NCBI GenBank assembly: GCA_017525035.1
Contig: JAFXTH010000015.1
Coordinates: 1 to 64,000, forward strand
Reading direction: 5' to 3'
Source: Bacilli bacterium
GTDB lineage: Bacteria > Bacillota_I > Bacilli_A > RF39 > UBA660
DNA: 64,000 nt
Shown here: in pieces, positions 1 to 64,000 of the stretch
How the letters are laid out: every line of letters starts with the position of its first letter
How positions within the stretch are numbered: the stretch's first letter is position 1
The notes under the pieces: generated by a model
What the model was told of the DNA's origin: nothing
Database searches by the model: none
Seen by the model: the letters and a program-made list of their open reading frames with translations, nothing else
Position numbers and translations under genes: made by a program

Positions 1-2008
1 TAAAACAACATGTACTGAGCGTATATTATTTCATACTAAAAAAATCCACAAAATTGGTGAGACACATGATGGTGAATCACAAATGGACTGGATGGAACAA
101 GAACAAGAACGTGGTATTACTATTACTTCTGCTGCAACTACTGCATATTGGAAGAAATATAGATTTAATATAATCGATACTCCAGGACACGTAGACTTCA
201 CAATCGAAGTATCTCGTAGTTTAAGAGTACTAGATGGTGCTGTTGCATTAATCGATGCACAAGCAGGAGTTGAACCTCAAACTGAAACAGTTTGGAGACA
301 AGCTACTGAATTTAAAGTACCAAGAATTATATTTGCTAATAAAATGGATAAAATGGGAGCAGACTTTGTATACAGTTTAGGAACAATTAAATCTAGACTT
401 GGAGTTAATGCAAAGCCTATTGAATGGCCAATTGGAGCTGAAAGTGACTTTAATGGAGTAATCGATTTAGTTACTATGAAAGCTTATCAATATGATGGAA
501 AGCAAGAAGAAGAAGCAAAAGAAATAGAAATACCTGCTGACTTAAAAGACGAAGCAGAAGCAAGAAGAGCAGACCTAATAGAAACTGTTGCTGAATATGA
601 TGACGAAGTAATGGAAAAATATCTAGAAGGTGAAGAACTTACTGTTGAAGATATCAAGAAATGTATCAGAAAAGGTACTCTTGAAGTTAAATTCTTCCCA
701 GTTATGTGTGGAACTGCTTTAGGAAACAAAGGTATTAAGTTATTACTTGATGCAGTAATTGATTACTTACCATCACCACTTGATATCGAATCAATTAAGG
801 GTACAGATTTAAATGGAAATGAAGTTGAAAGACATCCAAGTGATGATCAACCATTCGCTGCATTAGCATTTAAAGTTATGACTGACCCATTCGTAGGAAG
901 ATTAACTTTCTTCCGTGTATATTCAGGTAAGTTAAGTAGTGGTTCTTACGTACTTAACTCAACAAAAGATGAAAAGGAAAGAATTGGTCGTATCTTATTG
1001 ATGCATGCTAACAACCGTTCAGAAATTTCTGAAGTATTTACTGGAGATATAGCTGCAGCTGTAGGACTTAAAGACACAACTACTGGAGATACATTATGTG
1101 ATGAGAAACACCCTGTTATTCTTGAATCAATGGTATTCCCAGAACCAGTTATTCAACTTGCTGTTGAACCAAAATCTAAAGCAGATCAAGAAAAGATGGG
1201 AATTGCTTTACAAAAACTTGCTGAAGAAGACCCAACTTTCAAAGTTCATACAGATCATGAAACTGGACAAACAATTATCGCTGGTATGGGTGAGTTACAC
1301 TTAGACGTATTAGTAGATAGAATGAGAAGAGAATTCTCAGTTGAATGTAACGTTGGTAAACCACAAGTTGCTTACCGTGAAACAATTAAGAGTGCAGGAG
1401 ACTGTGAAGGTAAATATATTAAACAATCTGGTGGACGTGGACAATACGGACATGTTTGGGTTAAATTTGAGCCAAATCCAGATAAGGGATATGAATTCGT
1501 TGACGCTATCGTTGGTGGAGTTGTTCCAAGAGAATATATTCCAGTAACTGATAAAGGATTACAAGAAGCTCTTGAATCAGGAGTTCTTGCTGGATATCCA
1601 ATGATCGACGTTAAATGTACTTTATTTGATGGATCTTACCATGATGTTGACTCAAGCGAAATGGCATTCAAAGTTGCTGCTTCACTTGCTGTTAAAGAAA
1701 CTAAGAATAAATGTAACCCAGTTATTCTTGAACCTATAATGAAGGTTGATGTTTCAGTTCCAGATGAATATTTTGGAAATGTTATGGGTGACATTACAGC
1801 TAGACGTGGAAAACCACTTGGACAAGAATCTAGAGGTAACGCAATTATGTTATCTGCAATGGTTCCACTTGCTGAAATGTTTGGATATGCTACTTCATTA
1901 AGAAGTAACTCACAAGGAAGAGGAACATTTATAATGACATTCGATCACTATGAAGAAGTTCCAAAAAATATCGCTGAAGAAATCATTAAAAAGAGCGGTA
2001 ATCAATAG
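1..2008 (+). CDS. fusA: Elongation factor G (5' end cut off by window)
   Basis: Translocation GTPase that moves tRNA and mRNA through the ribosome after each peptide bond and helps recycle ribosomes. The reading frame is open from base 2, beginning at the lysine-threonine-threonine of the P-loop, so about the first 25 residues lie outside the window; 668 of roughly 692 residues are visible. The switch region ERGITI is at 107-124, DTPGH at 176-190 and NKMD at 338-349, followed by the domain IV/V signature. The first ATG in the window (83) is internal and not the start. It sits directly before tuf, the order of the str operon. Arginine codons include many CGT, unlike the AGA-rich neighbours, as expected for high expression. 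Confidence 0.98.
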
Positions 2009-2014
2009 TAATAA

Positions 2015-2038
2015 CAGGACTCTTTAAAAGAGTTCCTG
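2015..2038 (+). promoter_or_regulatory. Stem-loop between fusA and tuf
   Basis: A ten-pair stem with one bulged T (CAGGA-CTCTT pairing with AAGAG-TTCCTG, loop TAAA) directly after fusA. No T-run follows, so it does not look like an intrinsic terminator. It may be an RNA processing or stabilising element that sets the fusA to tuf message ratio; that role is inference. Confidence 0.4.
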
Positions 2039-2053
2039 ATTATTAAAAAATAG

Positions 2054-2082
2054 TTGATAATTTATCAATTATTAGATAAAAT
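2054..2082 (+). promoter_or_regulatory. Promoter of tuf (SigA type)
   Basis: TTGATA at 2054-2059 and TAAAAT at 2077-2082 with a 17-base spacer, 32 bases before the tuf start. It would give tuf its own transcript in addition to read-through from fusA. Called from sequence match only. Confidence 0.6.
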
Positions 2083-2113
2083 ATAGTAGTAATATATTAA
2101 AGGAGGAAATATA

Positions 2114-3298
2114 ATGGCTAAACAAAAATTTGATCGTAGTAAACCACATGTTAATATTGGTACTATTGGACACGTTGACCATGGTAAAACAACATTAACT
2201 GCTGCTATTACTAAAAGACAATCTGAAAAATTTGGTGGAGAATTTGTAGACTATGCAAATATCGATAAAGCACCAGAAGAAAGAGAACGTGGAATTACAA
2301 TTAATACTGCACACGTTGAATATCAAACAGCAACTCGTCACTATGCACACGTTGACTGTCCAGGACATGCTGACTATGTTAAAAACATGATCACTGGTGC
2401 AGCTCAAATGGATGGAGCTATCCTTGTTATCGCTGCAACTGACGGACCAATGGCTCAAACTCGTGAGCACATCTTATTATCTCGTCAAGTTGGTGTACCA
2501 AGAATGGTAGTATTCATGAACAAATGTGACCAAGTAGATGATCCAGAATTATTAGATTTAGTTGAAATGGAAATTCGTGACCTATTAACTGAATATGGAT
2601 TCGATGGAGCTAACACTCCAATCATTAGAGGGTCTGCATTAAAGGCTCTTGAAGGAGATCCTGCAGCTAACGAAGCAATCGATAAGTTAATGGATGCAGT
2701 TGATGAATGGATCCCAACTCCAGAACGTGATACTGAAAAACCATTCTTAATGAGTATTGAAGACGTATTCACAATCACTGGACGTGGAACAGTTGTTACA
2801 GGACGTGTTGAACGTGGTAAGTTAAATCTTAACGATACAGTTGAAATCGTTGGAATTAAACCAACTAAGTCAACAGTTGTAACAGGAATCGAAATGTTCC
2901 GTAAACAATTAGACTATGCTGAAGCAGGAGATAACGCTGGAGTTTTACTTCGTGGTATCAACCGTGAAGAAGTTGAACGTGGACAAGTTCTTGCTAAACC
3001 AGGAAGTGTTACACCTCATAAGAAATTCAAAGCTCAAGTTTATGTTCTTTCTAAAGAAGAAGGTGGACGTCATACTCCATTCTTTGCAAACTATCGTCCT
3101 CAATTCTATTTCAGAACTACAGACGTAACAGGTGTTATCGAACTTGAACCAGGTGTAGAAATGGTTATGCCAGGAGACAACGTTTCAATTACAGTTGAGT
3201 TAATTCACCCAATCGCAATTGAAAATGGTACTAAGTTCTCTATCCGTGAAGGTGGAAGAACAGTTGGTGCTGGTAACGTAACTGAAATTATTGAATAA
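2114..3298 (+). CDS. tuf: Elongation factor Tu
   Basis: GTPase that carries aminoacyl-tRNA to the ribosomal A site. At 394 residues it is full length. The P-loop GHVDHGKT is residues 19-26, DCPGH is near residue 81, NKCD near 135, and the two beta-barrel domains follow. The start is fixed by AAAGGAGG seven to ten bases upstream. It follows fusA with its own promoter-like element and ends in a strong hairpin terminator. CGT arginine codons and GGT/GGA glycine codons show the bias of a very highly expressed gene. Confidence 0.99.
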
Positions 3299-3330
3299 AA
3301 AAAATAGACTTCAATCGAAGTCTTTTTTTT
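3297..3330. terminator. Bidirectional terminator, tuf / esx-like gene
   Basis: Stem AGACTTC / GAAGTCT with loop AATC (3306-3323), T8 on the plus side and A8 before it, so the same hairpin can stop tuf on the plus strand and the 3347-3667 gene on the minus strand. Confidence 0.9.
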
Positions 3331-3346
3331 ATTCTGTTTTTTAAAA

Positions 3347-3667
3347 TTATTTCTTTAATTGAGTAGTAACATCTGAGAATGAAGTATTACCCTTATCATT
3401 AGAAGAATATTTACTTTTCAATGTATCTAGAATAGTAGAATATTGATTTAATTGAGTTAAATACTTTTTCATGTTAGCCTCAATTTGATTATACATTGTT
3501 TTTAATGATGCTTCAGAAGTTGTACCTTTAATTGCTGATTCAATTAAACTTTTCTTAGCAGCTAAATCACAATGTTTTTTAACATTAGATTTATATGAAT
3601 CTAATGCATTTTTTATTTTAGATATCCCATTAACATTAATACCTGATGTACTAGATGTTGTAGCCAT
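3347..3667 (-). CDS. Small Esx-like candidate type VII secretion substrate
   Basis: A 106-residue, probably all-helical protein with two long amphipathic helices separated around residues 48-52, the size and layout of WXG100-superfamily proteins. It has no WxG motif and no signal peptide. It lies 19 bases downstream of the WXG100 gene (3687-4016), is preceded by GGAAGGTG, and both face away from essC. The pairing suggests a second secreted partner or an Esx-like heterodimer subunit; this is inference from size, helix content and location. No function is assigned beyond that. Confidence 0.65.
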   Translation of the reverse strand: MATTSSTSGINVNGISKIKNALDSYKSNVKKHCDLAAKKSLIESAIKGTTSEASLKTMYNQIEANMKKYLTQLNQYSTILDTLKSKYSSNDKGNTSFSDVTTQLKK

Positions 3668-3686
3668 TTATTTCACCTTCCTTTAA

Positions 3687-4016
3687 TTATTTTATAGATT
3701 GAATAGTTTTAGCAATCTCTGATGAGTTTGTTTCTTGCATTTTACCAAATTGTTTTGCATCACCTGCTAAAGCATTTTCAATTAAAGTATTGAATTTCTT
3801 ATATAATGCTTTGATTTCATCTGCTGATGCTTTAAAACTTGATTTGAATTGGTTTGCATCTTTACCTAACCAGTATTTATCCACTTCATTAGTTACAGTT
3901 GATGTTTGTTCTAGTGCTTTGATAGCATTGTTAACATCTCCTTGTAATTCTGATAATAGTTTTTTCTTACCTGCAGTATCTCTGGCATAGGTAGCATTTT
4001 TCATTTCTAGTGCCAT
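3687..4016 (-). CDS. WXG100-family (EsxA-like) type VII secretion protein
   Basis: A 109-residue helical-hairpin protein with a WLG motif (YWLGKDA, around residue 49) in the turn between two helices, the hallmark of ESAT-6/WXG100 proteins exported by the EssC ATPase. There is no Sec signal peptide, which fits type VII export. The start has a perfect AGGAGGT seven bases upstream. It is the first gene of a two-gene reverse operon, divergent from essC across a 161-base region holding a promoter for each side. The C-terminus lacks an obvious YxxxD/E export signal, so the partner small protein may provide it. Confidence 0.85.
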   Translation of the reverse strand: MALEMKNATYARDTAGKKKLLSELQGDVNNAIKALEQTSTVTNEVDKYWLGKDANQFKSSFKASADEIKALYKKFNTLIENALAGDAKQFGKMQETNSSEIAKTIQSIK

Positions 4017-4037
4017 TATAGTACCTCCTATATTTTA

Positions 4038-4066
4038 AATATAAATTACTTTTTCACAATTGTAAA
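4038..4066 (-). promoter_or_regulatory. Promoter of the esx-like pair
   Basis: Read on the minus strand, TTTACA (4066-4061) and TATATT (4043-4038) are separated by exactly 17 bases, 22 bases before the WXG100 start codon. A SigA-type match. Confidence 0.55.
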
Positions 4067-4132
4067 CATTTATGACAAAGTTTTACATTCTGATGTGTCT
4101 ATAAAATATTCACAATATTATTATGTATTTTC

Positions 4133-4161
4133 TTGAATAGATTATTAATTTAAGTTATAAT
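4133..4161 (+). promoter_or_regulatory. Promoter of essC-esaB
   Basis: TTGAAT at 4133-4138 and a perfect TATAAT at 4156-4161 with a 17-base spacer, placing transcription start a few bases before the GAGAGTGG ribosome site of essC. Confidence 0.65.
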
Positions 4162-4186
4162 TTATATAGAATAGAGAGTGGTTACC

Positions 4187-7100
4187 ATGAAGTTATTAAT
4201 ATGTGATAACGAACAAGTTAATTTACACAATCTTCCTGAAGAAATTCAGAATTTTTATATTGTAAATTATTTATCACATATTGATAATATCTCAGAGATG
4301 CTTACTTTAGAGGCTCAAGATAATGCTTGGAACATTGTAAGTAATAAGAATATTGAGATAACTTTAAATGGTAAACAATGCGATAAAGCTCCATTACTTC
4401 CTTATATTGTATATAATGTTTATTTTTCGGTTATAAATAGAATGGTTAAAGTAGTATCTGTTCCTAGTAATGAGAAGTTTAGATATGCTTCTTCTAGAAT
4501 TATGAATGATATTAGTATTGGTCAAGAACCTTCTAGTACAATTTGTTGTATGCTACCTTCTTTGCATATTAATCATGCGAAGATTACAACAGCTAACAAC
4601 ATAACATATTTAAATTTATGTGAACCAACATGCGATGTTTATGTTAATAATCGTAGAGTAAAAGTTCCTCAAATAGAACTTAAATATGGAGATACTATAT
4701 TCATTGATTCTTTAAAGATTATATGGCTAGATACATATTTTGCTATTAACAATCCAAATAATTCAGTTACTTTAAATAACGTTGACTTTGTTAATATCAA
4801 TATGGAAGATGCTAAGTCATATACTGAAGTTACTGAATCAGAAAGAAATGTTAAATTATACGGGGATAACGATATCTTCTTTCATACTCCTAAAATTAAG
4901 AGTTACATAAAAGAAGAAGAACTAGAAATAGATAGCCCTCCTGAGAAAGATAACACACCAGGAGTACCACTAATCCTTTCAGTAGGATCTAGTGCTATTA
5001 TTGGTATATCTTCATGTATTACAGGTATATCTGCAGTTACTGGTTTAATGAATGGTACTATGGATAAGATGGATGCATACTTGCAACTTGCAATGTGCTT
5101 CTTAATGCTTATATCATGTTTTGCAATACCAATAATCGCTGATATTTGGCAGAAGAACCAAAGAAAGAAAAGAGAAGATTTAAGACAAAGAAGATATAGA
5201 GACTATTTGGCTAAGAATGTTAATCATATAAATGAAACAATAAAACAACAAGAAACAATATTAAGAGAAAAATATTTAACATTAGATGAAATAGTTACTG
5301 AAACAGCTAACTCTGGTTATAATTTATGGAGTAGAGAAGTTGTTGATAAAGATTTCTTAACTGTACGTTTAGGTATAGGTAATATGCCTGCTTATATAAA
5401 AGTTTCAGCACAAACAGAAAAGTTTTCTTTATACGATGATAACTTAAAAGATGAAGTTGTAAAAATAGCCAATGATGAAAAATTACTTAATAATGTTCCT
5501 ATTACAATTTCTATGATTGATAATAGGATTACTCCAATAGTAGTACAAACAAATCAATATAAAGAATATATAAACGCGATAATGCTACAATTGATGTTCT
5601 ATTATAGTGCACTTGATTTAAAAATTGTTGTATTTACTAACGAAAATTTAGAAGATCATTTCAGTTATCTTAGATATTCAAACCATTGTTGGAGTGTTAA
5701 TAGAGATATTAGATTCTTTGCTACTAATGAGATAGAAGCTAATCAATTAAGTATGTATCTTGAGCAAGAATATAATAAGAGATTACCTAGCAGTAATGCA
5801 ACAGCAGATGATAAAAAATACGATGGTAATGTTCCAGTATATAAAGACTATAATGAATATTATTTAATTGTTACTGATGACTTTAAGAGTTTTAAAGACG
5901 TTTCTATTATTAATAGAATTATAAATAGTGATATCAACTTAGGTTTCTCTTTATTAGTATTTTCTGAATCACTTAAGAATTTACCTAGTAGATTAGAGAA
6001 ATTTATAGTAGTAGAAAATGGACAAAGTGGTTTATACAATAAAACATTTGATAATACATACTTAGGTAAATTTTCTGCTGAATATTTAACTAATTACGAT
6101 ATTCACAAGTTAGCTCATAAGATTTCAAATATACCATTACCAGTTGAAGGTAATGAATCTAATATGCCTAAGTCTCTTAGCTTCTTAGATTTATATAACG
6201 TTGGTAAAGTAGAACATTTGAATATTTTATCTAGATGGCGTACTAATACACCTATGACTAGTTTGAATGCTCCAATAGGAGTACAAGCTAATTACAAACC
6301 AATTGGCCTAGATCTTCATGAAAAGGCACATGGACCACATGGTTTAATTGCTGGTTCAACTGGATCAGGTAAATCAGAATTTATTATTACATATATCTTA
6401 TCTATGGCTATTAACTATCACCCATATGAAGTTCAATTTGTATTAATTGACTATAAAGGTGGAGGTTTAGCAGGTGCTTTTGAAAAGCGTGAAAAAGGTA
6501 TTAAGATACCACACTTAATTGGTACAATTACTAACTTAGATAAGAGTGAAATGAATAGAACCTTAGTATCTATCAAGAGTGAACTTGAAAGAAGACAAAT
6601 TAAGTTCAATAAGGCTCGTGATGCTTTAGGAGAAGGTACTATTGATATCTATAAATATCAAAGATTGTTTAGAGAAGGAAAAGTCAGTGAACCAATAAGT
6701 CATTTGTTTATAATAAGTGATGAGTTTGCTGAGTTAAAGCAACAACAACCTGAATTTATGGATGAACTTGTTTCGACAGCTCGTATAGGACGTTCGTTAG
6801 GTGTGCATTTAATACTTGCAACACAAAAGCCTAGTGGAGTAGTTAATGATCAAATATGGTCAAACTCAAGATTTAAAGTATGTTTAAAAGTTCAAACATC
6901 AGAAGATAGCTTTGAAGTATTAAAACGTGATGAAGCATCTAAAATTAGAGAAACTGGTAGGTTCTACTTACAAGTTGGTAATGATGAATTGTTTGAACTT
7001 GGTCAATCAGCATGGGCTGGAGACAAATATTATCCTGCCGAATATGTTTTGCCAAAAGTAAATGATTCAATTGACTTTATTAGTAATGACGGTACTATTA

Positions 7101-8758
7101 CTAAATCTGTAGTAGATGATAGAAGACAAAAGGAAGAGAGTCGTGGTGAACAACTACCAAATATTGTTCAATACTTATATGACATAGCAGTTGATGAAAA
7201 CATCAAATTTAGTTCTTTATGGCTTCCTAATATACCTGCTGATATATATTTAGGTAACATAGTTAAAAAGTATGAATATAAACCAGTATCATACAATATA
7301 GATGTACTTATTGGTGAATATGATAAACCGACTAATCAAGAACAAGGGTTGTTAAAGTATCCACTAGATTCAAATATATTAATATTTGGTAGTCAAGGAT
7401 CAGGTAAAGAAAACTTACTAGCAACAATGATTTATTCAACCTGCGTATTCCATACACCTGAAGAAATAAATTATTATATATTAGATTTCGGTTCTGAAAC
7501 ATTATCGATGTTTAGTAAAATGCCACATGTAGGTTCATTTATTACAAGTGATAAAAAAGACTTAACAACAGCATTATTCTTATATTTAGAAAAACAAATA
7601 CAAAAGAGAAAAGACTTATTCTCTGAGTATCAAGGAAATTATAAATTTTATTGTGAAAAGAGCGGAAAGAAATTACCTCTTATAGTAACAGTATTAAACT
7701 CTTATGAAGGATTTAGAGAAAACTGTGATATGTATGATGAATACTTAATACATCTTCTAAGAGAAGGTCAAAAGTATGGAATCATATTCATGATAACTTC
7801 TGTTTCTACAAACTCAGTTAAATCTTCAATGCTTGAATACTTCAATAATAAGATTGTGTTACAAAGCCAAGATCCATTTGATTATCAATACATATTACAA
7901 GCTCCAAGAGAGTTAATACCTTCTTCATATTTTGGAAGAGGTATTACAATGGTAAATGGTTCTCCATGTGAGTTCCAAACAGCTTTCATTACTACTAAAG
8001 ATGAAGTGGGTACTATTGTTAGATCAGATTCAAAGAAATTGTTAGATTATTATAAATATAAAATTCCAGAAATTAAAGCAATGCCTAAACATGCAACATT
8101 TGATGATTTATGTAAAAATGTTAAGCTATTGAATAATGTTTCTATAGGTTATAATACAGAAACTGCTGAATTAATTTCTTATGATTTTATCAAGAATAAA
8201 CTTACTTTAATTTTAGGAGAAGGAACAACTGAAGATAATACATTTATGTTTACTATTATTGATTTGATAGATAACATAAAGAACATTACGCTTAACATAT
8301 TTGATATTAGTTCAAGCATAAATACCGATGGAAATGCAAATTATTACAATGCTGATTTTGCAATACCATTTGCTAATGTATTAGATGAGCAACCTGAAAA
8401 CATGCAAGTAAATATTATCATTGGTATTGGTTTTGCTAAAGATTTACTATCAGAGGAAGAATATGACAGTTTAACAAAAATGATTGTTAATGCTAATAAT
8501 CTTCAAAATAATACTTTCATAATATTTGATAATTATTCAAGATTCCAAGAATTAAAGGATACACCACTATATCAGGCTTTTGATAGAAAGAATGGATTCT
8601 GGTATGGTGAAGGGTTCGATACTCAAGATTTCTATGATAATAGTGAGTTAACTGATTCTGATTTGTATGATGATACAGTTAATAAAGTATATTATATAGT
8701 TAACAATAAATATTCCGTAATCAAAGGAGTAGGTTATACGGAGGTGGATGATGAATAA
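4187..8758 (+). CDS. essC: Type VII secretion FtsK/SpoIIIE-type ATPase EssC
   Basis: Membrane motor that recognises and exports WXG100 proteins in Bacillota. In the 1,523 residues, an N-terminal FHA-like part (about 1-185) precedes two membrane segments (about 261-285 and 299-322). Two full RecA-like ATPase domains follow, with P-loops GSTGSGKS at 723-730 and GSQGSGKE at 1068-1075, and a third, degenerate domain begins near 1344 (GEGTTEDN). This is the order of EssC/YukBA. In the second P-loop the usual Ser/Thr after lysine is glutamate. The ATG at 4187 is chosen over an in-frame GTG at 4178 because GAGAGTGG lies before it. It overlaps the next gene by eight bases. Confidence 0.93.
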   Translation: MKLLICDNEQVNLHNLPEEIQNFYIVNYLSHIDNISEMLTLEAQDNAWNIVSNKNIEITLNGKQCDKAPLLPYIVYNVYFSVINRMVKVVSVPSNEKFRYASSRIMNDISIGQEPSSTICCMLPSLHINHAKITTANNITYLNLCEPTCDVYVNNRRVKVPQIELKYGDTIFIDSLKIIWLDTYFAINNPNNSVTLNNVDFVNINMEDAKSYTEVTESERNVKLYGDNDIFFHTPKIKSYIKEEELEIDSPPEKDNTPGVPLILSVGSSAIIGISSCITGISAVTGLMNGTMDKMDAYLQLAMCFLMLISCFAIPIIADIWQKNQRKKREDLRQRRYRDYLAKNVNHINETIKQQETILREKYLTLDEIVTETANSGYNLWSREVVDKDFLTVRLGIGNMPAYIKVSAQTEKFSLYDDNLKDEVVKIANDEKLLNNVPITISMIDNRITPIVVQTNQYKEYINAIMLQLMFYYSALDLKIVVFTNENLEDHFSYLRYSNHCWSVNRDIRFFATNEIEANQLSMYLEQEYNKRLPSSNATADDKKYDGNVPVYKDYNEYYLIVTDDFKSFKDVSIINRIINSDINLGFSLLVFSESLKNLPSRLEKFIVVENGQSGLYNKTFDNTYLGKFSAEYLTNYDIHKLAHKISNIPLPVEGNESNMPKSLSFLDLYNVGKVEHLNILSRWRTNTPMTSLNAPIGVQANYKPIGLDLHEKAHGPHGLIAGSTGSGKSEFIITYILSMAINYHPYEVQFVLIDYKGGGLAGAFEKREKGIKIPHLIGTITNLDKSEMNRTLVSIKSELERRQIKFNKARDALGEGTIDIYKYQRLFREGKVSEPISHLFIISDEFAELKQQQPEFMDELVSTARIGRSLGVHLILATQKPSGVVNDQIWSNSRFKVCLKVQTSEDSFEVLKRDEASKIRETGRFYLQVGNDELFELGQSAWAGDKYYPAEYVLPKVNDSIDFISNDGTITKSVVDDRRQKEESRGEQLPNIVQYLYDIAVDENIKFSSLWLPNIPADIYLGNIVKKYEYKPVSYNIDVLIGEYDKPTNQEQGLLKYPLDSNILIFGSQGSGKENLLATMIYSTCVFHTPEEINYYILDFGSETLSMFSKMPHVGSFITSDKKDLTTALFLYLEKQIQKRKDLFSEYQGNYKFYCEKSGKKLPLIVTVLNSYEGFRENCDMYDEYLIHLLREGQKYGIIFMITSVSTNSVKSSMLEYFNNKIVLQSQDPFDYQYILQAPRELIPSSYFGRGITMVNGSPCEFQTAFITTKDEVGTIVRSDSKKLLDYYKYKIPEIKAMPKHATFDDLCKNVKLLNNVSIGYNTETAELISYDFIKNKLTLILGEGTTEDNTFMFTIIDLIDNIKNITLNIFDISSSINTDGNANYYNADFAIPFANVLDEQPENMQVNIIIGIGFAKDLLSEEEYDSLTKMIVNANNLQNNTFIIFDNYSRFQELKDTPLYQAFDRKNGFWYGEGFDTQDFYDNSELTDSDLYDDTVNKVYYIVNNKYSVIKGVGYTEVDDE

Positions 8759-9011
8759 CAAAGTATTGGTTAATTTAAAAGTACCAGAACTTGATCAATG
8801 TTATGATATCTTTCTTCCAGTAAATAGAAAGATAGGAAATATAGTAATTTTAATTAATAAGACATTAAATGACATGTCAGGTGGTAATATTCCTATTACT
8901 AGTGCATGTGGGCTTGTTAACCTAGATACTAAAGAGATTTATAATCCAGATACCTTACTTGTAAATACATCAATAAGGAATGGATCAAAACTAATGATAT
9001 TAACAAAATAG
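8751..9011 (+). CDS. esaB: EsaB/YukD-like ubiquitin-fold protein
   Basis: An 86-residue protein of the size and predicted beta-grasp pattern of YukD/EsaB, the small cytosolic partner of type VII secretion in Bacillota. Visible are an opening beta hairpin, a helix (KIGNIVILINKTLND) and a closing strand ending in KLMILTK; the Gly-Gly tail of ubiquitin is absent, as is normal for YukD. Tandem ATGs occur at 8748 and 8751; GGAGG at 8740-8744 gives six bases to 8751, which is preferred. The overlap with the end of essC implies translational coupling. EssA, EssB and EsaA are not nearby. Confidence 0.82.
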   Translation: MNNKVLVNLKVPELDQCYDIFLPVNRKIGNIVILINKTLNDMSGGNIPITSACGLVNLDTKEIYNPDTLLVNTSIRNGSKLMILTK

Positions 9012-9036
9012 ATTTTTAATTAAATCTATTTTTTTT
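9006..9036 (+). terminator. Terminator of essC-esaB
   Basis: Stem AAATAGATTT / AAATCTATTT with loop TTAATT, then a T-run; it begins inside the esaB stop codon. Confidence 0.8.
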
Positions 9037-9037
9037 A

Positions 9038-9063
9038 TAAAAAAAAGAGAACTTACGTTCTCT
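9038..9063 (-). terminator. Terminator of the FemAB-family gene
   Basis: Minus-strand stem AGAGAAC / GTTCTCT with loop GTAA followed by a T-run; it overlaps the stop codon of the gene it ends. Confidence 0.85.
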
Positions 9064-10378
9064 ATACTCTTATTTGTGGTCTATTTGTAACAGATGCTTG
9101 ATACAAGTTATACATTGTCTTGTTAGTCATTATACCAAACTCACCAATGTATTCCATTATGCTTCCTCTAAATGCAAGCTTAGCTTCATTTATACCATGC
9201 ATTGGATTTTTTCTTTTATCAAATCCACCAGTAATTTCTCCAAAGCAGAATGTTCTACATTCACTCTTAGAATACTTTTCAATTACTTTCCATCTTAATA
9301 GATATAAAGCATTTAAGTTAGAGTATTCTCTTAAATATCCATCCTCGAAAATTGATACATTGTTACCGCTTCTAATAATGATACATGCAGCGATAATTCT
9401 TCCATTTGGATAATCTTTTAATGTTTGTGTTGAAGTTACTAGATGCTCTTTAAAGTTACCAATAATCTTGTCAGATTCCATCTTTTGATTTAATGAACGT
9501 TGCATGTTTTTACCAGTAGCGTTCTTTTCTTGAATTATTTTATTTAATAATTCATTTCTTTCAATTTCTCTTTCATATAAAATCTTACTATTGTTAACAT
9601 ATTTTTCTGAGTTTACTCTTGCAAGATATACTTCACAATCAGGGTTATTTTCTATAATTGATCTATAATATTCAATTGGTCTATTGAACTTTTGTCTTAA
9701 TACAGTATACACTGCTTCAACATTTTTTGTTTCATCTTGGAATATTTCTACACCCATCTTAGCAGCTTTTCTTAATTTAGTTCTTGTTCTTTTATCTATC
9801 TTTGAAAGAAGCGTTCTTGAATTTATTGGCAAATTAGTAATAGCATACCATCTTGGTAATATTGCTTCAAAGAACAAGTTTTGACCTCTAAATTCAAATT
9901 TTAACTTTTTCATTAACAAATTAACTATATCTTTTGCGTATGGATTAGCTTTCATTACTTCTCCACCATGTAAGATTGTATCTAGTTTTTTATCAATATT
10001 GTTACTGTTTTCTTTTAATGTTCCGTTTTTATTCCTAATGGTTAGTATTACGGGTGGATCGAATGTGAATGACATTATCTTTCTACCGACTAAGTATTTC
10101 TTTAATGTAGATAATGCATCTTCTACTAATTTTGCATCTTCATAGTCCAATATAACTCCACGAGGAGCATACGAAATGCTTTGACCTAAATAAACTACTT
10201 TTGTTAATAGTAAAGTAGCTCCTTTTAATGCTAGCCCTTCTTCAAAACCTAAGTAAAGAATGTTGTAACCAAGTGTTTTAACAGCTTCACCATAGTTTGA
10301 AGTTTGCCAAGGATTTGCATAGTCATGATTTTTAGCAAAATTATCGAATTCAGCAGCATCTATTTCTACTATCTTCAT
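9062..10378 (-). CDS. FemAB-family tRNA-dependent peptidoglycan aminoacyltransferase
   Basis: Members of this family (FemX/A/B, MurM) use aminoacyl-tRNA to add the cross-bridge amino acids to lipid II at the cytoplasmic face of the membrane. The 438 residues contain two GNAT-like halves. The N-terminal half opens with NPWQTSNYGEAVKTLGY, and a charged helical hairpin (about residues 270-310) matches the seryl-tRNA-synthetase-like arm typical of FemA. The ATG at 10378 has GAGGG seven bases upstream; an in-frame TTG at 10393 lacks a good site. The amino acid used cannot be told from sequence. It is a single-gene unit with its own promoter and terminator. Confidence 0.88.
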   Translation of the reverse strand: MKIVEIDAAEFDNFAKNHDYANPWQTSNYGEAVKTLGYNILYLGFEEGLALKGATLLLTKVVYLGQSISYAPRGVILDYEDAKLVEDALSTLKKYLVGRKIMSFTFDPPVILTIRNKNGTLKENSNNIDKKLDTILHGGEVMKANPYAKDIVNLLMKKLKFEFRGQNLFFEAILPRWYAITNLPINSRTLLSKIDKRTRTKLRKAAKMGVEIFQDETKNVEAVYTVLRQKFNRPIEYYRSIIENNPDCEVYLARVNSEKYVNNSKILYEREIERNELLNKIIQEKNATGKNMQRSLNQKMESDKIIGNFKEHLVTSTQTLKDYPNGRIIAACIIIRSGNNVSIFEDGYLREYSNLNALYLLRWKVIEKYSKSECRTFCFGEITGGFDKRKNPMHGINEAKLAFRGSIMEYIGEFGIMTNKTMYNLYQASVTNRPQIRV

Positions 10379-10403
10379 AAGCTTCCCTCGCAATCATAAA
10401 AGT

Positions 10404-10432
10404 ATTATAACATAATTTGTATTATTTTGAAA
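10404..10432 (-). promoter_or_regulatory. Promoter of the FemAB-family gene
   Basis: Minus strand: extended -10 TGTTATAAT (TATAAT at 10409-10404) with a weak -35 TTTCAA (10432-10427) at 17 bases. Confidence 0.6.
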
Positions 10433-10534
10433 CAATATGTATCATAATTTATTGTAAATAAAATCAAATAAAAACTTTCAAAAATATCAATTTTTCACTT
10501 ATTTGTGTTATATTAATTGTAAGGTGAAGAAGAT

Positions 10535-11086
10535 ATGAAATGTGTATTTTGTCAGGCTGATATATTAGAAGGAAAAGACAAATGTGATTATTGTGGAAGA
10601 TACCAACATGAAAAGATTAATCCAGTTCAAAATCAACCAGTTAATAATCAAGTAATGCCAAAGAAAAAGTTAAAGAAAAGCGAGATAGGTGCAATGGTGT
10701 TTAAAACAATAATTACAGTTGCGGTTATTGCAGTAGCAGCATATTTCGTTATTAAATACATAAATAGTAGAAAAGATTTCTTTGGTGAGTGGAGTTGTAA
10801 CGATGGAAAACTAGTTTTAACAATAACAGAGAAAACTTTTACTACAAGCTATGATGGTGGTAATTACGGAGAAGCAGAATATACACTTGATTCAGAAAAT
10901 AAAAATGAAAAAGCAAGTAAATATGTTTTAAGTGTTTCACAAGTAAAGAAACTAATAAATGGAGAATCATATTCTGATGCTACTGATACTAAGTTTGTAA
11001 TAACTATTGAAAAAGATAAAAAAGATGAACTTACTTTAAATAATGTTGTTAGCAATAAAACATATAAGTGTTTTAAGACGAACTAA
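10535..11086 (+). CDS. Zinc-ribbon, single-pass membrane protein of unknown function
   Basis: 183 residues. A rubredoxin-like zinc ribbon (C3-x2-C6 and C17-x2-C20) lies at the N-terminus, followed by a Gln/Asn-rich and then lysine-rich linker. One membrane segment (about 50-72) leads to an outside domain of about 110 residues beginning FFGEWSCNDGKLVL, a beta-rich pattern like small lipocalin-type sensor domains. With a zinc ribbon in the cytoplasm and the bulk outside, it could sense or bind something in the envelope; no known family was recognised. AAGGTGAAG precedes the ATG. It may be co-transcribed towards secG, although secG has its own promoter-like element. Confidence 0.75.
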   Translation: MKCVFCQADILEGKDKCDYCGRYQHEKINPVQNQPVNNQVMPKKKLKKSEIGAMVFKTIITVAVIAVAAYFVIKYINSRKDFFGEWSCNDGKLVLTITEKTFTTSYDGGNYGEAEYTLDSENKNEKASKYVLSVSQVKKLINGESYSDATDTKFVITIEKDKKDELTLNNVVSNKTYKCFKTN

Positions 11087-11098
11087 TGCAAATAATAC

Positions 11099-11127
11099 TT
11101 GTAAAATATTCAAAAATTTGATAAACT
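11099..11127 (+). promoter_or_regulatory. Promoter of secG
   Basis: TTGTAA (11099-11104) and TAAACT (11122-11127), 17-base spacer, upstream of a GGGGTGAT ribosome site. Confidence 0.45.
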
Positions 11128-11154
11128 AATGACTAGTAATCGGGGTGATACGAT

Positions 11155-11370
11155 ATGAAAATATTATTATTAATTATATGCATATTATTAATAGCTATAG
11201 TACTATTACAAAGTAATAAAGCAGAAGGTGCTTCACAGATTATATCTGGTGGTAATGCAGATTTATTTAGTCAAAGAAAAGAACGTGGAATTGAGCTATT
11301 TATTAGTAGATTAACATTTGCATTAGGAGCAATATTCTTTATAGTTTGTGTAGTAATGAATATAATGTAA
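11155..11370 (+). CDS. secG: Preprotein translocase subunit SecG
   Basis: Small partner of SecY/SecE that eases SecA-driven protein export. At 71 residues it has two membrane helices (2-18 and about 50-70) joined by a cytoplasmic loop with the family pattern LLQSNKAEGASQIISGG and a short stretch ending in FSQRKERG. GGGGTGAT precedes the ATG. It is followed by a terminator and then rnr, smpB and ssrA; the order secG-rnr-smpB-ssrA is conserved in Bacillota, which supports all four calls. Confidence 0.95.
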   Translation: MKILLLIICILLIAIVLLQSNKAEGASQIISGGNADLFSQRKERGIELFISRLTFALGAIFFIVCVVMNIM

Positions 11371-11373
11371 ACT

Positions 11374-11397
11374 AAGGACTTTAAAGTCCTTTTTTTA
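11374..11397 (+). terminator. Terminator of secG
   Basis: Perfect 18-base palindrome AAGGACTTT/AAAGTCCTT followed by a T-run. Confidence 0.85.
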
Positions 11398-11445
11398 TTT
11401 AACTTAATTGAAAGTTGTGTTATATATTATTTAGGATGTGATTAT

Positions 11446-13545
11446 ATGAAAGATAGAATATTAGAAGCATTAAATAATGTTCATAGAGCATTAAGTTACG
11501 AAGAGTTAGATTCTTTGTTAAATATTAAAACAATAGAAGAAACACAAGAAATGGCAGATGCTTTAGAAGCATTAGAAGATGAAGCAGAAATCTATCATTC
11601 AAATAAAGGTAAATATATGCTTTTTAAAGATGGAAATCTATTAAAAGGTACTTTAAGAGTTAATAAAAAAGGTTTTGGCTTTGTTGAAATAGCTGCAGAT
11701 ACTGAAGATGTGTTTATTCCTACAGAAGATATTAATGATGCTCTTGACGGGGATATAGTTGTCTGTGAAGTTACTTTGACTAAAGATGATGGAAGAAAAG
11801 AAGGAAGAATTGTTAGAGTTCTTCAAAGAAATCTTTCCACAGTAGTTGGGGAAATTTATTTTAAAAAAGGTATAGGGCATATAATACTTGATGATAAAAA
11901 ATTGAAATTAGATATCGAAATACCACCTAAAAAGAATATGGGTGCAGTAGATGGACACAAAGTAGTTGTACAAATCGAAAGCATAAAAAAGAACCAATGT
12001 ATTGGTAAAGTAATAAAGATTCTTGGACATAAGAATGATCCAGGAGTAGATATTATTTCAATAGTTGAAAAATATTTAATTAAGTATGAATTTGATAAAG
12101 AAGTAGAAGAACAGCTTGATAGCATTCCAGAAGAAATAAGTGAAGAAGATAAAGTTGGAAGAAGAGACTTAACTGGAATCACTATATTTACCATTGATGG
12201 TGATGACACTAAAGATATAGATGATGCTATATCGGTAGAAAAACTAGAAAATGGTAATTATAAATTAGGTGTACATATTGCAGATGTATCATATTATGTT
12301 AAAGAAGGAAGCCCACTTGATTTAGAAGCAATGGAAAGAGGCACTAGTGTTTATTTAGTTGATAGAGTTATTCCTATGCTTCCACATAAATTATCAAATG
12401 GAATATGTTCATTGAATCCTGATGTTGAACGTCTTGCTGTTTCATGTGTTATGGAAATAGATAGTAATGGTAAAACAGTGGATTATGAGATATTTGAAAG
12501 TGTAATTAAGTCTAGAATTCAAATGACTTATAAAAAAGTTAATAAAATATTAAATAATGAAGAAATACCGGAAGGATATGAGCCTTACGTTAATGATTTA
12601 AAACTAATGAAGGAACTTGCTGATATTATTAGAAAAGCTAAGATGGATAGAGGTTATATAGATTTCGAAACAGATGAAGCTAAGATATTAGTAGATGATA
12701 ATTGTGTTCCTTATGATGTTGTATTAAGAGATAGAGGACCAGGAGAAGATTTAATAGAAGATTTCATGATTCAAGCAAATGAATGTGTAGCAACTCATAT
12801 CTTCTATATGGAATTACCATTTGTATATCGTGTACATGAATATCCTAAAGAAGAGAAGATTAAGAACTTCTTAGCATTTGTATCATCACTAGGTTACAAT
12901 GTACCATCTAATATTAAGGATTTATCTCCTAAATCAATGCAAAACTTATTGCATTTCTTAAAAGATAAGAAGGAGTATCCTGTACTATCAAGTCAATTGC
13001 TAAGAAACATGCAAAAAGCTGTATATCTTCCACAAAATCTTGGACACTATGGACTTGCTAGTAAATGTTATACACACTTTACTTCGCCAATAAGAAGATA
13101 TCCAGATACAACAGTTCATAGACTTCTTAGAACATATTTATTTAAAAATAATATGGAAAGTGATACAATAAAGCACTGGGAAGAGAAATTAGTATATGTA
13201 TGTGATCATTCATCTGAAAGAGAACGTGCATCAGTTGATTGTGAACGTGAAGTTGAAGATATGAAGATGGCTGAATACATGGAAAAACATGTAGGAGAAA
13301 CATTCATTGGTATGATCTCTACAGTTACAAATTTTGGAATGTTTGTTCAACTTGATAATTTAATTGAAGGTCTTGTGAAGATTAATGAATTAAATGGATT
13401 CTATAATTATCAAGAAGAAAGTCAAATGTTAATAGATGAAAAAACACATAATATGTATAGATTAGGAGATAAAGTTGAAGTTAAAGTTGTTAGAGCTTCT
13501 AAGGAAGAAAAAACAATTGACTTCGAGATAATTAGAAAACTATAG
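11446..13545 (+). CDS. rnr: Ribonuclease R
   Basis: Processive 3'-5' exoribonuclease that degrades structured RNA and, with SmpB-tmRNA, the faulty mRNAs of stalled ribosomes. At 699 residues it shows an N-terminal winged-helix part (1-65), cold-shock OB folds (about 70-200), and the RNB catalytic domain (about 215-560). The metal-binding aspartates GDDTKDIDDA lie near 251-260 and the core pattern YTHFTSPIRRYPD is present. A C-terminal S1 domain (about 615-695) completes the order. It lacks the long lysine-rich tail of some homologues. smpB starts nine bases after it ends, so the two decay and rescue partners are likely made together. Confidence 0.97.
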   Translation: MKDRILEALNNVHRALSYEELDSLLNIKTIEETQEMADALEALEDEAEIYHSNKGKYMLFKDGNLLKGTLRVNKKGFGFVEIAADTEDVFIPTEDINDALDGDIVVCEVTLTKDDGRKEGRIVRVLQRNLSTVVGEIYFKKGIGHIILDDKKLKLDIEIPPKKNMGAVDGHKVVVQIESIKKNQCIGKVIKILGHKNDPGVDIISIVEKYLIKYEFDKEVEEQLDSIPEEISEEDKVGRRDLTGITIFTIDGDDTKDIDDAISVEKLENGNYKLGVHIADVSYYVKEGSPLDLEAMERGTSVYLVDRVIPMLPHKLSNGICSLNPDVERLAVSCVMEIDSNGKTVDYEIFESVIKSRIQMTYKKVNKILNNEEIPEGYEPYVNDLKLMKELADIIRKAKMDRGYIDFETDEAKILVDDNCVPYDVVLRDRGPGEDLIEDFMIQANECVATHIFYMELPFVYRVHEYPKEEKIKNFLAFVSSLGYNVPSNIKDLSPKSMQNLLHFLKDKKEYPVLSSQLLRNMQKAVYLPQNLGHYGLASKCYTHFTSPIRRYPDTTVHRLLRTYLFKNNMESDTIKHWEEKLVYVCDHSSERERASVDCEREVEDMKMAEYMEKHVGETFIGMISTVTNFGMFVQLDNLIEGLVKINELNGFYNYQEESQMLIDEKTHNMYRLGDKVEVKVVRASKEEKTIDFEIIRKL

Positions 13546-13554
13546 GGGGACTAT

Positions 13555-13989
13555 ATGGAAATATTAAATAGAAAGGCAAGACATGACTATTTCGTTGAAG
13601 AAGAATATGAATGTGGTATTGTACTAACTGGAACTGAAATTAAGTCAATAAGAGAAGGAAGCTGCAATATTGGAGATAGTTATGGTCATATAAAAAAAGG
13701 TGAATTATTCGTTCTTAATATGTTCATTGGTGCTTATAAAGAAGGTAATATCTTTAATCACCAAGAAACAAGGACAAGAAAACTATTAATGCATAAGAAA
13801 GAAATACTAAAGATCTCTAATAAGGTCACACTTGACGGATATACTCTTATCCCACTAAAAGTGTATTTTAAAAACAATAAAGCGAAGTTATTGCTAGGTC
13901 TTTGTAAAGGTAAGAAGAATTATGACAAGAGAGAAGATATAAAAGAACGTGACATTCAAAGACAAATTAATAAGAAGCAAAAATATTAA
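13555..13989 (+). CDS. smpB: SsrA-binding protein SmpB
   Basis: Binds the tRNA-like part of tmRNA and positions it in the A site of stalled ribosomes. Its 144 residues are close to the usual 150-160. The N-terminal NRKARHDYFVEEEYECGIVL and LTGTEIKSIREG are the family signature, and the lysine-rich C-terminal tail that enters the mRNA channel is present, though short. AGGGGG lies six bases upstream of the ATG. It sits between rnr and ssrA, and its stop codon falls in the loop of the downstream terminator hairpin. Confidence 0.97.
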   Translation: MEILNRKARHDYFVEEEYECGIVLTGTEIKSIREGSCNIGDSYGHIKKGELFVLNMFIGAYKEGNIFNHQETRTRKLLMHKKEILKISNKVTLDGYTLIPLKVYFKNNKAKLLLGLCKGKKNYDKREDIKERDIQRQINKKQKY

Positions 13990-14005
13990 AATTTGCTTCT
14001 TTTTT
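13972..14005 (+). terminator. Terminator of rnr-smpB
   Basis: Ten-pair stem AAGAAGCAAA / TTTGCTTCTT with a ten-base loop containing the smpB stop, then a T-run. Confidence 0.8.
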
Positions 14006-14012
14006 GTTATAA

Positions 14013-14041
14013 TTGATAATTTCGCTTAAATATGATATAAT
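14013..14041 (+). promoter_or_regulatory. Promoter of ssrA
   Basis: TTGATA at 14013-14018, perfect TATAAT at 14036-14041, 17-base spacer; the mature 5' end of ssrA (14050) lies nine bases further, so the transcript probably starts at or next to the mature end. Confidence 0.8.
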
Positions 14042-14049
14042 CTCTTCAC

Positions 14050-14427
14050 GGGGCCGATTAGGTTTCGACGGGATTAATTGAGTATGGATGGCAAGTCGAG
14101 GCATACGTAAATGCATCAGTTTAATAACTGGAAACAAAATTAAAAATGCATTTGCTGCACTTTTCAATAGAAATGCTGTAGCTTTTGCCTAGTAAATACT
14201 AGAGCATGTGCGCTTCTTTAATATCTTTTCCTACGGGATTTTAAAGAGGCTTATTTAGTAGGATATACTACTGTGATGTCTATAAGCAGTAATGAATTTC
14301 ATAGACTTGCTAAGTGTTAATTTGTTAATTAGTTTTTCACTTAGTGAAATTTTGTAATTAACTAAACTTGTAGAGGTCTATATGTGGTTTTTTTCGGACG
14401 GGAGTTCAATTCTCCCCGGCTCCACCA
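14050..14427 (+). ncRNA. ssrA: Transfer-messenger RNA (tmRNA)
   Basis: Rescues stalled ribosomes and tags their products for proteolysis. The 5' end GGGGCCGATTAGGTTTCGAC and the 3' end CGGCTCC-A-CCA form a seven-pair acceptor stem, with the TTCAATTC T-loop before it and CCA encoded. The tag frame resumes at GGA (14130), after AATAACT as in Bacillus, and runs 20 codons to tandem stops TAG-TAA at 14190-14195. With the first alanine from tRNA charge, the peptide begins AGNKIKNAFA and ends NAVAFA, longer than the usual 10-15 codons and with a Mollicute-like AFA end. Pseudoknot-like segments fill 14200-14390. Confidence 0.97.
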
Positions 14428-14436
14428 ATTTGAGTA

Positions 14437-14465
14437 AAACAAACTATATTTTAGTTTGTTTTTTT
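14437..14465 (+). terminator. Terminator of ssrA
   Basis: Stem AAACAAACT / AGTTTGTTT, loop ATATTTT, T-run. Confidence 0.85.
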
Positions 14466-14552
14466 ATTTACACACTAGACGTTATTTTTTGCTTAATAAT
14501 TGGACAAATGAAAAAATATTATATTATAATTGGGTTATGATGAGGTGATTGT

Positions 14553-15488
14553 ATGGAAAGAACGAATGATGTTTTGAGGTGGTATAAAGCCAATCCTAAT
14601 TCTAACCCAAACATTTTTGAATTAATGGAAGTTATGGGCGAGGATGCAAGGTTTGAAGACGTAAATCCTGAAGTTATTAATGAATTAGTTGATTTAGAAA
14701 TTAAAAGACTATTTGAAAAAGGTATAATTACAGACGAAAATGATCAACTAATAGCTTTAATTAATGAATTTAGAGCAAAAGTATTAAGCGGAGAAATGGT
14801 ATCTAAAAATGAAGAAACACTAAATAAAATGGTTGGTGGAGTAGTATTCTTTATTAAAAATATGGAAAAAGAAACAGGACAAGAATATGCTTACACTAAT
14901 AGTGATGAATACCATAAGATATTAAGTGCTAGCCAATTAGTTTCACAATTTGATGGACCACTTAGTGATGTTATGCAAAGCAATTTAGAATTTATTGAGT
15001 CACGTTATAAAGGTTATAGAAGGGAATCAGGTATAGCCCAAGAGCAAAGAAGAATTAGAGAAGAAGAAATTAAAGCTAAAATAGCACTTGAAGCAGAGGA
15101 AACAGCTAAAAAAATAAAAGAACAAGTAGATAGTTTCGTATATCCAGAAAGAATTCCTGAATTAATGGAATATTATAAAAAGAATTCAGTTTTAATACCT
15201 GCTGATGTTTTAGTAAAAACACTTGTAGGTTTAGGTACAGATGAGAACTTTGAAACAGTTTTAGGACGAATTACAGAAGCAAATCTTGCTGATACTGCTA
15301 GATATTTTGTTGTTAGTGCTGCAGCTCGTTTTGCTAAAAATGGCCCAGATTTTTGGTTATATGAAAGAAAATCTAGGGGAATGGAAATCGATGCTGATGA
15401 TTTAGCATATGCTGAAGAAATAAGACAAGAAAATGCCAAATTTGAAGCAAAATATAATCAACCCAAACCAGAAGGACCTCAATATTAA
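14553..15488 (+). CDS. Cytosolic protein of unknown function with central coiled coil
   Basis: 311 residues, no signal peptide or membrane segment, no family recognised. The first 120 residues look mostly helical and acidic. A strongly charged helix around 165-195 (QEQRRIREEEIKAKIALE) should form a coiled coil. The C-terminal part has alternating helices with a KNGPDFWLYERKSRG stretch and a proline-rich tail. GATGAGGTGATTG precedes the ATG. Its opening words (DVLRWYKANPNSNPNIFELMEVMGED) suggest a small-domain interaction protein, but nothing firmer can be said. It is transcribed alone, between ssrA and a shared bidirectional terminator. Confidence 0.8.
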   Translation: MERTNDVLRWYKANPNSNPNIFELMEVMGEDARFEDVNPEVINELVDLEIKRLFEKGIITDENDQLIALINEFRAKVLSGEMVSKNEETLNKMVGGVVFFIKNMEKETGQEYAYTNSDEYHKILSASQLVSQFDGPLSDVMQSNLEFIESRYKGYRRESGIAQEQRRIREEEIKAKIALEAEETAKKIKEQVDSFVYPERIPELMEYYKKNSVLIPADVLVKTLVGLGTDENFETVLGRITEANLADTARYFVVSAAARFAKNGPDFWLYERKSRGMEIDADDLAYAEEIRQENAKFEAKYNQPKPEGPQY

Positions 15489-15494
15489 GACATT

Positions 15495-15523
15495 AAAAAA
15501 GAACCACATTGGTTCTTTTTTTT
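15495..15523. terminator. Bidirectional terminator
   Basis: Stem AAAAGAACC / GGTTCTTTT with loop ACATT, T-run after and A-run before; serves the converging genes on both sides. Confidence 0.85.
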
Positions 15524-16844
15524 ATCTTCTTTTAATTAACATTTGTGAACTTAACTTTTCTATTTCTACATCAAATGTAGATAAAGATACGTTAGGTCCT
15601 GTTATTATTCTATGAACATTATTTTCAAAACTATTACTACTTGTATGATTATGTTTTTCTATTCTAGCATCAGTTTTTTTTGCTTTAATTATTTCTGTTT
15701 TTGGATTTCTTATAAGTGATAATCTATCAGACGGAATAGCAAAGAAGGCTTCTGGTTCTATTAATAGATTTTTAACTCCATATCTATCAGTCTTATATAA
15801 TTGATCTAAAAGTATATATTCATTTCTATACTTTAATCCTATATAACCATCAAGTCCTAATTCTCCTCTTATAAATGTATCAAATCCACTATTAGAGTAA
15901 CAATTGATTTTTCTATTTAATAAATCTTCATACTTTTCATAGTCTATTGTAGTTTCTCTTGTAGCTCTTTGTCTTTGAACTGTTTCTTTTGCATAACTAG
16001 TAAACTCTCCTGGTTTAAGTATTTCACAACCAATTAATATTTCATTATAATCAAGTCTATTTCCACTATCTGATATAACTTTATCTTTACCAATTAGTGC
16101 TTCGTATTCATCCATAAATTGATCAAACCAACGTTTTCCTTTACCACCAATCCATACTCTATGTGGCCATGCAGAATTGCTTGCATTATTTCTATTAAAA
16201 TTAGCACATACGTTGTGATAATATTCATATGGCATTATGGCATATTTTTCATTTCTTGTTGATTCATACCTAACAAGACTTTTATATGCTAAGTAGAAAA
16301 GCATATCTTTAGGCCTTACACCTTTATTAATAAATGCATTAAGTGGCGTTTTGTACATATTAACTATAGCGTCTAGATTTTTATCTAATTCCATTAGTAT
16401 ACGTATTTTTCCTTCATCATCGATGTTCTTATTTAATAAATATTCATGTATATTGTTTCTTGCTATTTCTTTAAAAAACTCAATATTTTCAGCTTTATCA
16501 AAATTGATAAAGTCAATTGATTTACCGACTCCTAATAAATTAAATATTGAGTTAACAAAATGTCTTGGATCAAATCTAAAATCATATCCATCAGAATGTG
16601 GCGTATAAGAAAACGTACAGTAATATCTAATTAATACTTCTTTTCTTTCTTCACTAATACTAGGTAAGAACATGCTAATTACGGTTTCAAAATATTTTCT
16701 TACTTGTGCTTCTACTTCTTCTGAATTATTGAATATTGTTTGATAGCTTGCTCTTTCAACAGGTATACTTAATGATATTGGATTAATAAAACTATATATT
16801 TCATCAACGGGTATTTCACCATTATATATATGTTTACTCTTCAT
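15522..16844 (-). CDS. Cytosolic protein of unknown function
   Basis: 440 residues with an excellent AAAGGGGG ribosome site. No signal peptide, membrane helix or nucleotide-binding motif was seen, and no family was recognised. The protein is rich in aromatic residues and Asn. A central basic, tryptophan-containing motif AWPHRVWIGGKGKRWFDQF (about residues 225-243) could mark an active or binding site. The last 70 residues are serine/threonine-rich and may be flexible. It converges on the coiled-coil gene and is followed, after a promoter-sized gap, by a lipoprotein gene in the same orientation upstream. Confidence 0.78.
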   Translation of the reverse strand: MKSKHIYNGEIPVDEIYSFINPISLSIPVERASYQTIFNNSEEVEAQVRKYFETVISMFLPSISEERKEVLIRYYCTFSYTPHSDGYDFRFDPRHFVNSIFNLLGVGKSIDFINFDKAENIEFFKEIARNNIHEYLLNKNIDDEGKIRILMELDKNLDAIVNMYKTPLNAFINKGVRPKDMLFYLAYKSLVRYESTRNEKYAIMPYEYYHNVCANFNRNNASNSAWPHRVWIGGKGKRWFDQFMDEYEALIGKDKVISDSGNRLDYNEILIGCEILKPGEFTSYAKETVQRQRATRETTIDYEKYEDLLNRKINCYSNSGFDTFIRGELGLDGYIGLKYRNEYILLDQLYKTDRYGVKNLLIEPEAFFAIPSDRLSLIRNPKTEIIKAKKTDARIEKHNHTSSNSFENNVHRIITGPNVSLSTFDVEIEKLSSQMLIKRR

Positions 16845-16901
16845 ATTTATCCCCCTTTAAAACGATTACATATTATACCATAAAATGCATTATTTTTCAA
16901 T

Positions 16902-16924
16902 AAAAAAGACGATTGCTCGTCTTT
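16902..16924 (-). terminator. Terminator of lipoprotein gene
   Basis: Minus-strand stem AAAGACGA / TCGTCTTT, loop GCAA, followed by a T-run. Confidence 0.8.
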
Positions 16925-17381
16925 ATTTACATAATGATTCAAGGAATGTTACTAAAGCCTTATGGTGCTTGTCGTAGTCATCTGGATATTTTCCATAACC
17001 ACTAGCTTCGATGTATCCGCCGTCTTCATATTCAACTTTTAAACCGAATCCATAGCCATCCATCACGTTATCATCGGATTCAGAAAAATCATTCCATTTG
17101 TATATTTTCTCTTCATTAATTAATTTAGCAAGTTCATCTAATTTAGCTTTATCGATATCTTTGTTAATATCTAAATCAACACCATTACTTCCTTTAGCTG
17201 TGAACATTATTTTTCCATCAGTATACTCAATATCATAACCATAGTATCCTTCAAAAAAAGAACCATAATGATAAGAGAAAACTGATATAGCGCTTTCATT
17301 AGGCTTTCCCTTCTCACCACATCCAGTTACTACAAAAAATGCTCCGATAATTAATAAAAATAGTAATAAAGATTTCTTCAT
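16923..17381 (-). CDS. Lipoprotein of unknown function
   Basis: 152 residues with a type II signal peptide: MKKS start, hydrophobic core, and lipobox VTGC with the lipidated cysteine at residue 21. The mature part is acidic and rich in Tyr and Gly, with a pattern DIEYTDGKIMFTAKG and a helix DKAKLDELAKLINEEKIYKW, reminiscent of small domains that occur as outer-face lipoproteins in gut Bacillota. GGAGGAT-type ribosome site. Probably anchored on the outer face of the membrane; ligand unknown. Confidence 0.85.
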   Translation of the reverse strand: MKKSLLLFLLIIGAFFVVTGCGEKGKPNESAISVFSYHYGSFFEGYYGYDIEYTDGKIMFTAKGSNGVDLDINKDIDKAKLDELAKLINEEKIYKWNDFSESDDNVMDGYGFGLKVEYEDGGYIEASGYGKYPDDYDKHHKALVTFLESLCK

Positions 17382-17512
17382 ATTTTATCCTCCACTTATT
17401 ATTATAACATACTTGCTTTTTGTAGCAATGCTTTTAATTTATTGACATTGTAAGCGTAAAAATATATTTGAAAAAAATATATTTTTTATTTGTATGATAA
17501 TATTAAAATAGA

Positions 17513-17686
17513 GGTGCTAATGAACTAATTGAAAGAGCAAGAAAATTAGCCAAAGAAAATGGTTTAAAACTTGTAATTTATGATCATAAAAAGATTAGAT
17601 AAAGCAAGAAAAAATATGATGAATTAATGGAAACTGAAGAAGAAAGTGTTAGTGAAAATCTTAGCGATTCAGTAAAATTAAAATAA
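17513..17686 (+). pseudogene. Remnant of a small charged protein gene
   Basis: Between 17382 and 17749 no intact gene is present. A ribosome site AGAGGTG precedes ATG 17520, but that frame reads ATG-AAC-TAA. One base out of register, a frame continues ELIERARKLAKENG and LKLVIYDHKKIR, meets TAA at 17600, then resumes as SKKKYDELMETEEESVSENL to a final TAA at 17684, followed by a terminator hairpin. The protein-like composition on both sides of the stop, kept start signal and kept terminator fit a recently broken gene of about 55 codons. It is otherwise AT-rich spacer. Confidence 0.6.
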
Positions 17687-17690
17687 TAAA

Positions 17691-17718
17691 AAAGACTAGT
17701 TGAATAACTAGTTTTTTT
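17691..17718 (+). terminator. Terminator of the decayed gene
   Basis: Stem ACTAGTT / AACTAGT, loop GAAT, seven Ts. Confidence 0.75.
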
Positions 17719-17749
17719 GTTTTACAATTAAGTTATATAAGAGGTATTT

Positions 17750-19264
17750 ATGATTAGTGAAAGAAGTATTCTCGCAAGATTTACAGATGAATTAATTTTA
17801 AAATACGGTTTAACTCAAGAAGATAAAGACATGATTGTAAGACTAATAAATATTGCAATTGATGATAGACTATATACTGATACTAAAGATTATAATCATG
17901 ACATAAAACATATTGAGCGAGTTTTAATGTATGTAAAAATGATTATCAATAAAATGGATAATCCTAATATAAATGAAGAATTGTTGCTTTTGGCAGCTTT
18001 ATATCATGATGTTGGTAAAACACATGGCGCATCAAGCAAGGATCATGGTATTGTTGGTGCATCATATTTTAAAAAAATGATGCAGGGTAAAATAGATTCA
18101 AAAGATATAAATACAGCATGTTTACTAATATATCAACATGCTGATGAAGCTGACACTATAAGTTTTGACGATTCTGAATATACAATAGAAGAAAAAAATT
18201 CAATTCAATTGATGTCGGATATACTAAAAGATGCAGATGCTCTTGATAGAAATAGGCTTAATTATCCACCTCCTATTGGAGAATGTGATCCTAAAAAATT
18301 AAGAACAGAGGAAGCTAAGGATTTGTTGCCAATAACTGGAGAATTATATGAAGAATATAATAAAGAAATAATTAAGGAAGTAGAAGAAGAAACTGGTAAG
18401 AGTATTTTAGATAATTATGAATTATTTGAAGAATGGACAAGTGATTATTCAGAAGGTAAACCAGTGATGATTCATGCATCATTAAATCCAGGGATATCTA
18501 AATTAATACCACAGCAAAGCACACAAAAAGGAGCATATGTTTATGCTGGAAAAAGCCCAATAGATTGTTTTTCAATGGCAGTATTTAGACTTAGTTTATT
18601 ATTTCCAAGAACTGGTGGAGAAAACATTGGAGTAACAGAAATATTTCCTGGAAGTGTTGAACGAGCATTAAAATCAAAATATATTACATTTTATAGATTG
18701 CCAGATGAGTTGTTTCATCAATATACTGATCCTGTTACATCATCGCCAAATGGTGAATGGGTTTCTTTAGAAGAAGTTGAACCTGTTGAAATGATATCTT
18801 TTAAAGCTTCAAGTTTACTTAAGTTTTTAAGGTCTACTGGCCAATTTGAAGTTAGACAGGATTATTCAGAAGATAAGAGACTAGAATGTATATTAAATGG
18901 ATTTAGGTCATATATATGGGCACTTAAAGAGTTAAAGGATAACCCGCTAGTATTAGATCAAAAATTTGATATACTTAAAAGTATTGCAGAGTATTATTCC
19001 GAAAGGCCAGATATAGGTAAGATGCTAGAAAGTGTTAGAAAAGATGTTGATTCAATTATTGTAGATGAAAAAGAAAAAACAGGAAATAATCCTGATTATG
19101 ATGACGAAGAACATTTTTTACAACCAATACTCGATAAATTTTATACAAAGTTATACAAAACTGATGAACTAGGAAAAAGAGTGTTTAATACTTCATATGT
19201 TGATTTTTTAATGAAGTCAAAAGAAGAAGTCTTTGAAGAAGATAACTCTCAACCACACATATAA
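17750..19264 (+). CDS. HD-domain phosphohydrolase fused to an uncharacterised C-terminal domain
   Basis: 504 residues. The first 175 form an HD domain: H54 (KHIERV), H86-D87 (LYHDVGKTHG), H99 and D163 (DADALDR), the metal-binding set of phosphohydrolases acting on nucleotides. The next part (about 240-360) begins MIHASLNPGISKLIPQ and QKGAYVYAGKSPIDCF. That resembles small cytosolic domains of the ADP-ribosyltransferase/RES-like kind, in which a protein is read as 'HASP...YVFAT'; this assignment is tentative. The rest is helical. ATAAGAGG precedes the ATG. The fusion suggests nucleotide metabolism or signalling, substrate unknown. Confidence 0.8.
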   Translation: MISERSILARFTDELILKYGLTQEDKDMIVRLINIAIDDRLYTDTKDYNHDIKHIERVLMYVKMIINKMDNPNINEELLLLAALYHDVGKTHGASSKDHGIVGASYFKKMMQGKIDSKDINTACLLIYQHADEADTISFDDSEYTIEEKNSIQLMSDILKDADALDRNRLNYPPPIGECDPKKLRTEEAKDLLPITGELYEEYNKEIIKEVEEETGKSILDNYELFEEWTSDYSEGKPVMIHASLNPGISKLIPQQSTQKGAYVYAGKSPIDCFSMAVFRLSLLFPRTGGENIGVTEIFPGSVERALKSKYITFYRLPDELFHQYTDPVTSSPNGEWVSLEEVEPVEMISFKASSLLKFLRSTGQFEVRQDYSEDKRLECILNGFRSYIWALKELKDNPLVLDQKFDILKSIAEYYSERPDIGKMLESVRKDVDSIIVDEKEKTGNNPDYDDEEHFLQPILDKFYTKLYKTDELGKRVFNTSYVDFLMKSKEEVFEEDNSQPHI

Positions 19265-19292
19265 AAAGCATAGATATTCTATGCTTTTTTTT
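19263..19292. terminator. Bidirectional terminator
   Basis: Stem AAAAGCATAG / CTATGCTTTT, loop ATATT, T-run after and A-run before. Confidence 0.85.
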
Positions 19293-20184
19293 GTGCCATT
19301 ACAATTTCATCATTTATTTCGTTTATTATCTTTCTTTGCAAATCTTTTTTATACAATAAATCTTCTTTAGGGTAACCAATAGAATCAGCTATGTCAGCTA
19401 TTAAATATTCATTACTATAATTACTATTTTTGACTAACTCTAAAAATCTTTGAGTAGCTTCTATTTTAGAAACACTTTCTTTTACTTCTATAAGCTCTAT
19501 TATTCCTCTTACAAGCAAATATGCTGATACATATGATTCTCTAAATGAGCATGGTTTATTAGGAATTAGTTCCTTTGCTCCGAAAGAACCATTTCTTACT
19601 TGATCAATTAATTCTTTTGCACTTTTTAAATCTTCTTCTTGAAGATTTTTTAATAGTTCTTTATGCTCATCGAAGTGAAGTTCAAATCCTAAAACATAAA
19701 GCGGTACTGTTTCTGCAAAACCTTCGCCAAGAAAAGGACAATTAGAGAAGAATTGATGCTGTATTATATGTGCTAATTCGTGAACGTTATTAACATGTTG
19801 TGCGATAGATATTTCTTTTGAATAATCTTCAGCTATATTTTGACTTATACCATAAGCTGAATTATATCCGTCAATATCATAACAAGAAACAGGCTTTCCA
19901 CCTCTTTTACTACCACTAAAGTTTTCTGGAATTCTTAAATAACTTTCAAAGTTTTCATCCGGTACTATATATAAATAGAATATAGGAAGAGCTTTACCAG
20001 GAAGAGTTATATTTAATCCTTTTATTAACATATAATCGGCTTCTAAGTCTTCTAAATAATCTTTATAAATTCCTTTATCAAATTTATCTGCTAAATCTCT
20101 TGATAATCTTACTCTTATGTCTTCATTTATTATTCTTAATTCTGAGTTGTTTATGTATTCTTTTAGAACATCTTTTGTATACAT
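19279..20184 (-). CDS. Gluzincin-type metallopeptidase-like protein
   Basis: 301 residues with HELAH at 135-139 and a GEGFAE motif 15 residues later (E154 the likely third zinc ligand), the arrangement of gluzincin peptidases. No signal peptide or membrane helix, so it should act in the cytoplasm. The C-terminal 120 residues are helical and carry no known domain. The ribosome site AGGTGAT precedes the ATG. It is transcribed alone and ends within the shared terminator. A second, unrelated-looking HExxH protein is at 51959. Substrate unknown. Confidence 0.75.
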   Translation of the reverse strand: MYTKDVLKEYINNSELRIINEDIRVRLSRDLADKFDKGIYKDYLEDLEADYMLIKGLNITLPGKALPIFYLYIVPDENFESYLRIPENFSGSKRGGKPVSCYDIDGYNSAYGISQNIAEDYSKEISIAQHVNNVHELAHIIQHQFFSNCPFLGEGFAETVPLYVLGFELHFDEHKELLKNLQEEDLKSAKELIDQVRNGSFGAKELIPNKPCSFRESYVSAYLLVRGIIELIEVKESVSKIEATQRFLELVKNSNYSNEYLIADIADSIGYPKEDLLYKKDLQRKIINEINDEIVMAQKKA

Positions 20185-20270
20185 ACTATCACCTCAAATT
20201 AATTATAACATATTAGTCTTTTTAATATTGTTTTATTATGTTAGAATAATAGTTACTTTGGAGTGATTAT

Positions 20271-21185
20271 ATGTTTTTATCTTTTTATATGAATTTACTT
20301 GGCTATAATAAAATGCCATATTTTCTTAAGAAATATTTAAAGAGTCCAATACTTTTAAGATTAAAGAAAGTTGGTTATTTTTGCGGAATGGATTATGCAT
20401 CTAAAGATATCTATGATTTTAGAGAATATATTAGTAGATATGATCATTCAGTTACAGTAGCCTTACTTACTTACAGATTTACTAAGAGTAAAAGAGCAAC
20501 TATATCTGCATTATTCCATGACTGTGCTACACCATGTTTTTCTCATGTTATTGATTACATGAACAAGGATTATGAAAAACAAGAAAGTACCGAAGAATAT
20601 ACTGAAAGAATTATATTAAGCGACAAATATTTAAAAAAATGTTTAAAGAAAGATAAAATTGATATTAATTCTATTATCGATTTTAAAAAATATACGGTTG
20701 TAGATAACAACAGGCCAAAAGTTTGTGCTGATAGAATAGATGGCGTTATATTAACTGCCATTGGATGGACTAAAAACATAACATTAGAAGAAATCTATGA
20801 AGTTGTTAATGACTTATGTTTATTAACAAATGAAGATAAAGAATCAGAAATTAGTTTCAAAACAGTACAAGTTGCTAAAAAAGTGTTAGAAATAAGCGAA
20901 TCAATTGATGTTTATTGTCATTCAGATGAAGATAATTACATGATGGATTTACTTGCTAACATAGCAAAAGAAGCCATAAATAATAAATTATTCACTTATG
21001 ATGATTTATATTATTTAAATGAAGAAGAAATATATAATATTTTAGAGAATACTGGTAATAATACTATTAAGAAGTTATTTGAGAAATTTAAAACAATAAA
21101 GAAAAAAGAGGTTCCAAAGATAAAGTTACCATCTATTAAGAAAAGAGCCTTAAACCCTTTAATTATGGGGAAAAGAATTAAGTGA
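20271..21185 (+). CDS. HD-superfamily hydrolase, dNTPase/YwfO-like
   Basis: 304 residues. H59 (RYDHSVTVALLTYRF), H83-D84 (LFHDCATPCFSHVID) and D157 (ADRIDGVIL) give the H-HD-D set. The context HDxxTPxFSH is that of the dGTPase/SAMHD1-like branch, where the family consensus is HDIGHGPFSH; here Ala-Thr-Pro replaces Gly-His-Gly. The enzyme probably removes phosphates from a nucleotide. The C-terminus is lysine-rich (KRALNPLIMGKRIK). GGAGTGAT precedes the ATG. Ends in its own terminator. Confidence 0.78.
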   Translation: MFLSFYMNLLGYNKMPYFLKKYLKSPILLRLKKVGYFCGMDYASKDIYDFREYISRYDHSVTVALLTYRFTKSKRATISALFHDCATPCFSHVIDYMNKDYEKQESTEEYTERIILSDKYLKKCLKKDKIDINSIIDFKKYTVVDNNRPKVCADRIDGVILTAIGWTKNITLEEIYEVVNDLCLLTNEDKESEISFKTVQVAKKVLEISESIDVYCHSDEDNYMMDLLANIAKEAINNKLFTYDDLYYLNEEEIYNILENTGNNTIKKLFEKFKTIKKKEVPKIKLPSIKKRALNPLIMGKRIK

Positions 21186-21199
21186 AGTTAATTCTTTTT
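21171..21199 (+). terminator. Terminator of HD-domain gene
   Basis: Stem AGAATTAA / TTAATTCT (loop GTGAAG) with A-run and T-run; contains the stop codon. Confidence 0.75.
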
Positions 21200-21207
21200 A
21201 TTTTGAT

Positions 21208-21236
21208 TTGCATTTTTTTGAAAAATATATTACAAT
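21208..21236 (+). promoter_or_regulatory. Promoter of NlpC/P60 gene
   Basis: TTGCAT (21208-21213), 17-base spacer, TACAAT (21231-21236). The leader of about 45 bases is locally G+C-rich (CGTCGCTGCCGATGATTGGG) but too short for a known riboswitch. Confidence 0.55.
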
Positions 21237-21283
21237 AGAAAACGTCGCTGCCGATGATTGGGAGCACAAAGGAGACAGTTTTT

Positions 21284-22348
21284 ATGGAAAAGGAAAAATC
21301 AGTGTCGCCCACCTTGGGTAATAAGAAAGTAAAAAGAATGAATTTATACTCTAACGTATTCTTTGTATTAGCAATGTTTTCGTTAGTAGGCTATCAATAT
21401 TATGACAAAATTCATAGAGAGCAAATTTACGATGCTTTAAGTATGACATTTAAAGAAGTTGCTGCTATCGAGTATGGTAGTGATGATTATGATACTGTAG
21501 GGTACGTAGAAAGCGTTGAATATGGAAGAGTTGTCGATTATCCAAAAACAGTGGATACTTCAACAGTAGGGGTTAAGAAGTTAACTTATGAATTAGGTAA
21601 AGAAGAAATAAAAAAAGAATTCGTACTAGAGGTTGAAGTAAAAGATACTAAGTTACCGGTTATTAAATTAAATAAGAATGTCATCTATATTTATGCTGGT
21701 TACAAGTATGATGTTAAGTCTAACGTTAAATCAGTTACTGATGAAGTAGACGGAGCATTAAAATATGTTACAAAAGCACCAAAAGAACAAGTTGGTTATT
21801 ACACAATAAGTACAAATTATAACAAAGATAAAGTTGGTAGTTACAATGTTACAATAAAAGCAACAGACAAAAATGGTAACGTATCAAAGGCTAATTATAC
21901 AATTAAAGTAATTAGTAGACCACAACCAAAGGTTACTTATGCAAGAGGTAATTATACTGGTCCATCAAGCGTTGATAGATCATCAGTAGTAAACGCAGCT
22001 AAGTCACTTATCGGTAGCAGATATCGTTATGGTGGTGCAAGCCCATCTACTGGATTTGATTGTAGTGGTTTTGTAAGTTATGTTTATAGTTTGTTTGGTA
22101 AGCATTTATCAAGAAATGCAACTGGTCTTTCATACAATGGTAGAGCAGTTTCAAGAAAAAATATGCAACCAGGTGATATAATCGTTTGGTCAACATTAAG
22201 AAGCAATAGTCCAACACACGTTGCTATCTACGTAGGATCTGATACAATGGTACATGCAGCTAATACAAGATTAGGTGTTATATCAAGTAGTGTATCTTAC
22301 TGGGAAAGCCATGGTGGAGGACATATAGTAACAATAAGAAGAGTTTAG
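21284..22348 (+). CDS. Membrane-anchored NlpC/P60 cell-wall hydrolase
   Basis: Cuts peptidoglycan stem peptides outside the cell. 354 residues: cytoplasmic 1-22, one membrane helix (about 24-40), an extracellular linker, and a bacterial Ig-like/cadherin-like domain (about 120-210, DTKLPVIKLNKN to NGNVSKANYTIKV). The C-terminal NlpC/P60 domain has C260 (FDCSGF), H312 (PTHVAI) and H324 as the catalytic set. The ATG at 21284 follows AAAGGAGAC; an upstream in-frame ATG at 21254 has no ribosome site. Anchoring and the Ig-like spacer suggest local remodelling of the wall next to the membrane. Confidence 0.93.
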   Translation: MEKEKSVSPTLGNKKVKRMNLYSNVFFVLAMFSLVGYQYYDKIHREQIYDALSMTFKEVAAIEYGSDDYDTVGYVESVEYGRVVDYPKTVDTSTVGVKKLTYELGKEEIKKEFVLEVEVKDTKLPVIKLNKNVIYIYAGYKYDVKSNVKSVTDEVDGALKYVTKAPKEQVGYYTISTNYNKDKVGSYNVTIKATDKNGNVSKANYTIKVISRPQPKVTYARGNYTGPSSVDRSSVVNAAKSLIGSRYRYGGASPSTGFDCSGFVSYVYSLFGKHLSRNATGLSYNGRAVSRKNMQPGDIIVWSTLRSNSPTHVAIYVGSDTMVHAANTRLGVISSSVSYWESHGGGHIVTIRRV

Positions 22349-22376
22349 AAATCTACATTGTAGGTTTCTTTTTTTT
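22347..22376 (+). terminator. Terminator of NlpC/P60 gene
   Basis: Ten-pair stem AGAAATCTAC / GTAGGTTTCT with a three-base loop, then eight Ts. Confidence 0.85.
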
Positions 22377-22401
22377 GTTTTATAATTATATTGGTGATAA
22401 T

Positions 22402-22920
22402 ATGAAAAATAAAGTTTTTATAATAATAGTAAATATAGTCATAATAGCCTTAACAGTGTTAGGAATAATACTACTTAAAAATAGTACTGAAAGTGTTAAC
22501 TACGACTATGAAAAAATTATGGGAAAGTCATTTGTTATGAAAGATGAATCATACATTGTGTTTAACAAGGACAAGACTTTTATCTGGTATAAAACAAAAG
22601 ATGATTTAGAAGACAATTATTATGAAGGTACTTATACTGTTTATAGAGGAGAAAACGCAATAAAATATATTTCTAATGATCTTTCAAAATATGCAGTTAC
22701 TGAAAAAGAACAAAGAGATTTGTTAAAGAGAAATGAAGATATCAAAATAGACATGTATTATAATCTTAATTTAGTTAATAAGAAATTAGTTATGAATAAA
22801 GAAGAAAAGAAGCTTGATTATGAAAGGCACTATTATGGTTATTCTAATGAAGAATATACCTATTTTACTTTGTTAAGCATGGATACTGCTAATTATGCTT
22901 ATCTAACACTTGATGAATAG
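22402..22920 (+). CDS. Single-pass membrane protein with beta-rich outside domain
   Basis: 172 residues from ATG 22402, which follows GGTGAT. One N-terminal membrane helix (about 5-25) leads to an outside domain with the pattern FVMKDESYIVFNKDKTFIWYK and YYEGTYTVYRGENAIKYIS, a small barrel-like arrangement also suggested for the outside part of the 10535 gene product. No family was recognised. It has no lipobox. It lies between two terminators, hence is probably its own unit. Confidence 0.75.
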   Translation: MKNKVFIIIVNIVIIALTVLGIILLKNSTESVNYDYEKIMGKSFVMKDESYIVFNKDKTFIWYKTKDDLEDNYYEGTYTVYRGENAIKYISNDLSKYAVTEKEQRDLLKRNEDIKIDMYYNLNLVNKKLVMNKEEKKLDYERHYYGYSNEEYTYFTLLSMDTANYAYLTLDE

Positions 22921-22942
22921 ACTTTGAAAAAAGTCTTTTTTT
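22919..22942 (+). terminator. Terminator
   Basis: Stem AGACTTT / AAAGTCT, loop GAAA, T-run; starts in the stop codon. Confidence 0.8.
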
Positions 22943-23039
22943 ATGTAAAATATTGTTTTTTTATAAAAAAGTAATTATTTCTTACCGATAATATGATAAA
23001 ATTAACATAGGAAAATAGGCTAAAAAAGGAGGATTAAGT

Positions 23040-23657
23040 ATGAAGACAGATAGTATTCTTAGAATTTTAGAAAGTCTTTATGGGAAAAAGACAGATTTTT
23101 CATCAGAAGAACTTAATAGAATTGAAACTTTAACTATTAATCGTATTAATCCTGATAAAAGTTTAGCTAATGTTGATTTTTCTGATTTACTTAATTTTAA
23201 ACAACTAAGAAAGTTAATACTTGATGGTATTACAGTTGATGTTAGTGTAATGGCATACATAAGCACAATACCTAATTTACATAGTTTATATTTATATAAT
23301 TGTGATATTGTTGATGATATATATAATTTCTTAGGTAATTCTAGAATAAAAGATTTAAAAGTAAGTAATACTAATTTTGATTTAAACTTATTAACTGGAT
23401 ATTATGAGTATTTAACTTTATCTGGAGTGAAATTAAAATCTTTCAAACCACATGTTGAAGTACTTAACGTTAGTAATTGTGTAATTGAAGATTACGAAGA
23501 TTTAATTGACTATAACTTTGAGGAAATAGTTCTTTCAATTGAGCAATATGATTCATATCAAGATGGATTTAACAATTGTGGTAGAAGAGTAGTAGTTATG
23601 GAAGACAATGGTCAATTCCCATATAAGAAAGTAGGTTTTACATATGGCGAGATTTGA
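23040..23657 (+). CDS. Leucine-rich-repeat-like protein
   Basis: 205 residues, no signal peptide. From about residue 45 onwards repeats of 20-24 residues with the LRR spacing LxxLxL are visible (LRKLILDG, LHSLYLYNC, IKDLKVSNT, YEYLTLSG, VEVLNVSNC), the last ones irregular. LRR arcs usually bind other proteins. AAAAAGGAGG gives a strong ribosome site. The end overlaps the transglutaminase-like gene by 14 bases, so the two are translated together and probably work together in the cytoplasm. Confidence 0.8.
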   Translation: MKTDSILRILESLYGKKTDFSSEELNRIETLTINRINPDKSLANVDFSDLLNFKQLRKLILDGITVDVSVMAYISTIPNLHSLYLYNCDIVDDIYNFLGNSRIKDLKVSNTNFDLNLLTGYYEYLTLSGVKLKSFKPHVEVLNVSNCVIEDYEDLIDYNFEEIVLSIEQYDSYQDGFNNCGRRVVVMEDNGQFPYKKVGFTYGEI

Positions 23658-25038
23658 TAGAATAGATACTTCCAAACTAGAATTATTAGATAAGAAAAAA
23701 TGTTTCTTAGTTAAAGGAACACTTACTTTAGATGATGTTAATAAGTTAAATGGTTTAAATAAGAAAATAGTTTTAGTATTTGAAAATACTAAAGGACAAA
23801 ATAGTGACATAATTGGTTATCTTAATCCAAATGTTATACGTGTTAGTGTAGTTGGAGGAATAGATTACCTACATAAGAGAAAATATAATAGTAAAGACTA
23901 TATTAGAAGAACAATACATAGTCCAAAAGATATTGCTAATATAATGAAGACATTTGAAACAATTGAACGAAAAGTAATGTTTACTTGGACTGAATCACAA
24001 AAATGTATGTTTGTATATAAGACATTGTGTGAAATGTTAAATGGTGTTGATTCAAACGAAAGAACAGTACAAAATGGTGTAGATTATATGAATACCTTAA
24101 CTGGTATTTTGTATGGTAGAGCATCTTGTGAAGGCGTTTCATTACTATTTAAAGAAATTATGGATAGACTAGGTATTGAGTGCCATTATCAATTGCTTGA
24201 TGGTATTCATGCATTTAATACTGTTAAGCTTGATGGTGAATATCATGGCGTAGATTTATATTGGGATATACAAAATAAAGGTGAAAATAACAAGTGTGGA
24301 TTTAACTATTATTGTCGTGAAGATGGTAATGCTTTTTATAGCAATAGATATCATGACTTATCTAACGAAAAAGAAGAAATTAGATATCCCGTTATGCCTT
24401 TTGTTGATGAAAAACTAGAAGAAGATTTAACGTTATTAACTTCAAATAAAAAAGAATATAGTCATGAGATGACTAGATATACTAATAGTCAAGGAGAAGT
24501 CTTTGATTATACTTATTTAGGTGAAAGTGGAGGGTTCTCTGCGTTCATAGTAAGAAATGAAGATAATATAAACTATTTCTATATTTCTAAGGGCGATGAT
24601 ATTACTACTAAGCTAGATAACAAAACATTAAGCGATGCTTGTTATAATTGCCATAACCTAAGTGGAAATGAAACACTTCCAACTGATATAAAAAGATTCT
24701 CAAGATTTATTAGAGAAGATGGTACAAACTTCATTGTATGTCCAACAGGTAAAACGTATGGTGATAATATAATGGAATATACAATGCTTGAGCCACAAGA
24801 AATTGATGGTAAAAAAGTATTAAGAAAAACAGTCATAACTTCTGAGAATGATTTTATCTTTGACAAAGATGCTAACTTTAGATATTCAGTAGCAAATTAT
24901 TTATTATCTAGAAATAGACTAGAGAATAGATTAAAGAACTATGGTGGATATGTTGGTTTTGCTAGTCATGAAACAAGAAAATTGTTTGAAATGCAAGATG
25001 AAAGAGATATAGAAGTTGTTATGCCAAAAGCAGCTTAG
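23644..25038 (+). CDS. Transglutaminase-like cysteine enzyme
   Basis: 464 residues, no signal peptide. A transglutaminase-like core lies at about 115-215 with Cys162 (ASCEGVSLLFKEIMDRLGI), His189 (IHAFNTV) and Asp204 (VDLYWD), the papain-like triad of this superfamily, used by peptidases or cross-linking enzymes. The N-terminal 100 residues resemble the end of an LRR arc, and the C-terminal 240 are beta-rich with no known domain. It is translationally coupled to the LRR gene before it and followed by a terminator. A cytoplasmic position is unusual, because most bacterial members act outside. Confidence 0.82.
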   Translation: MARFDRIDTSKLELLDKKKCFLVKGTLTLDDVNKLNGLNKKIVLVFENTKGQNSDIIGYLNPNVIRVSVVGGIDYLHKRKYNSKDYIRRTIHSPKDIANIMKTFETIERKVMFTWTESQKCMFVYKTLCEMLNGVDSNERTVQNGVDYMNTLTGILYGRASCEGVSLLFKEIMDRLGIECHYQLLDGIHAFNTVKLDGEYHGVDLYWDIQNKGENNKCGFNYYCREDGNAFYSNRYHDLSNEKEEIRYPVMPFVDEKLEEDLTLLTSNKKEYSHEMTRYTNSQGEVFDYTYLGESGGFSAFIVRNEDNINYFYISKGDDITTKLDNKTLSDACYNCHNLSGNETLPTDIKRFSRFIREDGTNFIVCPTGKTYGDNIMEYTMLEPQEIDGKKVLRKTVITSENDFIFDKDANFRYSVANYLLSRNRLENRLKNYGGYVGFASHETRKLFEMQDERDIEVVMPKAA

Positions 25039-25056
25039 ATTACCAAAAAAATAAAG

Positions 25057-25084
25057 AGTTATTTTGATTGCAAAATAACTTTTT
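25057..25084 (+). terminator. Terminator of LRR-transglutaminase unit
   Basis: Perfect ten-pair stem AGTTATTTTG / CAAAATAACT, loop ATTG, then Ts. Confidence 0.8.
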
Positions 25085-25100
25085 AAATAGGGGTGAATAC

Positions 25101-26744
25101 ATGAAAGGAAATTTTAGATCTGAATTAAAAACAGTTTTAAAAGTAGCTAAATGGGAATTCTTATTTAAGACATTTACATCTGTAATGATACGTGGAATTC
25201 TTTTGATAATTCCAATACTATTTAGTGCTGCGATTAATTATATAACTGCCAAAGATACTTACATGACTATTGTTATGCTTGTCATATCTATTATTCTTGT
25301 AGGCATATATAGATTCTTTGAAGGTTTTAACTATGTCGCTTATTATAAACTATTTAATAAATTATTCTCATTTTATAATGATGAAGCTATAAGCTTAACT
25401 AAAGATAATTCAATGTTTAGTTTATCAAGATTTTCACCTGGTCAATATACAAATATGGTTATAACTGATGTTGATATAATATCAACTTTCTTTGCTTCAG
25501 GGGTTATAAGAGTTATTCAAATGATAGAGTTTGGTGTTATATTTATCTATTTCTATTTTATAGATATTTATATCTTTGCATTCTCTTTGATTGTTACAAT
25601 AATAATGTTAATGATTTCATTAAGATTAGGTAACAAGGTACAAAAGTTAAATGAAAAAAGAAAATACCAATTAGATAGAGTAACATCATCAGCTTATGAT
25701 TATTTTGGTGGAATAAAAGAAATAAAGAGCTTTAATATTTTTGATAAAATATATCCAAAAATAGAAGATAGTAGAGAAGATTATTTGAAAGCTAATGCTA
25801 AGTACAACACAAGATTTAATTGTAATAACCATGCAATATTATTTGTGTTTGAATTGTTTAGATTATTAGCAGTTATTTATATGGGATTAAGAGCAATAGA
25901 AGGACATGCCGATGTTGGTATTGTTTTAGTTATTTATAACTACTATCAAAAGATTATTGATAACTGTTCTATTGTATTAACGTTAAATGTTGAATATAGA
26001 AATGTTAATGTTTCATTGCAAAGATTTAACAAAATTAGAGAATATAGTAGCCATCCAAATGGTACAAAAGTATTGGAAAAAGACACTGTTAAGGGAGAAA
26101 TTGAGTTTAACGATGTTCTTTATGGATTTAGAGATAATCCAATATTAAATCATATTAGTTTTAAGATACCTGAAAACTCTATAACTGTATTTTCAGGTAG
26201 CAACGAAACAGTGCAGGTTGGTATATTTGATTTATTACAAAGACTTAATAGACAACATGAAGGAACAATAACACTTGATGGAATAGAAATAAAAGATATT
26301 AATGATACTAATTATTTCTCTTTAGTATCGTCTGTTAGAAGACAAACTATGTTCTTTGATATTCCAATCAAAGAAAACTTTACTATGATTAATCCTGATT
26401 TTGATAAAGTAGTAGAAATATGTAAGATGGTTGGCCTTGATGAAGAAATAATGAAATTAGATAAGGGCTATGACACAATAGTAGATGAGAATACTCAACT
26501 AACTATGTCATGTAAAAAACTATTAGTAATTGTTCGTATGCTTTTAAAAGAAAGCAAAGTATTGTTAATTGATGATGTTATTAATGTACTTGAAGAAAAG
26601 CATGAGAAAAGATTAATGGATGTGCTAATGGAATTAAAGAAAGATCATACAATTATAGTTGTTACACATTCAAAAAGAATAATTGATAGAGCTGATTTAG
26701 TTTTAGATATTACATCAAATAGTGTTAACGAAGTAGGGAAGTGA
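25101..26744 (+). CDS. ABC exporter-like protein with degenerate ATPase domain
   Basis: 547 residues: an ABC-exporter-type membrane domain (about 1-320, six hydrophobic segments) and a nucleotide-binding domain (about 330-547). The fold signs remain (LNHISFKIP, VLLIDDV, VVTHSKR) but the key motifs are lost. The Walker A position reads SGSNETVQVG with no lysine, the LSGGQ signature is replaced by TMSCKK, and the Walker B glutamate is aspartate. It is therefore unlikely to hydrolyse ATP alone. It could be half of a heterodimer, but no partner gene is adjacent. Start at ATG 25101 after AGGGGTGA. Its stop lies four bases before the start of mrnC. Confidence 0.85.
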   Translation: MKGNFRSELKTVLKVAKWEFLFKTFTSVMIRGILLIIPILFSAAINYITAKDTYMTIVMLVISIILVGIYRFFEGFNYVAYYKLFNKLFSFYNDEAISLTKDNSMFSLSRFSPGQYTNMVITDVDIISTFFASGVIRVIQMIEFGVIFIYFYFIDIYIFAFSLIVTIIMLMISLRLGNKVQKLNEKRKYQLDRVTSSAYDYFGGIKEIKSFNIFDKIYPKIEDSREDYLKANAKYNTRFNCNNHAILFVFELFRLLAVIYMGLRAIEGHADVGIVLVIYNYYQKIIDNCSIVLTLNVEYRNVNVSLQRFNKIREYSSHPNGTKVLEKDTVKGEIEFNDVLYGFRDNPILNHISFKIPENSITVFSGSNETVQVGIFDLLQRLNRQHEGTITLDGIEIKDINDTNYFSLVSSVRRQTMFFDIPIKENFTMINPDFDKVVEICKMVGLDEEIMKLDKGYDTIVDENTQLTMSCKKLLVIVRMLLKESKVLLIDDVINVLEEKHEKRLMDVLMELKKDHTIIVVTHSKRIIDRADLVLDITSNSVNEVGK

Positions 26745-26748
26745 TATT

Positions 26749-27132
26749 ATTAATAACAAAGATATCAATGTTTTGGTTTTAGCATACTTAGGAGATAATG
26801 TATACGAGTATTATGTTAGAAGATATTTAATAGAACAAAAAATATCTAATGTAGATGCTCTTCAAAAGACGTCTGTTAATTATGTAAGTGCTAAGAATCA
26901 AGCAATGTTTTTAGAAAAATTAATAAATAATAATTACTTCGATGAAGAAGAATTATCTATTATTAAAAGAGCAAGAAATAATAAAGGACATGGTCATCCG
27001 AAAAACTGTGATATTGTAACATATAAACATGCTACGGCATTAGAAGCCTTAATCGGATACTTAAAACTTGAAGGAAAAGAAGACAGAATTGAGAACATAA
27101 TGGAATTAATACTAGGAGGTAGTCTATGCTAG
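26749..27132 (+). CDS. mrnC: Mini-ribonuclease III, apparent AUU start
   Basis: RNase III-type catalytic domain without RNA-binding domain that matures 23S rRNA. 127 residues; the motif AYLGDNVYEYYVRRYL holds the catalytic aspartate and the helix KHATALEALIGYL carries the second acidic motif. No ATG, GTG or TTG with a ribosome site fits: the frame is open from 26737, and AAGTGAT-ATT-ATT at 26741-26751 matches the AGGTGATATTATG start of the xpaC-like gene (41376) with the G of ATG changed to T. The alternative TTG at 26773 has no ribosome site and would remove eight residues. Followed by rlmB and sigH as in Bacillus. Confidence 0.9.
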   Translation: MNNKDINVLVLAYLGDNVYEYYVRRYLIEQKISNVDALQKTSVNYVSAKNQAMFLEKLINNNYFDEEELSIIKRARNNKGHGHPKNCDIVTYKHATALEALIGYLKLEGKEDRIENIMELILGGSLC

Positions 27133-27824
27133 TGTATGGAAGAAATGTTGCAAAAGAAGTTTTGCAAAGACCTGAAAAAGTTAAGAAAGTAAAAATACAA
27201 AAGAATTTTGATGATAAAGAAATAAATTCTTTATTAGAAAAAAATAAAATTAAAACTGAAGTACTAGATAAAAAAGAATTTGCTAAGTTTGATAAATTTT
27301 CTCATCAGGGTATAATCCTTGACATAGAGGATTTTAGTTATGCTAATTATAAAGAATTTCTTGATGTAGAAAATGCTAAAGTAGTTATCCTAGATCATAT
27401 TGAAGATCCACATAATTTGGGAGCAATTATAAGAACTAGTGAAGCTGCTGGTATAACTGGTATTATTATTCCAAAAGATAGAAGTGTTGATGTTAATTCA
27501 ACAGTAATGAAAACTAGCGCTGGTGCTGTAGAAAATATCAAAATAGCTAAAGTTACTAATTTGATTAATGTAATTAATGATTTAAAAGAAAATGGTTTCT
27601 GGATAGTTGGTACTGCTATGGCTGGCAGTGTTGATTATCGTGATATCGATTATACTGGTAAAATTGCATTAATAATTGGCAATGAAGGAAAAGGTGTTTC
27701 TAAAGCAGTTATGGAAGAATGCGATTATTTAGCTAAAATCCCTATGTATGGAAAAATAAATAGTCTAAACGCATCTGTAGCAGCAGGTATTATGATCTAT
27801 GAGGTGATTAGTTTAGACAAGTAG
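27126..27824 (+). CDS. rlmB: 23S rRNA 2'-O-ribose methyltransferase RlmB
   Basis: SpoU/TrmH-family (SPOUT) enzyme that methylates guanosine ribose in 23S rRNA with S-adenosylmethionine. 232 residues: an N-terminal L30e-like substrate-binding part (1-75) and the knotted SPOUT domain with its three motifs, DPHNLGAIIRTSEAAG, IGNEGKGVS and PMYGKINSLNASVAAG. GGAGG lies seven bases before the ATG, which overlaps mrnC by seven bases. Position between Mini-RNase III and sigH matches the Bacillus order except that the yacP gene normally between rlmB and sigH is missing. Confidence 0.96.
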   Translation: MLVYGRNVAKEVLQRPEKVKKVKIQKNFDDKEINSLLEKNKIKTEVLDKKEFAKFDKFSHQGIILDIEDFSYANYKEFLDVENAKVVILDHIEDPHNLGAIIRTSEAAGITGIIIPKDRSVDVNSTVMKTSAGAVENIKIAKVTNLINVINDLKENGFWIVGTAMAGSVDYRDIDYTGKIALIIGNEGKGVSKAVMEECDYLAKIPMYGKINSLNASVAAGIMIYEVISLDK

Positions 27825-27835
27825 GGGGATTTTAC

Positions 27836-28447
27836 TTGGACTATAAAGAATTAAATGATTATGAACTTGTTTATCAAATAAGAGAAAATGATACTGTCGC
27901 GTATAACTTACTTATGGATAAATATTCAAAGTTAGTAACTAAATATGCAAGAAAGTATTACTTAAAAAACAAGAATGCAGGTATTGAACTTGATGACTTG
28001 TATCAAGAAGGCATGATGGGTATAATAATGGCCTTAAATGATTATAATTCTAACGAGACAATCTTTTATACTTATGCATTATTATGCATGAGACGAGAGA
28101 TGGAAAGACTTGTTAAAGCATCAAGAAGAAAAAAGCAAGCAATATTAAATGAATGCGTATCACTAAATATAAAAATTAGTGATGAAGATGATATATTTTT
28201 AGAAGATTTAGTCGCATCAAATTATAGCGTTGAAGAAGACTTTAGAGGAAGAGAATTAGTAACATTTTTATATAATTTAAAATATTATTTAAATGATAAA
28301 GATTCATTAATATATGAATTAAAATTAAATTGTTTTGCTAATAGAGAAATTGCAGATCTTTTAGATATGTCTTATAGATATGTTGATAATAGACTAAGAA
28401 TAATAAGAAAGAGATTAAAACAACGTATTTTATCTTTTTATCGATAG
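27836..28447 (+). CDS. sigH: RNA polymerase sigma factor SigH
   Basis: Sigma-70-family factor for early stationary phase and sporulation genes in Bacillus. 203 residues with region 2 (LDDLYQEGMMGIIMALNDYN and YTYALLCMRREMERLVKAS) and region 4 (NREIADLLDMSYRYVDNRLRIIRKRL). The start codon is TTG at 27836, with GGGGG at 27824-27828 seven bases before it. Placement after mrnC-rlmB is that of Bacillus sigH, which separates it from other sigma factors. rpmG-secE-nusG do not follow. With Spo0A at 38279 it indicates that the regulatory start of the sporulation pathway is present. Confidence 0.88.
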   Translation: MDYKELNDYELVYQIRENDTVAYNLLMDKYSKLVTKYARKYYLKNKNAGIELDDLYQEGMMGIIMALNDYNSNETIFYTYALLCMRREMERLVKASRRKKQAILNECVSLNIKISDEDDIFLEDLVASNYSVEEDFRGRELVTFLYNLKYYLNDKDSLIYELKLNCFANREIADLLDMSYRYVDNRLRIIRKRLKQRILSFYR

Positions 28448-28477
28448 TGATAGAATTAAAATAGAAGAGGTGATGAT

Positions 28478-29122
28478 ATGGAAAATCTAAACGACTATTT
28501 TTTATATAATTACGATGGTAATGGTTTATCAGGTCTTTTTGATGCCATATCAGATAAGATGAAAGAGATACATGAAGGTAATCGATATGTTGCAAATTTA
28601 TCTAGTTTATCAATAATGTATGATGGAAGTAATTTCTCTTTTGGAAGCGTAGAACCATCATATAACCAGCAATATGATAAGAGAAGAAATATTGTTGGAC
28701 TTGCAAAGCTAATGCTAGGGTCTTACTTATCTGTAGCAAATGGTTTTAAAGATTTTTCGGAAGTTGATGATAACTGGTTTATTCAAAACATTGATGATAT
28801 ATGTTCAAATATAAGTGATGATGATTTTGAACCTGATTATTTTTATGCAGTGTTTACTGAAGGAAGCAATGAGTATTATTCAGACTTTTTAGATAGGCTT
28901 AGACAAAATGCTTCTATTGGTGGAAAAGCTAATACTAACGTTTATGCCAAAGTATTAAGCAATGGTGCAGGTAGATTATATTCGGGTGAAGATGAAGAAA
29001 AAGAAGTAGAAACTACAGTTGAAAAGAAAACGGCACACGTAATGCCAATATTCTATCCACTGTTAATTGGACTTTCTTTAACTGCTGTAATGGCAATGTA
29101 TTTAATATTTAAATATCTTTAA
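28478..29122 (+). CDS. Tail-anchored membrane protein of unknown function
   Basis: 214 residues, a cytoplasmic acidic domain followed by a single membrane helix near the C-terminus (about 188-210) and a four-residue tail. The segment LSSLSIMYDGSNFSFG, then RRNIVGLAKLMLGSYLS, then GFKDFS resembles the second half of a eukaryote-like kinase fold (catalytic-loop and helix F regions) with no catalytic residues. A pseudokinase-like domain, as in the type VII protein EssB, is possible but not shown. AGAGGTGATGAT precedes the ATG. It sits 30 bases after sigH and ends with a hairpin. Confidence 0.7.
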   Translation: MENLNDYFLYNYDGNGLSGLFDAISDKMKEIHEGNRYVANLSSLSIMYDGSNFSFGSVEPSYNQQYDKRRNIVGLAKLMLGSYLSVANGFKDFSEVDDNWFIQNIDDICSNISDDDFEPDYFYAVFTEGSNEYYSDFLDRLRQNASIGGKANTNVYAKVLSNGAGRLYSGEDEEKEVETTVEKKTAHVMPIFYPLLIGLSLTAVMAMYLIFKYL

Positions 29123-29126
29123 TCAA

Positions 29127-29150
29127 AAAACCACTATTTTCAGTGGTTTT
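29127..29150 (+). terminator. Terminator after sigH unit
   Basis: Stem AAAACCACT / AGTGGTTTT, loop ATTTTC, short T-run. Confidence 0.7.
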
Positions 29151-29181
29151 GTTATATAATAATAATGCTTGAGGTGGTATT

Positions 29182-30135
29182 ATGTCATTTACTACAACTG
29201 TAAAAAACGAAATATGTACAATGGATTATTCCAACACAGAAAACATTGCATTCCTTTCGGGTTTCGTAAGAAGTAATGGTAAATTTGATGATAATAGAAT
29301 AGAGTTATCTACAGAAAATGCTAAAGTAGCAAAGAAATTATATTTATTATTTAAATCTTTGTATGGAATAGAAGTAGAACTAGATCAAAGAAACGTTGCT
29401 AATTTCATAAAAAAGAAAAATTATGTAATAATTATAAATAATAAAGTAGATGAAATATTATCAGATTTATCAGTTTTAGATAGCAATAATAACTTTATTG
29501 AATCACCAAAAGAATATGTTGTAGATTTAGAAGAAGATAAGAAAGCATATCTAAGAGGTAGTTTTTTATCTAAAGGAAGTATTAATGATCCAAAAACTAG
29601 TCAATACCATCTTGAATTTGGATTTGATAATAAACATGAGGCAGTATTTGTTCAAAGATTATTAAACGAGTTTGATATGAATTCTAAAATAATAATTAGA
29701 GATGTTAAATACATGGTGTACATTAAAGAAGCTGAAAAGATTAGTGACTTTTTAAAAATAGTTAATGCATTCCAAGCAGTTCTTTATTATGAAAATATAA
29801 GAATATATAAAGAACAAAAGAATAATACAAATAGACTTAACAATTGTGAGCAAGCTAATATGGATAAAATAATTGAAACTTGTAATAATCAATTAAAGGA
29901 TATTGAAACAATCGAAGAAGTAATGGGACTTGATTTACTTGATGATAAGATTAAGGAAGCTTGTTTATATAGAAAGAAATATCCTGAGACATCATTAACA
30001 GAACTTAGTAGTATTATTTCTATGGAGACTGGTGTTAATATTACAAAATCTGGATTAAATCATAGATTTAGAAAGATAAAAGAGATAGCAAATAGATTAA
30101 GAAAAAATAATAAGAATCAAAAAGAGACTAGTTAG
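29182..30135 (+). CDS. whiA: DNA-binding protein WhiA
   Basis: Conserved Gram-positive regulator linked to cell division and chromosome segregation, and to sporulation in Streptomyces. 317 residues with an N-terminal LAGLIDADG-homing-endonuclease-like domain ([13 protein letters not shown], then [15 protein letters not shown]) and a C-terminal helix-turn-helix domain (about 235-310, [20 protein letters not shown] and [12 protein letters not shown]). GAGGTGGT precedes the ATG. It overlaps the end of clpP by eight bases, tail to tail. In Bacillus whiA lies in the same neighbourhood as clpP, which supports both. Confidence 0.95.
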
Positions 30136-30148
30136 TCTCTTTCTTTTT
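30121..30148. terminator. Bidirectional terminator, whiA / clpP
   Basis: Stem AAAGAGACT / AGTCTCTTT, loop AGTT, located within the tail-to-tail overlap of the two genes. Confidence 0.75.
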
Positions 30149-30715
30149 AATTACTTTATCAATTATTCCATATTCTTTGGCTTCATAAGAATCCATATAG
30201 TAATCTCTTTCGGTATCTTTTTCTACTTTTTTGATACTTTGATTTGTTTTCAAAGAAATTATATTGTTTAATTTCTTTTTAATTTTGATTAATCTATCTG
30301 TTGCTATTTTAATATCTGTTACTTGACCTTCAGTTCCTCCTAGTGGTTGATGAATCATTATTTCACTGTTTTCTAATGCTATTCTTTTACCACTTGTACC
30401 ACTAAGAAGAAGGAAGGCACCCATTGAAGCGGCAAGACCAATGCATATTGTTGATACGTCACTTTTAATATAATTCATCGTGTCATATATAGCCATTCCT
30501 TGTGATACTATTCCACCAGGAGAATTAATATACAAATATATATCTTTAGTTTCAATTGAATCCAAATAAAGAAGTTGTGCAATTACGCTATTAGCTAAAC
30601 TTTCATTTATTTCACCTGATATAAAAATAATTCTGTCTTTCAATAGTCTTGAAAATATATCATAACTTCTTTCCCCATATTGTTCTTTATCTACAATAAC
30701 TGGAATTAAATTCAT
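30128..30715 (-). CDS. clpP: ATP-dependent Clp protease proteolytic subunit
   Basis: Serine protease whose double ring of seven subunits degrades proteins fed by ClpC/ClpX, including ssrA-tagged ones. 195 residues with the catalytic triad Ser97 (GLAASMGAF), His122 (IMIHQPLGG) and Asp171 (ERDYYMD), at the same positions as in well-studied ClpP. The usual N-terminal IPTVIE is here IPVIVD. A GGTGATA ribosome site precedes the ATG. No CtsR-type direct repeat was seen upstream. Monocistronic. Confidence 0.96.
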
Positions 30716-30828
30716 AATATCACCTATAATTATAATAGTTTTAATCTTTTAAGATTATACATAAAGAATAAAATATCTATTAATTTTTACTAATTTATGA
30801 TAGAATAAATAAAGAATAGAGGGATTGC

Positions 30829-32481
30829 ATGATAGGAAACATGGACGTAAAAATAATGGGTGAAGACAAGAAAATTGCATCAGGTCTTACTTATTTTGAT
30901 TTAGTAGGTGACTATCAGGATAGGTTTAAATATCCTATATTACTTGCTAAAGTAGGTAATACATATAAAGAACTAAGTGATTTTGTGTCTAATGGTGAAG
31001 ATATTAACTTTGTTGATTTAAAAAATTCAACAGCAAATAAAGTTTATGTCAATGCACTTATACTTGTTTTAGAATATGCTATTACTACTTTGTTTGGACA
31101 TACAAATAAAATTGAAGTTAAATACTCAATTGATAAAGGAATCTACATAACAACAAATTTTGATCTAACAAGAAAGAAATTAGAAGTTATTAAAAACAAA
31201 ATGAAAGACATCGTTTATCAAGATTTGTCTATTACAAAGCATAATGTTAACAAAAAAGAAGCTATTGAATACTTTAGATTAATGAAAGATCAATCTAAAG
31301 TAGATTTGTATAATTATAATACAAATACGATGGTTACTTTATATAAACTAGGAAGCATATATGATTATTTCTTTAGTTTGATGCCTACAAGAACAGGTGT
31401 ATTAAAAGATTTTGACTTATACTTTTTAGATAGTAATGGATTTGTATTATTATTCCCAACAGTATACATTGATGGTATTAAGCCATACGAACATCATCCA
31501 AAATTATTTGAAGTTTTTGATGAATATGGTAAGTGGGCTAACATAATGAAGATTGATAATGTTCCTGACCTTAACAAAGTTGTATCAAGCGGAAGAGCTG
31601 ATGACATAATAAGAATAGAAGAAACGTTACAAAGTAATAGATTGTTAAACATTGCAAGAACAATAGTTAGCAAAAAGAATGATGTTAAAATAATCCTAAT
31701 CGCCGGGCCTTCAAGTTCTGGTAAAACTACAAGTTGTAGAAAATTATCAATGTACTTAAGAAGTTTTGGATTAGAACCAAGAGAAATATCTATGGATGAT
31801 TATTTTGTTGATAGAGAATTTACACCTAGGGATGAAAATGGTGAGCCTGATTTTGAATGTTTAGAGGCAATAGATGTTAAACACTTTGATAAAGATGTTA
31901 AGGACTTACTTAATGGAAAAGGTGTTAAGCTTCCAACATTTAATTTCATAACAGGAAAACAAGAACCTGGAACTGATGAAACATATCTTGGAAAGAATGA
32001 AGTTCTAATAATTGAAGGAATACATGCATTAAATGATAGAATATTAACTTCAATCGAAAGAAAGAATAAATTTAAAATATATCTATCACCTTTAACAATT
32101 TTAACAATTGATATGCATAATAGAATATCTACAACAGATAATAGATTGTTAAGAAGAATAGTAAGAGATAATAGAACAAGAGGATATAAAGTAGAAGACA
32201 CAATAAGAAGCTGGCAAAAAGTTAGACTTGGGGAAGAGAAACATATTTTTCCTAACCAAGATGCAGCAGATGTTGTTTACAATACAGCATTGATTTATGA
32301 AATAGGAGTTCTTAAAACATATGTTGAACCACTTCTATATTCAGTACCTAGCGATAGTCCACAATATGAGACAGCTAGAAGATTATTAAATATGTTAAAA
32401 ACATTTTTACCAATACCATCAGACGCTATACCTGATGAGTCATTATTAAGAGAATTTATTGGTGGAAGTTGTTTTAATTAA
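30829..32481 (+). CDS. TGS/ThrRS-like domain fused to uridine kinase-like P-loop kinase
   Basis: 550 residues. The N-terminal part (about 1-65) is TGS-like. The next (about 65-270) resembles the second domain of threonyl-tRNA synthetase, with the HNVNKKEAIEYF pattern and a histidine motif YEHHPKLFEVF. A uridine kinase/phosphoribulokinase-type domain follows (from about 275) with P-loop AGPSSSGKTT, MDDYFVDRE, and IIEGIHALND. This fusion is a known family of probable nucleoside kinases in Bacillota and Bacteroidota; its true substrate is unsettled. GAGGGAT precedes the ATG. gap starts 16 bases later, so it may share a transcript with the glycolytic genes. Confidence 0.85.
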   Translation: MIGNMDVKIMGEDKKIASGLTYFDLVGDYQDRFKYPILLAKVGNTYKELSDFVSNGEDINFVDLKNSTANKVYVNALILVLEYAITTLFGHTNKIEVKYSIDKGIYITTNFDLTRKKLEVIKNKMKDIVYQDLSITKHNVNKKEAIEYFRLMKDQSKVDLYNYNTNTMVTLYKLGSIYDYFFSLMPTRTGVLKDFDLYFLDSNGFVLLFPTVYIDGIKPYEHHPKLFEVFDEYGKWANIMKIDNVPDLNKVVSSGRADDIIRIEETLQSNRLLNIARTIVSKKNDVKIILIAGPSSSGKTTSCRKLSMYLRSFGLEPREISMDDYFVDREFTPRDENGEPDFECLEAIDVKHFDKDVKDLLNGKGVKLPTFNFITGKQEPGTDETYLGKNEVLIIEGIHALNDRILTSIERKNKFKIYLSPLTILTIDMHNRISTTDNRLLRRIVRDNRTRGYKVEDTIRSWQKVRLGEEKHIFPNQDAADVVYNTALIYEIGVLKTYVEPLLYSVPSDSPQYETARRLLNMLKTFLPIPSDAIPDESLLREFIGGSCFN

Positions 32482-32496
32482 AATGGAGGAGATAAA

Positions 32497-33501
32497 ATGG
32501 TAAGAGTAGCAATTAATGGATTCGGAAGAATCGGAAGATTAGTTTTTAGATTGATGGATAATGATCCTGATTTCGAAGTTGTAGCAATTAATGATTTAAC
32601 AGATGCTGAGCAATTAGCATATTTGTTAAAATATGATACTAATCATCGTAATTACAAATTAGATGATATTAGTTTCAATGGAGATAAGCTAATAGTATCT
32701 GGTAAGGAAATTACTGTATATGCTGAAAAAGACCCATCTGTACTTCCTTGGGGAAGCTTAAATGTAGATGTAGTTTTCGAGTGTACTGGAGCATTTACTA
32801 GTGATGAAAAAGCAATGGCACATATCACTGCAGGAGCTAAAAAAGTAATTATTTCTGCACCTGCAAAAGGAGACTTAAAGACTATTGTTTATAATGTTAA
32901 CCATGATACACTTGATGGAAGTGAACAAATCATTTCTGCAGCAAGTTGTACAACAAACTGTTTAGCACCTGTATTAAACGTAATTCAAAAAGAATTTGGT
33001 GTTGAAAAAGGATTTATGACAACAGTTCATGCTTATACAAATGACCAAGCAACACTTGATATTGCACATAAGAAAGGAATCTTAGCACGTCGTGGTAGAG
33101 CATGCGCAGCTAATATTGTTCCAGCATCAACTGGTGCTGCTAGTGCAATCGGACAAGTTTTACCTGAATTAAAGGGAAGACTTGATGGAACTGCAATGCG
33201 TGTTCCTGTTCCAACTGGTTCAGTTATTGATTTAACTCTTGAATTAAAGAGAAATGCAACTAAAGAAGAAATTAATGCAGCATTTGAAAAATATGAAAAT
33301 GAAACATTAAAATTCACTATGGATCCAATCGTATCAAGCGATGTAATCGGATCTCATTATGGTGCAGTTGTTGATGGACTTTCTACAAATGTATTAGATG
33401 TAGATGGAAAACAACTTGTTAAGATAGTAGCATGGTATGATAACGAAATGGGTTACTCAACTCAAATGGTTAGAACAGCTAAATACTTAATGACAAAATA
33501 A
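32497..33501 (+). CDS. gap: Glyceraldehyde-3-phosphate dehydrogenase
   Basis: Glycolytic enzyme making 1,3-bisphosphoglycerate from glyceraldehyde 3-phosphate, NAD and phosphate. 334 residues with the Rossmann motif NGFGRIGR (7-14), catalytic Cys151 in SCTTNCLAP, the following His (TTVHAYTND), and the C-terminal WYDNEMGYS. Asp33 follows the second strand (AINDL), consistent with NAD use. AATGGAGGAG precedes the ATG. Followed by a terminator, so pgk is probably reached by read-through or its own promoter. Confidence 0.98.
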   Translation: MVRVAINGFGRIGRLVFRLMDNDPDFEVVAINDLTDAEQLAYLLKYDTNHRNYKLDDISFNGDKLIVSGKEITVYAEKDPSVLPWGSLNVDVVFECTGAFTSDEKAMAHITAGAKKVIISAPAKGDLKTIVYNVNHDTLDGSEQIISAASCTTNCLAPVLNVIQKEFGVEKGFMTTVHAYTNDQATLDIAHKKGILARRGRACAANIVPASTGAASAIGQVLPELKGRLDGTAMRVPVPTGSVIDLTLELKRNATKEEINAAFEKYENETLKFTMDPIVSSDVIGSHYGAVVDGLSTNVLDVDGKQLVKIVAWYDNEMGYSTQMVRTAKYLMTK

Positions 33502-33521
33502 AAGAGCTTAGCTCTTTTTTT
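33501..33521 (+). terminator. Terminator of gap
   Basis: Stem AAAGAGC / GCTCTTT, loop TTA, T-run. Confidence 0.8.
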
Positions 33522-33549
33522 ATGCTATAATTTTACTGGAGATGATGTT

Positions 33550-33942
33550 ATGAAACTTAAAGAAGAATTCTTTTCTTTTATTGAAACATTTAAAAGTGAA
33601 AATATAGTTATTAACAATAATGTTTCAGATGATTTTGATAAAGTTGTTATTGAAGATGTTGAAGATTTTAAGGAAATCATTAGATATATACTTGAATACT
33701 TTAAAACTAAAGATAGTAAGATTGAATTTGACGTTGATGTTAATTGCATGAAGTATGAAGGATTTGCTGGGCTTTTTCTAAGTGTTATGACAAGAGACAT
33801 TAAGAATCTTAAAGATGAAGTTTTTGTTGAAGGTTTAAAAGAATTGGTTGATAAAGTAGAAGGAAATTTATTAATTGATAACTCTGAAAAAGGAATTGTA
33901 CTTTTAATAGATTTTGCAAAAGAAGCAATTATAGAAGAATAA
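33550..33942 (+). CDS. Small acidic cytosolic protein of unknown function
   Basis: 130 residues, rich in Glu, Asp, Lys and Val/Ile, no signal peptide or membrane helix. Alternating helix-strand pattern with a central CMKYEGFAGLFLSVMTRDI stretch. No family recognised. GGAGATGATG precedes the ATG. It lies between two hairpins in the glycolytic run, between gap and pgk. Confidence 0.65.
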   Translation: MKLKEEFFSFIETFKSENIVINNNVSDDFDKVVIEDVEDFKEIIRYILEYFKTKDSKIEFDVDVNCMKYEGFAGLFLSVMTRDIKNLKDEVFVEGLKELVDKVEGNLLIDNSEKGIVLLIDFAKEAIIEE

Positions 33943-33953
33943 TTCTTCTTTTT
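33933..33953 (+). terminator. Weak terminator
   Basis: Stem AGAAGAA / TTCTTCT around the stop codon with a five-base T-run. Confidence 0.55.
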
Positions 33954-34016
33954 AATTGTGCTATTTGTTGGCAAATGTCCTTTATTTTGCTATAATAATA
34001 ATGTTAGGAGATAGTT

Positions 34017-35198
34017 ATGAAAAAGACAATTAGAGATTTTGATTTAACAGATAAAAAAGTAATTATTAGATGTGATTTTAATGTACCTATTAAAGATGGT
34101 GAAATAGTTGATGACAATAGAATTGTACAAAGCTTACTTACAATAAATTATGCAATTGATCAAGGAGCTAGAGTAATTCTTATGTCTCACTTAGGAAGAA
34201 TTAAAGAAGAAGAGGATAAAGCTAAAAACAGCTTAGAAGTTATAGTTCCAAGATTAAGTAATTATCTAGGAACAGATGTTAAGTTCTCTCATGCAACTCG
34301 TGGACCAGAGCTTGAAAATTTAATTAATTCATTAGGTCAAGGAGACGTTCTTTTGATGGAAAATACTCGTTTTGAAGATGTTCCTGGGAAGAAAGAAAGT
34401 GGCAATGACGAAGAGCTTGGAGCTTACTGGGCATCTTTGGGAGATATATTTATAAATGATGCATTTGGTACTGCTCATAGAGCACATGCATCAAATGTTG
34501 GAATTGCTAGTCACTTACCTAGTGGTTTAGGATTCTTAGTTGAAAAAGAAGTTAATGCATTATCAGTTTTAGTTGACCCTGTTCATCCATTTGTAGTTAT
34601 ACTAGGTGGAAGTAAAGTTTCAGATAAGATTGGAGTTATAGAAAATCTTGTTAAAAAAGCTGATAAAATTTTAATCGGTGGAGGAATGGCTTATACATTC
34701 TTAAAAGCTAAAGGAATTAATATTGGTAAATCTATTTTAGATGAAGAAAATATTGGATTCTGTCAAAAAGTATTAAGCGAATATCCTGATAAAATTGTGT
34801 TGCCAGTAGATAATTTAGTAACAGAAGAATATTCAAATGATGTTCCTTATCATACATGCGATGTAGAAAACATTGGTGAAAATGAGATGGGACTTGATAT
34901 TGGTGAAAAAACAGTTGAGTTATTCTCAAGTATTTTAGATACTGCTAAAATTGTTTTTTGGAATGGTCCTTTAGGAGTTTATGAATTCTCTAACTTCACA
35001 AAAGGAACAGAAAGACTATTAGATAAACTTGTAAATATAAATGCTACTACAATTTTAGGTGGAGGAGACATAGTTGCTGCTTCAGCTGAACTTGGATATA
35101 AAGACAAGGTTACTCATGCTTCAACAGGTGGAGGAGTAACACTTGAATTTATGGAAGGAAAAGAATTACCTGGTGTAGTTTCAATTTCTGATAAATAA
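34017..35198 (+). CDS. pgk: Phosphoglycerate kinase
   Basis: Makes ATP from 1,3-bisphosphoglycerate. 393 residues with the N-terminal substrate motif RCDFNVPIKDG (19-29), the arginine-containing SHLGRI, the hinge, and the nucleotide-binding VILGGSKVSDKIG and GGGDIVAAS. TTAGGAGAT precedes the ATG. The TAA stop shares its last A with the ATG of the flippase-like gene, so those two genes are translationally coupled. Confidence 0.98.
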   Translation: MKKTIRDFDLTDKKVIIRCDFNVPIKDGEIVDDNRIVQSLLTINYAIDQGARVILMSHLGRIKEEEDKAKNSLEVIVPRLSNYLGTDVKFSHATRGPELENLINSLGQGDVLLMENTRFEDVPGKKESGNDEELGAYWASLGDIFINDAFGTAHRAHASNVGIASHLPSGLGFLVEKEVNALSVLVDPVHPFVVILGGSKVSDKIGVIENLVKKADKILIGGGMAYTFLKAKGINIGKSILDEENIGFCQKVLSEYPDKIVLPVDNLVTEEYSNDVPYHTCDVENIGENEMGLDIGEKTVELFSSILDTAKIVFWNGPLGVYEFSNFTKGTERLLDKLVNINATTILGGGDIVAASAELGYKDKVTHASTGGGVTLEFMEGKELPGVVSISDK

Positions 35199-36220
35199 TG
35201 AATAAAAAAAATACTAAAAGTATTATTATAATATTGCTAATAATGGCAATAGTCCTATATTTTATAATGAAGGATGATTTCCAAGATATAGTTGATAATT
35301 TATTATCAGCAAATAAATGGTTAATCATGGTAGGAGTTATATTGATTATTGGCTATTGGTTACTAAGAGCCCTCGCTCTTTACATAGTCGTAAAAAAATA
35401 TAAAAAAGATATAAAATATAGTAAGATGTTGCATCAAATATTAATAACTCAATTCTTTAATGGCATAACTCCGTTTGCAACAGGAGGAGAACCAATGCAG
35501 GTTTATATGCTAAATAAAAGCGGAGTTAAAGTAGCACAAGCGACTAACATAATAGTTCAAGAATTTATAATGTATCAAGCAGCACTGGTATTAGTTGGCT
35601 TAATAGCATTAATATTAAATTTTGCATTTGATATATGCAATGTTAATCCAGTATTATTTAACTTAATATTAATTGGATTCATAATTAACATTGGTGTAGG
35701 AGTAATATCATTATTTATAAGTTTCTCAAAGAAATTTAGTACATTTTTAGTTAATTTTTGTTTAAAAGTTGGAATTAAGTTAAGACTAATTAAAGATAAA
35801 GAAAAGACTACTGAGATATGGAATGAAAAAGTTAAAGAGTATAACGCAAGTGGAACAATGCTTAAAGAAAACAAAAAGTTATTCTTTACTTGCGTATTTG
35901 TTAACTTATTGGCTCTAATAATATTCTATTTAATTCCATTCTTTGTATTTATGAGTATGGGACAAAACGTAGGAGTAATGGAAGTAATTGTTTTATCTGC
36001 ATTTATACTTCTTGTTGGTAACTTTGTACCACTTCCTGGTGGTAGTGGAGGAATTGAAGGAGCATTCCTTGAATTCTTTAAGACTATCATACCTTTTGTT
36101 GATACAAGAGAGGCAATACTTAAATCAGCATTAATAATTTGGAGAGTAATAACATATTACTTTGGCATAGTAATAGGTGGGGTTGCATTAGGATTCTTCA
36201 AAGGAGATGAAAAGAAATGA
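35198..36220 (+). CDS. MprF/UPF0104-type lipid flippase-like membrane protein
   Basis: 340 residues with about eight membrane helices. The signature stretches NGITPFATGGEPMQVYML and PLPGGSGGIEGAFLEFF are those of the lysylphosphatidylglycerol synthase transmembrane family, in which the membrane part moves lipids to the outer leaflet. The catalytic aminoacyl-transferase domain of MprF is absent. Starts in an ATGA/TAATG overlap with pgk and ends in a four-base overlap with the glycosyltransferase, so a role in moving a glycolipid made by that enzyme is likely (inference). Confidence 0.85.
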   Translation: MNKKNTKSIIIILLIMAIVLYFIMKDDFQDIVDNLLSANKWLIMVGVILIIGYWLLRALALYIVVKKYKKDIKYSKMLHQILITQFFNGITPFATGGEPMQVYMLNKSGVKVAQATNIIVQEFIMYQAALVLVGLIALILNFAFDICNVNPVLFNLILIGFIINIGVGVISLFISFSKKFSTFLVNFCLKVGIKLRLIKDKEKTTEIWNEKVKEYNASGTMLKENKKLFFTCVFVNLLALIIFYLIPFFVFMSMGQNVGVMEVIVLSAFILLVGNFVPLPGGSGGIEGAFLEFFKTIIPFVDTREAILKSALIIWRVITYYFGIVIGGVALGFFKGDEKK

Positions 36221-37485
36221 GAATAGGTTTATTTACTGATACATATCCTCCATTCATAAATGGAGTATCAACAAGTGTATTTATGTTAAAGAAAGCCCTA
36301 GAAAGAAAAGGTCATCAAGTATTTGTAGTTACGCTAAATAGTGAAAGTTTCAAATATAGTTTTGATGAAGATAACACAGTAATCAGAATACCTGGATTAC
36401 CAATTGGTATTTATGATTATCGCGTTACTAGTGTTTATCCACTAAGAGCGATGAATATAATTAGAAAGTGGAAATTAGATGTAATACATTCACATACAGA
36501 ATTTAGTGTAGGAACATTTGCAAGATTTATATCAAGACAATATAATATTCCTCTTGTTCACACATATCATACTTTGTATGAAGATTATGTATATTACATT
36601 ACTAAAGGATATTTTGATAAACCAAGTAAAAAGATAGTAGAGTACTTAACACAGTTCTATTGTGATAAGACTGCTAATGAGCTTATTGTACCTACTAAGA
36701 AGATTTATGATTTGTTTAAAGAAAAATATAATGTAGATAAAAATATCTATGTAATACCTACTGGTATTGAAATAGATAGATTCTATGAAGAAAATGTTGA
36801 TAATAAAAAAGTAGATAAGATAAGAAAAGATTTAAAGATTTCTAAAGATAGCTTTAATATAGTTTTCGTTGGAAGACTTGCAAAAGAAAAGAATGTTGAT
36901 TTGCTTTTATCAGCACAGAAGAGAATTAATGAAAAAGAGAAAAACATTAATTTGATTATTATTGGTGATGGACCAGATATGGATGAGTATAAGGAAACAG
37001 CTAAGAAGTTAGGAATAGCTAAAAATGTTTTCTTTACTGGTAAAGTGCCTTGGGAAGAAATTCCTGCTTATTATAGAGCTGGTAATATATTTGCTACTGC
37101 ATCAACTAGTGAGACACAGGGATTAACTGTTATTGAAGCAATGGCTGCATCTATTGCACCAGTATGTATTGATGATGAAAGTTTTAGAAACACAGTATTT
37201 GATGGGCTTAATGGTGAAATTTTTAAAGATGAAGATGAATATGTTGATATAGTATTTGATCTTTATAAAGATAGAAAGAAATTAGCTAATTTACAAAAGC
37301 AAGCTAGATTAAATGCTGAAGTTCATAGTTCTAAATATTATGGAGAATCAGTTTTAGATGTTTATAAACATGCTATAAAACATAAGAAATACGATAACTA
37401 TGGTGTTATAGGTAAGATTGTTGAAAAAATTAAGGAGAGTAAAAATGAAACTCGTAGTAGGAAATCAAAAGACGTATCTAAATAG
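36217..37485 (+). CDS. GT4 glycosyltransferase, diacylglycerol glucosyltransferase-like
   Basis: 422 residues of the GT-B fold, family GT4. The N-terminal TDTYPPFINGVSTSVFMLK and HSHTEFSVGTFAR, and the C-terminal VGRLAKEKNVDLLL and ETQGLTVIEAMAAS (donor site), match monoglucosyl-diacylglycerol synthases of Acholeplasma and Bacillota, which add glucose from UDP-glucose to membrane lipid. The C-terminal tail is lysine-rich. Its last 41 bases overlap the start of tpiA. Together with the flippase-like gene it probably makes and distributes a glycolipid or a lipid anchor. Confidence 0.82.
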   Translation: MRIGLFTDTYPPFINGVSTSVFMLKKALERKGHQVFVVTLNSESFKYSFDEDNTVIRIPGLPIGIYDYRVTSVYPLRAMNIIRKWKLDVIHSHTEFSVGTFARFISRQYNIPLVHTYHTLYEDYVYYITKGYFDKPSKKIVEYLTQFYCDKTANELIVPTKKIYDLFKEKYNVDKNIYVIPTGIEIDRFYEENVDNKKVDKIRKDLKISKDSFNIVFVGRLAKEKNVDLLLSAQKRINEKEKNINLIIIGDGPDMDEYKETAKKLGIAKNVFFTGKVPWEEIPAYYRAGNIFATASTSETQGLTVIEAMAASIAPVCIDDESFRNTVFDGLNGEIFKDEDEYVDIVFDLYKDRKKLANLQKQARLNAEVHSSKYYGESVLDVYKHAIKHKKYDNYGVIGKIVEKIKESKNETRSRKSKDVSK

Positions 37486-38164
37486 ATCTGATGTTTTAGA
37501 TTTTATCAATCACACAAGTGATGTTGATTGTTCACGTGCAGTAGTTTGTCCTAGCGATATTTATATCGATATGTATTTAGATAAATCTAAATATGTAGTT
37601 GGAGCACAAAATTGTTCTTGCAAAGGAAATGGTGCATCAACTGGCGAAATAAGTGCAGAACAACTTAATTCATTAGGAGCATCTTACTGTATAGTTGCTC
37701 ACTCAGAAAGAAGAGCAGATCAACACGAAACAGGTGATATGTTTGTTAAAAAAATTAATAACTTAATTGAAAACAACATTATTCCAATATTTTGTGTTGG
37801 TGAAAATTTAGATGAAAAGGAAAGAAACCTTTCTAAAGATGTAGTAGGAAAACAAATATTAGAAGTTTATGATAGTTTAGACCCTAGTATTATGGAAAAG
37901 ATTATCATTGCTTATGAACCAATATGGTCTATAGGTACTGGTAAAATACCTACTAATCCTGAAATAGAAGACGTTACTAGTTATATAAAAGATTTAATTC
38001 AAGATAAATATGGTAAACGTGTAGCAGTATTATATGGAGGAAGTGTTAATATGAAAAATGTTGATACTTTAAATGAAATTGATATTGTTGATGGTTACTT
38101 AATAGGTGGAGCTAGTACAAAACCTGAGGAATTTAAATATATTATGAGTAAATGTGAGAGATAA
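37445..38164 (+). CDS. tpiA: Triosephosphate isomerase
   Basis: Interconverts dihydroxyacetone phosphate and glyceraldehyde 3-phosphate. 239 residues, slightly shorter than the usual 250. Lys9 (GNQKTY), His86 (AHSERR) and Glu158 (AYEPIWSIGTGK) are the catalytic residues, and the phosphate loop GGSV and GGAS are present. The first motif is GNQKTY where most enzymes have GNWKMN. TAAGGAGAG lies before ATG 37445; an in-frame TTG at 37418 has no ribosome site. The gene begins inside the glycosyltransferase gene. Ends with a strong terminator. Confidence 0.95.
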   Translation: MKLVVGNQKTYLNRSDVLDFINHTSDVDCSRAVVCPSDIYIDMYLDKSKYVVGAQNCSCKGNGASTGEISAEQLNSLGASYCIVAHSERRADQHETGDMFVKKINNLIENNIIPIFCVGENLDEKERNLSKDVVGKQILEVYDSLDPSIMEKIIIAYEPIWSIGTGKIPTNPEIEDVTSYIKDLIQDKYGKRVAVLYGGSVNMKNVDTLNEIDIVDGYLIGGASTKPEEFKYIMSKCER

Positions 38165-38176
38165 TCTCACATTTTT
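38151..38176 (+). terminator. Terminator of the pgk-tpiA unit
   Basis: Stem AATGTGAGA / TCTCACATT, loop GATAA with the stop codon, six Ts. Confidence 0.85.
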
Positions 38177-38182
38177 TCGTTT

Positions 38183-38189
38183 TTCGACA
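38183..38189 (+). promoter_or_regulatory. Candidate Spo0A box upstream of spo0A
   Basis: TTCGACA is the exact reverse complement of the Spo0A-box core TGTCGAA known from Bacillus. It lies 90 bases before the spo0A start, in the 100-base region following the tpiA terminator. A TATAAT at 38243-38248 could be the -10 element; no clear -35 was found at 17 bases, as in activated promoters. Suggests autoregulation. Confidence 0.45.
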
Positions 38190-38278
38190 CTATTTTACAT
38201 AACTAGCTAATCTTCGCTATGTACTTTGTATTTTTATTAATTTATAATTGATATTGCGTGTAGTAAGAAAGGAAAATT

Positions 38279-39049
38279 ATGGACAACATTAAAGTGCTTG
38301 TTATCGATGATAACGTGGAGTTAGTCAGTATGATTAAGAAGTATTTTAGTGATCACGCTAATATCAATGTATGTTTAGAAGCTTATGATGGTGATGAGGG
38401 ACTAAAATTGATTAAAGAGCATCAAAGTGATTACGACTTAGTAGTTTTAGACTTAGTAATGCCAAAAAAAGATGGACTAGATGTATTGGAAGATATGAAG
38501 AAGTTAAATATTAATAAAAAAGTAATAGTTATTTCTTCTTATAATACTGAGGAAATGATTAGAAAAACTTCTTTATTAGGAATTGATTATTTCATTGTTA
38601 AACCATTTGAAATGTCTAATTTAGAGAAGAAGATATTAAGTTGTTTTGAGAATAATAATTATGGTAAAATAATTGATGTGTATCACAACAACTTGCAAAT
38701 ATCAGTAACAAAGATATTGCATGAGTTAGGTGTTCCTTCACATATTAAAGGTTATCAATATATTAGAGAAGGAATAATGCTTATTTACGATAAACCTGAG
38801 TTTATTGGAAGTATAACAAAAGAGTTATATCCAGATATAGCAAAGACCTATACAACGACCGTATCGCGTGTAGAACGTGCGATAAGGCATGCTATAGAGG
38901 TTAGTTGGAATAGAGGCAATTGGGATTTGATGGAGGATATATTTGGCCATAGTGTCGATATAGATAAGGCAAAGCCCACAAATTCAGAATTTATAGTAAC
39001 AATTGCTGATAAACTAAGAATGGATTATTGTAAAATAGCGTTCGCTTAG
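38279..39049 (+). CDS. spo0A: Sporulation master regulator Spo0A
   Basis: Two-component response regulator that, when phosphorylated, switches on sporulation and represses transition-state genes. 256 residues: receiver domain with acidic pocket DD (10-11), phosphorylated Asp58 (VVLDLVMP) and Lys108 (VKPF), then a linker and the Spo0A DNA-binding domain (about 138-250). That domain holds [20 protein letters not shown] and the recognition helix region [19 protein letters not shown], which is found only in Spo0A. AGAAAGGAAAA precedes the ATG. No histidine kinase or spoIVB is adjacent; usually spoIVB precedes it. A nine-base gap and perfect ribosome site lead into a small acidic ORF. Confidence 0.96.
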
Positions 39050-39057
39050 GAGGTAAA

Positions 39058-39216
39058 ATGACATTTTTAGAGCTTGATGAAGACTATAGAGATTTTGGTA
39101 GTGAAATAAAAGGTTATTATGATAAAAATGATTATGAAGATGAATCATATGATGATAAAAAAAATATTGAAATAGAAGAAGACAATGAAGCGGGTAGTAC
39201 TTATGAAACTGCGTAA
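39058..39216 (+). CDS. Small, very acidic protein downstream of spo0A
   Basis: A 52-residue ORF with a perfect TTAGGAGGTAAAATG start, eight bases after spo0A, hence co-transcribed with it. About 22 residues are Asp or Glu, with Tyr-Asp repeats (DEDYRDFG, GYYDKNDYEDESYDD), and no membrane segment. No family recognised. The strong start and the coding-like composition support a real gene, and its end overlaps the next gene. A role as a Spo0A partner or antagonist is possible from position only. Confidence 0.7.
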   Translation: MTFLELDEDYRDFGSEIKGYYDKNDYEDESYDDKKNIEIEEDNEAGSTYETA

Positions 39217-39652
39217 GAGTGCTGTAATAATAACTTTACTTTCATTAACAATATTATTGATCATATTATATTTTGTATTGCATAACTCAAGTAATCATTA
39301 TCTAAAATGTCAGGTTAATATGGGCAGTGACTCACATCAAGATATATACTTTTATTTTGATGATAAAGATGAAAAGATAATAAAACAAAGAATTGAATAC
39401 TTTTATTATTTTGATGAATTTGATAAGCAAGATGCAACGTTTCAACAGGATAAAGAGTACTATGTAAGGGTTGCAACATGTAATAGTATATTTGATGGAA
39501 GTGTGACATGCGACGTTAAAGTTGAAGAAGAAAAAGCAGTTGTTAATGCTACTTTTTCTGCTGATAATTTAAATAAAAATTTCTTAGTATACAACATGGA
39601 TAAAACAAGTTTAAAAAAGTATTTAAAAGAAAGAAATATAGAATGTGATTAA
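39203..39652 (+). CDS. Membrane-anchored protein of unknown function
   Basis: 149 residues from ATG 39203 (an in-frame ATG at 39185 is possible; neither has a clear ribosome site). One N-terminal membrane helix (about 7-27, AVIITLLSLTILLIILYFVL) and an outside domain with four cysteines that could form two disulphides (LKCQVN, ATCNS, VTCDV, IECD). It overlaps the acidic ORF by 14 bases, giving a spo0A-acidic ORF-membrane protein unit ending in a hairpin. No family recognised. Confidence 0.7.
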   Translation: MKLRKSAVIITLLSLTILLIILYFVLHNSSNHYLKCQVNMGSDSHQDIYFYFDDKDEKIIKQRIEYFYYFDEFDKQDATFQQDKEYYVRVATCNSIFDGSVTCDVKVEEEKAVVNATFSADNLNKNFLVYNMDKTSLKKYLKERNIECD

Positions 39653-39677
39653 AAGGCCTTTTTTAAGACCTTTTTGT
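39651..39677 (+). terminator. Terminator of spo0A unit
   Basis: Stem AAAAGGCCTT / AAGACCTTTT with one mismatch, loop TTTT, T-run. Confidence 0.65.
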
Positions 39678-39744
39678 TTTGGTTTATCTTGCTTTTAATC
39701 GCCTTTAAATTTATAATTAATATAGTAGAAAAGAGTTGGTTAAG

Positions 39745-41367
39745 ATGAAAAATAATAATGATTCATTAAAGAGTATAATCGTTTTATTTGTAATTGTTTT
39801 TGCTATATATTTATTACCTAGTATTTCAAGTATGTTATCCATAGTAGATAATAAAGAAGAAGATCATAGTGTAGATAACTATAGTTATAGTGATTCAGTG
39901 TTTAGTATTATTACTACTCCTGAAAATAAGGAGTTAGAAAGTACAATAAACAATTATTTTAGTGATAAAGGTGTTGAAGTTAAAATAACTTATGCTGATA
40001 ACTTGGAAATAGTTTCTGCAATAAATAGTGGTAGAAAGTATGATGCAATATGGTCATCTAACTCTATTTGGTTATATATGTTGGATTCATCTGTTAAAAC
40101 ATCTAACTTAAGATCAACTAGTATTACTCCAATAGTATTTGGAATTAAAAAGTCTAAAGCAGCATCTTTAGGACTTATTAATAAAGATGTTACAATGAAT
40201 GACTTATTAAAGTTAATACAAAATAAAGAATTAAACTTTAGTATGGCTAATCCAGTTACTACTAACAGTGGAGCATCTGCTTATTTAAATATATTATCTA
40301 CTTTAGCAGGTAATCCAGAAGTATTAACAATGGATTATTTGAATGATGGAAAATTAAAAGATAAGTTAATCACATTCTTTACTGGACTTACTCGTACATC
40401 TGGAGATGAAAACTTCTTAGAAGAATCATTCATAAATGGTGATTATGATGCTGCTGTTACTTACGAATCATCAATTATAAGCATTAATAAAAAATTAGTA
40501 GCATCAGGTAAAGAACCACTTTACTTAATATATCCAGTTGATGGTGTATCAATTTGTGATTCACCACTTGTATTTGTAAATAATGGTAATCAAGAAAAAG
40601 AAGATATATTTTTAGAATTCCAAGCTTATGTAATGAGTGAAGATGGTCAAAAGATATTAACTACTCTTGGAAGAAGAACTTGGTATGGTGGTATTTCTGA
40701 TAATGTTAATAAAAATATATTTAATCCTGACTGGGGGATTGATACAACTAAATATATTTCACCAGTAAAATATCCAAGTAAAGAAGTAATTAGACAAGCA
40801 TTATATTTATATCAAACAGAATTAAGAAAACCAGTTCATGTAGTATTCTGCCTTGATTTTTCAGGAAGTATGAGAGGGGACGGAATAACATCACTTAGAG
40901 ATGCAATTAAATTTATCTTTGGTGATGAAGCTGTTGCAAACATGATTCAATTTTCTGAAAAAGATAAAATAGATATTATTAGATTTAATGAAGATGTTAG
41001 AAGAATTGCTTTTGGTTCTGGAAGCGATGGTAAACAATTTATCGATAAAGTAAATTCTACTTCTCCATATGGAGGTACTTCATTATATCCTTCAGTTGTA
41101 GCTGCATATAATTATTTGAAAGACGAATCTGATGAGTACAATGTTTCAATTATAGTAATGACTGATGGAGAAGGAAACATAGGTCATCTTGATGATGTAA
41201 TTGATGTTTATGAAGAGTCAAAAAGAGAAATACCAATTTATTCAATTACGTTTGGTAGTGCTTCAGAATCACAATTAATATCACTTGCTACTTTAAGTAA
41301 TGGTAAAGTATTTGATGGTAGAACTGATTTAATTAAAGCCTTCAAAACTGTAAGAGAGTATAACTAG
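39745..41367 (+). CDS. Membrane-anchored binding-protein-like/VWA fusion
   Basis: 540 residues. One membrane helix (about 8-27) leads to an outside part made of a type 2 periplasmic-binding-protein-like domain (about 55-340; FSIITTPENKELES, DAIWSSNSIWLYML, SMANPVTTNSGASAYLN) and a von Willebrand factor A domain (about 360-540). The VWA metal site is complete: D371-x-S373-x-S375 (DFSGSM), the PYGGTSLY threonine, and TDGEG. VWA domains bind proteins through a metal ion. ATG 39745 is chosen over TTG 39736. First gene of a four-gene run with XpaC-like, a second binding protein and TelA. Confidence 0.85.
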   Translation: MKNNNDSLKSIIVLFVIVFAIYLLPSISSMLSIVDNKEEDHSVDNYSYSDSVFSIITTPENKELESTINNYFSDKGVEVKITYADNLEIVSAINSGRKYDAIWSSNSIWLYMLDSSVKTSNLRSTSITPIVFGIKKSKAASLGLINKDVTMNDLLKLIQNKELNFSMANPVTTNSGASAYLNILSTLAGNPEVLTMDYLNDGKLKDKLITFFTGLTRTSGDENFLEESFINGDYDAAVTYESSIISINKKLVASGKEPLYLIYPVDGVSICDSPLVFVNNGNQEKEDIFLEFQAYVMSEDGQKILTTLGRRTWYGGISDNVNKNIFNPDWGIDTTKYISPVKYPSKEVIRQALYLYQTELRKPVHVVFCLDFSGSMRGDGITSLRDAIKFIFGDEAVANMIQFSEKDKIDIIRFNEDVRRIAFGSGSDGKQFIDKVNSTSPYGGTSLYPSVVAAYNYLKDESDEYNVSIIVMTDGEGNIGHLDDVIDVYEESKREIPIYSITFGSASESQLISLATLSNGKVFDGRTDLIKAFKTVREYN

Positions 41368-41375
41368 GTGATATT

Positions 41376-42002
41376 ATGAAGGGCAAAGAAATAGTATCAG
41401 GTGTAGTTGGAGCTTCATTTTTTGCATTAGGATATCTTGGATTGTCAGTTGCTTTAGTTCCATCTTTGGTAATTGGAGCAGGTGCTTATGTTGCAAGTGA
41501 ACTTGTAATGAAAGGCCCAGAAAGTGGCGTAGATAAAATAGAAGATATGAGTTTGAAGAAGCGAATAGAAATTGCTAGAAAATCAAACAAGCACATAAGT
41601 GAAATGGAAAACGAAATAGATAGTTTAGAAGTAAGCAGGCATTTAAAGAAAATAAATAAAACAACTTCTAAAATATTGAATACCATTGAAAAAAATAAAT
41701 TAAATAATAAGACAAGTAATAAGTTTTTGGACTACTATCTTCCTGTGTGTGTTAAAATAATAGATAGATATGACGAAATTGAAAATCAGGAATTAACATC
41801 AAAAGATAGTAAGAAATATATGGATAGCAGTATTAAAATGATAAAAGAAACTTCTCTTGCTTTTGATAAAATATTAGATAGTTTATATCAAAATGATATT
41901 TATAATAATGAGGCAGAAATGAAAGTATATAATCAGATGCTTAAATCTGATGGATATAATTCTAGTGAGTTAGAAGTTAAGGATGGTGATACAGATGAAT
42001 AA
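41376..42002 (+). CDS. XpaC-like (5-bromo-4-chloroindolyl phosphate hydrolysis family) protein
   Basis: 208 residues with a hydrophobic N-terminal hairpin (about 8-45, VVGASFFALGYLGLSVALVPSL) and a long charged helical part with coiled-coil character. Size, layout and the neighbour telA match the XpaC family, named for a Bacillus phenotype whose molecular basis is not known. AGGTGATATT precedes the ATG. It begins nine bases after the VWA gene and overlaps the next one by eight bases. Assignment rests on layout and context rather than a catalytic motif. Confidence 0.7.
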   Translation: MKGKEIVSGVVGASFFALGYLGLSVALVPSLVIGAGAYVASELVMKGPESGVDKIEDMSLKKRIEIARKSNKHISEMENEIDSLEVSRHLKKINKTTSKILNTIEKNKLNNKTSNKFLDYYLPVCVKIIDRYDEIENQELTSKDSKKYMDSSIKMIKETSLAFDKILDSLYQNDIYNNEAEMKVYNQMLKSDGYNSSELEVKDGDTDE

Positions 42003-43188
42003 AAAAAGAATACTTGGTATTGCAATATTTGTTGTATTAATATTGGCTGTTGTAGGTATTAAATTTTTCCAAGATGGAGGATTTGAAGATGATTCTAATC
42101 TTACAACTGTTTATGTTGCAACAGGTGGAGGGAAAGACAAATTCTTAAAAGATGAAGAAGTAGTAAAAATCCTAAGAAAGAAATATAAGTTAAATGTGGT
42201 ATACGATTCTTGGAGTAATGGAGATACTGTTAGAATCCCACTTATAAGGGAATATAATAAAAATGGTAATCAAAGTATAGTAGAAAGAATTTCTAAAGGA
42301 GAAGAATTCTCAATAACATCTCCTGAAGTATCTACATATGATGCTTTATATACTTCTGATCAAAGATTTTATGATTATTACAAATTAAAACCAGATAAAA
42401 CTAAAAATGAACCAGATAGATATACTGTATTGGATGGTGGGTTAACTCTTAATACACCAATAGTAATCTATAGTTGGAAAGAAGTAGTAGAAAAACTAGA
42501 AAAAGAAAATGTTGTTACAAACCGTGATGGAGTATATTTTATTACTGATATGGATAAATTAATGAAGTATATTCTTGATGGTAAAAAATGGAAAGATATT
42601 GGATTAACTGAATTATATGGTTCTATAAACATTGCATCAACTGATCCAGTAACATCTTCTCCCGGAACAACATATTATGGATTATTGCTTTCAATATTAT
42701 CAGGTGGAGAAGTAACAAATGAGAATATAAATATTAACTTACCAAAACTAAAAGAATTTTATATTAAATCAGGATATATGAATAATACTCCTGCTGATTT
42801 GTTTGAAAGATATTTAAAAACTGGTATGGGTGGAGAACCAATGATCGTAGACTATGAAAAAAGTATTATTGATTTCTCTATTTCAAATCCGAATGGGTTT
42901 AAACAAGTAAAAGATAATATAGTGATTCTTTATCCATCTCCAACAAGTTGGAATAGCCATTGCTTTGCAGCATTTACTGAGAATGGAAAAAAATTACTAG
43001 AAGCATATAACGATGAAGAAATTCAAAGAATAGCTTGGGAAAAATATGGATTTAGAACAGGTATTACAGGTGGTACTTATGATGTATCAAAAGTAGGATT
43101 AGGAATACCTCAAAGTTTATCAAGCACAGTACCATCATTAAAAATGGATACATATAATGCTTTAATAAATTATTTAAAAGGAGAATAG
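41995..43188 (+). CDS. Membrane-anchored type 2 solute-binding-like protein
   Basis: 397 residues with one N-terminal membrane helix (about 6-22) and no lipobox, then a binding-protein fold: TTVYVATGGGKDKFL, FSITSPEVSTYDALY, NIASTDPVTSSPGTTYYG and HCFAAFTENGKKLLEAY. The ASTDPVTSSPGT stretch parallels ANPVTTNSGAS of the 39745 protein, so the two binding domains are probably related copies. ATG 41995 follows GGTGAT. No permease or ABC ATPase is present, so a sensing or structural role is more likely than transport. Two bases from telA. Confidence 0.82.
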   Translation: MNKKRILGIAIFVVLILAVVGIKFFQDGGFEDDSNLTTVYVATGGGKDKFLKDEEVVKILRKKYKLNVVYDSWSNGDTVRIPLIREYNKNGNQSIVERISKGEEFSITSPEVSTYDALYTSDQRFYDYYKLKPDKTKNEPDRYTVLDGGLTLNTPIVIYSWKEVVEKLEKENVVTNRDGVYFITDMDKLMKYILDGKKWKDIGLTELYGSINIASTDPVTSSPGTTYYGLLLSILSGGEVTNENININLPKLKEFYIKSGYMNNTPADLFERYLKTGMGGEPMIVDYEKSIIDFSISNPNGFKQVKDNIVILYPSPTSWNSHCFAAFTENGKKLLEAYNDEEIQRIAWEKYGFRTGITGGTYDVSKVGLGIPQSLSSTVPSLKMDTYNALINYLKGE

Positions 43189-43189
43189 T

Positions 43190-44338
43190 ATGGAATTAAA
43201 AGTAGAAAAAATGCAAGATAAGGAATTAGAAAAAATTGCAGAGATAGGAAAAGATGCAGATGAATCAAAAATTGAAGCATCGTTAAACTATGAAAATTTA
43301 ACAGACGAAGAAAAGGCTGCTATTGATAAGTTCAATCAAGAAATTGATGTTCATGATCAAACACAAGTATTACAATTTGGTAATGCTGCACAAGAAAAAA
43401 TATCTAAGTTTAGCGATTCAGTTTTGGAAAATGTTAGAACAAAAGATGCTGGAGAAACAGGTAAACTTTTAGGTGATTTAGTAGCAGAAATCAAATCATT
43501 CGATCATGCTGTTGATTCTTCACAAAAAATGAATATTATCGAAAGAATATTCTCAAGTGCTAAGAAGAAATTTGATAAATTAATTGCAAAATATAACAAG
43601 ATTGAAAATAATGTTAGTACTATTGAAAAAGGACTTGAAGCAGATAAACTTCAAATGTTGAAAGATATTACTATTTATGACACAATGTATGAAAAAAACT
43701 TAGAATATTTTAAAGAAATTTCTTTATATATCATTGCAGGAGAAAAGAAACTTGATGAGTTAAGAAATGTAGAACTTGTTGAATTAAAGAACAAAGCACA
43801 AGAAACTGGTGAACAACTTGATATTCAAAAAGTTCAAGATATGGAAAATATCATTAATAGATTCGAAAAGAAAATCTATGATTTAAAAACAACAAGAGTT
43901 ATTTCATTACAAATGGCTCCTCAAATTAGATTGCTTCAAAATAATGAAGCAGAACTTGTTGAAAAGATTCAAAGTTCTATTACAAATACAATTCCATTAT
44001 GGAAGAATCAAATGGTTTTAGCACTAGGTATTAATAATGCTAAAACTGCATTAAAGCATCAACAAGAAGTATCTAAAGTTACTAATGAAATGTTAGTAAA
44101 GAATAGTGAAACATTAAAACAAGGTGCTGTTGAAGTAGCTCAAGAAAGCGAAAGAGCAATTGTTGATATTGAAACACTTAAGAAGACTAACCAAAATATT
44201 ATTGAGACTTTAGATAAAGTTATCGAAATTCATGAACAAGGAAAAATCAAACGTCAAGAATCTGAAAAAGAACTTGAAAACATCGAGAAAGAACTTAAAG
44301 ATAAGATGCTTGAAATTAAAGTTCAAAAAGCTGAATAA
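43190..44338 (+). CDS. TelA-family (toxic anion resistance) protein
   Basis: 382 residues, almost all helical, no membrane segment. Matches the TelA/KlaA/YaaN family: long coiled-coil helices with the conserved stretch QMAPQIRLLQNNEAELVEKIQ and the central KKFDKLIAKYNKIENNVSTIEKGLE. TelA was linked to tellurite resistance and cell envelope stress, but its biochemical activity is unknown. AAAGGAGAATA precedes the ATG. It ends the operon, before a strong A/T hairpin. Paired with XpaC-like genes in Bacillus too (xpaC-yaaN). Confidence 0.9.
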   Translation: MELKVEKMQDKELEKIAEIGKDADESKIEASLNYENLTDEEKAAIDKFNQEIDVHDQTQVLQFGNAAQEKISKFSDSVLENVRTKDAGETGKLLGDLVAEIKSFDHAVDSSQKMNIIERIFSSAKKKFDKLIAKYNKIENNVSTIEKGLEADKLQMLKDITIYDTMYEKNLEYFKEISLYIIAGEKKLDELRNVELVELKNKAQETGEQLDIQKVQDMENIINRFEKKIYDLKTTRVISLQMAPQIRLLQNNEAELVEKIQSSITNTIPLWKNQMVLALGINNAKTALKHQQEVSKVTNEMLVKNSETLKQGAVEVAQESERAIVDIETLKKTNQNIIETLDKVIEIHEQGKIKRQESEKELENIEKELKDKMLEIKVQKAE

Positions 44339-44367
44339 AAAGAAAAAATATACTTTTTTCTTTTTTT
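44337..44367 (+). terminator. Terminator of the VWA-TelA operon
   Basis: Stem AAAAGAAAAAA / TTTTTTCTTTT, loop TATAC, T-run. Confidence 0.7.
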
Positions 44368-44401
44368 ATGCTAGAATAAAGCCTATTAAGGAGAGGGCTA
44401 T

Positions 44402-44944
44402 ATGAAAGTAATTGTTAATTATGATTTAATCAATTCTGTTAGAAACGTTAATGAGCAGCTTACTCCTATGAAGGTTATTAGAAACAAAAAATGGAGATGG
44501 GTAAAAACATGGTATCCATTATATTTGGGTGTTGACTTTATGATTAATGATCCTAAGCGAGTTCCAATAGACTTTTTGATTCAAGCTGCTACTTTAACAG
44601 TACTTGAATCAATTACTGCATATACTCTTGATGATCCATTCCAAAGAGTATCAGAACGAGATTTAAAAACTCTTGCATCTTTATTATGCAAGTTAAATAT
44701 AGATACAAGTTATGATTTGTTAAAAGATTCTCAACCAAATGGTAGAAAGTATCAAGTAAGATTAAGCGAAAACAAAATACCTCAAATACTTGAGTCAAAA
44801 TATATATTAGTACCAACATACACAGCTATGGGTGATATTAAAGATACATCTTTGTTGCAAGAACATATTATTGGGTCAAATAGATATGTATTATCTTTAG
44901 GTAGCAAACAAAAAAAGTTAGTTCCTGCATATTCTCAAACTTAA
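44402..44944 (+). CDS. Cytosolic protein of unknown function
   Basis: 180 residues, no signal peptide. A basic, tryptophan-rich segment near residue 30 (RNKKWRWVKTWYPLYLG) precedes a helical middle and a beta-rich end with VPAYSQT. No family recognised. AAGGAGAGG lies five bases before the ATG. It sits alone between two terminators, after TelA and before the AAA+ ATPase. Confidence 0.72.
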   Translation: MKVIVNYDLINSVRNVNEQLTPMKVIRNKKWRWVKTWYPLYLGVDFMINDPKRVPIDFLIQAATLTVLESITAYTLDDPFQRVSERDLKTLASLLCKLNIDTSYDLLKDSQPNGRKYQVRLSENKIPQILESKYILVPTYTAMGDIKDTSLLQEHIIGSNRYVLSLGSKQKKLVPAYSQT

Positions 44945-44956
44945 TAAAATGTAAAT

Positions 44957-44985
44957 AAAAAGGATGAAAAATCATTCTTTTTTTT
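44957..44985 (+). terminator. Terminator
   Basis: Eleven-pair stem AAAAAGGATGA / TCATTCTTTTT (one G-T pair), loop AAAA, T-run. Confidence 0.8.
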
Positions 44986-45010
44986 ATATAATTATTATAG
45001 AGGTATTTAT

Positions 45011-46582
45011 ATGGATAATAATAGTTTTAGAACAATGTATGATGATTTCTTTGGTTCTAGTTTATTAACTGATGAATCAAGTATGAAAAAGCTAGAAGAA
45101 GTTAGCGAAGAAATTAATATAGAAGATTTATTATTAGATGAAAAATCAATAGAGTTATTGAAAAGAATTATTGTATATATGGATAACTATAATAATTCTA
45201 AAACAAGTAATTATATTAACTTTAATATATTATTTGCTTGCGATAATAAAGAAACTATTGAAAAAGTAATAAATATATTAAAAAGAAAGTCAGGAAACTA
45301 TATTAAAAATAGTAGTGCCACATCATTTTCATTTTATAACTTAGATAAATCAACTGATGTTAGTGCATTATATAAAAATGGTATAGTATGTTTTAAAGAT
45401 TTAAAAGCATTTGATTCACAAGAAGTTCAAGATAGAAACTTATTCTTACATAATTTAAAGAACAATATAAATAATAAGAATATTACTATCTTATGTGATA
45501 ACGATCATGATATCGATTCATTCCTAACTTATGATAATGATTTGAAAAATACATATTTTACATTCAAACTTGTAGGTATTAAACCTGATGTTCAAGATGT
45601 ATATAATGAAATTTTAGAAAAAGTAACACTTAGTGAAGAAAAACAACTAGCGCTTCTTGATTATATTACTAATACGTATGTTAAAAGTTTAGATAATTAT
45701 GTTACATATAGAGATAAACTTATTAATTATATTTCATTTAATGAAGATGTTCCTAAACTTAACGAATCTAAGTCTAATGAAGAGATATTTGAAGAATTAA
45801 ATGAATTAGTAGGACTTGATGATGTTAAGACTGCTTTAAAGGACTTAGTAAGTTTAATTACATTAAAACAGAAGACTGAAGGAACATTAAAGATTAAAGA
45901 TATTAACTTGCATATGTTATTCTTGGGTAATCCAGGAACTGGTAAAACAACTGTTGCAAGATTATTGTCTGGAATACTTTATAATTTAGGTTATATTAAA
46001 GAAAATAAATTAATAGAAGTATCTTCAAAAGATTTAGTAGCAGAGTATGTTGGTCAAACTGCTCCAAAGACTAATGCAGCAATTGAAAGAGCTAAAGGTG
46101 GAATTTTATTTATTGATGAAGCTTATGCACTTGCTAGTGACAATAGTTCATATAACGATGAAGCAATAGCTACTTTAATTAAAGGTATGGAAGATTATCG
46201 TGATGATTTAGTAGTTATACTTGCTGGATACACTAAAGAGATGCAAGCATTTTTAAATTCTAATTCAGGAATTGTATCACGTATTGGTTATACACTAACA
46301 TTTAAAGATTATACAGTTGATGAATTAATTGAAATCTTTAAATCAATGGTTTATAAGGCAGGATTTAAGATTACTGATGGAGCACTTTTAAAGGCAAGAC
46401 ATATTATTGAAGATAATATTAATACTAAGAACTTTGGTAATGCAAGATTTGTAAGAAATCTATACGAGAAGACAGTAGTTAAACATGCTACTAACACAAA
46501 AGAAAGAAAGAAGAAAGACTTATTAATTACTATTACTGAAGAAGATATAAATGCAGACAATTTAATAGCGCAAAAAGATTAA
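45011..46582 (+). CDS. CbbX/SpoVK-type AAA+ ATPase
   Basis: 523 residues. The N-terminal 250 are mostly helical, of no known family. The C-terminal part is an AAA+ module of the CbxX/CfqX/SpoVK group: ELVGLDDVKTALKDLVSLI leader, Walker A GNPGTGKT at 306-313, the pore-type EYVGQTAPKT, Walker B GGILFIDEAYAL near 365, and sensor 2 ARFVRN. This family remodels proteins; SpoVK acts in Bacillus sporulation and EccA-type relatives in mycobacterial type VII secretion. ATAGAGG precedes the ATG. It is transcribed alone. Confidence 0.88.
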   Translation: MDNNSFRTMYDDFFGSSLLTDESSMKKLEEVSEEINIEDLLLDEKSIELLKRIIVYMDNYNNSKTSNYINFNILFACDNKETIEKVINILKRKSGNYIKNSSATSFSFYNLDKSTDVSALYKNGIVCFKDLKAFDSQEVQDRNLFLHNLKNNINNKNITILCDNDHDIDSFLTYDNDLKNTYFTFKLVGIKPDVQDVYNEILEKVTLSEEKQLALLDYITNTYVKSLDNYVTYRDKLINYISFNEDVPKLNESKSNEEIFEELNELVGLDDVKTALKDLVSLITLKQKTEGTLKIKDINLHMLFLGNPGTGKTTVARLLSGILYNLGYIKENKLIEVSSKDLVAEYVGQTAPKTNAAIERAKGGILFIDEAYALASDNSSYNDEAIATLIKGMEDYRDDLVVILAGYTKEMQAFLNSNSGIVSRIGYTLTFKDYTVDELIEIFKSMVYKAGFKITDGALLKARHIIEDNINTKNFGNARFVRNLYEKTVVKHATNTKERKKKDLLITITEEDINADNLIAQKD

Positions 46583-46608
46583 GCATCTATTACCGAATAG
46601 GTGCTTTT
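46581..46608 (+). terminator. Terminator of AAA+ gene
   Basis: Eleven-pair stem AAGCATCTATT / AATAGGTGCTT, loop ACCG; short T-run. Confidence 0.7.
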
Positions 46609-46610
46609 AC

Positions 46611-46639
46611 TTGACTATTTTTGGTGTTAGTATTATAGT
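46611..46639 (+). promoter_or_regulatory. Promoter of DUF4143 ATPase-gpmI
   Basis: TTGACT (46611-46616), 17-base spacer, TATAGT (46634-46639). Confidence 0.6.
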
Positions 46640-46672
46640 TATATTATAAAAAATGGTACGGGAGGTCATTTT

Positions 46673-47947
46673 ATGGAGCGTAAAGTAGTAAAATTCTTAA
46701 AACACTGGCAAGAGGATGAAAACAGAAAACCACTAGTAGTATATGGTAGTAAGCAAGTAGGTAAGACTTATACCGTATTAAAGTTTGGAGAAGAAAACTA
46801 TACTAATGTTGTTTATATCGATGCTGATAATAATAAAGTATTAAAAGAAGGATTAAAAAAGCAAAATACTATTGATGGTATAATTGCCAAATTAAGTGAA
46901 ATAACTAAAGAAGAAATTAAAAAGAATGAAACTTTAGTAGTTATTGATAATTTAAATGATGTTGATATTGTTAATACTATCAAAACAATTGGTAAGTTTA
47001 AAAATGAATATCATGTTATTTTAATTACATCTTTACGTGATAATTTAAATAAGTTTAAAGGTACTGAACTTCAATTTAAATCTATGCTTCCAATGGATTT
47101 TGAAGAATATCTAGTTGCAGTAGGAAAAGGTGAGTTAGTTGATTTTATTAAGAACTCATTTAAAAATAGTACTAAAATGCCATTCCATAAAGTTGCTATG
47201 GAATATTACAATTCATATATCTTAACTGGTGGAATGCCTGAAGCAGTTGAGCTTTCATTAAGAGATAATAATAAAATACTTCAAAATTCAGTATTTGATA
47301 AAATAATTGATACTTATAAAAAAGAAATTTCATTACAAGATAATTTAATAGATATATCAAGAAGTATAGAGGTTTATGACAGTATCTCATCTCAATTAAT
47401 GAAATCAAATAAGAAGTTCCAATATGGTCTTATTAAAGATGGTGGAAGAAGTAAAGAGTATGAGAATTCTTTAACATTCCTTCACAACAATGGGTTGATT
47501 TACAAATGCTATAGACTTGATGAGATTAAGTCTCCAATAAGTAATTACAAAGATAAAGATAGTTTCAAAGTATATATGAATGATACTGGTCTATTGTATA
47601 AAAAACTAAAGATCAATGAAGCTATATTTAATAGTGATGATAAAGTTAAACAAGTACTATATGAGAATAGTGTTGCTATATCGCTAATAAGTGCTGGATA
47701 TAGTATTTACTATTATCAATCAGATGGTAAAGCATTTGTAGACTTTGTAATTCAAACAAGAGGTGGTAATATAGTACCTATTGAACTTGTACCATTCAAT
47801 AAAACAAAATCTAAAGCTTTAGCAGTTTATGTTAATAAATATAAACCAAGTGAAGCTATTAGAATTACACAAGACAATTTCTGCATGAAAAAAGGTGTTA
47901 GATATATTCCTTTATATGCAACATTTTGTTTAAGCGAATTAGTTTAG
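46673..47947 (+). CDS. AAA ATPase with DUF4143-type C-terminus
   Basis: 424 residues. P-loop GSKQVGKT at 25-32 follows MERKVVKFLKHWQ; LVVIDNLNDV is Walker B-like. The C-terminal third carries the DUF4143 pattern (YENSLTFLHNNGLIYKCYRL, YMNDTGLLY, VDFVIQ and IVPIELV). In most members the last motif is a nuclease-like D-x-EVK; here the lysine is replaced by valine, so any nuclease activity is doubtful. Family function is unclear; members are often spread by horizontal transfer. TACGGGAGGTC precedes the ATG. gpmI starts eight bases after its stop. Confidence 0.82.
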   Translation: MERKVVKFLKHWQEDENRKPLVVYGSKQVGKTYTVLKFGEENYTNVVYIDADNNKVLKEGLKKQNTIDGIIAKLSEITKEEIKKNETLVVIDNLNDVDIVNTIKTIGKFKNEYHVILITSLRDNLNKFKGTELQFKSMLPMDFEEYLVAVGKGELVDFIKNSFKNSTKMPFHKVAMEYYNSYILTGGMPEAVELSLRDNNKILQNSVFDKIIDTYKKEISLQDNLIDISRSIEVYDSISSQLMKSNKKFQYGLIKDGGRSKEYENSLTFLHNNGLIYKCYRLDEIKSPISNYKDKDSFKVYMNDTGLLYKKLKINEAIFNSDDKVKQVLYENSVAISLISAGYSIYYYQSDGKAFVDFVIQTRGGNIVPIELVPFNKTKSKALAVYVNKYKPSEAIRITQDNFCMKKGVRYIPLYATFCLSELV

Positions 47948-47955
47948 GAGGAATT

Positions 47956-49473
47956 ATGAAAAAATTAGTATTATGTATTTTAGATGGTTGTGGAATAAGA
48001 GAAAATCCGGATGGTAATGCATTTAAAAATGCTAATAAACCTACATTTGATATGTTAATGTCTAAATATCCACATTCAATCTTACAAGCAAGTGGTAAAG
48101 CAGTTGGACTTCCAGAAGGACAAATGGGAACTAGTGAAGTAGGGCACATGAATCTTGGAAGTGGAAGAGTTGCTCTTCAGCCACTACAAGCAATAACTGC
48201 ATCAATAGAAGATGGATCATTAAAAGAAAATAAAGAAATATTAGAAGTATTAGAGCATGTTAAGAATAATAATTCTAACTTACATATAACAGGATTATTA
48301 TCTGATGGTGGAGTACATTCACATATAGACCATTTATTAGCAATTCTAGAATTGTGTAAAGAAAAGGGAGTTAATAATGTCTATATAGATGCTTTCTTAG
48401 ATGGAAGAGATACATATGAGAAAAGTGCTCTTACTTATTTAGATAAACTAAATGATAAGATTAATGAATTAGGAATAGGTACTATTTCTACAATATCAGG
48501 TAGATATTATGGAATGGATAGAGATGATAACTATGATAGATTAAAACTATCATATGATGCTATTGTTTATGGAGAAGGACCGGTTTATAATTCATACAAA
48601 GATTTAATTGAAGATAATTATTCTAAAGGAGTATATGATGAGTTTGTTATTCCAGGAATAATTAATAAATGTCCTTTATCTGATAATGATGCTATTATGA
48701 CATTTAACTTTAGAAAAGATAGATTAAGAGAATTATATACATGTTTTACTAATGTATCTTTTGTTAAAGATAAAGCATTAGAAAAAGGATTACGATTAAA
48801 AGAGTTTAATAATTTAAAAGTATTAACAATGTTCCCTGTAGTTGAATCAGTTAAAGCACCACATGCATTTAATGATTTAGATATGAAGAATATTCTTGTT
48901 GATTATCTACATGATAATAATATTAGTCAATTAAGAATCGCTGAAACAGAGAAATTTGCACATGTTACTTTCTTCTTTGATGGAGGAAGAGAAGTAGAAT
49001 ATCCTGAGATGAAAAAAATATTAATACCATCTCCTAAAGTTGCAACATATGATTTACAACCAGAAATGAGTGCATATATAGTTACTGATAAGTTCTTAGA
49101 AGAAGTAGGAAATTTTGATGTTACCATTATGAATCTTGCAAATGGTGATATGGTAGGACATACAGGAAATTATGACGCTGCTAAAGAAGCCGTTGAAGAT
49201 ATGGATAAATGCTTAGATAAAATCTATAACAAAGTTGTTAAAGAGCTAGATGGAACATTGATCATAATTGCCGATCATGGTAACTGCGATATGATGTGGG
49301 ATGAAAACCATAATCCGGTAACAAGCCATACTACTTTCCCAGTTCCTTGCATAGTTACAAAAGAAGGAATTGAACTTAAGGATGGTAAGCTTGCTGATAT
49401 AGCACCAACAATGCTTCACATTATGGGACTTCCAATTCCTGAAGAAATGACTGGTGAATGTTTAATCAAATAA
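47956..49473 (+). CDS. gpmI: 2,3-bisphosphoglycerate-independent phosphoglycerate mutase
   Basis: Manganese-dependent glycolytic enzyme converting 3- to 2-phosphoglycerate. 505 residues of the alkaline-phosphatase superfamily: metal-binding Asp10 (ILDGCG), catalytic Ser60 (MGTSEVGHMN), LDGRDT, the arginine motif TFNFRKDR, and the second metal set NGDMVGHTG and IIADHGNCD. ATG 47956 follows TTAGGAGG. In Bacillus this gene lies with gap-pgk-tpiA; here it is 10 kb away and co-transcribed with an ATPase gene. Confidence 0.97.
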   Translation: MKKLVLCILDGCGIRENPDGNAFKNANKPTFDMLMSKYPHSILQASGKAVGLPEGQMGTSEVGHMNLGSGRVALQPLQAITASIEDGSLKENKEILEVLEHVKNNNSNLHITGLLSDGGVHSHIDHLLAILELCKEKGVNNVYIDAFLDGRDTYEKSALTYLDKLNDKINELGIGTISTISGRYYGMDRDDNYDRLKLSYDAIVYGEGPVYNSYKDLIEDNYSKGVYDEFVIPGIINKCPLSDNDAIMTFNFRKDRLRELYTCFTNVSFVKDKALEKGLRLKEFNNLKVLTMFPVVESVKAPHAFNDLDMKNILVDYLHDNNISQLRIAETEKFAHVTFFFDGGREVEYPEMKKILIPSPKVATYDLQPEMSAYIVTDKFLEEVGNFDVTIMNLANGDMVGHTGNYDAAKEAVEDMDKCLDKIYNKVVKELDGTLIIIADHGNCDMMWDENHNPVTSHTTFPVPCIVTKEGIELKDGKLADIAPTMLHIMGLPIPEEMTGECLIK

Positions 49474-49501
49474 AAAATACTGCATAAGCAGTATTTTTTT
49501 T
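49473..49501. terminator. Bidirectional terminator after gpmI
   Basis: Stem AAAATACTGC / GCAGTATTTT, loop ATAA, with A-run before and T-run after; shared with the 49500 gene. Confidence 0.85.
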
Positions 49502-49706
49502 ATCCAAGTAAACCTTTAATTGAACTACCAATGTTATCAATATTTATTTTTGCTTTAACAGCATCAATAATGCTATTGATTTGATCATCTGGTAAGTCTA
49601 CACCAATTATACCTTCAACAACTTTAACTGGATTCTTTTGAAAGTTTGCAAGCATAGTTGGATCACTTTGGACTTTTTTGACAATTTCGTCAACTTTTTC
49701 TTTCAT
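49500..49706 (-). CDS. Small helical protein of unknown function
   Basis: 68 residues, amphipathic helices with the pattern SDPTMLANFQKNPVKVVEG and GVDLPDDQINSIIDAVKAKI, ending in Gly-Leu-Leu-Gly. This kind of short protein recurs in gut Bacillota; the first part recalls Nif11-type leader regions but no modification enzyme is near. AAAGGAGATA precedes the ATG. It follows the 49718 gene by 11 bases in the same operon. Confidence 0.7.
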   Translation of the reverse strand: MKEKVDEIVKKVQSDPTMLANFQKNPVKVVEGIIGVDLPDDQINSIIDAVKAKINIDNIGSSIKGLLG

Positions 49707-49717
49707 GTTTATCTCCT

Positions 49718-50605
49718 TTAAATATATGGTGTTGGATTTTCAATATCACCTACAGGCGCATAAGCAGGTACTTCTTGTTGTTGTTCTTGTGATAAAGATT
49801 CCCAATAATTATCTTGTATATCTTTTGGCACAGCATCATAATCTTCACCATTTTTTTCTTGTGTTAATCTTGAAATTGTATCTTTAACTTCATTAATTTT
49901 TCCTTCAAGCTGACTTTTTGTTTCAGGATCTGTTGTAGATTGTGCTGCTGCTTCAAGTTCTTTTAATGTTGCGTTTAATTCATCTATTTGTTTTCCAACA
50001 GTTTCCAAGCGCTCATTATCTTCTTTTTCAATTTCTACATTTTCATTAGGTGCTTTTGGATAATCTTTTACTGTGTCGATGTCTATAATCCTAACAGGTT
50101 CTTCAGTATCTAGTGGTTGGGCTTTTGTTGGATCAAATGTTGCATCTATTGCATCTCTTATCTTTCTAATTGTTTCTTTATTAATTGGAGTTTGTTGTGG
50201 TGTATAGCTAACAGACTCTTGAGGTACTGGTTGAGGTTCTTGCTTAGTTTCAGGTTTCCAAGTTTTTCTTCCTGCTAGAATCTCAGCTTGCTCTTTACCG
50301 CCATCAATTAAAAACTGTTTACCATACTGTTCTGTCACTGATGCAACAAAAGATAAAAGTCTTGCTGCAATATCTTCATGTTTACTATAAGTCTTACGTA
50401 ATTCTAGAAAAGCTCTTTTTACTGCTTCTGCCTTAGGACTAGTTTCTGGTTCTTTTGCAGCCAAAGCAGCTAGATTATCTTTAAACTCTTCAACAGTCAT
50501 TGGTGCTGCTGGTTGATTCATTTTCTTTTCTTCAACGTATTCTTCAATTGCCTTTCTTAAGTTTTCTACAAGTTCTAGTTGAGTTGGCATATTATTATCT
50601 GGCAT
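49718..50605 (-). CDS. Charged coiled-coil protein of unknown function
   Basis: 295 residues, no signal peptide or membrane helix. N-terminal helical segments (about 1-110), a Pro/Gln-rich linker (about 118-145), and a coiled coil (about 190-250, ERLETVGKQIDELNATLK) followed by an acidic, proline-containing tail. It looks like an adaptor or scaffold. AGGAGGTATC precedes the ATG. First gene of a two-gene unit with the small helical protein, divergent from dinB. No family recognised. Confidence 0.72.
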   Translation of the reverse strand: MPDNNMPTQLELVENLRKAIEEYVEEKKMNQPAAPMTVEEFKDNLAALAAKEPETSPKAEAVKRAFLELRKTYSKHEDIAARLLSFVASVTEQYGKQFLIDGGKEQAEILAGRKTWKPETKQEPQPVPQESVSYTPQQTPINKETIRKIRDAIDATFDPTKAQPLDTEEPVRIIDIDTVKDYPKAPNENVEIEKEDNERLETVGKQIDELNATLKELEAAAQSTTDPETKSQLEGKINEVKDTISRLTQEKNGEDYDAVPKDIQDNYWESLSQEQQQEVPAYAPVGDIENPTPYI

Positions 50606-50688
50606 ATTGATACCTCCTATATTCTACCTATATGATAACATATTTTTTAATATTGTTAAATACCGTAAAAAACATAATATTTATTATG

Positions 50689-50709
50689 TTCGATATTGTA
50701 TATATCGAA
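50689..50709 (+). promoter_or_regulatory. Inverted repeat upstream of dinB
   Basis: Perfect eight-base inverted repeat TTCGATAT-tgtat-ATATCGAA, overlapping the -35 element of dinB and next to the LexA-box-like site. A likely operator for a dimeric repressor. Confidence 0.5.
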
Positions 50710-50724
50710 TATTTGTTCTATAAT
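50696..50724 (+). promoter_or_regulatory. dinB promoter with LexA-box-like operator
   Basis: TTGTAT (50696-50701), 17-base spacer, TATAAT (50719-50724). The spacer contains CGAATATTTGTTCT (50706-50719), close to the Gram-positive SOS box CGAACRNRYGTTCG, placed where LexA would block RNA polymerase. Confidence 0.6.
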
Positions 50725-50740
50725 TAAGTTGGGTGGTATT

Positions 50741-51931
50741 ATGGAAAGAGTAATTTTTCATATTGATGTTAACAATGCTTTTTTATCATGGACTGCGGTT
50801 AAACTTTTGAAAAATGGTTATAAAATAGATATTAGAACTATTCCGTCAGTTATCGGTGGAGATGAAGAGAAAAGACATGGCATTGTACTTGCTAAAAGCC
50901 CTGTAGCCAAAAAATATGGTGTAGTAACTGCAGAAACTTTATACCAAGCAAGAAAGAAGTGCCCTGGATTAAAAGTATATCCACCTGATTATAATTATTA
51001 TGTAGAAATGTCTAAGAAGATGTTTGAATATATCTCACAATATAGCCCTGATGTGGAAAAGTTTTCAATTGATGAATGTTTTGTAGACATGAGTGGTACA
51101 CATTATTTATATGGTAACTTAGTTGATCTTGCCTACAAGATTAAAGATGAGATACACGAAAAATTTGGATTTACTGTTAATATTGGAATAGGTAATAATA
51201 AATTATGCGCTAAAATGGCTAGTGATTTTGAAAAGCCTGATAAAGTACACACTTTGTTTAATAATGAAATAGAAGAAAAAATGTGGCCTCTTCCAATAAA
51301 TGATTTGTTATTTGTCGGTAGAAAAACAAGTGAAAAAATAGAAAAGATGGGATTTCACACAATTGGTGATGTTGCACGTGCTAATCCTCAAATATTTATT
51401 AAAGCATTCAAATCTTACGGTGTTGAAATATGGAATAGAGCTAATGGCATAGATGATTCTATAGTAGATTCTTCAACACGTGAAAATAAAAGCATAAGTG
51501 TATCATGGACTCTTGAAAAAGATAGTGATGATATAGATACAATAAAAAAAGTATTACTTAAGCAAACTGATGAAGTAGGAAGAAGCCTAAGAAGGCAAAA
51601 GATGTATGCTACAGTTGTAGCAGTTACATTTAAAACATACGACTTTGTTTCGTTTTCTAAGCAGTGTAGTTTATCTAATCCAATTAAATCTAATGATGAA
51701 ATTTATGCTGCAGTACTAGATATACTGTATAAGGCATGGAATTTTGAGAAGATTAGGAATATAGGTATTAGATTATCTAATTTAACTAAAAACAAAATTG
51801 TTCAAAGCGATATCTTTGGTGCAGACAATAAAAGTGAAGAAAAAGAAAAAGTGCAAACAGCACTTGATAAAATAAAAGATAAGTATGGAACAGATATTAT
51901 AAATCCTGCGTCTTTATTAGAGAAGAAATAA
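50741..51931 (+). CDS. dinB: Y-family DNA polymerase IV
   Basis: Low-fidelity polymerase that copies damaged DNA. 396 residues; the first metal aspartate is D9 (FHIDVNNAF, where most family members have DMDAFFAS or similar), the second pair is D111-E112 (FSIDECFVDM), and the thumb and little-finger regions (SVSWTLEKDSDDI, RNIGIRLSNL) follow. The steric gate motif is NNAFLSW. GGGTGGTATT precedes ATG 50741; longer in-frame starts have no ribosome site. An SOS-type operator in its promoter suggests induction by DNA damage. The end is 27 bases before the next gene. Confidence 0.93.
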   Translation: MERVIFHIDVNNAFLSWTAVKLLKNGYKIDIRTIPSVIGGDEEKRHGIVLAKSPVAKKYGVVTAETLYQARKKCPGLKVYPPDYNYYVEMSKKMFEYISQYSPDVEKFSIDECFVDMSGTHYLYGNLVDLAYKIKDEIHEKFGFTVNIGIGNNKLCAKMASDFEKPDKVHTLFNNEIEEKMWPLPINDLLFVGRKTSEKIEKMGFHTIGDVARANPQIFIKAFKSYGVEIWNRANGIDDSIVDSSTRENKSISVSWTLEKDSDDIDTIKKVLLKQTDEVGRSLRRQKMYATVVAVTFKTYDFVSFSKQCSLSNPIKSNDEIYAAVLDILYKAWNFEKIRNIGIRLSNLTKNKIVQSDIFGADNKSEEKEKVQTALDKIKDKYGTDIINPASLLEKK

Positions 51932-51958
51932 ATGTTATAATATAAAATAGGTGATCGT

Positions 51959-52888
51959 ATGAATATTACACAAGAAAACATTAATCCATTTTTAAATAAA
52001 TATATAAGTTTAATAGATTCAATTTGTGAAGAATATCATTATGAAGCTAATATTAAACATTTATTATATTTGATAGTGCCTGCTTTTATTGTTAAGTATG
52101 GTCCTAGTAATGAACATGCAATACTTGACTGTTTTAAGAAAGTTAAGATATATATTAGTGGCAAAACAGATAAAATAGTTACTGCATCGTTTAATAGAAC
52201 GTTAAACAAAAACGCAAATGGTTATTATACAGAAAAATATGTTTCTATTAATAATTATTCTAATTCAAGCTTACCAGCATTAATTGATAATATTGTTCAT
52301 GAGTTTAATCATGCGATTAATTCGTTAAATAATGAAATTAGTTATGATGATAAAGTTGTTAAGGTAAGAACAGGGCTAAGTACACTTAATTATGATAGAG
52401 CAACACTTAGATTTATTGGAAAGAGCAAAGAAATATCACTTGAGGAAGTGCTTAACACAACCCAGACTGAAGAGATAATAGATATCATTAATTCATTTGG
52501 AAAGTATAGTATAGATAATATGGAATTTTCTAATATGCTATATGCTTTAAAAAATGAAATTAAAGGTAATAATTACGTATCTGATGCTTATAACTATCAA
52601 AAATATGTGTGTGATGAATTAATAAAGAATAAAACTTTTACTCCTACAATTAATAATTTGAGATTAAAGGGATTTATTGAAGATATTCCTAACTTATTTG
52701 ATAATGTTATAGGAAGAGAGGGTAGTTATAAACGTCTTAATGAATTATTAGATGAAGTTCATATTTTAGTACTTAAATACACTAAAGCTAAATTCTTTAA
52801 AGATAGACTATTAAATAAAATAAGATCAAAATCAAATGATGTTATTGCACTCATAAAAGAATACGATAGTAAATGTATATTTAAATAA
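51959..52888 (+). CDS. HExxH protein, cytosolic metallopeptidase-like
   Basis: 309 residues with HEFNH (about residue 115, IVHEFNHAINSLN) on a helix, as in zinc peptidases, and a following glutamate-rich helix ISLEEVLNTTQTEEII that could supply the third ligand. No signal peptide or membrane helix. No family recognised. AGGTGATC precedes the ATG. Close spacing to dinB (27 bases) suggests the same transcript, so it may be produced in the same damage response. The C-terminal half is lysine-rich and helical. Confidence 0.72.
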   Translation: MNITQENINPFLNKYISLIDSICEEYHYEANIKHLLYLIVPAFIVKYGPSNEHAILDCFKKVKIYISGKTDKIVTASFNRTLNKNANGYYTEKYVSINNYSNSSLPALIDNIVHEFNHAINSLNNEISYDDKVVKVRTGLSTLNYDRATLRFIGKSKEISLEEVLNTTQTEEIIDIINSFGKYSIDNMEFSNMLYALKNEIKGNNYVSDAYNYQKYVCDELIKNKTFTPTINNLRLKGFIEDIPNLFDNVIGREGSYKRLNELLDEVHILVLKYTKAKFFKDRLLNKIRSKSNDVIALIKEYDSKCIFK

Positions 52889-52889
52889 A

Positions 52890-52918
52890 AAATCTACACA
52901 AATGTGTAGATCTTTTTT
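52890..52918. terminator. Bidirectional terminator
   Basis: Stem ATCTACAC / GTGTAGAT, loop AAAT, A-run before and T-run after. Confidence 0.8.
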
Positions 52919-53246
52919 ATTTTTCTCTTTCTAAAGTACATAACATATTCATTTCTGATAATTTTGCTTTTGTTACTTCACTATTATCTGTTGAAATAAG
53001 TTTCATGGCTTTTACAGATGTACATATAGCATTATCGTTATCAGGACAAAATTCTTTATAATCTGTTGCCATTATATCATCATATAATTCTTGATATGTT
53101 ATATCACCATTTTTTGCTTTTTCAATTTTAGGTTCGATTTTATCACATAACTGAACTGCTTTAGATGCTTCCTTTCCTCCACATGCTGTTAAAAAGAAAA
53201 CTAAAGCGAAAGTGCAAAATAAACCTAATAATTTTTTAGTGTTCAT
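52917..53246 (-). CDS. Small lipoprotein of unknown function
   Basis: 109 residues with a type II signal peptide and lipobox LTAC (lipidated cysteine at 22). The mature part has four further cysteines (LCDKI, EFCPD, AICTS, MLCTL) that could form two disulphides outside the cell, and the helix pair typical of small ligand-free modules. GGAGGTAA-type ribosome site. It follows the permuted papain-like membrane gene in the same orientation. Confidence 0.85.
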   Translation of the reverse strand: MNTKKLLGLFCTFALVFFLTACGGKEASKAVQLCDKIEPKIEKAKNGDITYQELYDDIMATDYKEFCPDNDNAICTSVKAMKLISTDNSEVTKAKLSEMNMLCTLEREK

Positions 53247-53309
53247 CTTTACCTCCTATGTTAATTATAGTGTATCATTCACAAAAAAATTAGTCAATTT
53301 TAAAGACAG

Positions 53310-54578
53310 CTATTTGCTGCCTTTAAGTGCATATATTTCTTTTGTTATAACATTGCTGTTTTGTTTTTTAAACTCTTTATCCAAGTAGTCATAATATGTT
53401 CCCGGTGTTAATGCACCATTTATTTTTAACAAGTCACTTCCTGTTGCACCAATAACATCATCTACTAGTTTTACACAGTTGGTGAAGAAGATAAAATAAG
53501 TTTTATAACTTGATTTATAAAATTTATAGAATTTTGCACCGGTTAGATTAACAAGTTCCATGGCATAATCATTTTTACCACTTTCAAATATTTTATCTTT
53601 AGTCCATCTGTAGGCATTCTTTTTGATACCTCTTAACTTACTTTCAACCTTTGCTTTTTGTTCATCAGTTAAAGTAAGACCAAAAACAAATACTGTTTTA
53701 TCCGAGTATTTATTGCAATATTTAATATATTTTTCTTTACCTTTTATTTCGTATAATGTTCCATTACCTACAGATTGAAATAATTTTCTTGATGAATTAT
53801 CATAACTTCCGTAGGAATAAACAACTCCCTTGTAGCACAAATCGATGTGCCCAACCATTCCAATTTTATCGTTTCTAACATGTATTAGTATTTCTAAATC
53901 TACTTTTCCACTTGTATCTTTATTAGATACAGTTAATTCTGTTTTCCAATTGGATAAGAATTTATTTATTTTTAGTAATACTTCATATGGAATAATCATT
54001 GCCATAATAATTGGCATAGTTATTCTTAATCTTCTTTTTTTATTGAATCTTTTTGGAAAACATTCTTTTAGAAAGTCGTGAAAGTATTGAATACTAAAGA
54101 GAATCAAATAAAGTCCTAACATTACTGATAAGAAATCAATTTGATTAGATGGATTACTTATCATAATATAACTAAATAAGAAGTCTACTAGACTGCTCAG
54201 TAATACTTGGTAATAGTTCATGTTCTCTTTATTTTTAAATACTAAGTAAGTCATTAGTTTGGATATACCATTTATCAACATGTATAATCCAAAAATGATA
54301 GGGAATAATACTAAAAACTTTTCTTTATTATTTAAAAAGAATACACCTATATTCAAAGAAGATATAGAAAGTACTAAATCTCTAATTTTATTTTCGCGCT
54401 GTCTTCTTATAATGTTTAAAAGAAGTGTTATCTCTCCTAAACCAATCATTATATATGATGTTATTAAGTGAAAGGCGTCATAATATTTTGAATTATATAA
54501 GATCATAGTAATACCTGATCCTAGAAAGACAATTGAAAGAATTAAAAAAGAAATTTTGGATACTGATTTTTCTTTCAT
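53310..54578 (-). CDS. HdeD-like membrane protein with permuted papain-like domain
   Basis: 422 residues. About six membrane helices (10-170) resemble the DUF308/HdeD arrangement. A basic linker leads to another hydrophobic stretch (about 187-203) and a C-terminal domain with His244 (VGHIDLCYKGVVYSYG) before Cys368 (FTNCVKLVDDVIG). The His-before-Cys order and the NC-x3-V motif are those of permuted NlpC/P60 enzymes (YiiX, Lnb/DUF4105-like), which attack lipid or peptide bonds. The topology leaves open which side the domain faces. AAAGGTGAT lies before ATG 54578. Confidence 0.75.
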   Translation of the reverse strand: MKEKSVSKISFLILSIVFLGSGITMILYNSKYYDAFHLITSYIMIGLGEITLLLNIIRRQRENKIRDLVLSISSLNIGVFFLNNKEKFLVLFPIIFGLYMLINGISKLMTYLVFKNKENMNYYQVLLSSLVDFLFSYIMISNPSNQIDFLSVMLGLYLILFSIQYFHDFLKECFPKRFNKKRRLRITMPIIMAMIIPYEVLLKINKFLSNWKTELTVSNKDTSGKVDLEILIHVRNDKIGMVGHIDLCYKGVVYSYGSYDNSSRKLFQSVGNGTLYEIKGKEKYIKYCNKYSDKTVFVFGLTLTDEQKAKVESKLRGIKKNAYRWTKDKIFESGKNDYAMELVNLTGAKFYKFYKSSYKTYFIFFTNCVKLVDDVIGATGSDLLKINGALTPGTYYDYLDKEFKKQNSNVITKEIYALKGSK

Positions 54579-54672
54579 TTTTATCACCTTTAAGTAATTA
54601 TATTTTAGCATATTTATCTATTAATGTGATATAATTAAGTTGTACAACATTTTAATGTTAAGGAGTAGATGT

Positions 54673-57600
54673 ATGAACAAAATTTATTCTAAATTTTTAG
54701 ATGATTGCAACAATATTGAGAGTTATTACGAGAAGTTAGTTGAACTAACTAAAAATCATAATTTTGTTGGGTCTACAAATGAATGGATAATAGATAATTT
54801 TTACTTAATAGTAGAGCAAAGAAATGCTATTAAAAGATTATTTAGACATAAAAAGAGTATAAAAGAGTTACTAGCTAAGAATGAGGATATGTACTCAATT
54901 CTTAAGGAAATATTTAAAAGTCATGATTATAACTTAGATAGACATTTACTTATTAAAGAATTGAATGCTTATCAGACTAAGAACAATTGCTATTATTCTT
55001 ATGATACGGTTAGAGTTATTCCAATTTTAATAACAATGATATTAGTTGATGAACTTAATTTATTGTGTATTAAAAGAGAAGAAAAACTTGATGATTTAAA
55101 GAAAGTTAATGAAGTAATTACTAAACTTGATAATGACAGAATTACTAATCCAGATATTGATTTCAATGATTATATTAAGATTGATGAATATTTAATTGAA
55201 CATCCATATTATCTTTATAACTTGAATGCTAACTTAAAAGAGTTTGGGGAATCAAGTAATGATGTGTTTGAGAAGTTAAATAAATATTTGGAAGAGAACA
55301 ATGTTGACTTAAAACAAGTTATTAATGATGAACATTTATCAAGTATAGCAGATGGCTTATTAGTATCTAACTTATTTAATAACATGAGAACAGTTACTAA
55401 ACTTAACTATGATTATTTATGTGATAAGATTAGTAAATCTGAAAAACTATTGTTATCTAATACAACTTATAAAGCTATGACTCAAGAGTCTAAGAATCTT
55501 TATAGAAGACAAATAGTTAAGAATACTAAAAAGATTGATGAATATAAATATGTTTATAACATAGTTGATAAAGTAAGAGATAATAATAAAGAAATAGCAG
55601 ACTATATCTTTAAGAAAAAAAATACAAGAAAACTTTATGCACTTTATGTAAGTTTAATAATCGTATTTACTTTAATTATTTCAATAATACTAGGTAAATT
55701 TGTATCAGATATTTGGGTTTTAGGAACAATTTTATTACTATTCCCAGTTAGCGAAGTAGTAATGCAGTTTATTAATAAGATCTTTATGAAATTTAATAGA
55801 CCAAAGCCACTTCCTAAATATGATTTTTCAAGAGGTATTCCAAAAGAATATTCAACAATGGTTGTTATACCTACTATCATAAAGAATACTAAAAAGATTG
55901 ATGATATGTACTTACAACTTGAAAAATATTATTTATCTAATAAGACTCCAAATTTATATTTTACTTTATTAGCTGATTGTGCTGAATCAAAGACAAGAGA
56001 TTGTGATTATGATGAAGAAGTAGCACAATATGGTATTAAGAAAGCTAAAGAATTAAATGAGAAATATAATAAAGAATTATTCTATTTCTTATATAGAAGA
56101 AGAGTATTTAATGAATGTGAAGGTAAGTTTTTAGGTTATGAAAGAAAACGTGGAGGCTTAATGCACTTCAATAAAATACTTTTGGGTAAACTTACTGATA
56201 AAGAAAAAGAAAAGTACGTATATTGTGAAACATTAAGTAGTTTAAAAGCGGAAATTAAATATGTTATTACACTTGATGCAGATACAGAACTTGTATTAAA
56301 TACTGCACAAAAGTTAGTTGGACTTATGGCACATCCATCTAATAGACCAGTGTTAAGCAAAAACAAAGATAAAGTTATATCTGGTTATGCATTGGTACAA
56401 CCAAGAGTAAGTGTTGATATTGAATCAACAAATAAATCAACTTATTCACAATTGGTAGCAGGTATTGGTGGATTTGATATTTATTCATCAATTATTCCAA
56501 ACTTCTATCAAGATGTATTTGAAGAAGGAAGTTTCGTTGGAAAAGGTATTTATGATGTTGAAGTTTTTGAAACAGTTATTGGGGAAAAACTACCAGAAAA
56601 TCAAATATTAAGCCATGACTTATTAGAGGGTAACTATGTAAGATGTGGATATGCATCAGATGTCGAATTAATTGATGACTTCCCATCATCTTTCCTTGTT
56701 GATATGTCACGTCAACATAGATGGACAAGAGGGGATATCCAAATACTTGGATGGCTTAAGAAAAAAGTTAAGAGCAAGAGTGGAATAAAAGTTAAGAATC
56801 CATTAAATGGTGTTGAAAAGTTTAAAATATTCGACAACTTAAGAAGAATACTTGTTAAGCCATCATTACTTTTATTACTAGGTTTATCATTTATTTGTGG
56901 TAATCCGCTTGTAAGTTTATTAACTTCAGTAGCAGTAATTTCCTTACCAATTTTGTTCTATTTAAGAGAAATATTAAATATTCAAAAGAGAACAACTTTA
57001 TCATTTAAACATTATGACTCATTAATGTATGGTACATCAGCTTTAATAGGTCGCGTGTTTATTGATTTAATTACAATGCCTTATGTTGCATACATGCATT
57101 TAAATGCTTTATTTAAGTCATTATACAGAATGCTTATAAGCCATAAGAATTTATTAAACTGGGTAACTGCAGAAGATGCTGCTAAAACAATTAATAATAA
57201 ATTAACAACATACTTAAGAGTATTTAAACCTAACTATGTAATGATTATATTATTTACAACATTAGCGTTTATCTATCCAAAATATATATATGTTGGGCTT
57301 GCTGTATCAGTATGTTTCTTATTAGCCCCATTTATATTGTGGCGTGTAAGTCAAAATAATAAAAAGGTTATAGACCTTGAAAAAAATAAAAAAGAAGACT
57401 TAGAAAGCATTGCTAAGAAGACATGGAATTTCTTTGAAAGTCTTTTAACTGAGGAGAATCATTACTTAATTCCAGATAATTATCAAGTTAATAGAGAAAA
57501 AAGAGCTGATTTTAAAACGTCTCCTACAGATATAGGTATGTCACTTACTTCTGTTGTATCAGCATACGAATTTGGATTCATAAATAGAGATAAAGCTGTT

Positions 57601-60600
57601 TTCTATATTGACCATATATTAAGATCAATAGAAAAACTTGAGAAGTGGAATGGATTTATCTATAACTGGTATAACGTTAAGACTATGACAAAGATGATGC
57701 CTTATGATATATCATCAGTTGATAATGGTAACTTAGCAGCATGTTATATAGTTGTTAAAGAATTCTTATTAAAAGTTAAAGAAAATGGTTTGGCTAAAAA
57801 AGTTGAATACATGTTTAATGAGATGGATTTCAAGAAATTATATACAGATAAAGATGTATTTAGTATTGCTTATGATTGTACAGAAGACAGGCTTTCTGCA
57901 TATAACTACAATAAGTTTGCTAGTGAAAGTAGGATATTAAGTTTTGTAGCAATTGCTAAGGGAGATGCTCCTTCTAAACACTGGTTATGCCTTGATAAAT
58001 CACTTACTAGATACAGAAAATATAAAGGCTTAACTTCATGGAGTGGAACATCATTTGAATATTTCATGCCTGAATTATTCATGAAAAGTTATTCAAATAC
58101 ACTTCTTGATGAAAGTTACTTCTTTGCAATATATTGTCAAAAAGAATATATGAAAGAAGTAGATAAAGATATGCCTTGGGGTATTTCTGAATCTGCTTAT
58201 GGTGAATTAGATGATGGGCTTAATTACAAATATAAAGCTTTCTCTACACCATATTTAAAAGTACAAGAAGATAAAAACCAACGAGTTGTTATATCACCAT
58301 ATGCTTCACTTTTAGCATTAAGTAACAATCCACAAGCAGTATATGCAAACATAATTAAATTAAAAAGATTAGGTCTTCTTGGAGATTTTGGTTTCTATGA
58401 AGCATATGACTATGATGATAAAGAAATAGTTAAGGCTTTCTTCTCACACCATCAAGGAATGATTCTTGCAAGCTTATGTAACTATTTAAGATCAGATGCA
58501 ATAAAGAATTATTTCCACAATGATGTAAGAATTAAATCTGTTGAAATACTATTAAAAGAAAAAGTTCAATTTAATCCAATGATTGATATGAAGATCTATG
58601 GATATAAGAAATATCATTATGAAAAAGAAATAGTAGAAAATGATATCAGAGCATTCAATTACATGTCAGATATTCCTGAAGTATCAGTACTTTCTAACAA
58701 TGACTATATGCTATTAATGAACGATAGAGGAAATGGATTCTCAAGATACAAGAAAGTTCAATTAAATAGATATAGAAAGATTACTGAACAAGATTATGGA
58801 ATGTTCATGTATATAAAAGATTTAAGTAATTCTAAGTTCTTTAGTAATACTTATTCACCAACTTATGTAGAACCTGATAAATATAATGTAGTATTTGCTA
58901 GTGATAGAATTACATTTATAAGACAAGATGATCAGTTAACTACAAAGACTGAAATTATCGTTACAAAAGAGCATAATGCTGAAATAAGAAGATTTACATT
59001 TAAAAATAATTCAAATGAAGATAAATACTTAGAACTTACAACTTATAATGAACCAATTATTAATGAAAACATTGAGGATATAACTCATAGAACATTTAAG
59101 AGTTTATTTATAAGCAGTGAGTATGATAAAGAACATGAAAGTATTGTTATGTGTAGAAGAAACAATAACAAGAATACTGTTCAATATTATGTTAATAGAT
59201 TACTTGTAGAAGATGATACTCATAGAATTAGTTATGAAACTGAGCGTAGTAAGTTTATTGGAAGAAATAGAAATACTGATAAACCTCTTGCTATGGAAAG
59301 TAAATTATCTAATACAGTTGGAACAAATATAGATCCGATTGTAAGTATAAGAACAAATATTGTTGTTCCTGCAGGTAAAGAAAGAAAAGTATACTTTATT
59401 GCGGGTTATAGTAAATCTCGTGAGCAAATTGATGCAATACTTGATGCATATAATACTTATTCAAAGATTAATACAGCATTTGAGTATGCAACTCTTGCTA
59501 ATAATATTAATACTAAGATTTTAGGTATAAATGGACCTGATATGAGAAATTACAATAAGATGTTAAACTTCTTATATCAAACAAATAGGCATTTTATAAA
59601 TCCTGAAAGAAAAGATATACTTACTAAGAATAGTATGAATCAAACTAATTTGTGGAAATTTGGTATTACTGGAGATTATCCAATAATGCTTGTTGAAGTA
59701 CATGAAAGTGAGTCAGTAAACTTAGTAAAAGAAGTATTAAAAGCTTATGAATTCTATAAAACTAGATCAATATTTATTGATGTAGTTATAGTAAATAGGG
59801 AAAACGAAGAATATAAACCTATAATTAAAAGAGAAAGAGAAAAAGAAATCTATAGAATGAATACTCTTTATGATTTCTATGCTACACCAGGAAAGATATT
59901 TGTGCTTGATGACAAAGATGTTAGCTATGCTGAAGATATTTTACTTAACATGGTAGCAAGATTAAGATTTGATACTAGAAAGAGTTCTTCTTTAACAGAA
60001 AGTGTTGATGATTTATTAAAAGATAATAAGATGGTTAAATATGACCCTATTAAATACGCTCCTGAAATTAAAGAAGAAAAAGAATATGATTTAGAATTCT
60101 TTAATAACTTTGGAGGATTTACTAAATCAGGAGATGAGTATGTAATAACTAATCCTGATACTCCAACACCATGGTGTAATGTTATTGCAAACAATAGATT
60201 TGGAACAATTGTTACAAATAATGAATGTGGATTTACATATGCATATAATAGCCAAATGTTTAAGATTACTTCTTGGACAAATGACATTGTATTGAATGAT
60301 AAATCCGAAGGTGTTATTGTAAATGGTGAAAGAGTAAATGCTACTAAATGTGCACATGGATTTGGATATTCAACATTCAGTCATGATTCAAAAGATTTTG
60401 CTTTTGATACGACACATTTTGTATCACAAAATGATACTATTAAGTTCTATAAAATAAAATTTGTTAATAAAGCAAAAGATAGTAAGAAATATAAGATTAA
60501 CTTTTGGATTAACCCAACATTTGGGCCAAATGAAGAAAAATCTAGTAGATACTTACTTGCTGATTACTTTGAACAGATGAATGCAATACTTATAAGAAAT

Positions 60601-62349
60601 GTTTATAATACTAACTTCTCACATATAACTGCATTCTTATCATCAACACTTTCTTTAAGTAATTACTCAATTAATTTGATATTATTTAAATCTATTGAAG
60701 TAGAATTAGAACTTAAAGCTGGTGAAGAAAAAGAATTCTCATTTATGCTTGGTAGTGAAATAGGAAATGAAAATGTTCAAGCATTAATAGAGAAATACAA
60801 TAGCGAAGATAAGATTAATAAAGAACTTAAAGCAGTTAAAGATTATTGGAAGAATAGATTATCTACTTATAAAGTTAAGACACCAGATCCTGCATTTAAC
60901 TATGTAATGAATGGTTGGTATTTATATCAAACAATTGCATCAAGAATAAATGCTAAAGCAGGATTCTACCAAGTTGGTGGAGCATTTGGATATAGAGATC
61001 AGTTACAAGATTGTACTAACTTGTGTATTGTTGAACCAGAATTAACAAGAGCACAAATAATAGAAAATGCTAAACATCAATTTATGGAAGGTGATGTACT
61101 TCACTGGTGGCATGAATTTATACGTTTAGGTCTAAGAAGCAAATATAAAGATGATTTCTTGTGGTTAGTATATGCAGTAAATAGATATGTTACTATTTCT
61201 GGTGATTACAAAATCCTTGATGAACAAATTGAGTTTGTCGATGGTGAAAAACTAGGCAAGAACGAAGATGAAAAAGGTATTAACTATGTTTATACAAATA
61301 CTAAGAAGTCTTTATATGAGCACTGTTTATTATCAATAATTAAGTCTTTCTCTGAACTAGGAGAGAATGGTCTTCCACTTATGGGTGGAGGTGACTGGAA
61401 CGATGGTATGAATAAAGTTGGAATTGAAGGCAAAGGTACTAGTGTCTGGCTTGGATTCTTCTTATATACTATCGTTAAAGGTTTCTTACCAATAGCTAAA
61501 AAGTATAAAGATTTAGATACTAAAGAATATGAGGAAAAGCTTAAAAAATTAAAAGATAGCTTAAATAATGCAGCATGGGATGGTGATTATTATCTAAGAG
61601 CATTCTTTGATAATGGTGATGCACTTGGATCAAATAATAACCTTGAATGTAAGATAGACTTAATAAGTCAAAGTTTCTCAATATTATCTGAAGTAGTAGA
61701 TAAGAATAAGGTTGAAGCAGTTGTTAGAAGTGTTGAAGAAAACTTAGTTGATGATAACTTAGAGATTATTAAACTTCTTACTCCACCATTTGTAGAAAGT
61801 GAAGATAATCCTGGATACATAATGGATTATCCACCTGGAATAAGAGAAAATGGAGGACAATATACACATGCAGTATCTTGGTACATTATGGCACTTATTA
61901 AATTAGGGGCAAGAGATAAAGCTTATGAATATTATCAAATGATAAACCCAATTAATAGAAGTATTACAAAGAAAGATGTATTAAGATATAAAGTAGAACC
62001 ATATGTTATAGCAGCAGATATATATAGTAATCCATCGCAGCCTGCTCGTGGAGGATGGACATGGTACACTGGAAGTGCTGGATGGTTCTATAACATCGGT
62101 ATAACTGAAATACTTGGTATTAAGAAAGAAGGAAATACATTAAGATTTGTTCCTAGTGTACCAACTTCATGGAAGAGTTACGAAGTAGAATATAAATATT
62201 ATGATACTTTATATAAAATTAAAGTTAACTTAAATAACAAAGCTGATGGAATTTTTGTTGATGGTGATAAGATTAACAAAAATTATGTAACATTAAAAAA
62301 TGATAAGCGTATACACGCAGTAATAGTTAATGGAGGTACTAATGATTAA
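54673..62349 (+). CDS. Cyclic beta-1,2-glucan synthase-like protein
   Basis: 2,558 residues, the NdvB/ChvB type that starts, extends and cyclises beta-1,2-glucan from UDP-glucose. Order seen: helical N-terminus, membrane segments (about 321-370), a GT84 glycosyltransferase domain (about 390-720; D535-x-D537, QHRWTRGD with W684), membrane segments (about 729-770 and 854-895), glycoamylase-like domain (about 910-1330), and two GH94 copies. The last GH94 carries GGDWNDGM (D2241) and controls chain length. ATG 54673 has AAGGAGTAG upstream. The first half of this family is often in Gram-negative plant symbionts; its presence here suggests a distinct envelope or secreted glucan. The pgi start lies in its end. 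Confidence 0.93.
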   Translation: MNKIYSKFLDDCNNIESYYEKLVELTKNHNFVGSTNEWIIDNFYLIVEQRNAIKRLFRHKKSIKELLAKNEDMYSILKEIFKSHDYNLDRHLLIKELNAYQTKNNCYYSYDTVRVIPILITMILVDELNLLCIKREEKLDDLKKVNEVITKLDNDRITNPDIDFNDYIKIDEYLIEHPYYLYNLNANLKEFGESSNDVFEKLNKYLEENNVDLKQVINDEHLSSIADGLLVSNLFNNMRTVTKLNYDYLCDKISKSEKLLLSNTTYKAMTQESKNLYRRQIVKNTKKIDEYKYVYNIVDKVRDNNKEIADYIFKKKNTRKLYALYVSLIIVFTLIISIILGKFVSDIWVLGTILLLFPVSEVVMQFINKIFMKFNRPKPLPKYDFSRGIPKEYSTMVVIPTIIKNTKKIDDMYLQLEKYYLSNKTPNLYFTLLADCAESKTRDCDYDEEVAQYGIKKAKELNEKYNKELFYFLYRRRVFNECEGKFLGYERKRGGLMHFNKILLGKLTDKEKEKYVYCETLSSLKAEIKYVITLDADTELVLNTAQKLVGLMAHPSNRPVLSKNKDKVISGYALVQPRVSVDIESTNKSTYSQLVAGIGGFDIYSSIIPNFYQDVFEEGSFVGKGIYDVEVFETVIGEKLPENQILSHDLLEGNYVRCGYASDVELIDDFPSSFLVDMSRQHRWTRGDIQILGWLKKKVKSKSGIKVKNPLNGVEKFKIFDNLRRILVKPSLLLLLGLSFICGNPLVSLLTSVAVISLPILFYLREILNIQKRTTLSFKHYDSLMYGTSALIGRVFIDLITMPYVAYMHLNALFKSLYRMLISHKNLLNWVTAEDAAKTINNKLTTYLRVFKPNYVMIILFTTLAFIYPKYIYVGLAVSVCFLLAPFILWRVSQNNKKVIDLEKNKKEDLESIAKKTWNFFESLLTEENHYLIPDNYQVNREKRADFKTSPTDIGMSLTSVVSAYEFGFINRDKAVFYIDHILRSIEKLEKWNGFIYNWYNVKTMTKMMPYDISSVDNGNLAACYIVVKEFLLKVKENGLAKKVEYMFNEMDFKKLYTDKDVFSIAYDCTEDRLSAYNYNKFASESRILSFVAIAKGDAPSKHWLCLDKSLTRYRKYKGLTSWSGTSFEYFMPELFMKSYSNTLLDESYFFAIYCQKEYMKEVDKDMPWGISESAYGELDDGLNYKYKAFSTPYLKVQEDKNQRVVISPYASLLALSNNPQAVYANIIKLKRLGLLGDFGFYEAYDYDDKEIVKAFFSHHQGMILASLCNYLRSDAIKNYFHNDVRIKSVEILLKEKVQFNPMIDMKIYGYKKYHYEKEIVENDIRAFNYMSDIPEVSVLSNNDYMLLMNDRGNGFSRYKKVQLNRYRKITEQDYGMFMYIKDLSNSKFFSNTYSPTYVEPDKYNVVFASDRITFIRQDDQLTTKTEIIVTKEHNAEIRRFTFKNNSNEDKYLELTTYNEPIINENIEDITHRTFKSLFISSEYDKEHESIVMCRRNNNKNTVQYYVNRLLVEDDTHRISYETERSKFIGRNRNTDKPLAMESKLSNTVGTNIDPIVSIRTNIVVPAGKERKVYFIAGYSKSREQIDAILDAYNTYSKINTAFEYATLANNINTKILGINGPDMRNYNKMLNFLYQTNRHFINPERKDILTKNSMNQTNLWKFGITGDYPIMLVEVHESESVNLVKEVLKAYEFYKTRSIFIDVVIVNRENEEYKPIIKREREKEIYRMNTLYDFYATPGKIFVLDDKDVSYAEDILLNMVARLRFDTRKSSSLTESVDDLLKDNKMVKYDPIKYAPEIKEEKEYDLEFFNNFGGFTKSGDEYVITNPDTPTPWCNVIANNRFGTIVTNNECGFTYAYNSQMFKITSWTNDIVLNDKSEGVIVNGERVNATKCAHGFGYSTFSHDSKDFAFDTTHFVSQNDTIKFYKIKFVNKAKDSKKYKINFWINPTFGPNEEKSSRYLLADYFEQMNAILIRNVYNTNFSHITAFLSSTLSLSNYSINLILFKSIEVELELKAGEEKEFSFMLGSEIGNENVQALIEKYNSEDKINKELKAVKDYWKNRLSTYKVKTPDPAFNYVMNGWYLYQTIASRINAKAGFYQVGGAFGYRDQLQDCTNLCIVEPELTRAQIIENAKHQFMEGDVLHWWHEFIRLGLRSKYKDDFLWLVYAVNRYVTISGDYKILDEQIEFVDGEKLGKNEDEKGINYVYTNTKKSLYEHCLLSIIKSFSELGENGLPLMGGGDWNDGMNKVGIEGKGTSVWLGFFLYTIVKGFLPIAKKYKDLDTKEYEEKLKKLKDSLNNAAWDGDYYLRAFFDNGDALGSNNNLECKIDLISQSFSILSEVVDKNKVEAVVRSVEENLVDDNLEIIKLLTPPFVESEDNPGYIMDYPPGIRENGGQYTHAVSWYIMALIKLGARDKAYEYYQMINPINRSITKKDVLRYKVEPYVIAADIYSNPSQPARGGWTWYTGSAGWFYNIGITEILGIKKEGNTLRFVPSVPTSWKSYEVEYKYYDTLYKIKVNLNNKADGIFVDGDKINKNYVTLKNDKRIHAVIVNGGTND

Positions 62350-63547
62350 TTTTGATTTTCACAAATATGTAAGCAATTATATAAAAAAGGAAGATAAAGT
62401 TGAGTACTTAGAAAAAGCTAGGGAAATTAAATCAAGATTCATTGATGGAGATTTAAAATATTGGAATAAACTTGATACTTTTGTATCTAGTCAAGAATTC
62501 AAAAGAATTATAAGTGTATCTGATTATATTAAATCTAATTGTGATGTTTTCTTAGTAATTGGTATTGGTGGTTCATACATGGGTGCTAAAGCAGTAATTG
62601 AAGCTTTAGCTCCTATGTACAATAGAAAAAAGCCAGAAATTATTTTCCTAGGTACAAATCTTTGCAGCGAAGAGTACTATGAAACACTTGAATATATCAA
62701 AGATAAAGATGTTATCGTTGATGTCATATCTAAGTCTGGTACTACTTTAGAGCCTTCAATAGCATTCTCATTAACTATGGATATTATGAAAGAAAAATAT
62801 AGTGATGAAGAATTAAAACAAAGAGTAATCATCACTACTGATCCAGAAAAAGGTACACTAAGGGAACTTGTTAATAAAGAAGGTTATGTATCATTTACTG
62901 TCCCAGAACAAGTTGGTGGAAGATTCTCAGTTTTAACACCTGTTGGACTTTTACCAATCGCTGTAGCAGGAATTGATGTATTACAATTAGTTCAAGGTGC
63001 TAAATCATCTTTTGAGAGAGTTGATAGAGCAATTGAATATGCTGTAATAAGAGACATTTTCTTTAAAAAAGGAAAAGATGTGGAATCATTTACTGTTTAT
63101 AACAGTAAAATGTATTATTTCACAGAATGGTTAAAACAGTTATTCGCTGAAACTCAAGGTAAGCAAAAGAAAGCATTACTTCCAATATCATGTGTTAATA
63201 CAAGGGACTTACATTCATTAGGTCAATTCTTACAAGAAGGACATGATATTATATTTGAAACAGTAATAGGAATTGATAAGGATAAGAAAGTTGCACTTGA
63301 TAAATATGATATGGAACTTAATAGTCTTAACAACATTGCACTTGATAAAGTAGGTTTAGCTCATTTTAATGGATTCACTCCAACAAATATAATTACAATT
63401 GATGAAAAGAATGAATTCGCAATTGGTGAGTTAATACATTTCTTTATATTGAGCGCTATTGTAGGAGCACTATTAATCGATGTTAATCCGTTTGATCAAC
63501 CTGGAGTTCAAGAATATAAAAAATTAATTAATGAGGAGTTAGAATAG
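62342..63547 (+). CDS. pgi: Glucose-6-phosphate isomerase
   Basis: Interconverts glucose 6-phosphate and fructose 6-phosphate. 401 residues, shorter than the usual 440-450, all from the N-terminus and loops; the core motifs remain: VIGIGGSYMGAKAV, ISKSGTTLEPSIAF, PEQVGGRFSVLTPVGLLP, HSLGQFLQEG and the C-terminal FDQPGVQEYKKL with the catalytic lysine. GGAGGTACTA lies before ATG 62342, within the end of the glucan synthase gene, so translation is coupled. Likely supplies or drains glucose phosphate around the glucan pathway. Confidence 0.94.
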   Translation: MINFDFHKYVSNYIKKEDKVEYLEKAREIKSRFIDGDLKYWNKLDTFVSSQEFKRIISVSDYIKSNCDVFLVIGIGGSYMGAKAVIEALAPMYNRKKPEIIFLGTNLCSEEYYETLEYIKDKDVIVDVISKSGTTLEPSIAFSLTMDIMKEKYSDEELKQRVIITTDPEKGTLRELVNKEGYVSFTVPEQVGGRFSVLTPVGLLPIAVAGIDVLQLVQGAKSSFERVDRAIEYAVIRDIFFKKGKDVESFTVYNSKMYYFTEWLKQLFAETQGKQKKALLPISCVNTRDLHSLGQFLQEGHDIIFETVIGIDKDKKVALDKYDMELNSLNNIALDKVGLAHFNGFTPTNIITIDEKNEFAIGELIHFFILSAIVGALLIDVNPFDQPGVQEYKKLINEELE

Positions 63548-63548
63548 T

Positions 63549-64000
63549 ATGGAAGTATTTATAGTTACATTAGTAATAATATTATTATGTGTATTACCTG
63601 GATGTATAGTACAAGTCAATCAATATGAAAGAGGAGTATTATTCTCTCGTGGTAAATTTAAAAAAGTATTAAAACCTGGATGGAATTTTGTTATTCCAAT
63701 ATTCCAAAGCTACAAAAAAGTAGATATAAGAACAAAAGCAGATGACGTTCCTGCTCAAGAAGCAATCACTAAGGATAACGTTTCTGTTAAGATTAATGCA
63801 GTTTTATACTACAAAATATTTGATGCATCTAAGGCAATTCTAGAAGTTGAAAACTATTATTATGCTACTGGGCAACTTGCTCAAACAACAATGAGAAATG
63901 CTGTTGGTAGTGTTACTCTTGATGAACTTTTAGGAGAAAGGGAAAAAATATCTGCACAAATTTGTAAGATAATCGATGAGTTAACTGACCCATGGGGTAT
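63549..64000 (+). CDS. SPFH/stomatin (slipin)-family membrane protein (3' end cut off)
   Basis: The frame runs from ATG 63549, two bases after the pgi stop, to the window end with no stop, so 150 residues are visible. One N-terminal membrane helix (about 2-18), then the SPFH domain with the slipin pattern QYERGVLFSRGKFKKVLKPG, VDIRTKADDVPAQEA and LGEREKISAQI. Such proteins form membrane rings and organise lipid microdomains. Confidence 0.9.
   Translation, partial: MEVFIVTLVIILLCVLPGCIVQVNQYERGVLFSRGKFKKVLKPGWNFVIPIFQSYKKVDIRTKADDVPAQEAITKDNVSVKINAVLYYKIFDASKAILEVENYYYATGQLAQTTMRNAVGSVTLDELLGEREKISAQICKIIDELTDPWG

What the first reader, a model, noticed from the sequence alone, without database searches (positions are those of the whole stretch)
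39745..44338. Four-gene operon: VWA-binding-protein fusion, XpaC-like, second binding protein, TelA
Seen: tight spacing (gaps of 8 and 1, overlap of 8), one terminator at the end. The metal site of the VWA domain is complete, the two binding domains share related stretches (ANPVTTNSGAS and ASTDPVTSSPGT), and neither has a transporter partner. Known: TelA and XpaC are found together in Bacillus, without a described mechanism. Inference: a membrane-spanning envelope stress or ligand-sensing device in which outer binding domains signal through VWA and XpaC to coiled-coil TelA.
Basis: partly seen in the sequence, partly recalled or inferred. Interest (0 to 1): 0.72.

Follow-up and report, generated by a model that had tools for sequence, protein, structure and literature searches.

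The report
Portable TelA envelope-stress gene module
A set of genes that travels together in many uncultured gut bacteria, and in shorter form in distant soil and water bacteria, seems to build a machine across the cell membrane: two binding proteins outside, a membrane protein, and the long-mysterious protein TelA plus an ATP-driven motor inside.

Summary
The four genes are real and tightly spaced as described. Conservation is strong. Of 80 related loci in uncultured Bacilli/Clostridia, all keep the order SBP-VWA, XpaC, SBP2, TelA (some cut by contig ends), while the flanking genes change. Among 59 related genomes, the same 6 hold SBP2, SBP-VWA, TelA and the AAA+; the other 53 hold no SBP2, SBP-VWA or AAA+ of this type. 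Genus members show the empty site. SBP2, TelA and SBP-VWA also sit together in Nonomuraea, Variovorax and Sphaerotilus, so the core crosses phyla. Both binding proteins are predicted type II periplasmic binding proteins and are homologous; the VWA metal site is invariant. No transporter, kinase or DNA-binding partner is conserved. Best reading: a trans-envelope stress/ligand-sensing and membrane-protection complex, with TelA-XpaC as inner scaffold and the AAA+ as remodeller. Ligand and output are unknown. I class it as a new variant of TelA-based envelope systems; the 2012 Ter survey that may mention part of it could not be read.

The parts
39745..41367 (+). SBP-VWA: N-terminal membrane anchor, type II binding-protein domain (residues 50-362), VWA domain (366-523)
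   Evidence: Pfam; model pLDDT 86, best match sulfate-binding protein Z 24.8, VWA 4fx5 Z 22.6; anchor residues 10-28
40855..41166 (+). span of the VWA metal-site codons D371, S373, S375, T445, D474
   Evidence: invariant in 58 relatives and in four distant genomes
41376..42002 (+). XpaC-family (PF10112) protein: two N-terminal membrane helices, helical tail predicted cytoplasmic
   Evidence: Pfam 3.2e-19; hydropathy; present in 80 of 80 loci
41995..43188 (+). SBP2: anchored type II binding protein, most conserved member of the set
   Evidence: model pLDDT 80, FutA1/FbpA Z 16.9; hhalign to gene 1 SBP domain; mean identity 74% in 51 loci
43190..44338 (+). TelA (PF05816), predicted cytoplasmic helical protein, single copy in the genome
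   Evidence: Pfam 3.2e-115; own-genome search one match; no membrane helix
44337..44365 (+). A/T-rich hairpin after TelA, possible weak or partial terminator
   Evidence: fold -11 kcal/mol, z -2.6; not found by the terminator scan
44402..44944 (+). ORF of 180 aa inserted between TelA and AAA+; not part of the conserved set
   Evidence: absent between TelA and AAA+ in relatives; no Pfam family above cut-off
45011..46582 (+). AAA+ ATPase of CbbX/SpoVK/EccA type with its own ~260-residue N-terminal region; fifth member of the set
   Evidence: Pfam/NCBIfam; CbbX and EccA1 structures match only residues 261-523; follows TelA in 64 of 80 loci; all-or-none with the rest
46581..46606 (+). hairpin with 11-pair stem right after the AAA+ stop codon, candidate end of the transcript
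   Evidence: fold

Best explanation
A five-gene, portable module encodes one trans-envelope complex. Outside the cell, two related type II binding proteins (one fused to a metal-dependent VWA adhesion domain) are held at the membrane by N-terminal anchors and detect a small ligand or an envelope-damage product, the VWA serving as the docking surface between them or for a wall or peptide partner. XpaC, a two-helix membrane protein, links them to TelA, a cytoplasmic helical scaffold, and the CbbX-type AAA+ ATPase remodels TelA/XpaC assemblies. The output is protection of the membrane against envelope attack (bacteriocins, cationic peptides, toxic anions), achieved by the scaffold itself rather than by transcription. 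Shown: gene set, order, co-inheritance, predicted folds, metal site, predicted topology. Inferred: physical complex, signal direction, AAA+ substrate, protective output, ligand.
For: Order kept in 80/80 loci, 61 with all five genes, median gaps 1, -8, 11 and 20 nt, while the commonest other neighbour occurs in 12/80. The same 6 of 59 relatives hold SBP2, full-length SBP-VWA (81), TelA (80) and the AAA+ (79; one copy is cut by a contig end); 1/C(59,6) = 2e-8 (genomes are related, so not a true probability). Of 7 tested genomes lacking an adjacent AAA+, 6 have a full-length one elsewhere. SBP2, TelA and SBP-VWA are adjacent in Nonomuraea, Variovorax and Sphaerotilus, and SBP2 with SBP-VWA in Deinococcus. 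Folds; one structural match is a two-component-system binding protein (6lkg, Z 23.0). Published: the XpaC-TelA pair of Listeria rises under a bacteriocin and a telA mutant is 4-fold more nisin sensitive (PMC12791056); TelA is proposed to form sub-membrane structures in Ter systems (PMC7824862).
Against: No experiment touches this module. The stress role is carried over from XpaC-TelA pairs that lack the binding proteins. No conserved kinase, sigma factor or regulator shows how a signal would be used. The fourth protein in distant phyla is not significantly similar to XpaC. The AAA+ N-terminal region has no match in plasmid records and the gene is not adjacent in 13 loci, so it is not obligatory. 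Most genomes in the family live without the module.
Confidence: 0.42

Rival explanations
1. An assembly or export machine: the AAA+ and VWA work like a MoxR-VWA or EccA-type chaperone pair that builds or powers a surface structure or a secretion channel, and the binding-protein folds act only as structural domains.
For: The AAA+ is nearest CbbX and the type VII secretion ATPase EccA1 among solved structures. In one relative an EssC-type FtsK gene lies a few genes downstream (L010). VWA with AAA+ is a known chaperone pairing (PMC7824862).
Against: VWA and AAA+ are predicted on opposite sides of the membrane, unlike MoxR-VWA. EssC is not a conserved neighbour, and no pilin, sortase or substrate gene is.
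Confidence: 0.2
2. A nutrient or metal capture system: two binding proteins scavenge an anion or metal, with XpaC or an unlinked permease completing uptake.
For: Best folds are sulfate-, iron- and polyamine-binding proteins.
Against: No permease or transport ATPase gene is conserved near 80 loci; XpaC has only two predicted membrane helices; TelA, VWA and a CbbX-type AAA+ have no place in such systems.
Confidence: 0.08
3. A defence system against phage or rival toxins whose portable character reflects conflict rather than general stress.
For: Patchy presence, changing flanks and empty sites. Ter systems with TelA are linked to phage exclusion (PMC7824862).
Against: No PADLOC model matches the four proteins; no nuclease, toxin or effector in the set; no relative in phages or viral contigs.
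Confidence: 0.18
4. Ordinary neighbours without joint function: unrelated genes that happen to be adjacent.
For: None beyond the lack of experiment.
Against: Order conservation and all-or-none inheritance, plus the three-gene core in other phyla.
Confidence: 0.01

Closest known systems
XpaC-TelA (yaaN / lmo1966-1967) gene pair of Bacillus and Listeria
   Same: XpaC and TelA families encoded together; envelope-stress setting (PMC12791056)
   Different: Here TelA is separated from XpaC by SBP2, and two binding proteins, a VWA domain and an AAA+ ATPase are added
Ter (tellurium resistance) systems with TelA
   Same: TelA and a VWA domain in one gene cluster (PMC7824862)
   Different: No TerD in this genome; VWA is predicted outside and fused to a binding protein; a TerD-TelA cluster is seen in another Bacilli family (L129)
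Stand-alone 'substrate-binding and VWA domain-containing protein' of Actinomycetota and Pseudomonadota
   Same: Same fusion, 21-28% identity; metal site kept in the four aligned
   Different: Annotated only by domain; in Streptomyces and Miltoncostaea plasmids found without TelA or SBP2 nearby
CbbX / SpoVK / EccA AAA+ ATPases
   Same: AAA+ domain matches over residues 261-523
   Different: Own N-terminal region of about 260 residues with no structural match by sequence; scores under the NCBIfam cut-offs
MoxR-VWA chaperone pairs
   Same: An AAA+ ATPase and a VWA protein in one gene set
   Different: AAA+ is of CbbX type, VWA is predicted extracellular

Membership tests
TelA family (PF05816) | full-length match to the TelA profile over its cut-off | tested here: met
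   385 bits against cut-off 30, positions 1-331 of 332
XpaC family (PF10112) | profile match over cut-off | tested here: met
   70 bits against cut-off 29.8
XpaC family (PF10112) | the fourth gene of the module in distant phyla is also XpaC | tested here: inconclusive
   hhalign probability 1.3%; best weak HMM hit 0.0055 in a tiny set; no Pfam hit to PF10112
Ter system | TerD-family gene in the genome | tested here: not met
   no PF02342 match in G000, a genome 88% complete
ABC-transporter binding proteins | type II binding-protein fold | tested here: met
   predicted models: Z 16.9 for SBP2, Z 24.8 for SBP1
ABC-transporter binding proteins | cognate permease and ATPase encoded nearby | tested here: not met
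   no such family recurs among neighbours of 80 loci
VWA domain with metal site | DxSxS...T...D | tested here: met
   invariant
MoxR-VWA pair | MoxR-type AAA+ | tested here: not met
   best curated matches are SpoVK, CbbX and EccA
SpoVK / CbbX | score over the equivalog cut-off | tested here: not met
   252 against 423 and 222 against 459 bits
Known anti-phage systems | match to a PADLOC model | tested here: not met
   no match for the four proteins

The most novel reading that the evidence does not exclude
A previously undescribed, transporter-free receptor machine: paired periplasmic-binding proteins and an extracellular metal-dependent VWA domain control a TelA-XpaC membrane scaffold that is remodelled by an AAA+ motor, giving TelA, whose mechanism is unknown, its upstream sensor and its energy source.
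Probability: 0.3. Interest if true: 0.8.

Novelty: new variant of a known kind. Interest (0 to 1): 0.58.

Why it matters
TelA is widespread and linked to tolerance of nisin and tellurite, yet its mechanism is not known. This module supplies a small, fixed list of partners (two binding proteins, a VWA docking domain, XpaC, an AAA+ motor) found together in uncultured gut bacteria, with the core in cultured Nonomuraea, Variovorax and Sphaerotilus and part of it in Deinococcus. That makes the questions what TelA senses, what it binds and what drives it directly testable.

Tried and rejected
Phylum-wide draw of Bacillota genomes: SBP2 in 3 of 392, so the module is sporadic. Viral contigs and phages: no relative, so no sign of phage carriage. 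PADLOC: none. Linking the distant fourth protein to XpaC by profile methods: not significant. Solved structures by sequence for SBP2, SBP-VWA, TelA and XpaC: nothing meaningful. Distance-matrix correlations between the five proteins (0.69-0.82) reflect shared ancestry and were not used as evidence of contact. A tree of SBP2 shows mixed Bacilli/Clostridia labels, but labels are submitters' and no transfer claim is built on it. The 2012 Ter comparative-genomics paper and the 2010 Listeria TelA paper are not held. Literature searches found no description of the SBP-VWA/TelA/XpaC set.

Full report
Observation. Pfam gives SBP_bac_11 and VWA for gene 1, PF10112 (XpaC) for gene 2, nothing for gene 3 and TelA for gene 4. 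The window lies in a 1.25 Mb, 24-contig genome, 88% complete, with TelA as a single copy.

The unit is five genes, not four. In the first relatives looked at, an AAA+ gene homologous to window 45011-46582 follows TelA directly. A scan of species genomes with an SBP2 alignment found 157 contigs that encode relatives; the best 80 were kept, nearly all titled as metagenome-assembled genomes, many with host-gut or rumen sample names. Five of these 80 are the same genomes as the first relatives. In all 80 the order is SBP-VWA, XpaC, SBP2, TelA, AAA+ as far as genes are present: 61 have all five, 13 lack an adjacent AAA+, 3 lack SBP-VWA at its place and 3 lack TelA and AAA+ (contig ends are among the causes). 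Median gaps are 1, -8, 11 and 20 nt. The flanks differ: the commonest other family is in 12 of 80 loci.

Co-inheritance. Among 59 relatives, SBP2, full-length SBP-VWA, TelA and the AAA+ of this type occur in the same six genomes. The AAA+ of G028 is a fragment at a contig start, and its TelA is cut by a contig end. The only other TelA matches are in two genomes of another family, where one TelA stands beside two TerD genes. Weak VWA-only or AAA-domain-only matches elsewhere were not counted. The genomes are related, so the chance figure of 2e-8 is only indicative. In the genus, the window and G011 carry the module between spo0A and the DUF4143-phosphoglycerate mutase pair, and G001 has it next to spo0A on a contig that ends just beyond the AAA+. 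G006, G007, G008 and G009 show spo0A followed directly by DUF4143 (empty site). G003 has other genes there. G004 has other genes there and carries the module elsewhere. Of seven tested genomes without an adjacent AAA+, six hold a full-length AAA+ elsewhere.

Reach. A tblastn search of plasmid records with SBP-VWA found Nonomuraea, Deinococcus, Variovorax, Sphaerotilus and Streptomyces among others. SBP2 as query found six records, every one among those with SBP-VWA. The order there is SBP2-TelA-SBP-VWA-small membrane protein in Nonomuraea, Variovorax and Sphaerotilus, and SBP2-SBP-VWA-small membrane protein in Deinococcus. Profile comparison of the window family with the Variovorax SBP2 gives probability 98.4%. 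Relative to the window the pairs SBP2-TelA and SBP-VWA-membrane protein are swapped. The small protein has the size and N-terminal hydrophobic stretch of XpaC, but homology is not demonstrated. Streptomyces and Miltoncostaea plasmids have stand-alone relatives.

Folds and topology. SBP2 is predicted as a type II binding protein (pLDDT 80; FutA1 Z 16.9, rmsd 3.6 over 283). SBP-VWA is predicted with pLDDT 86; its first domain matches sulfate-binding protein (Z 24.8, 286 residues) and a two-component-system binding protein (6lkg, Z 23.0), its second a bacterial VWA (4fx5, Z 22.6). The metal-site residues are invariant across phyla. Hydropathy gives one N-terminal anchor in genes 1 and 3, two helices in XpaC, none in TelA or the AAA+. 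Hence the binding and VWA domains are most simply outside, TelA and the AAA+ inside. SBP2 and TelA are the slowest-evolving members (mean identity 74% and 73%) against 51-55% for the others.

Mechanism. Published work ties the XpaC-TelA pair to envelope attack: the Listeria pair is induced by garvicin KS and a telA disruption is 4-fold more nisin sensitive (PMC12791056, citing Collins 2010). TelA is thought to form sub-membrane structures in Ter systems (PMC7824862). From this and the anatomy I infer a trans-envelope complex: outside binding proteins with a metal-dependent docking domain, XpaC as membrane link, TelA as inner scaffold and the AAA+ as remodeller. The gene set, its order, co-inheritance, predicted folds and metal site are shown by computation. 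The complex itself, its ligand, the signal direction and the protective output are inference.

Novelty. I found no description of this set in the held library, but the 2012 survey of Ter systems is not held and may mention the SBP-VWA association. I therefore call it a new variant of TelA-based envelope systems rather than categorically new. It fails the tests for a Ter system (no TerD), for an ABC importer (no permease) and for a MoxR-VWA pair.

Noticed in passing
window 4178-8758 and L010:10088-14701: An FHA-FtsK/SpoIIIE protein of EssC type (type VII secretion) lies in the window 31 kb from the module, and its relative lies a few genes downstream of the module in G004.
   Followed up: partly
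L065:6064-7227 and L075:6064-7227: At two loci SBP-VWA is replaced by a 387-residue protein with an N-terminal zinc ribbon, one membrane helix and an outer part, resembling TcaA-type envelope proteins (resemblance from memory).
   Followed up: partly
window 44402-44944: A 180-residue ORF with no clear Pfam family lies between TelA and the AAA+ only in this genome among those compared.
   Followed up: partly
window 38279-47947; L164-L169: The stretch between spo0A and DUF4143/phosphoglycerate mutase is a variable site in the genus: empty, the module, or other genes.
   Followed up: yes
L129:188-2688: In another Bacilli family TelA stands next to two TerD genes, a classic Ter context, with no SBP2 or SBP-VWA gene on the short stretch read.
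   Followed up: partly
L032, L043, L058, L074, L087: Other genes are inserted between SBP2 and TelA at several loci, showing a tolerated insertion point inside the set.
   Followed up: no
L142:7803-9032: A Streptomyces plasmid carries an SBP2 relative without TelA or SBP-VWA within 8 kb.
   Followed up: partly
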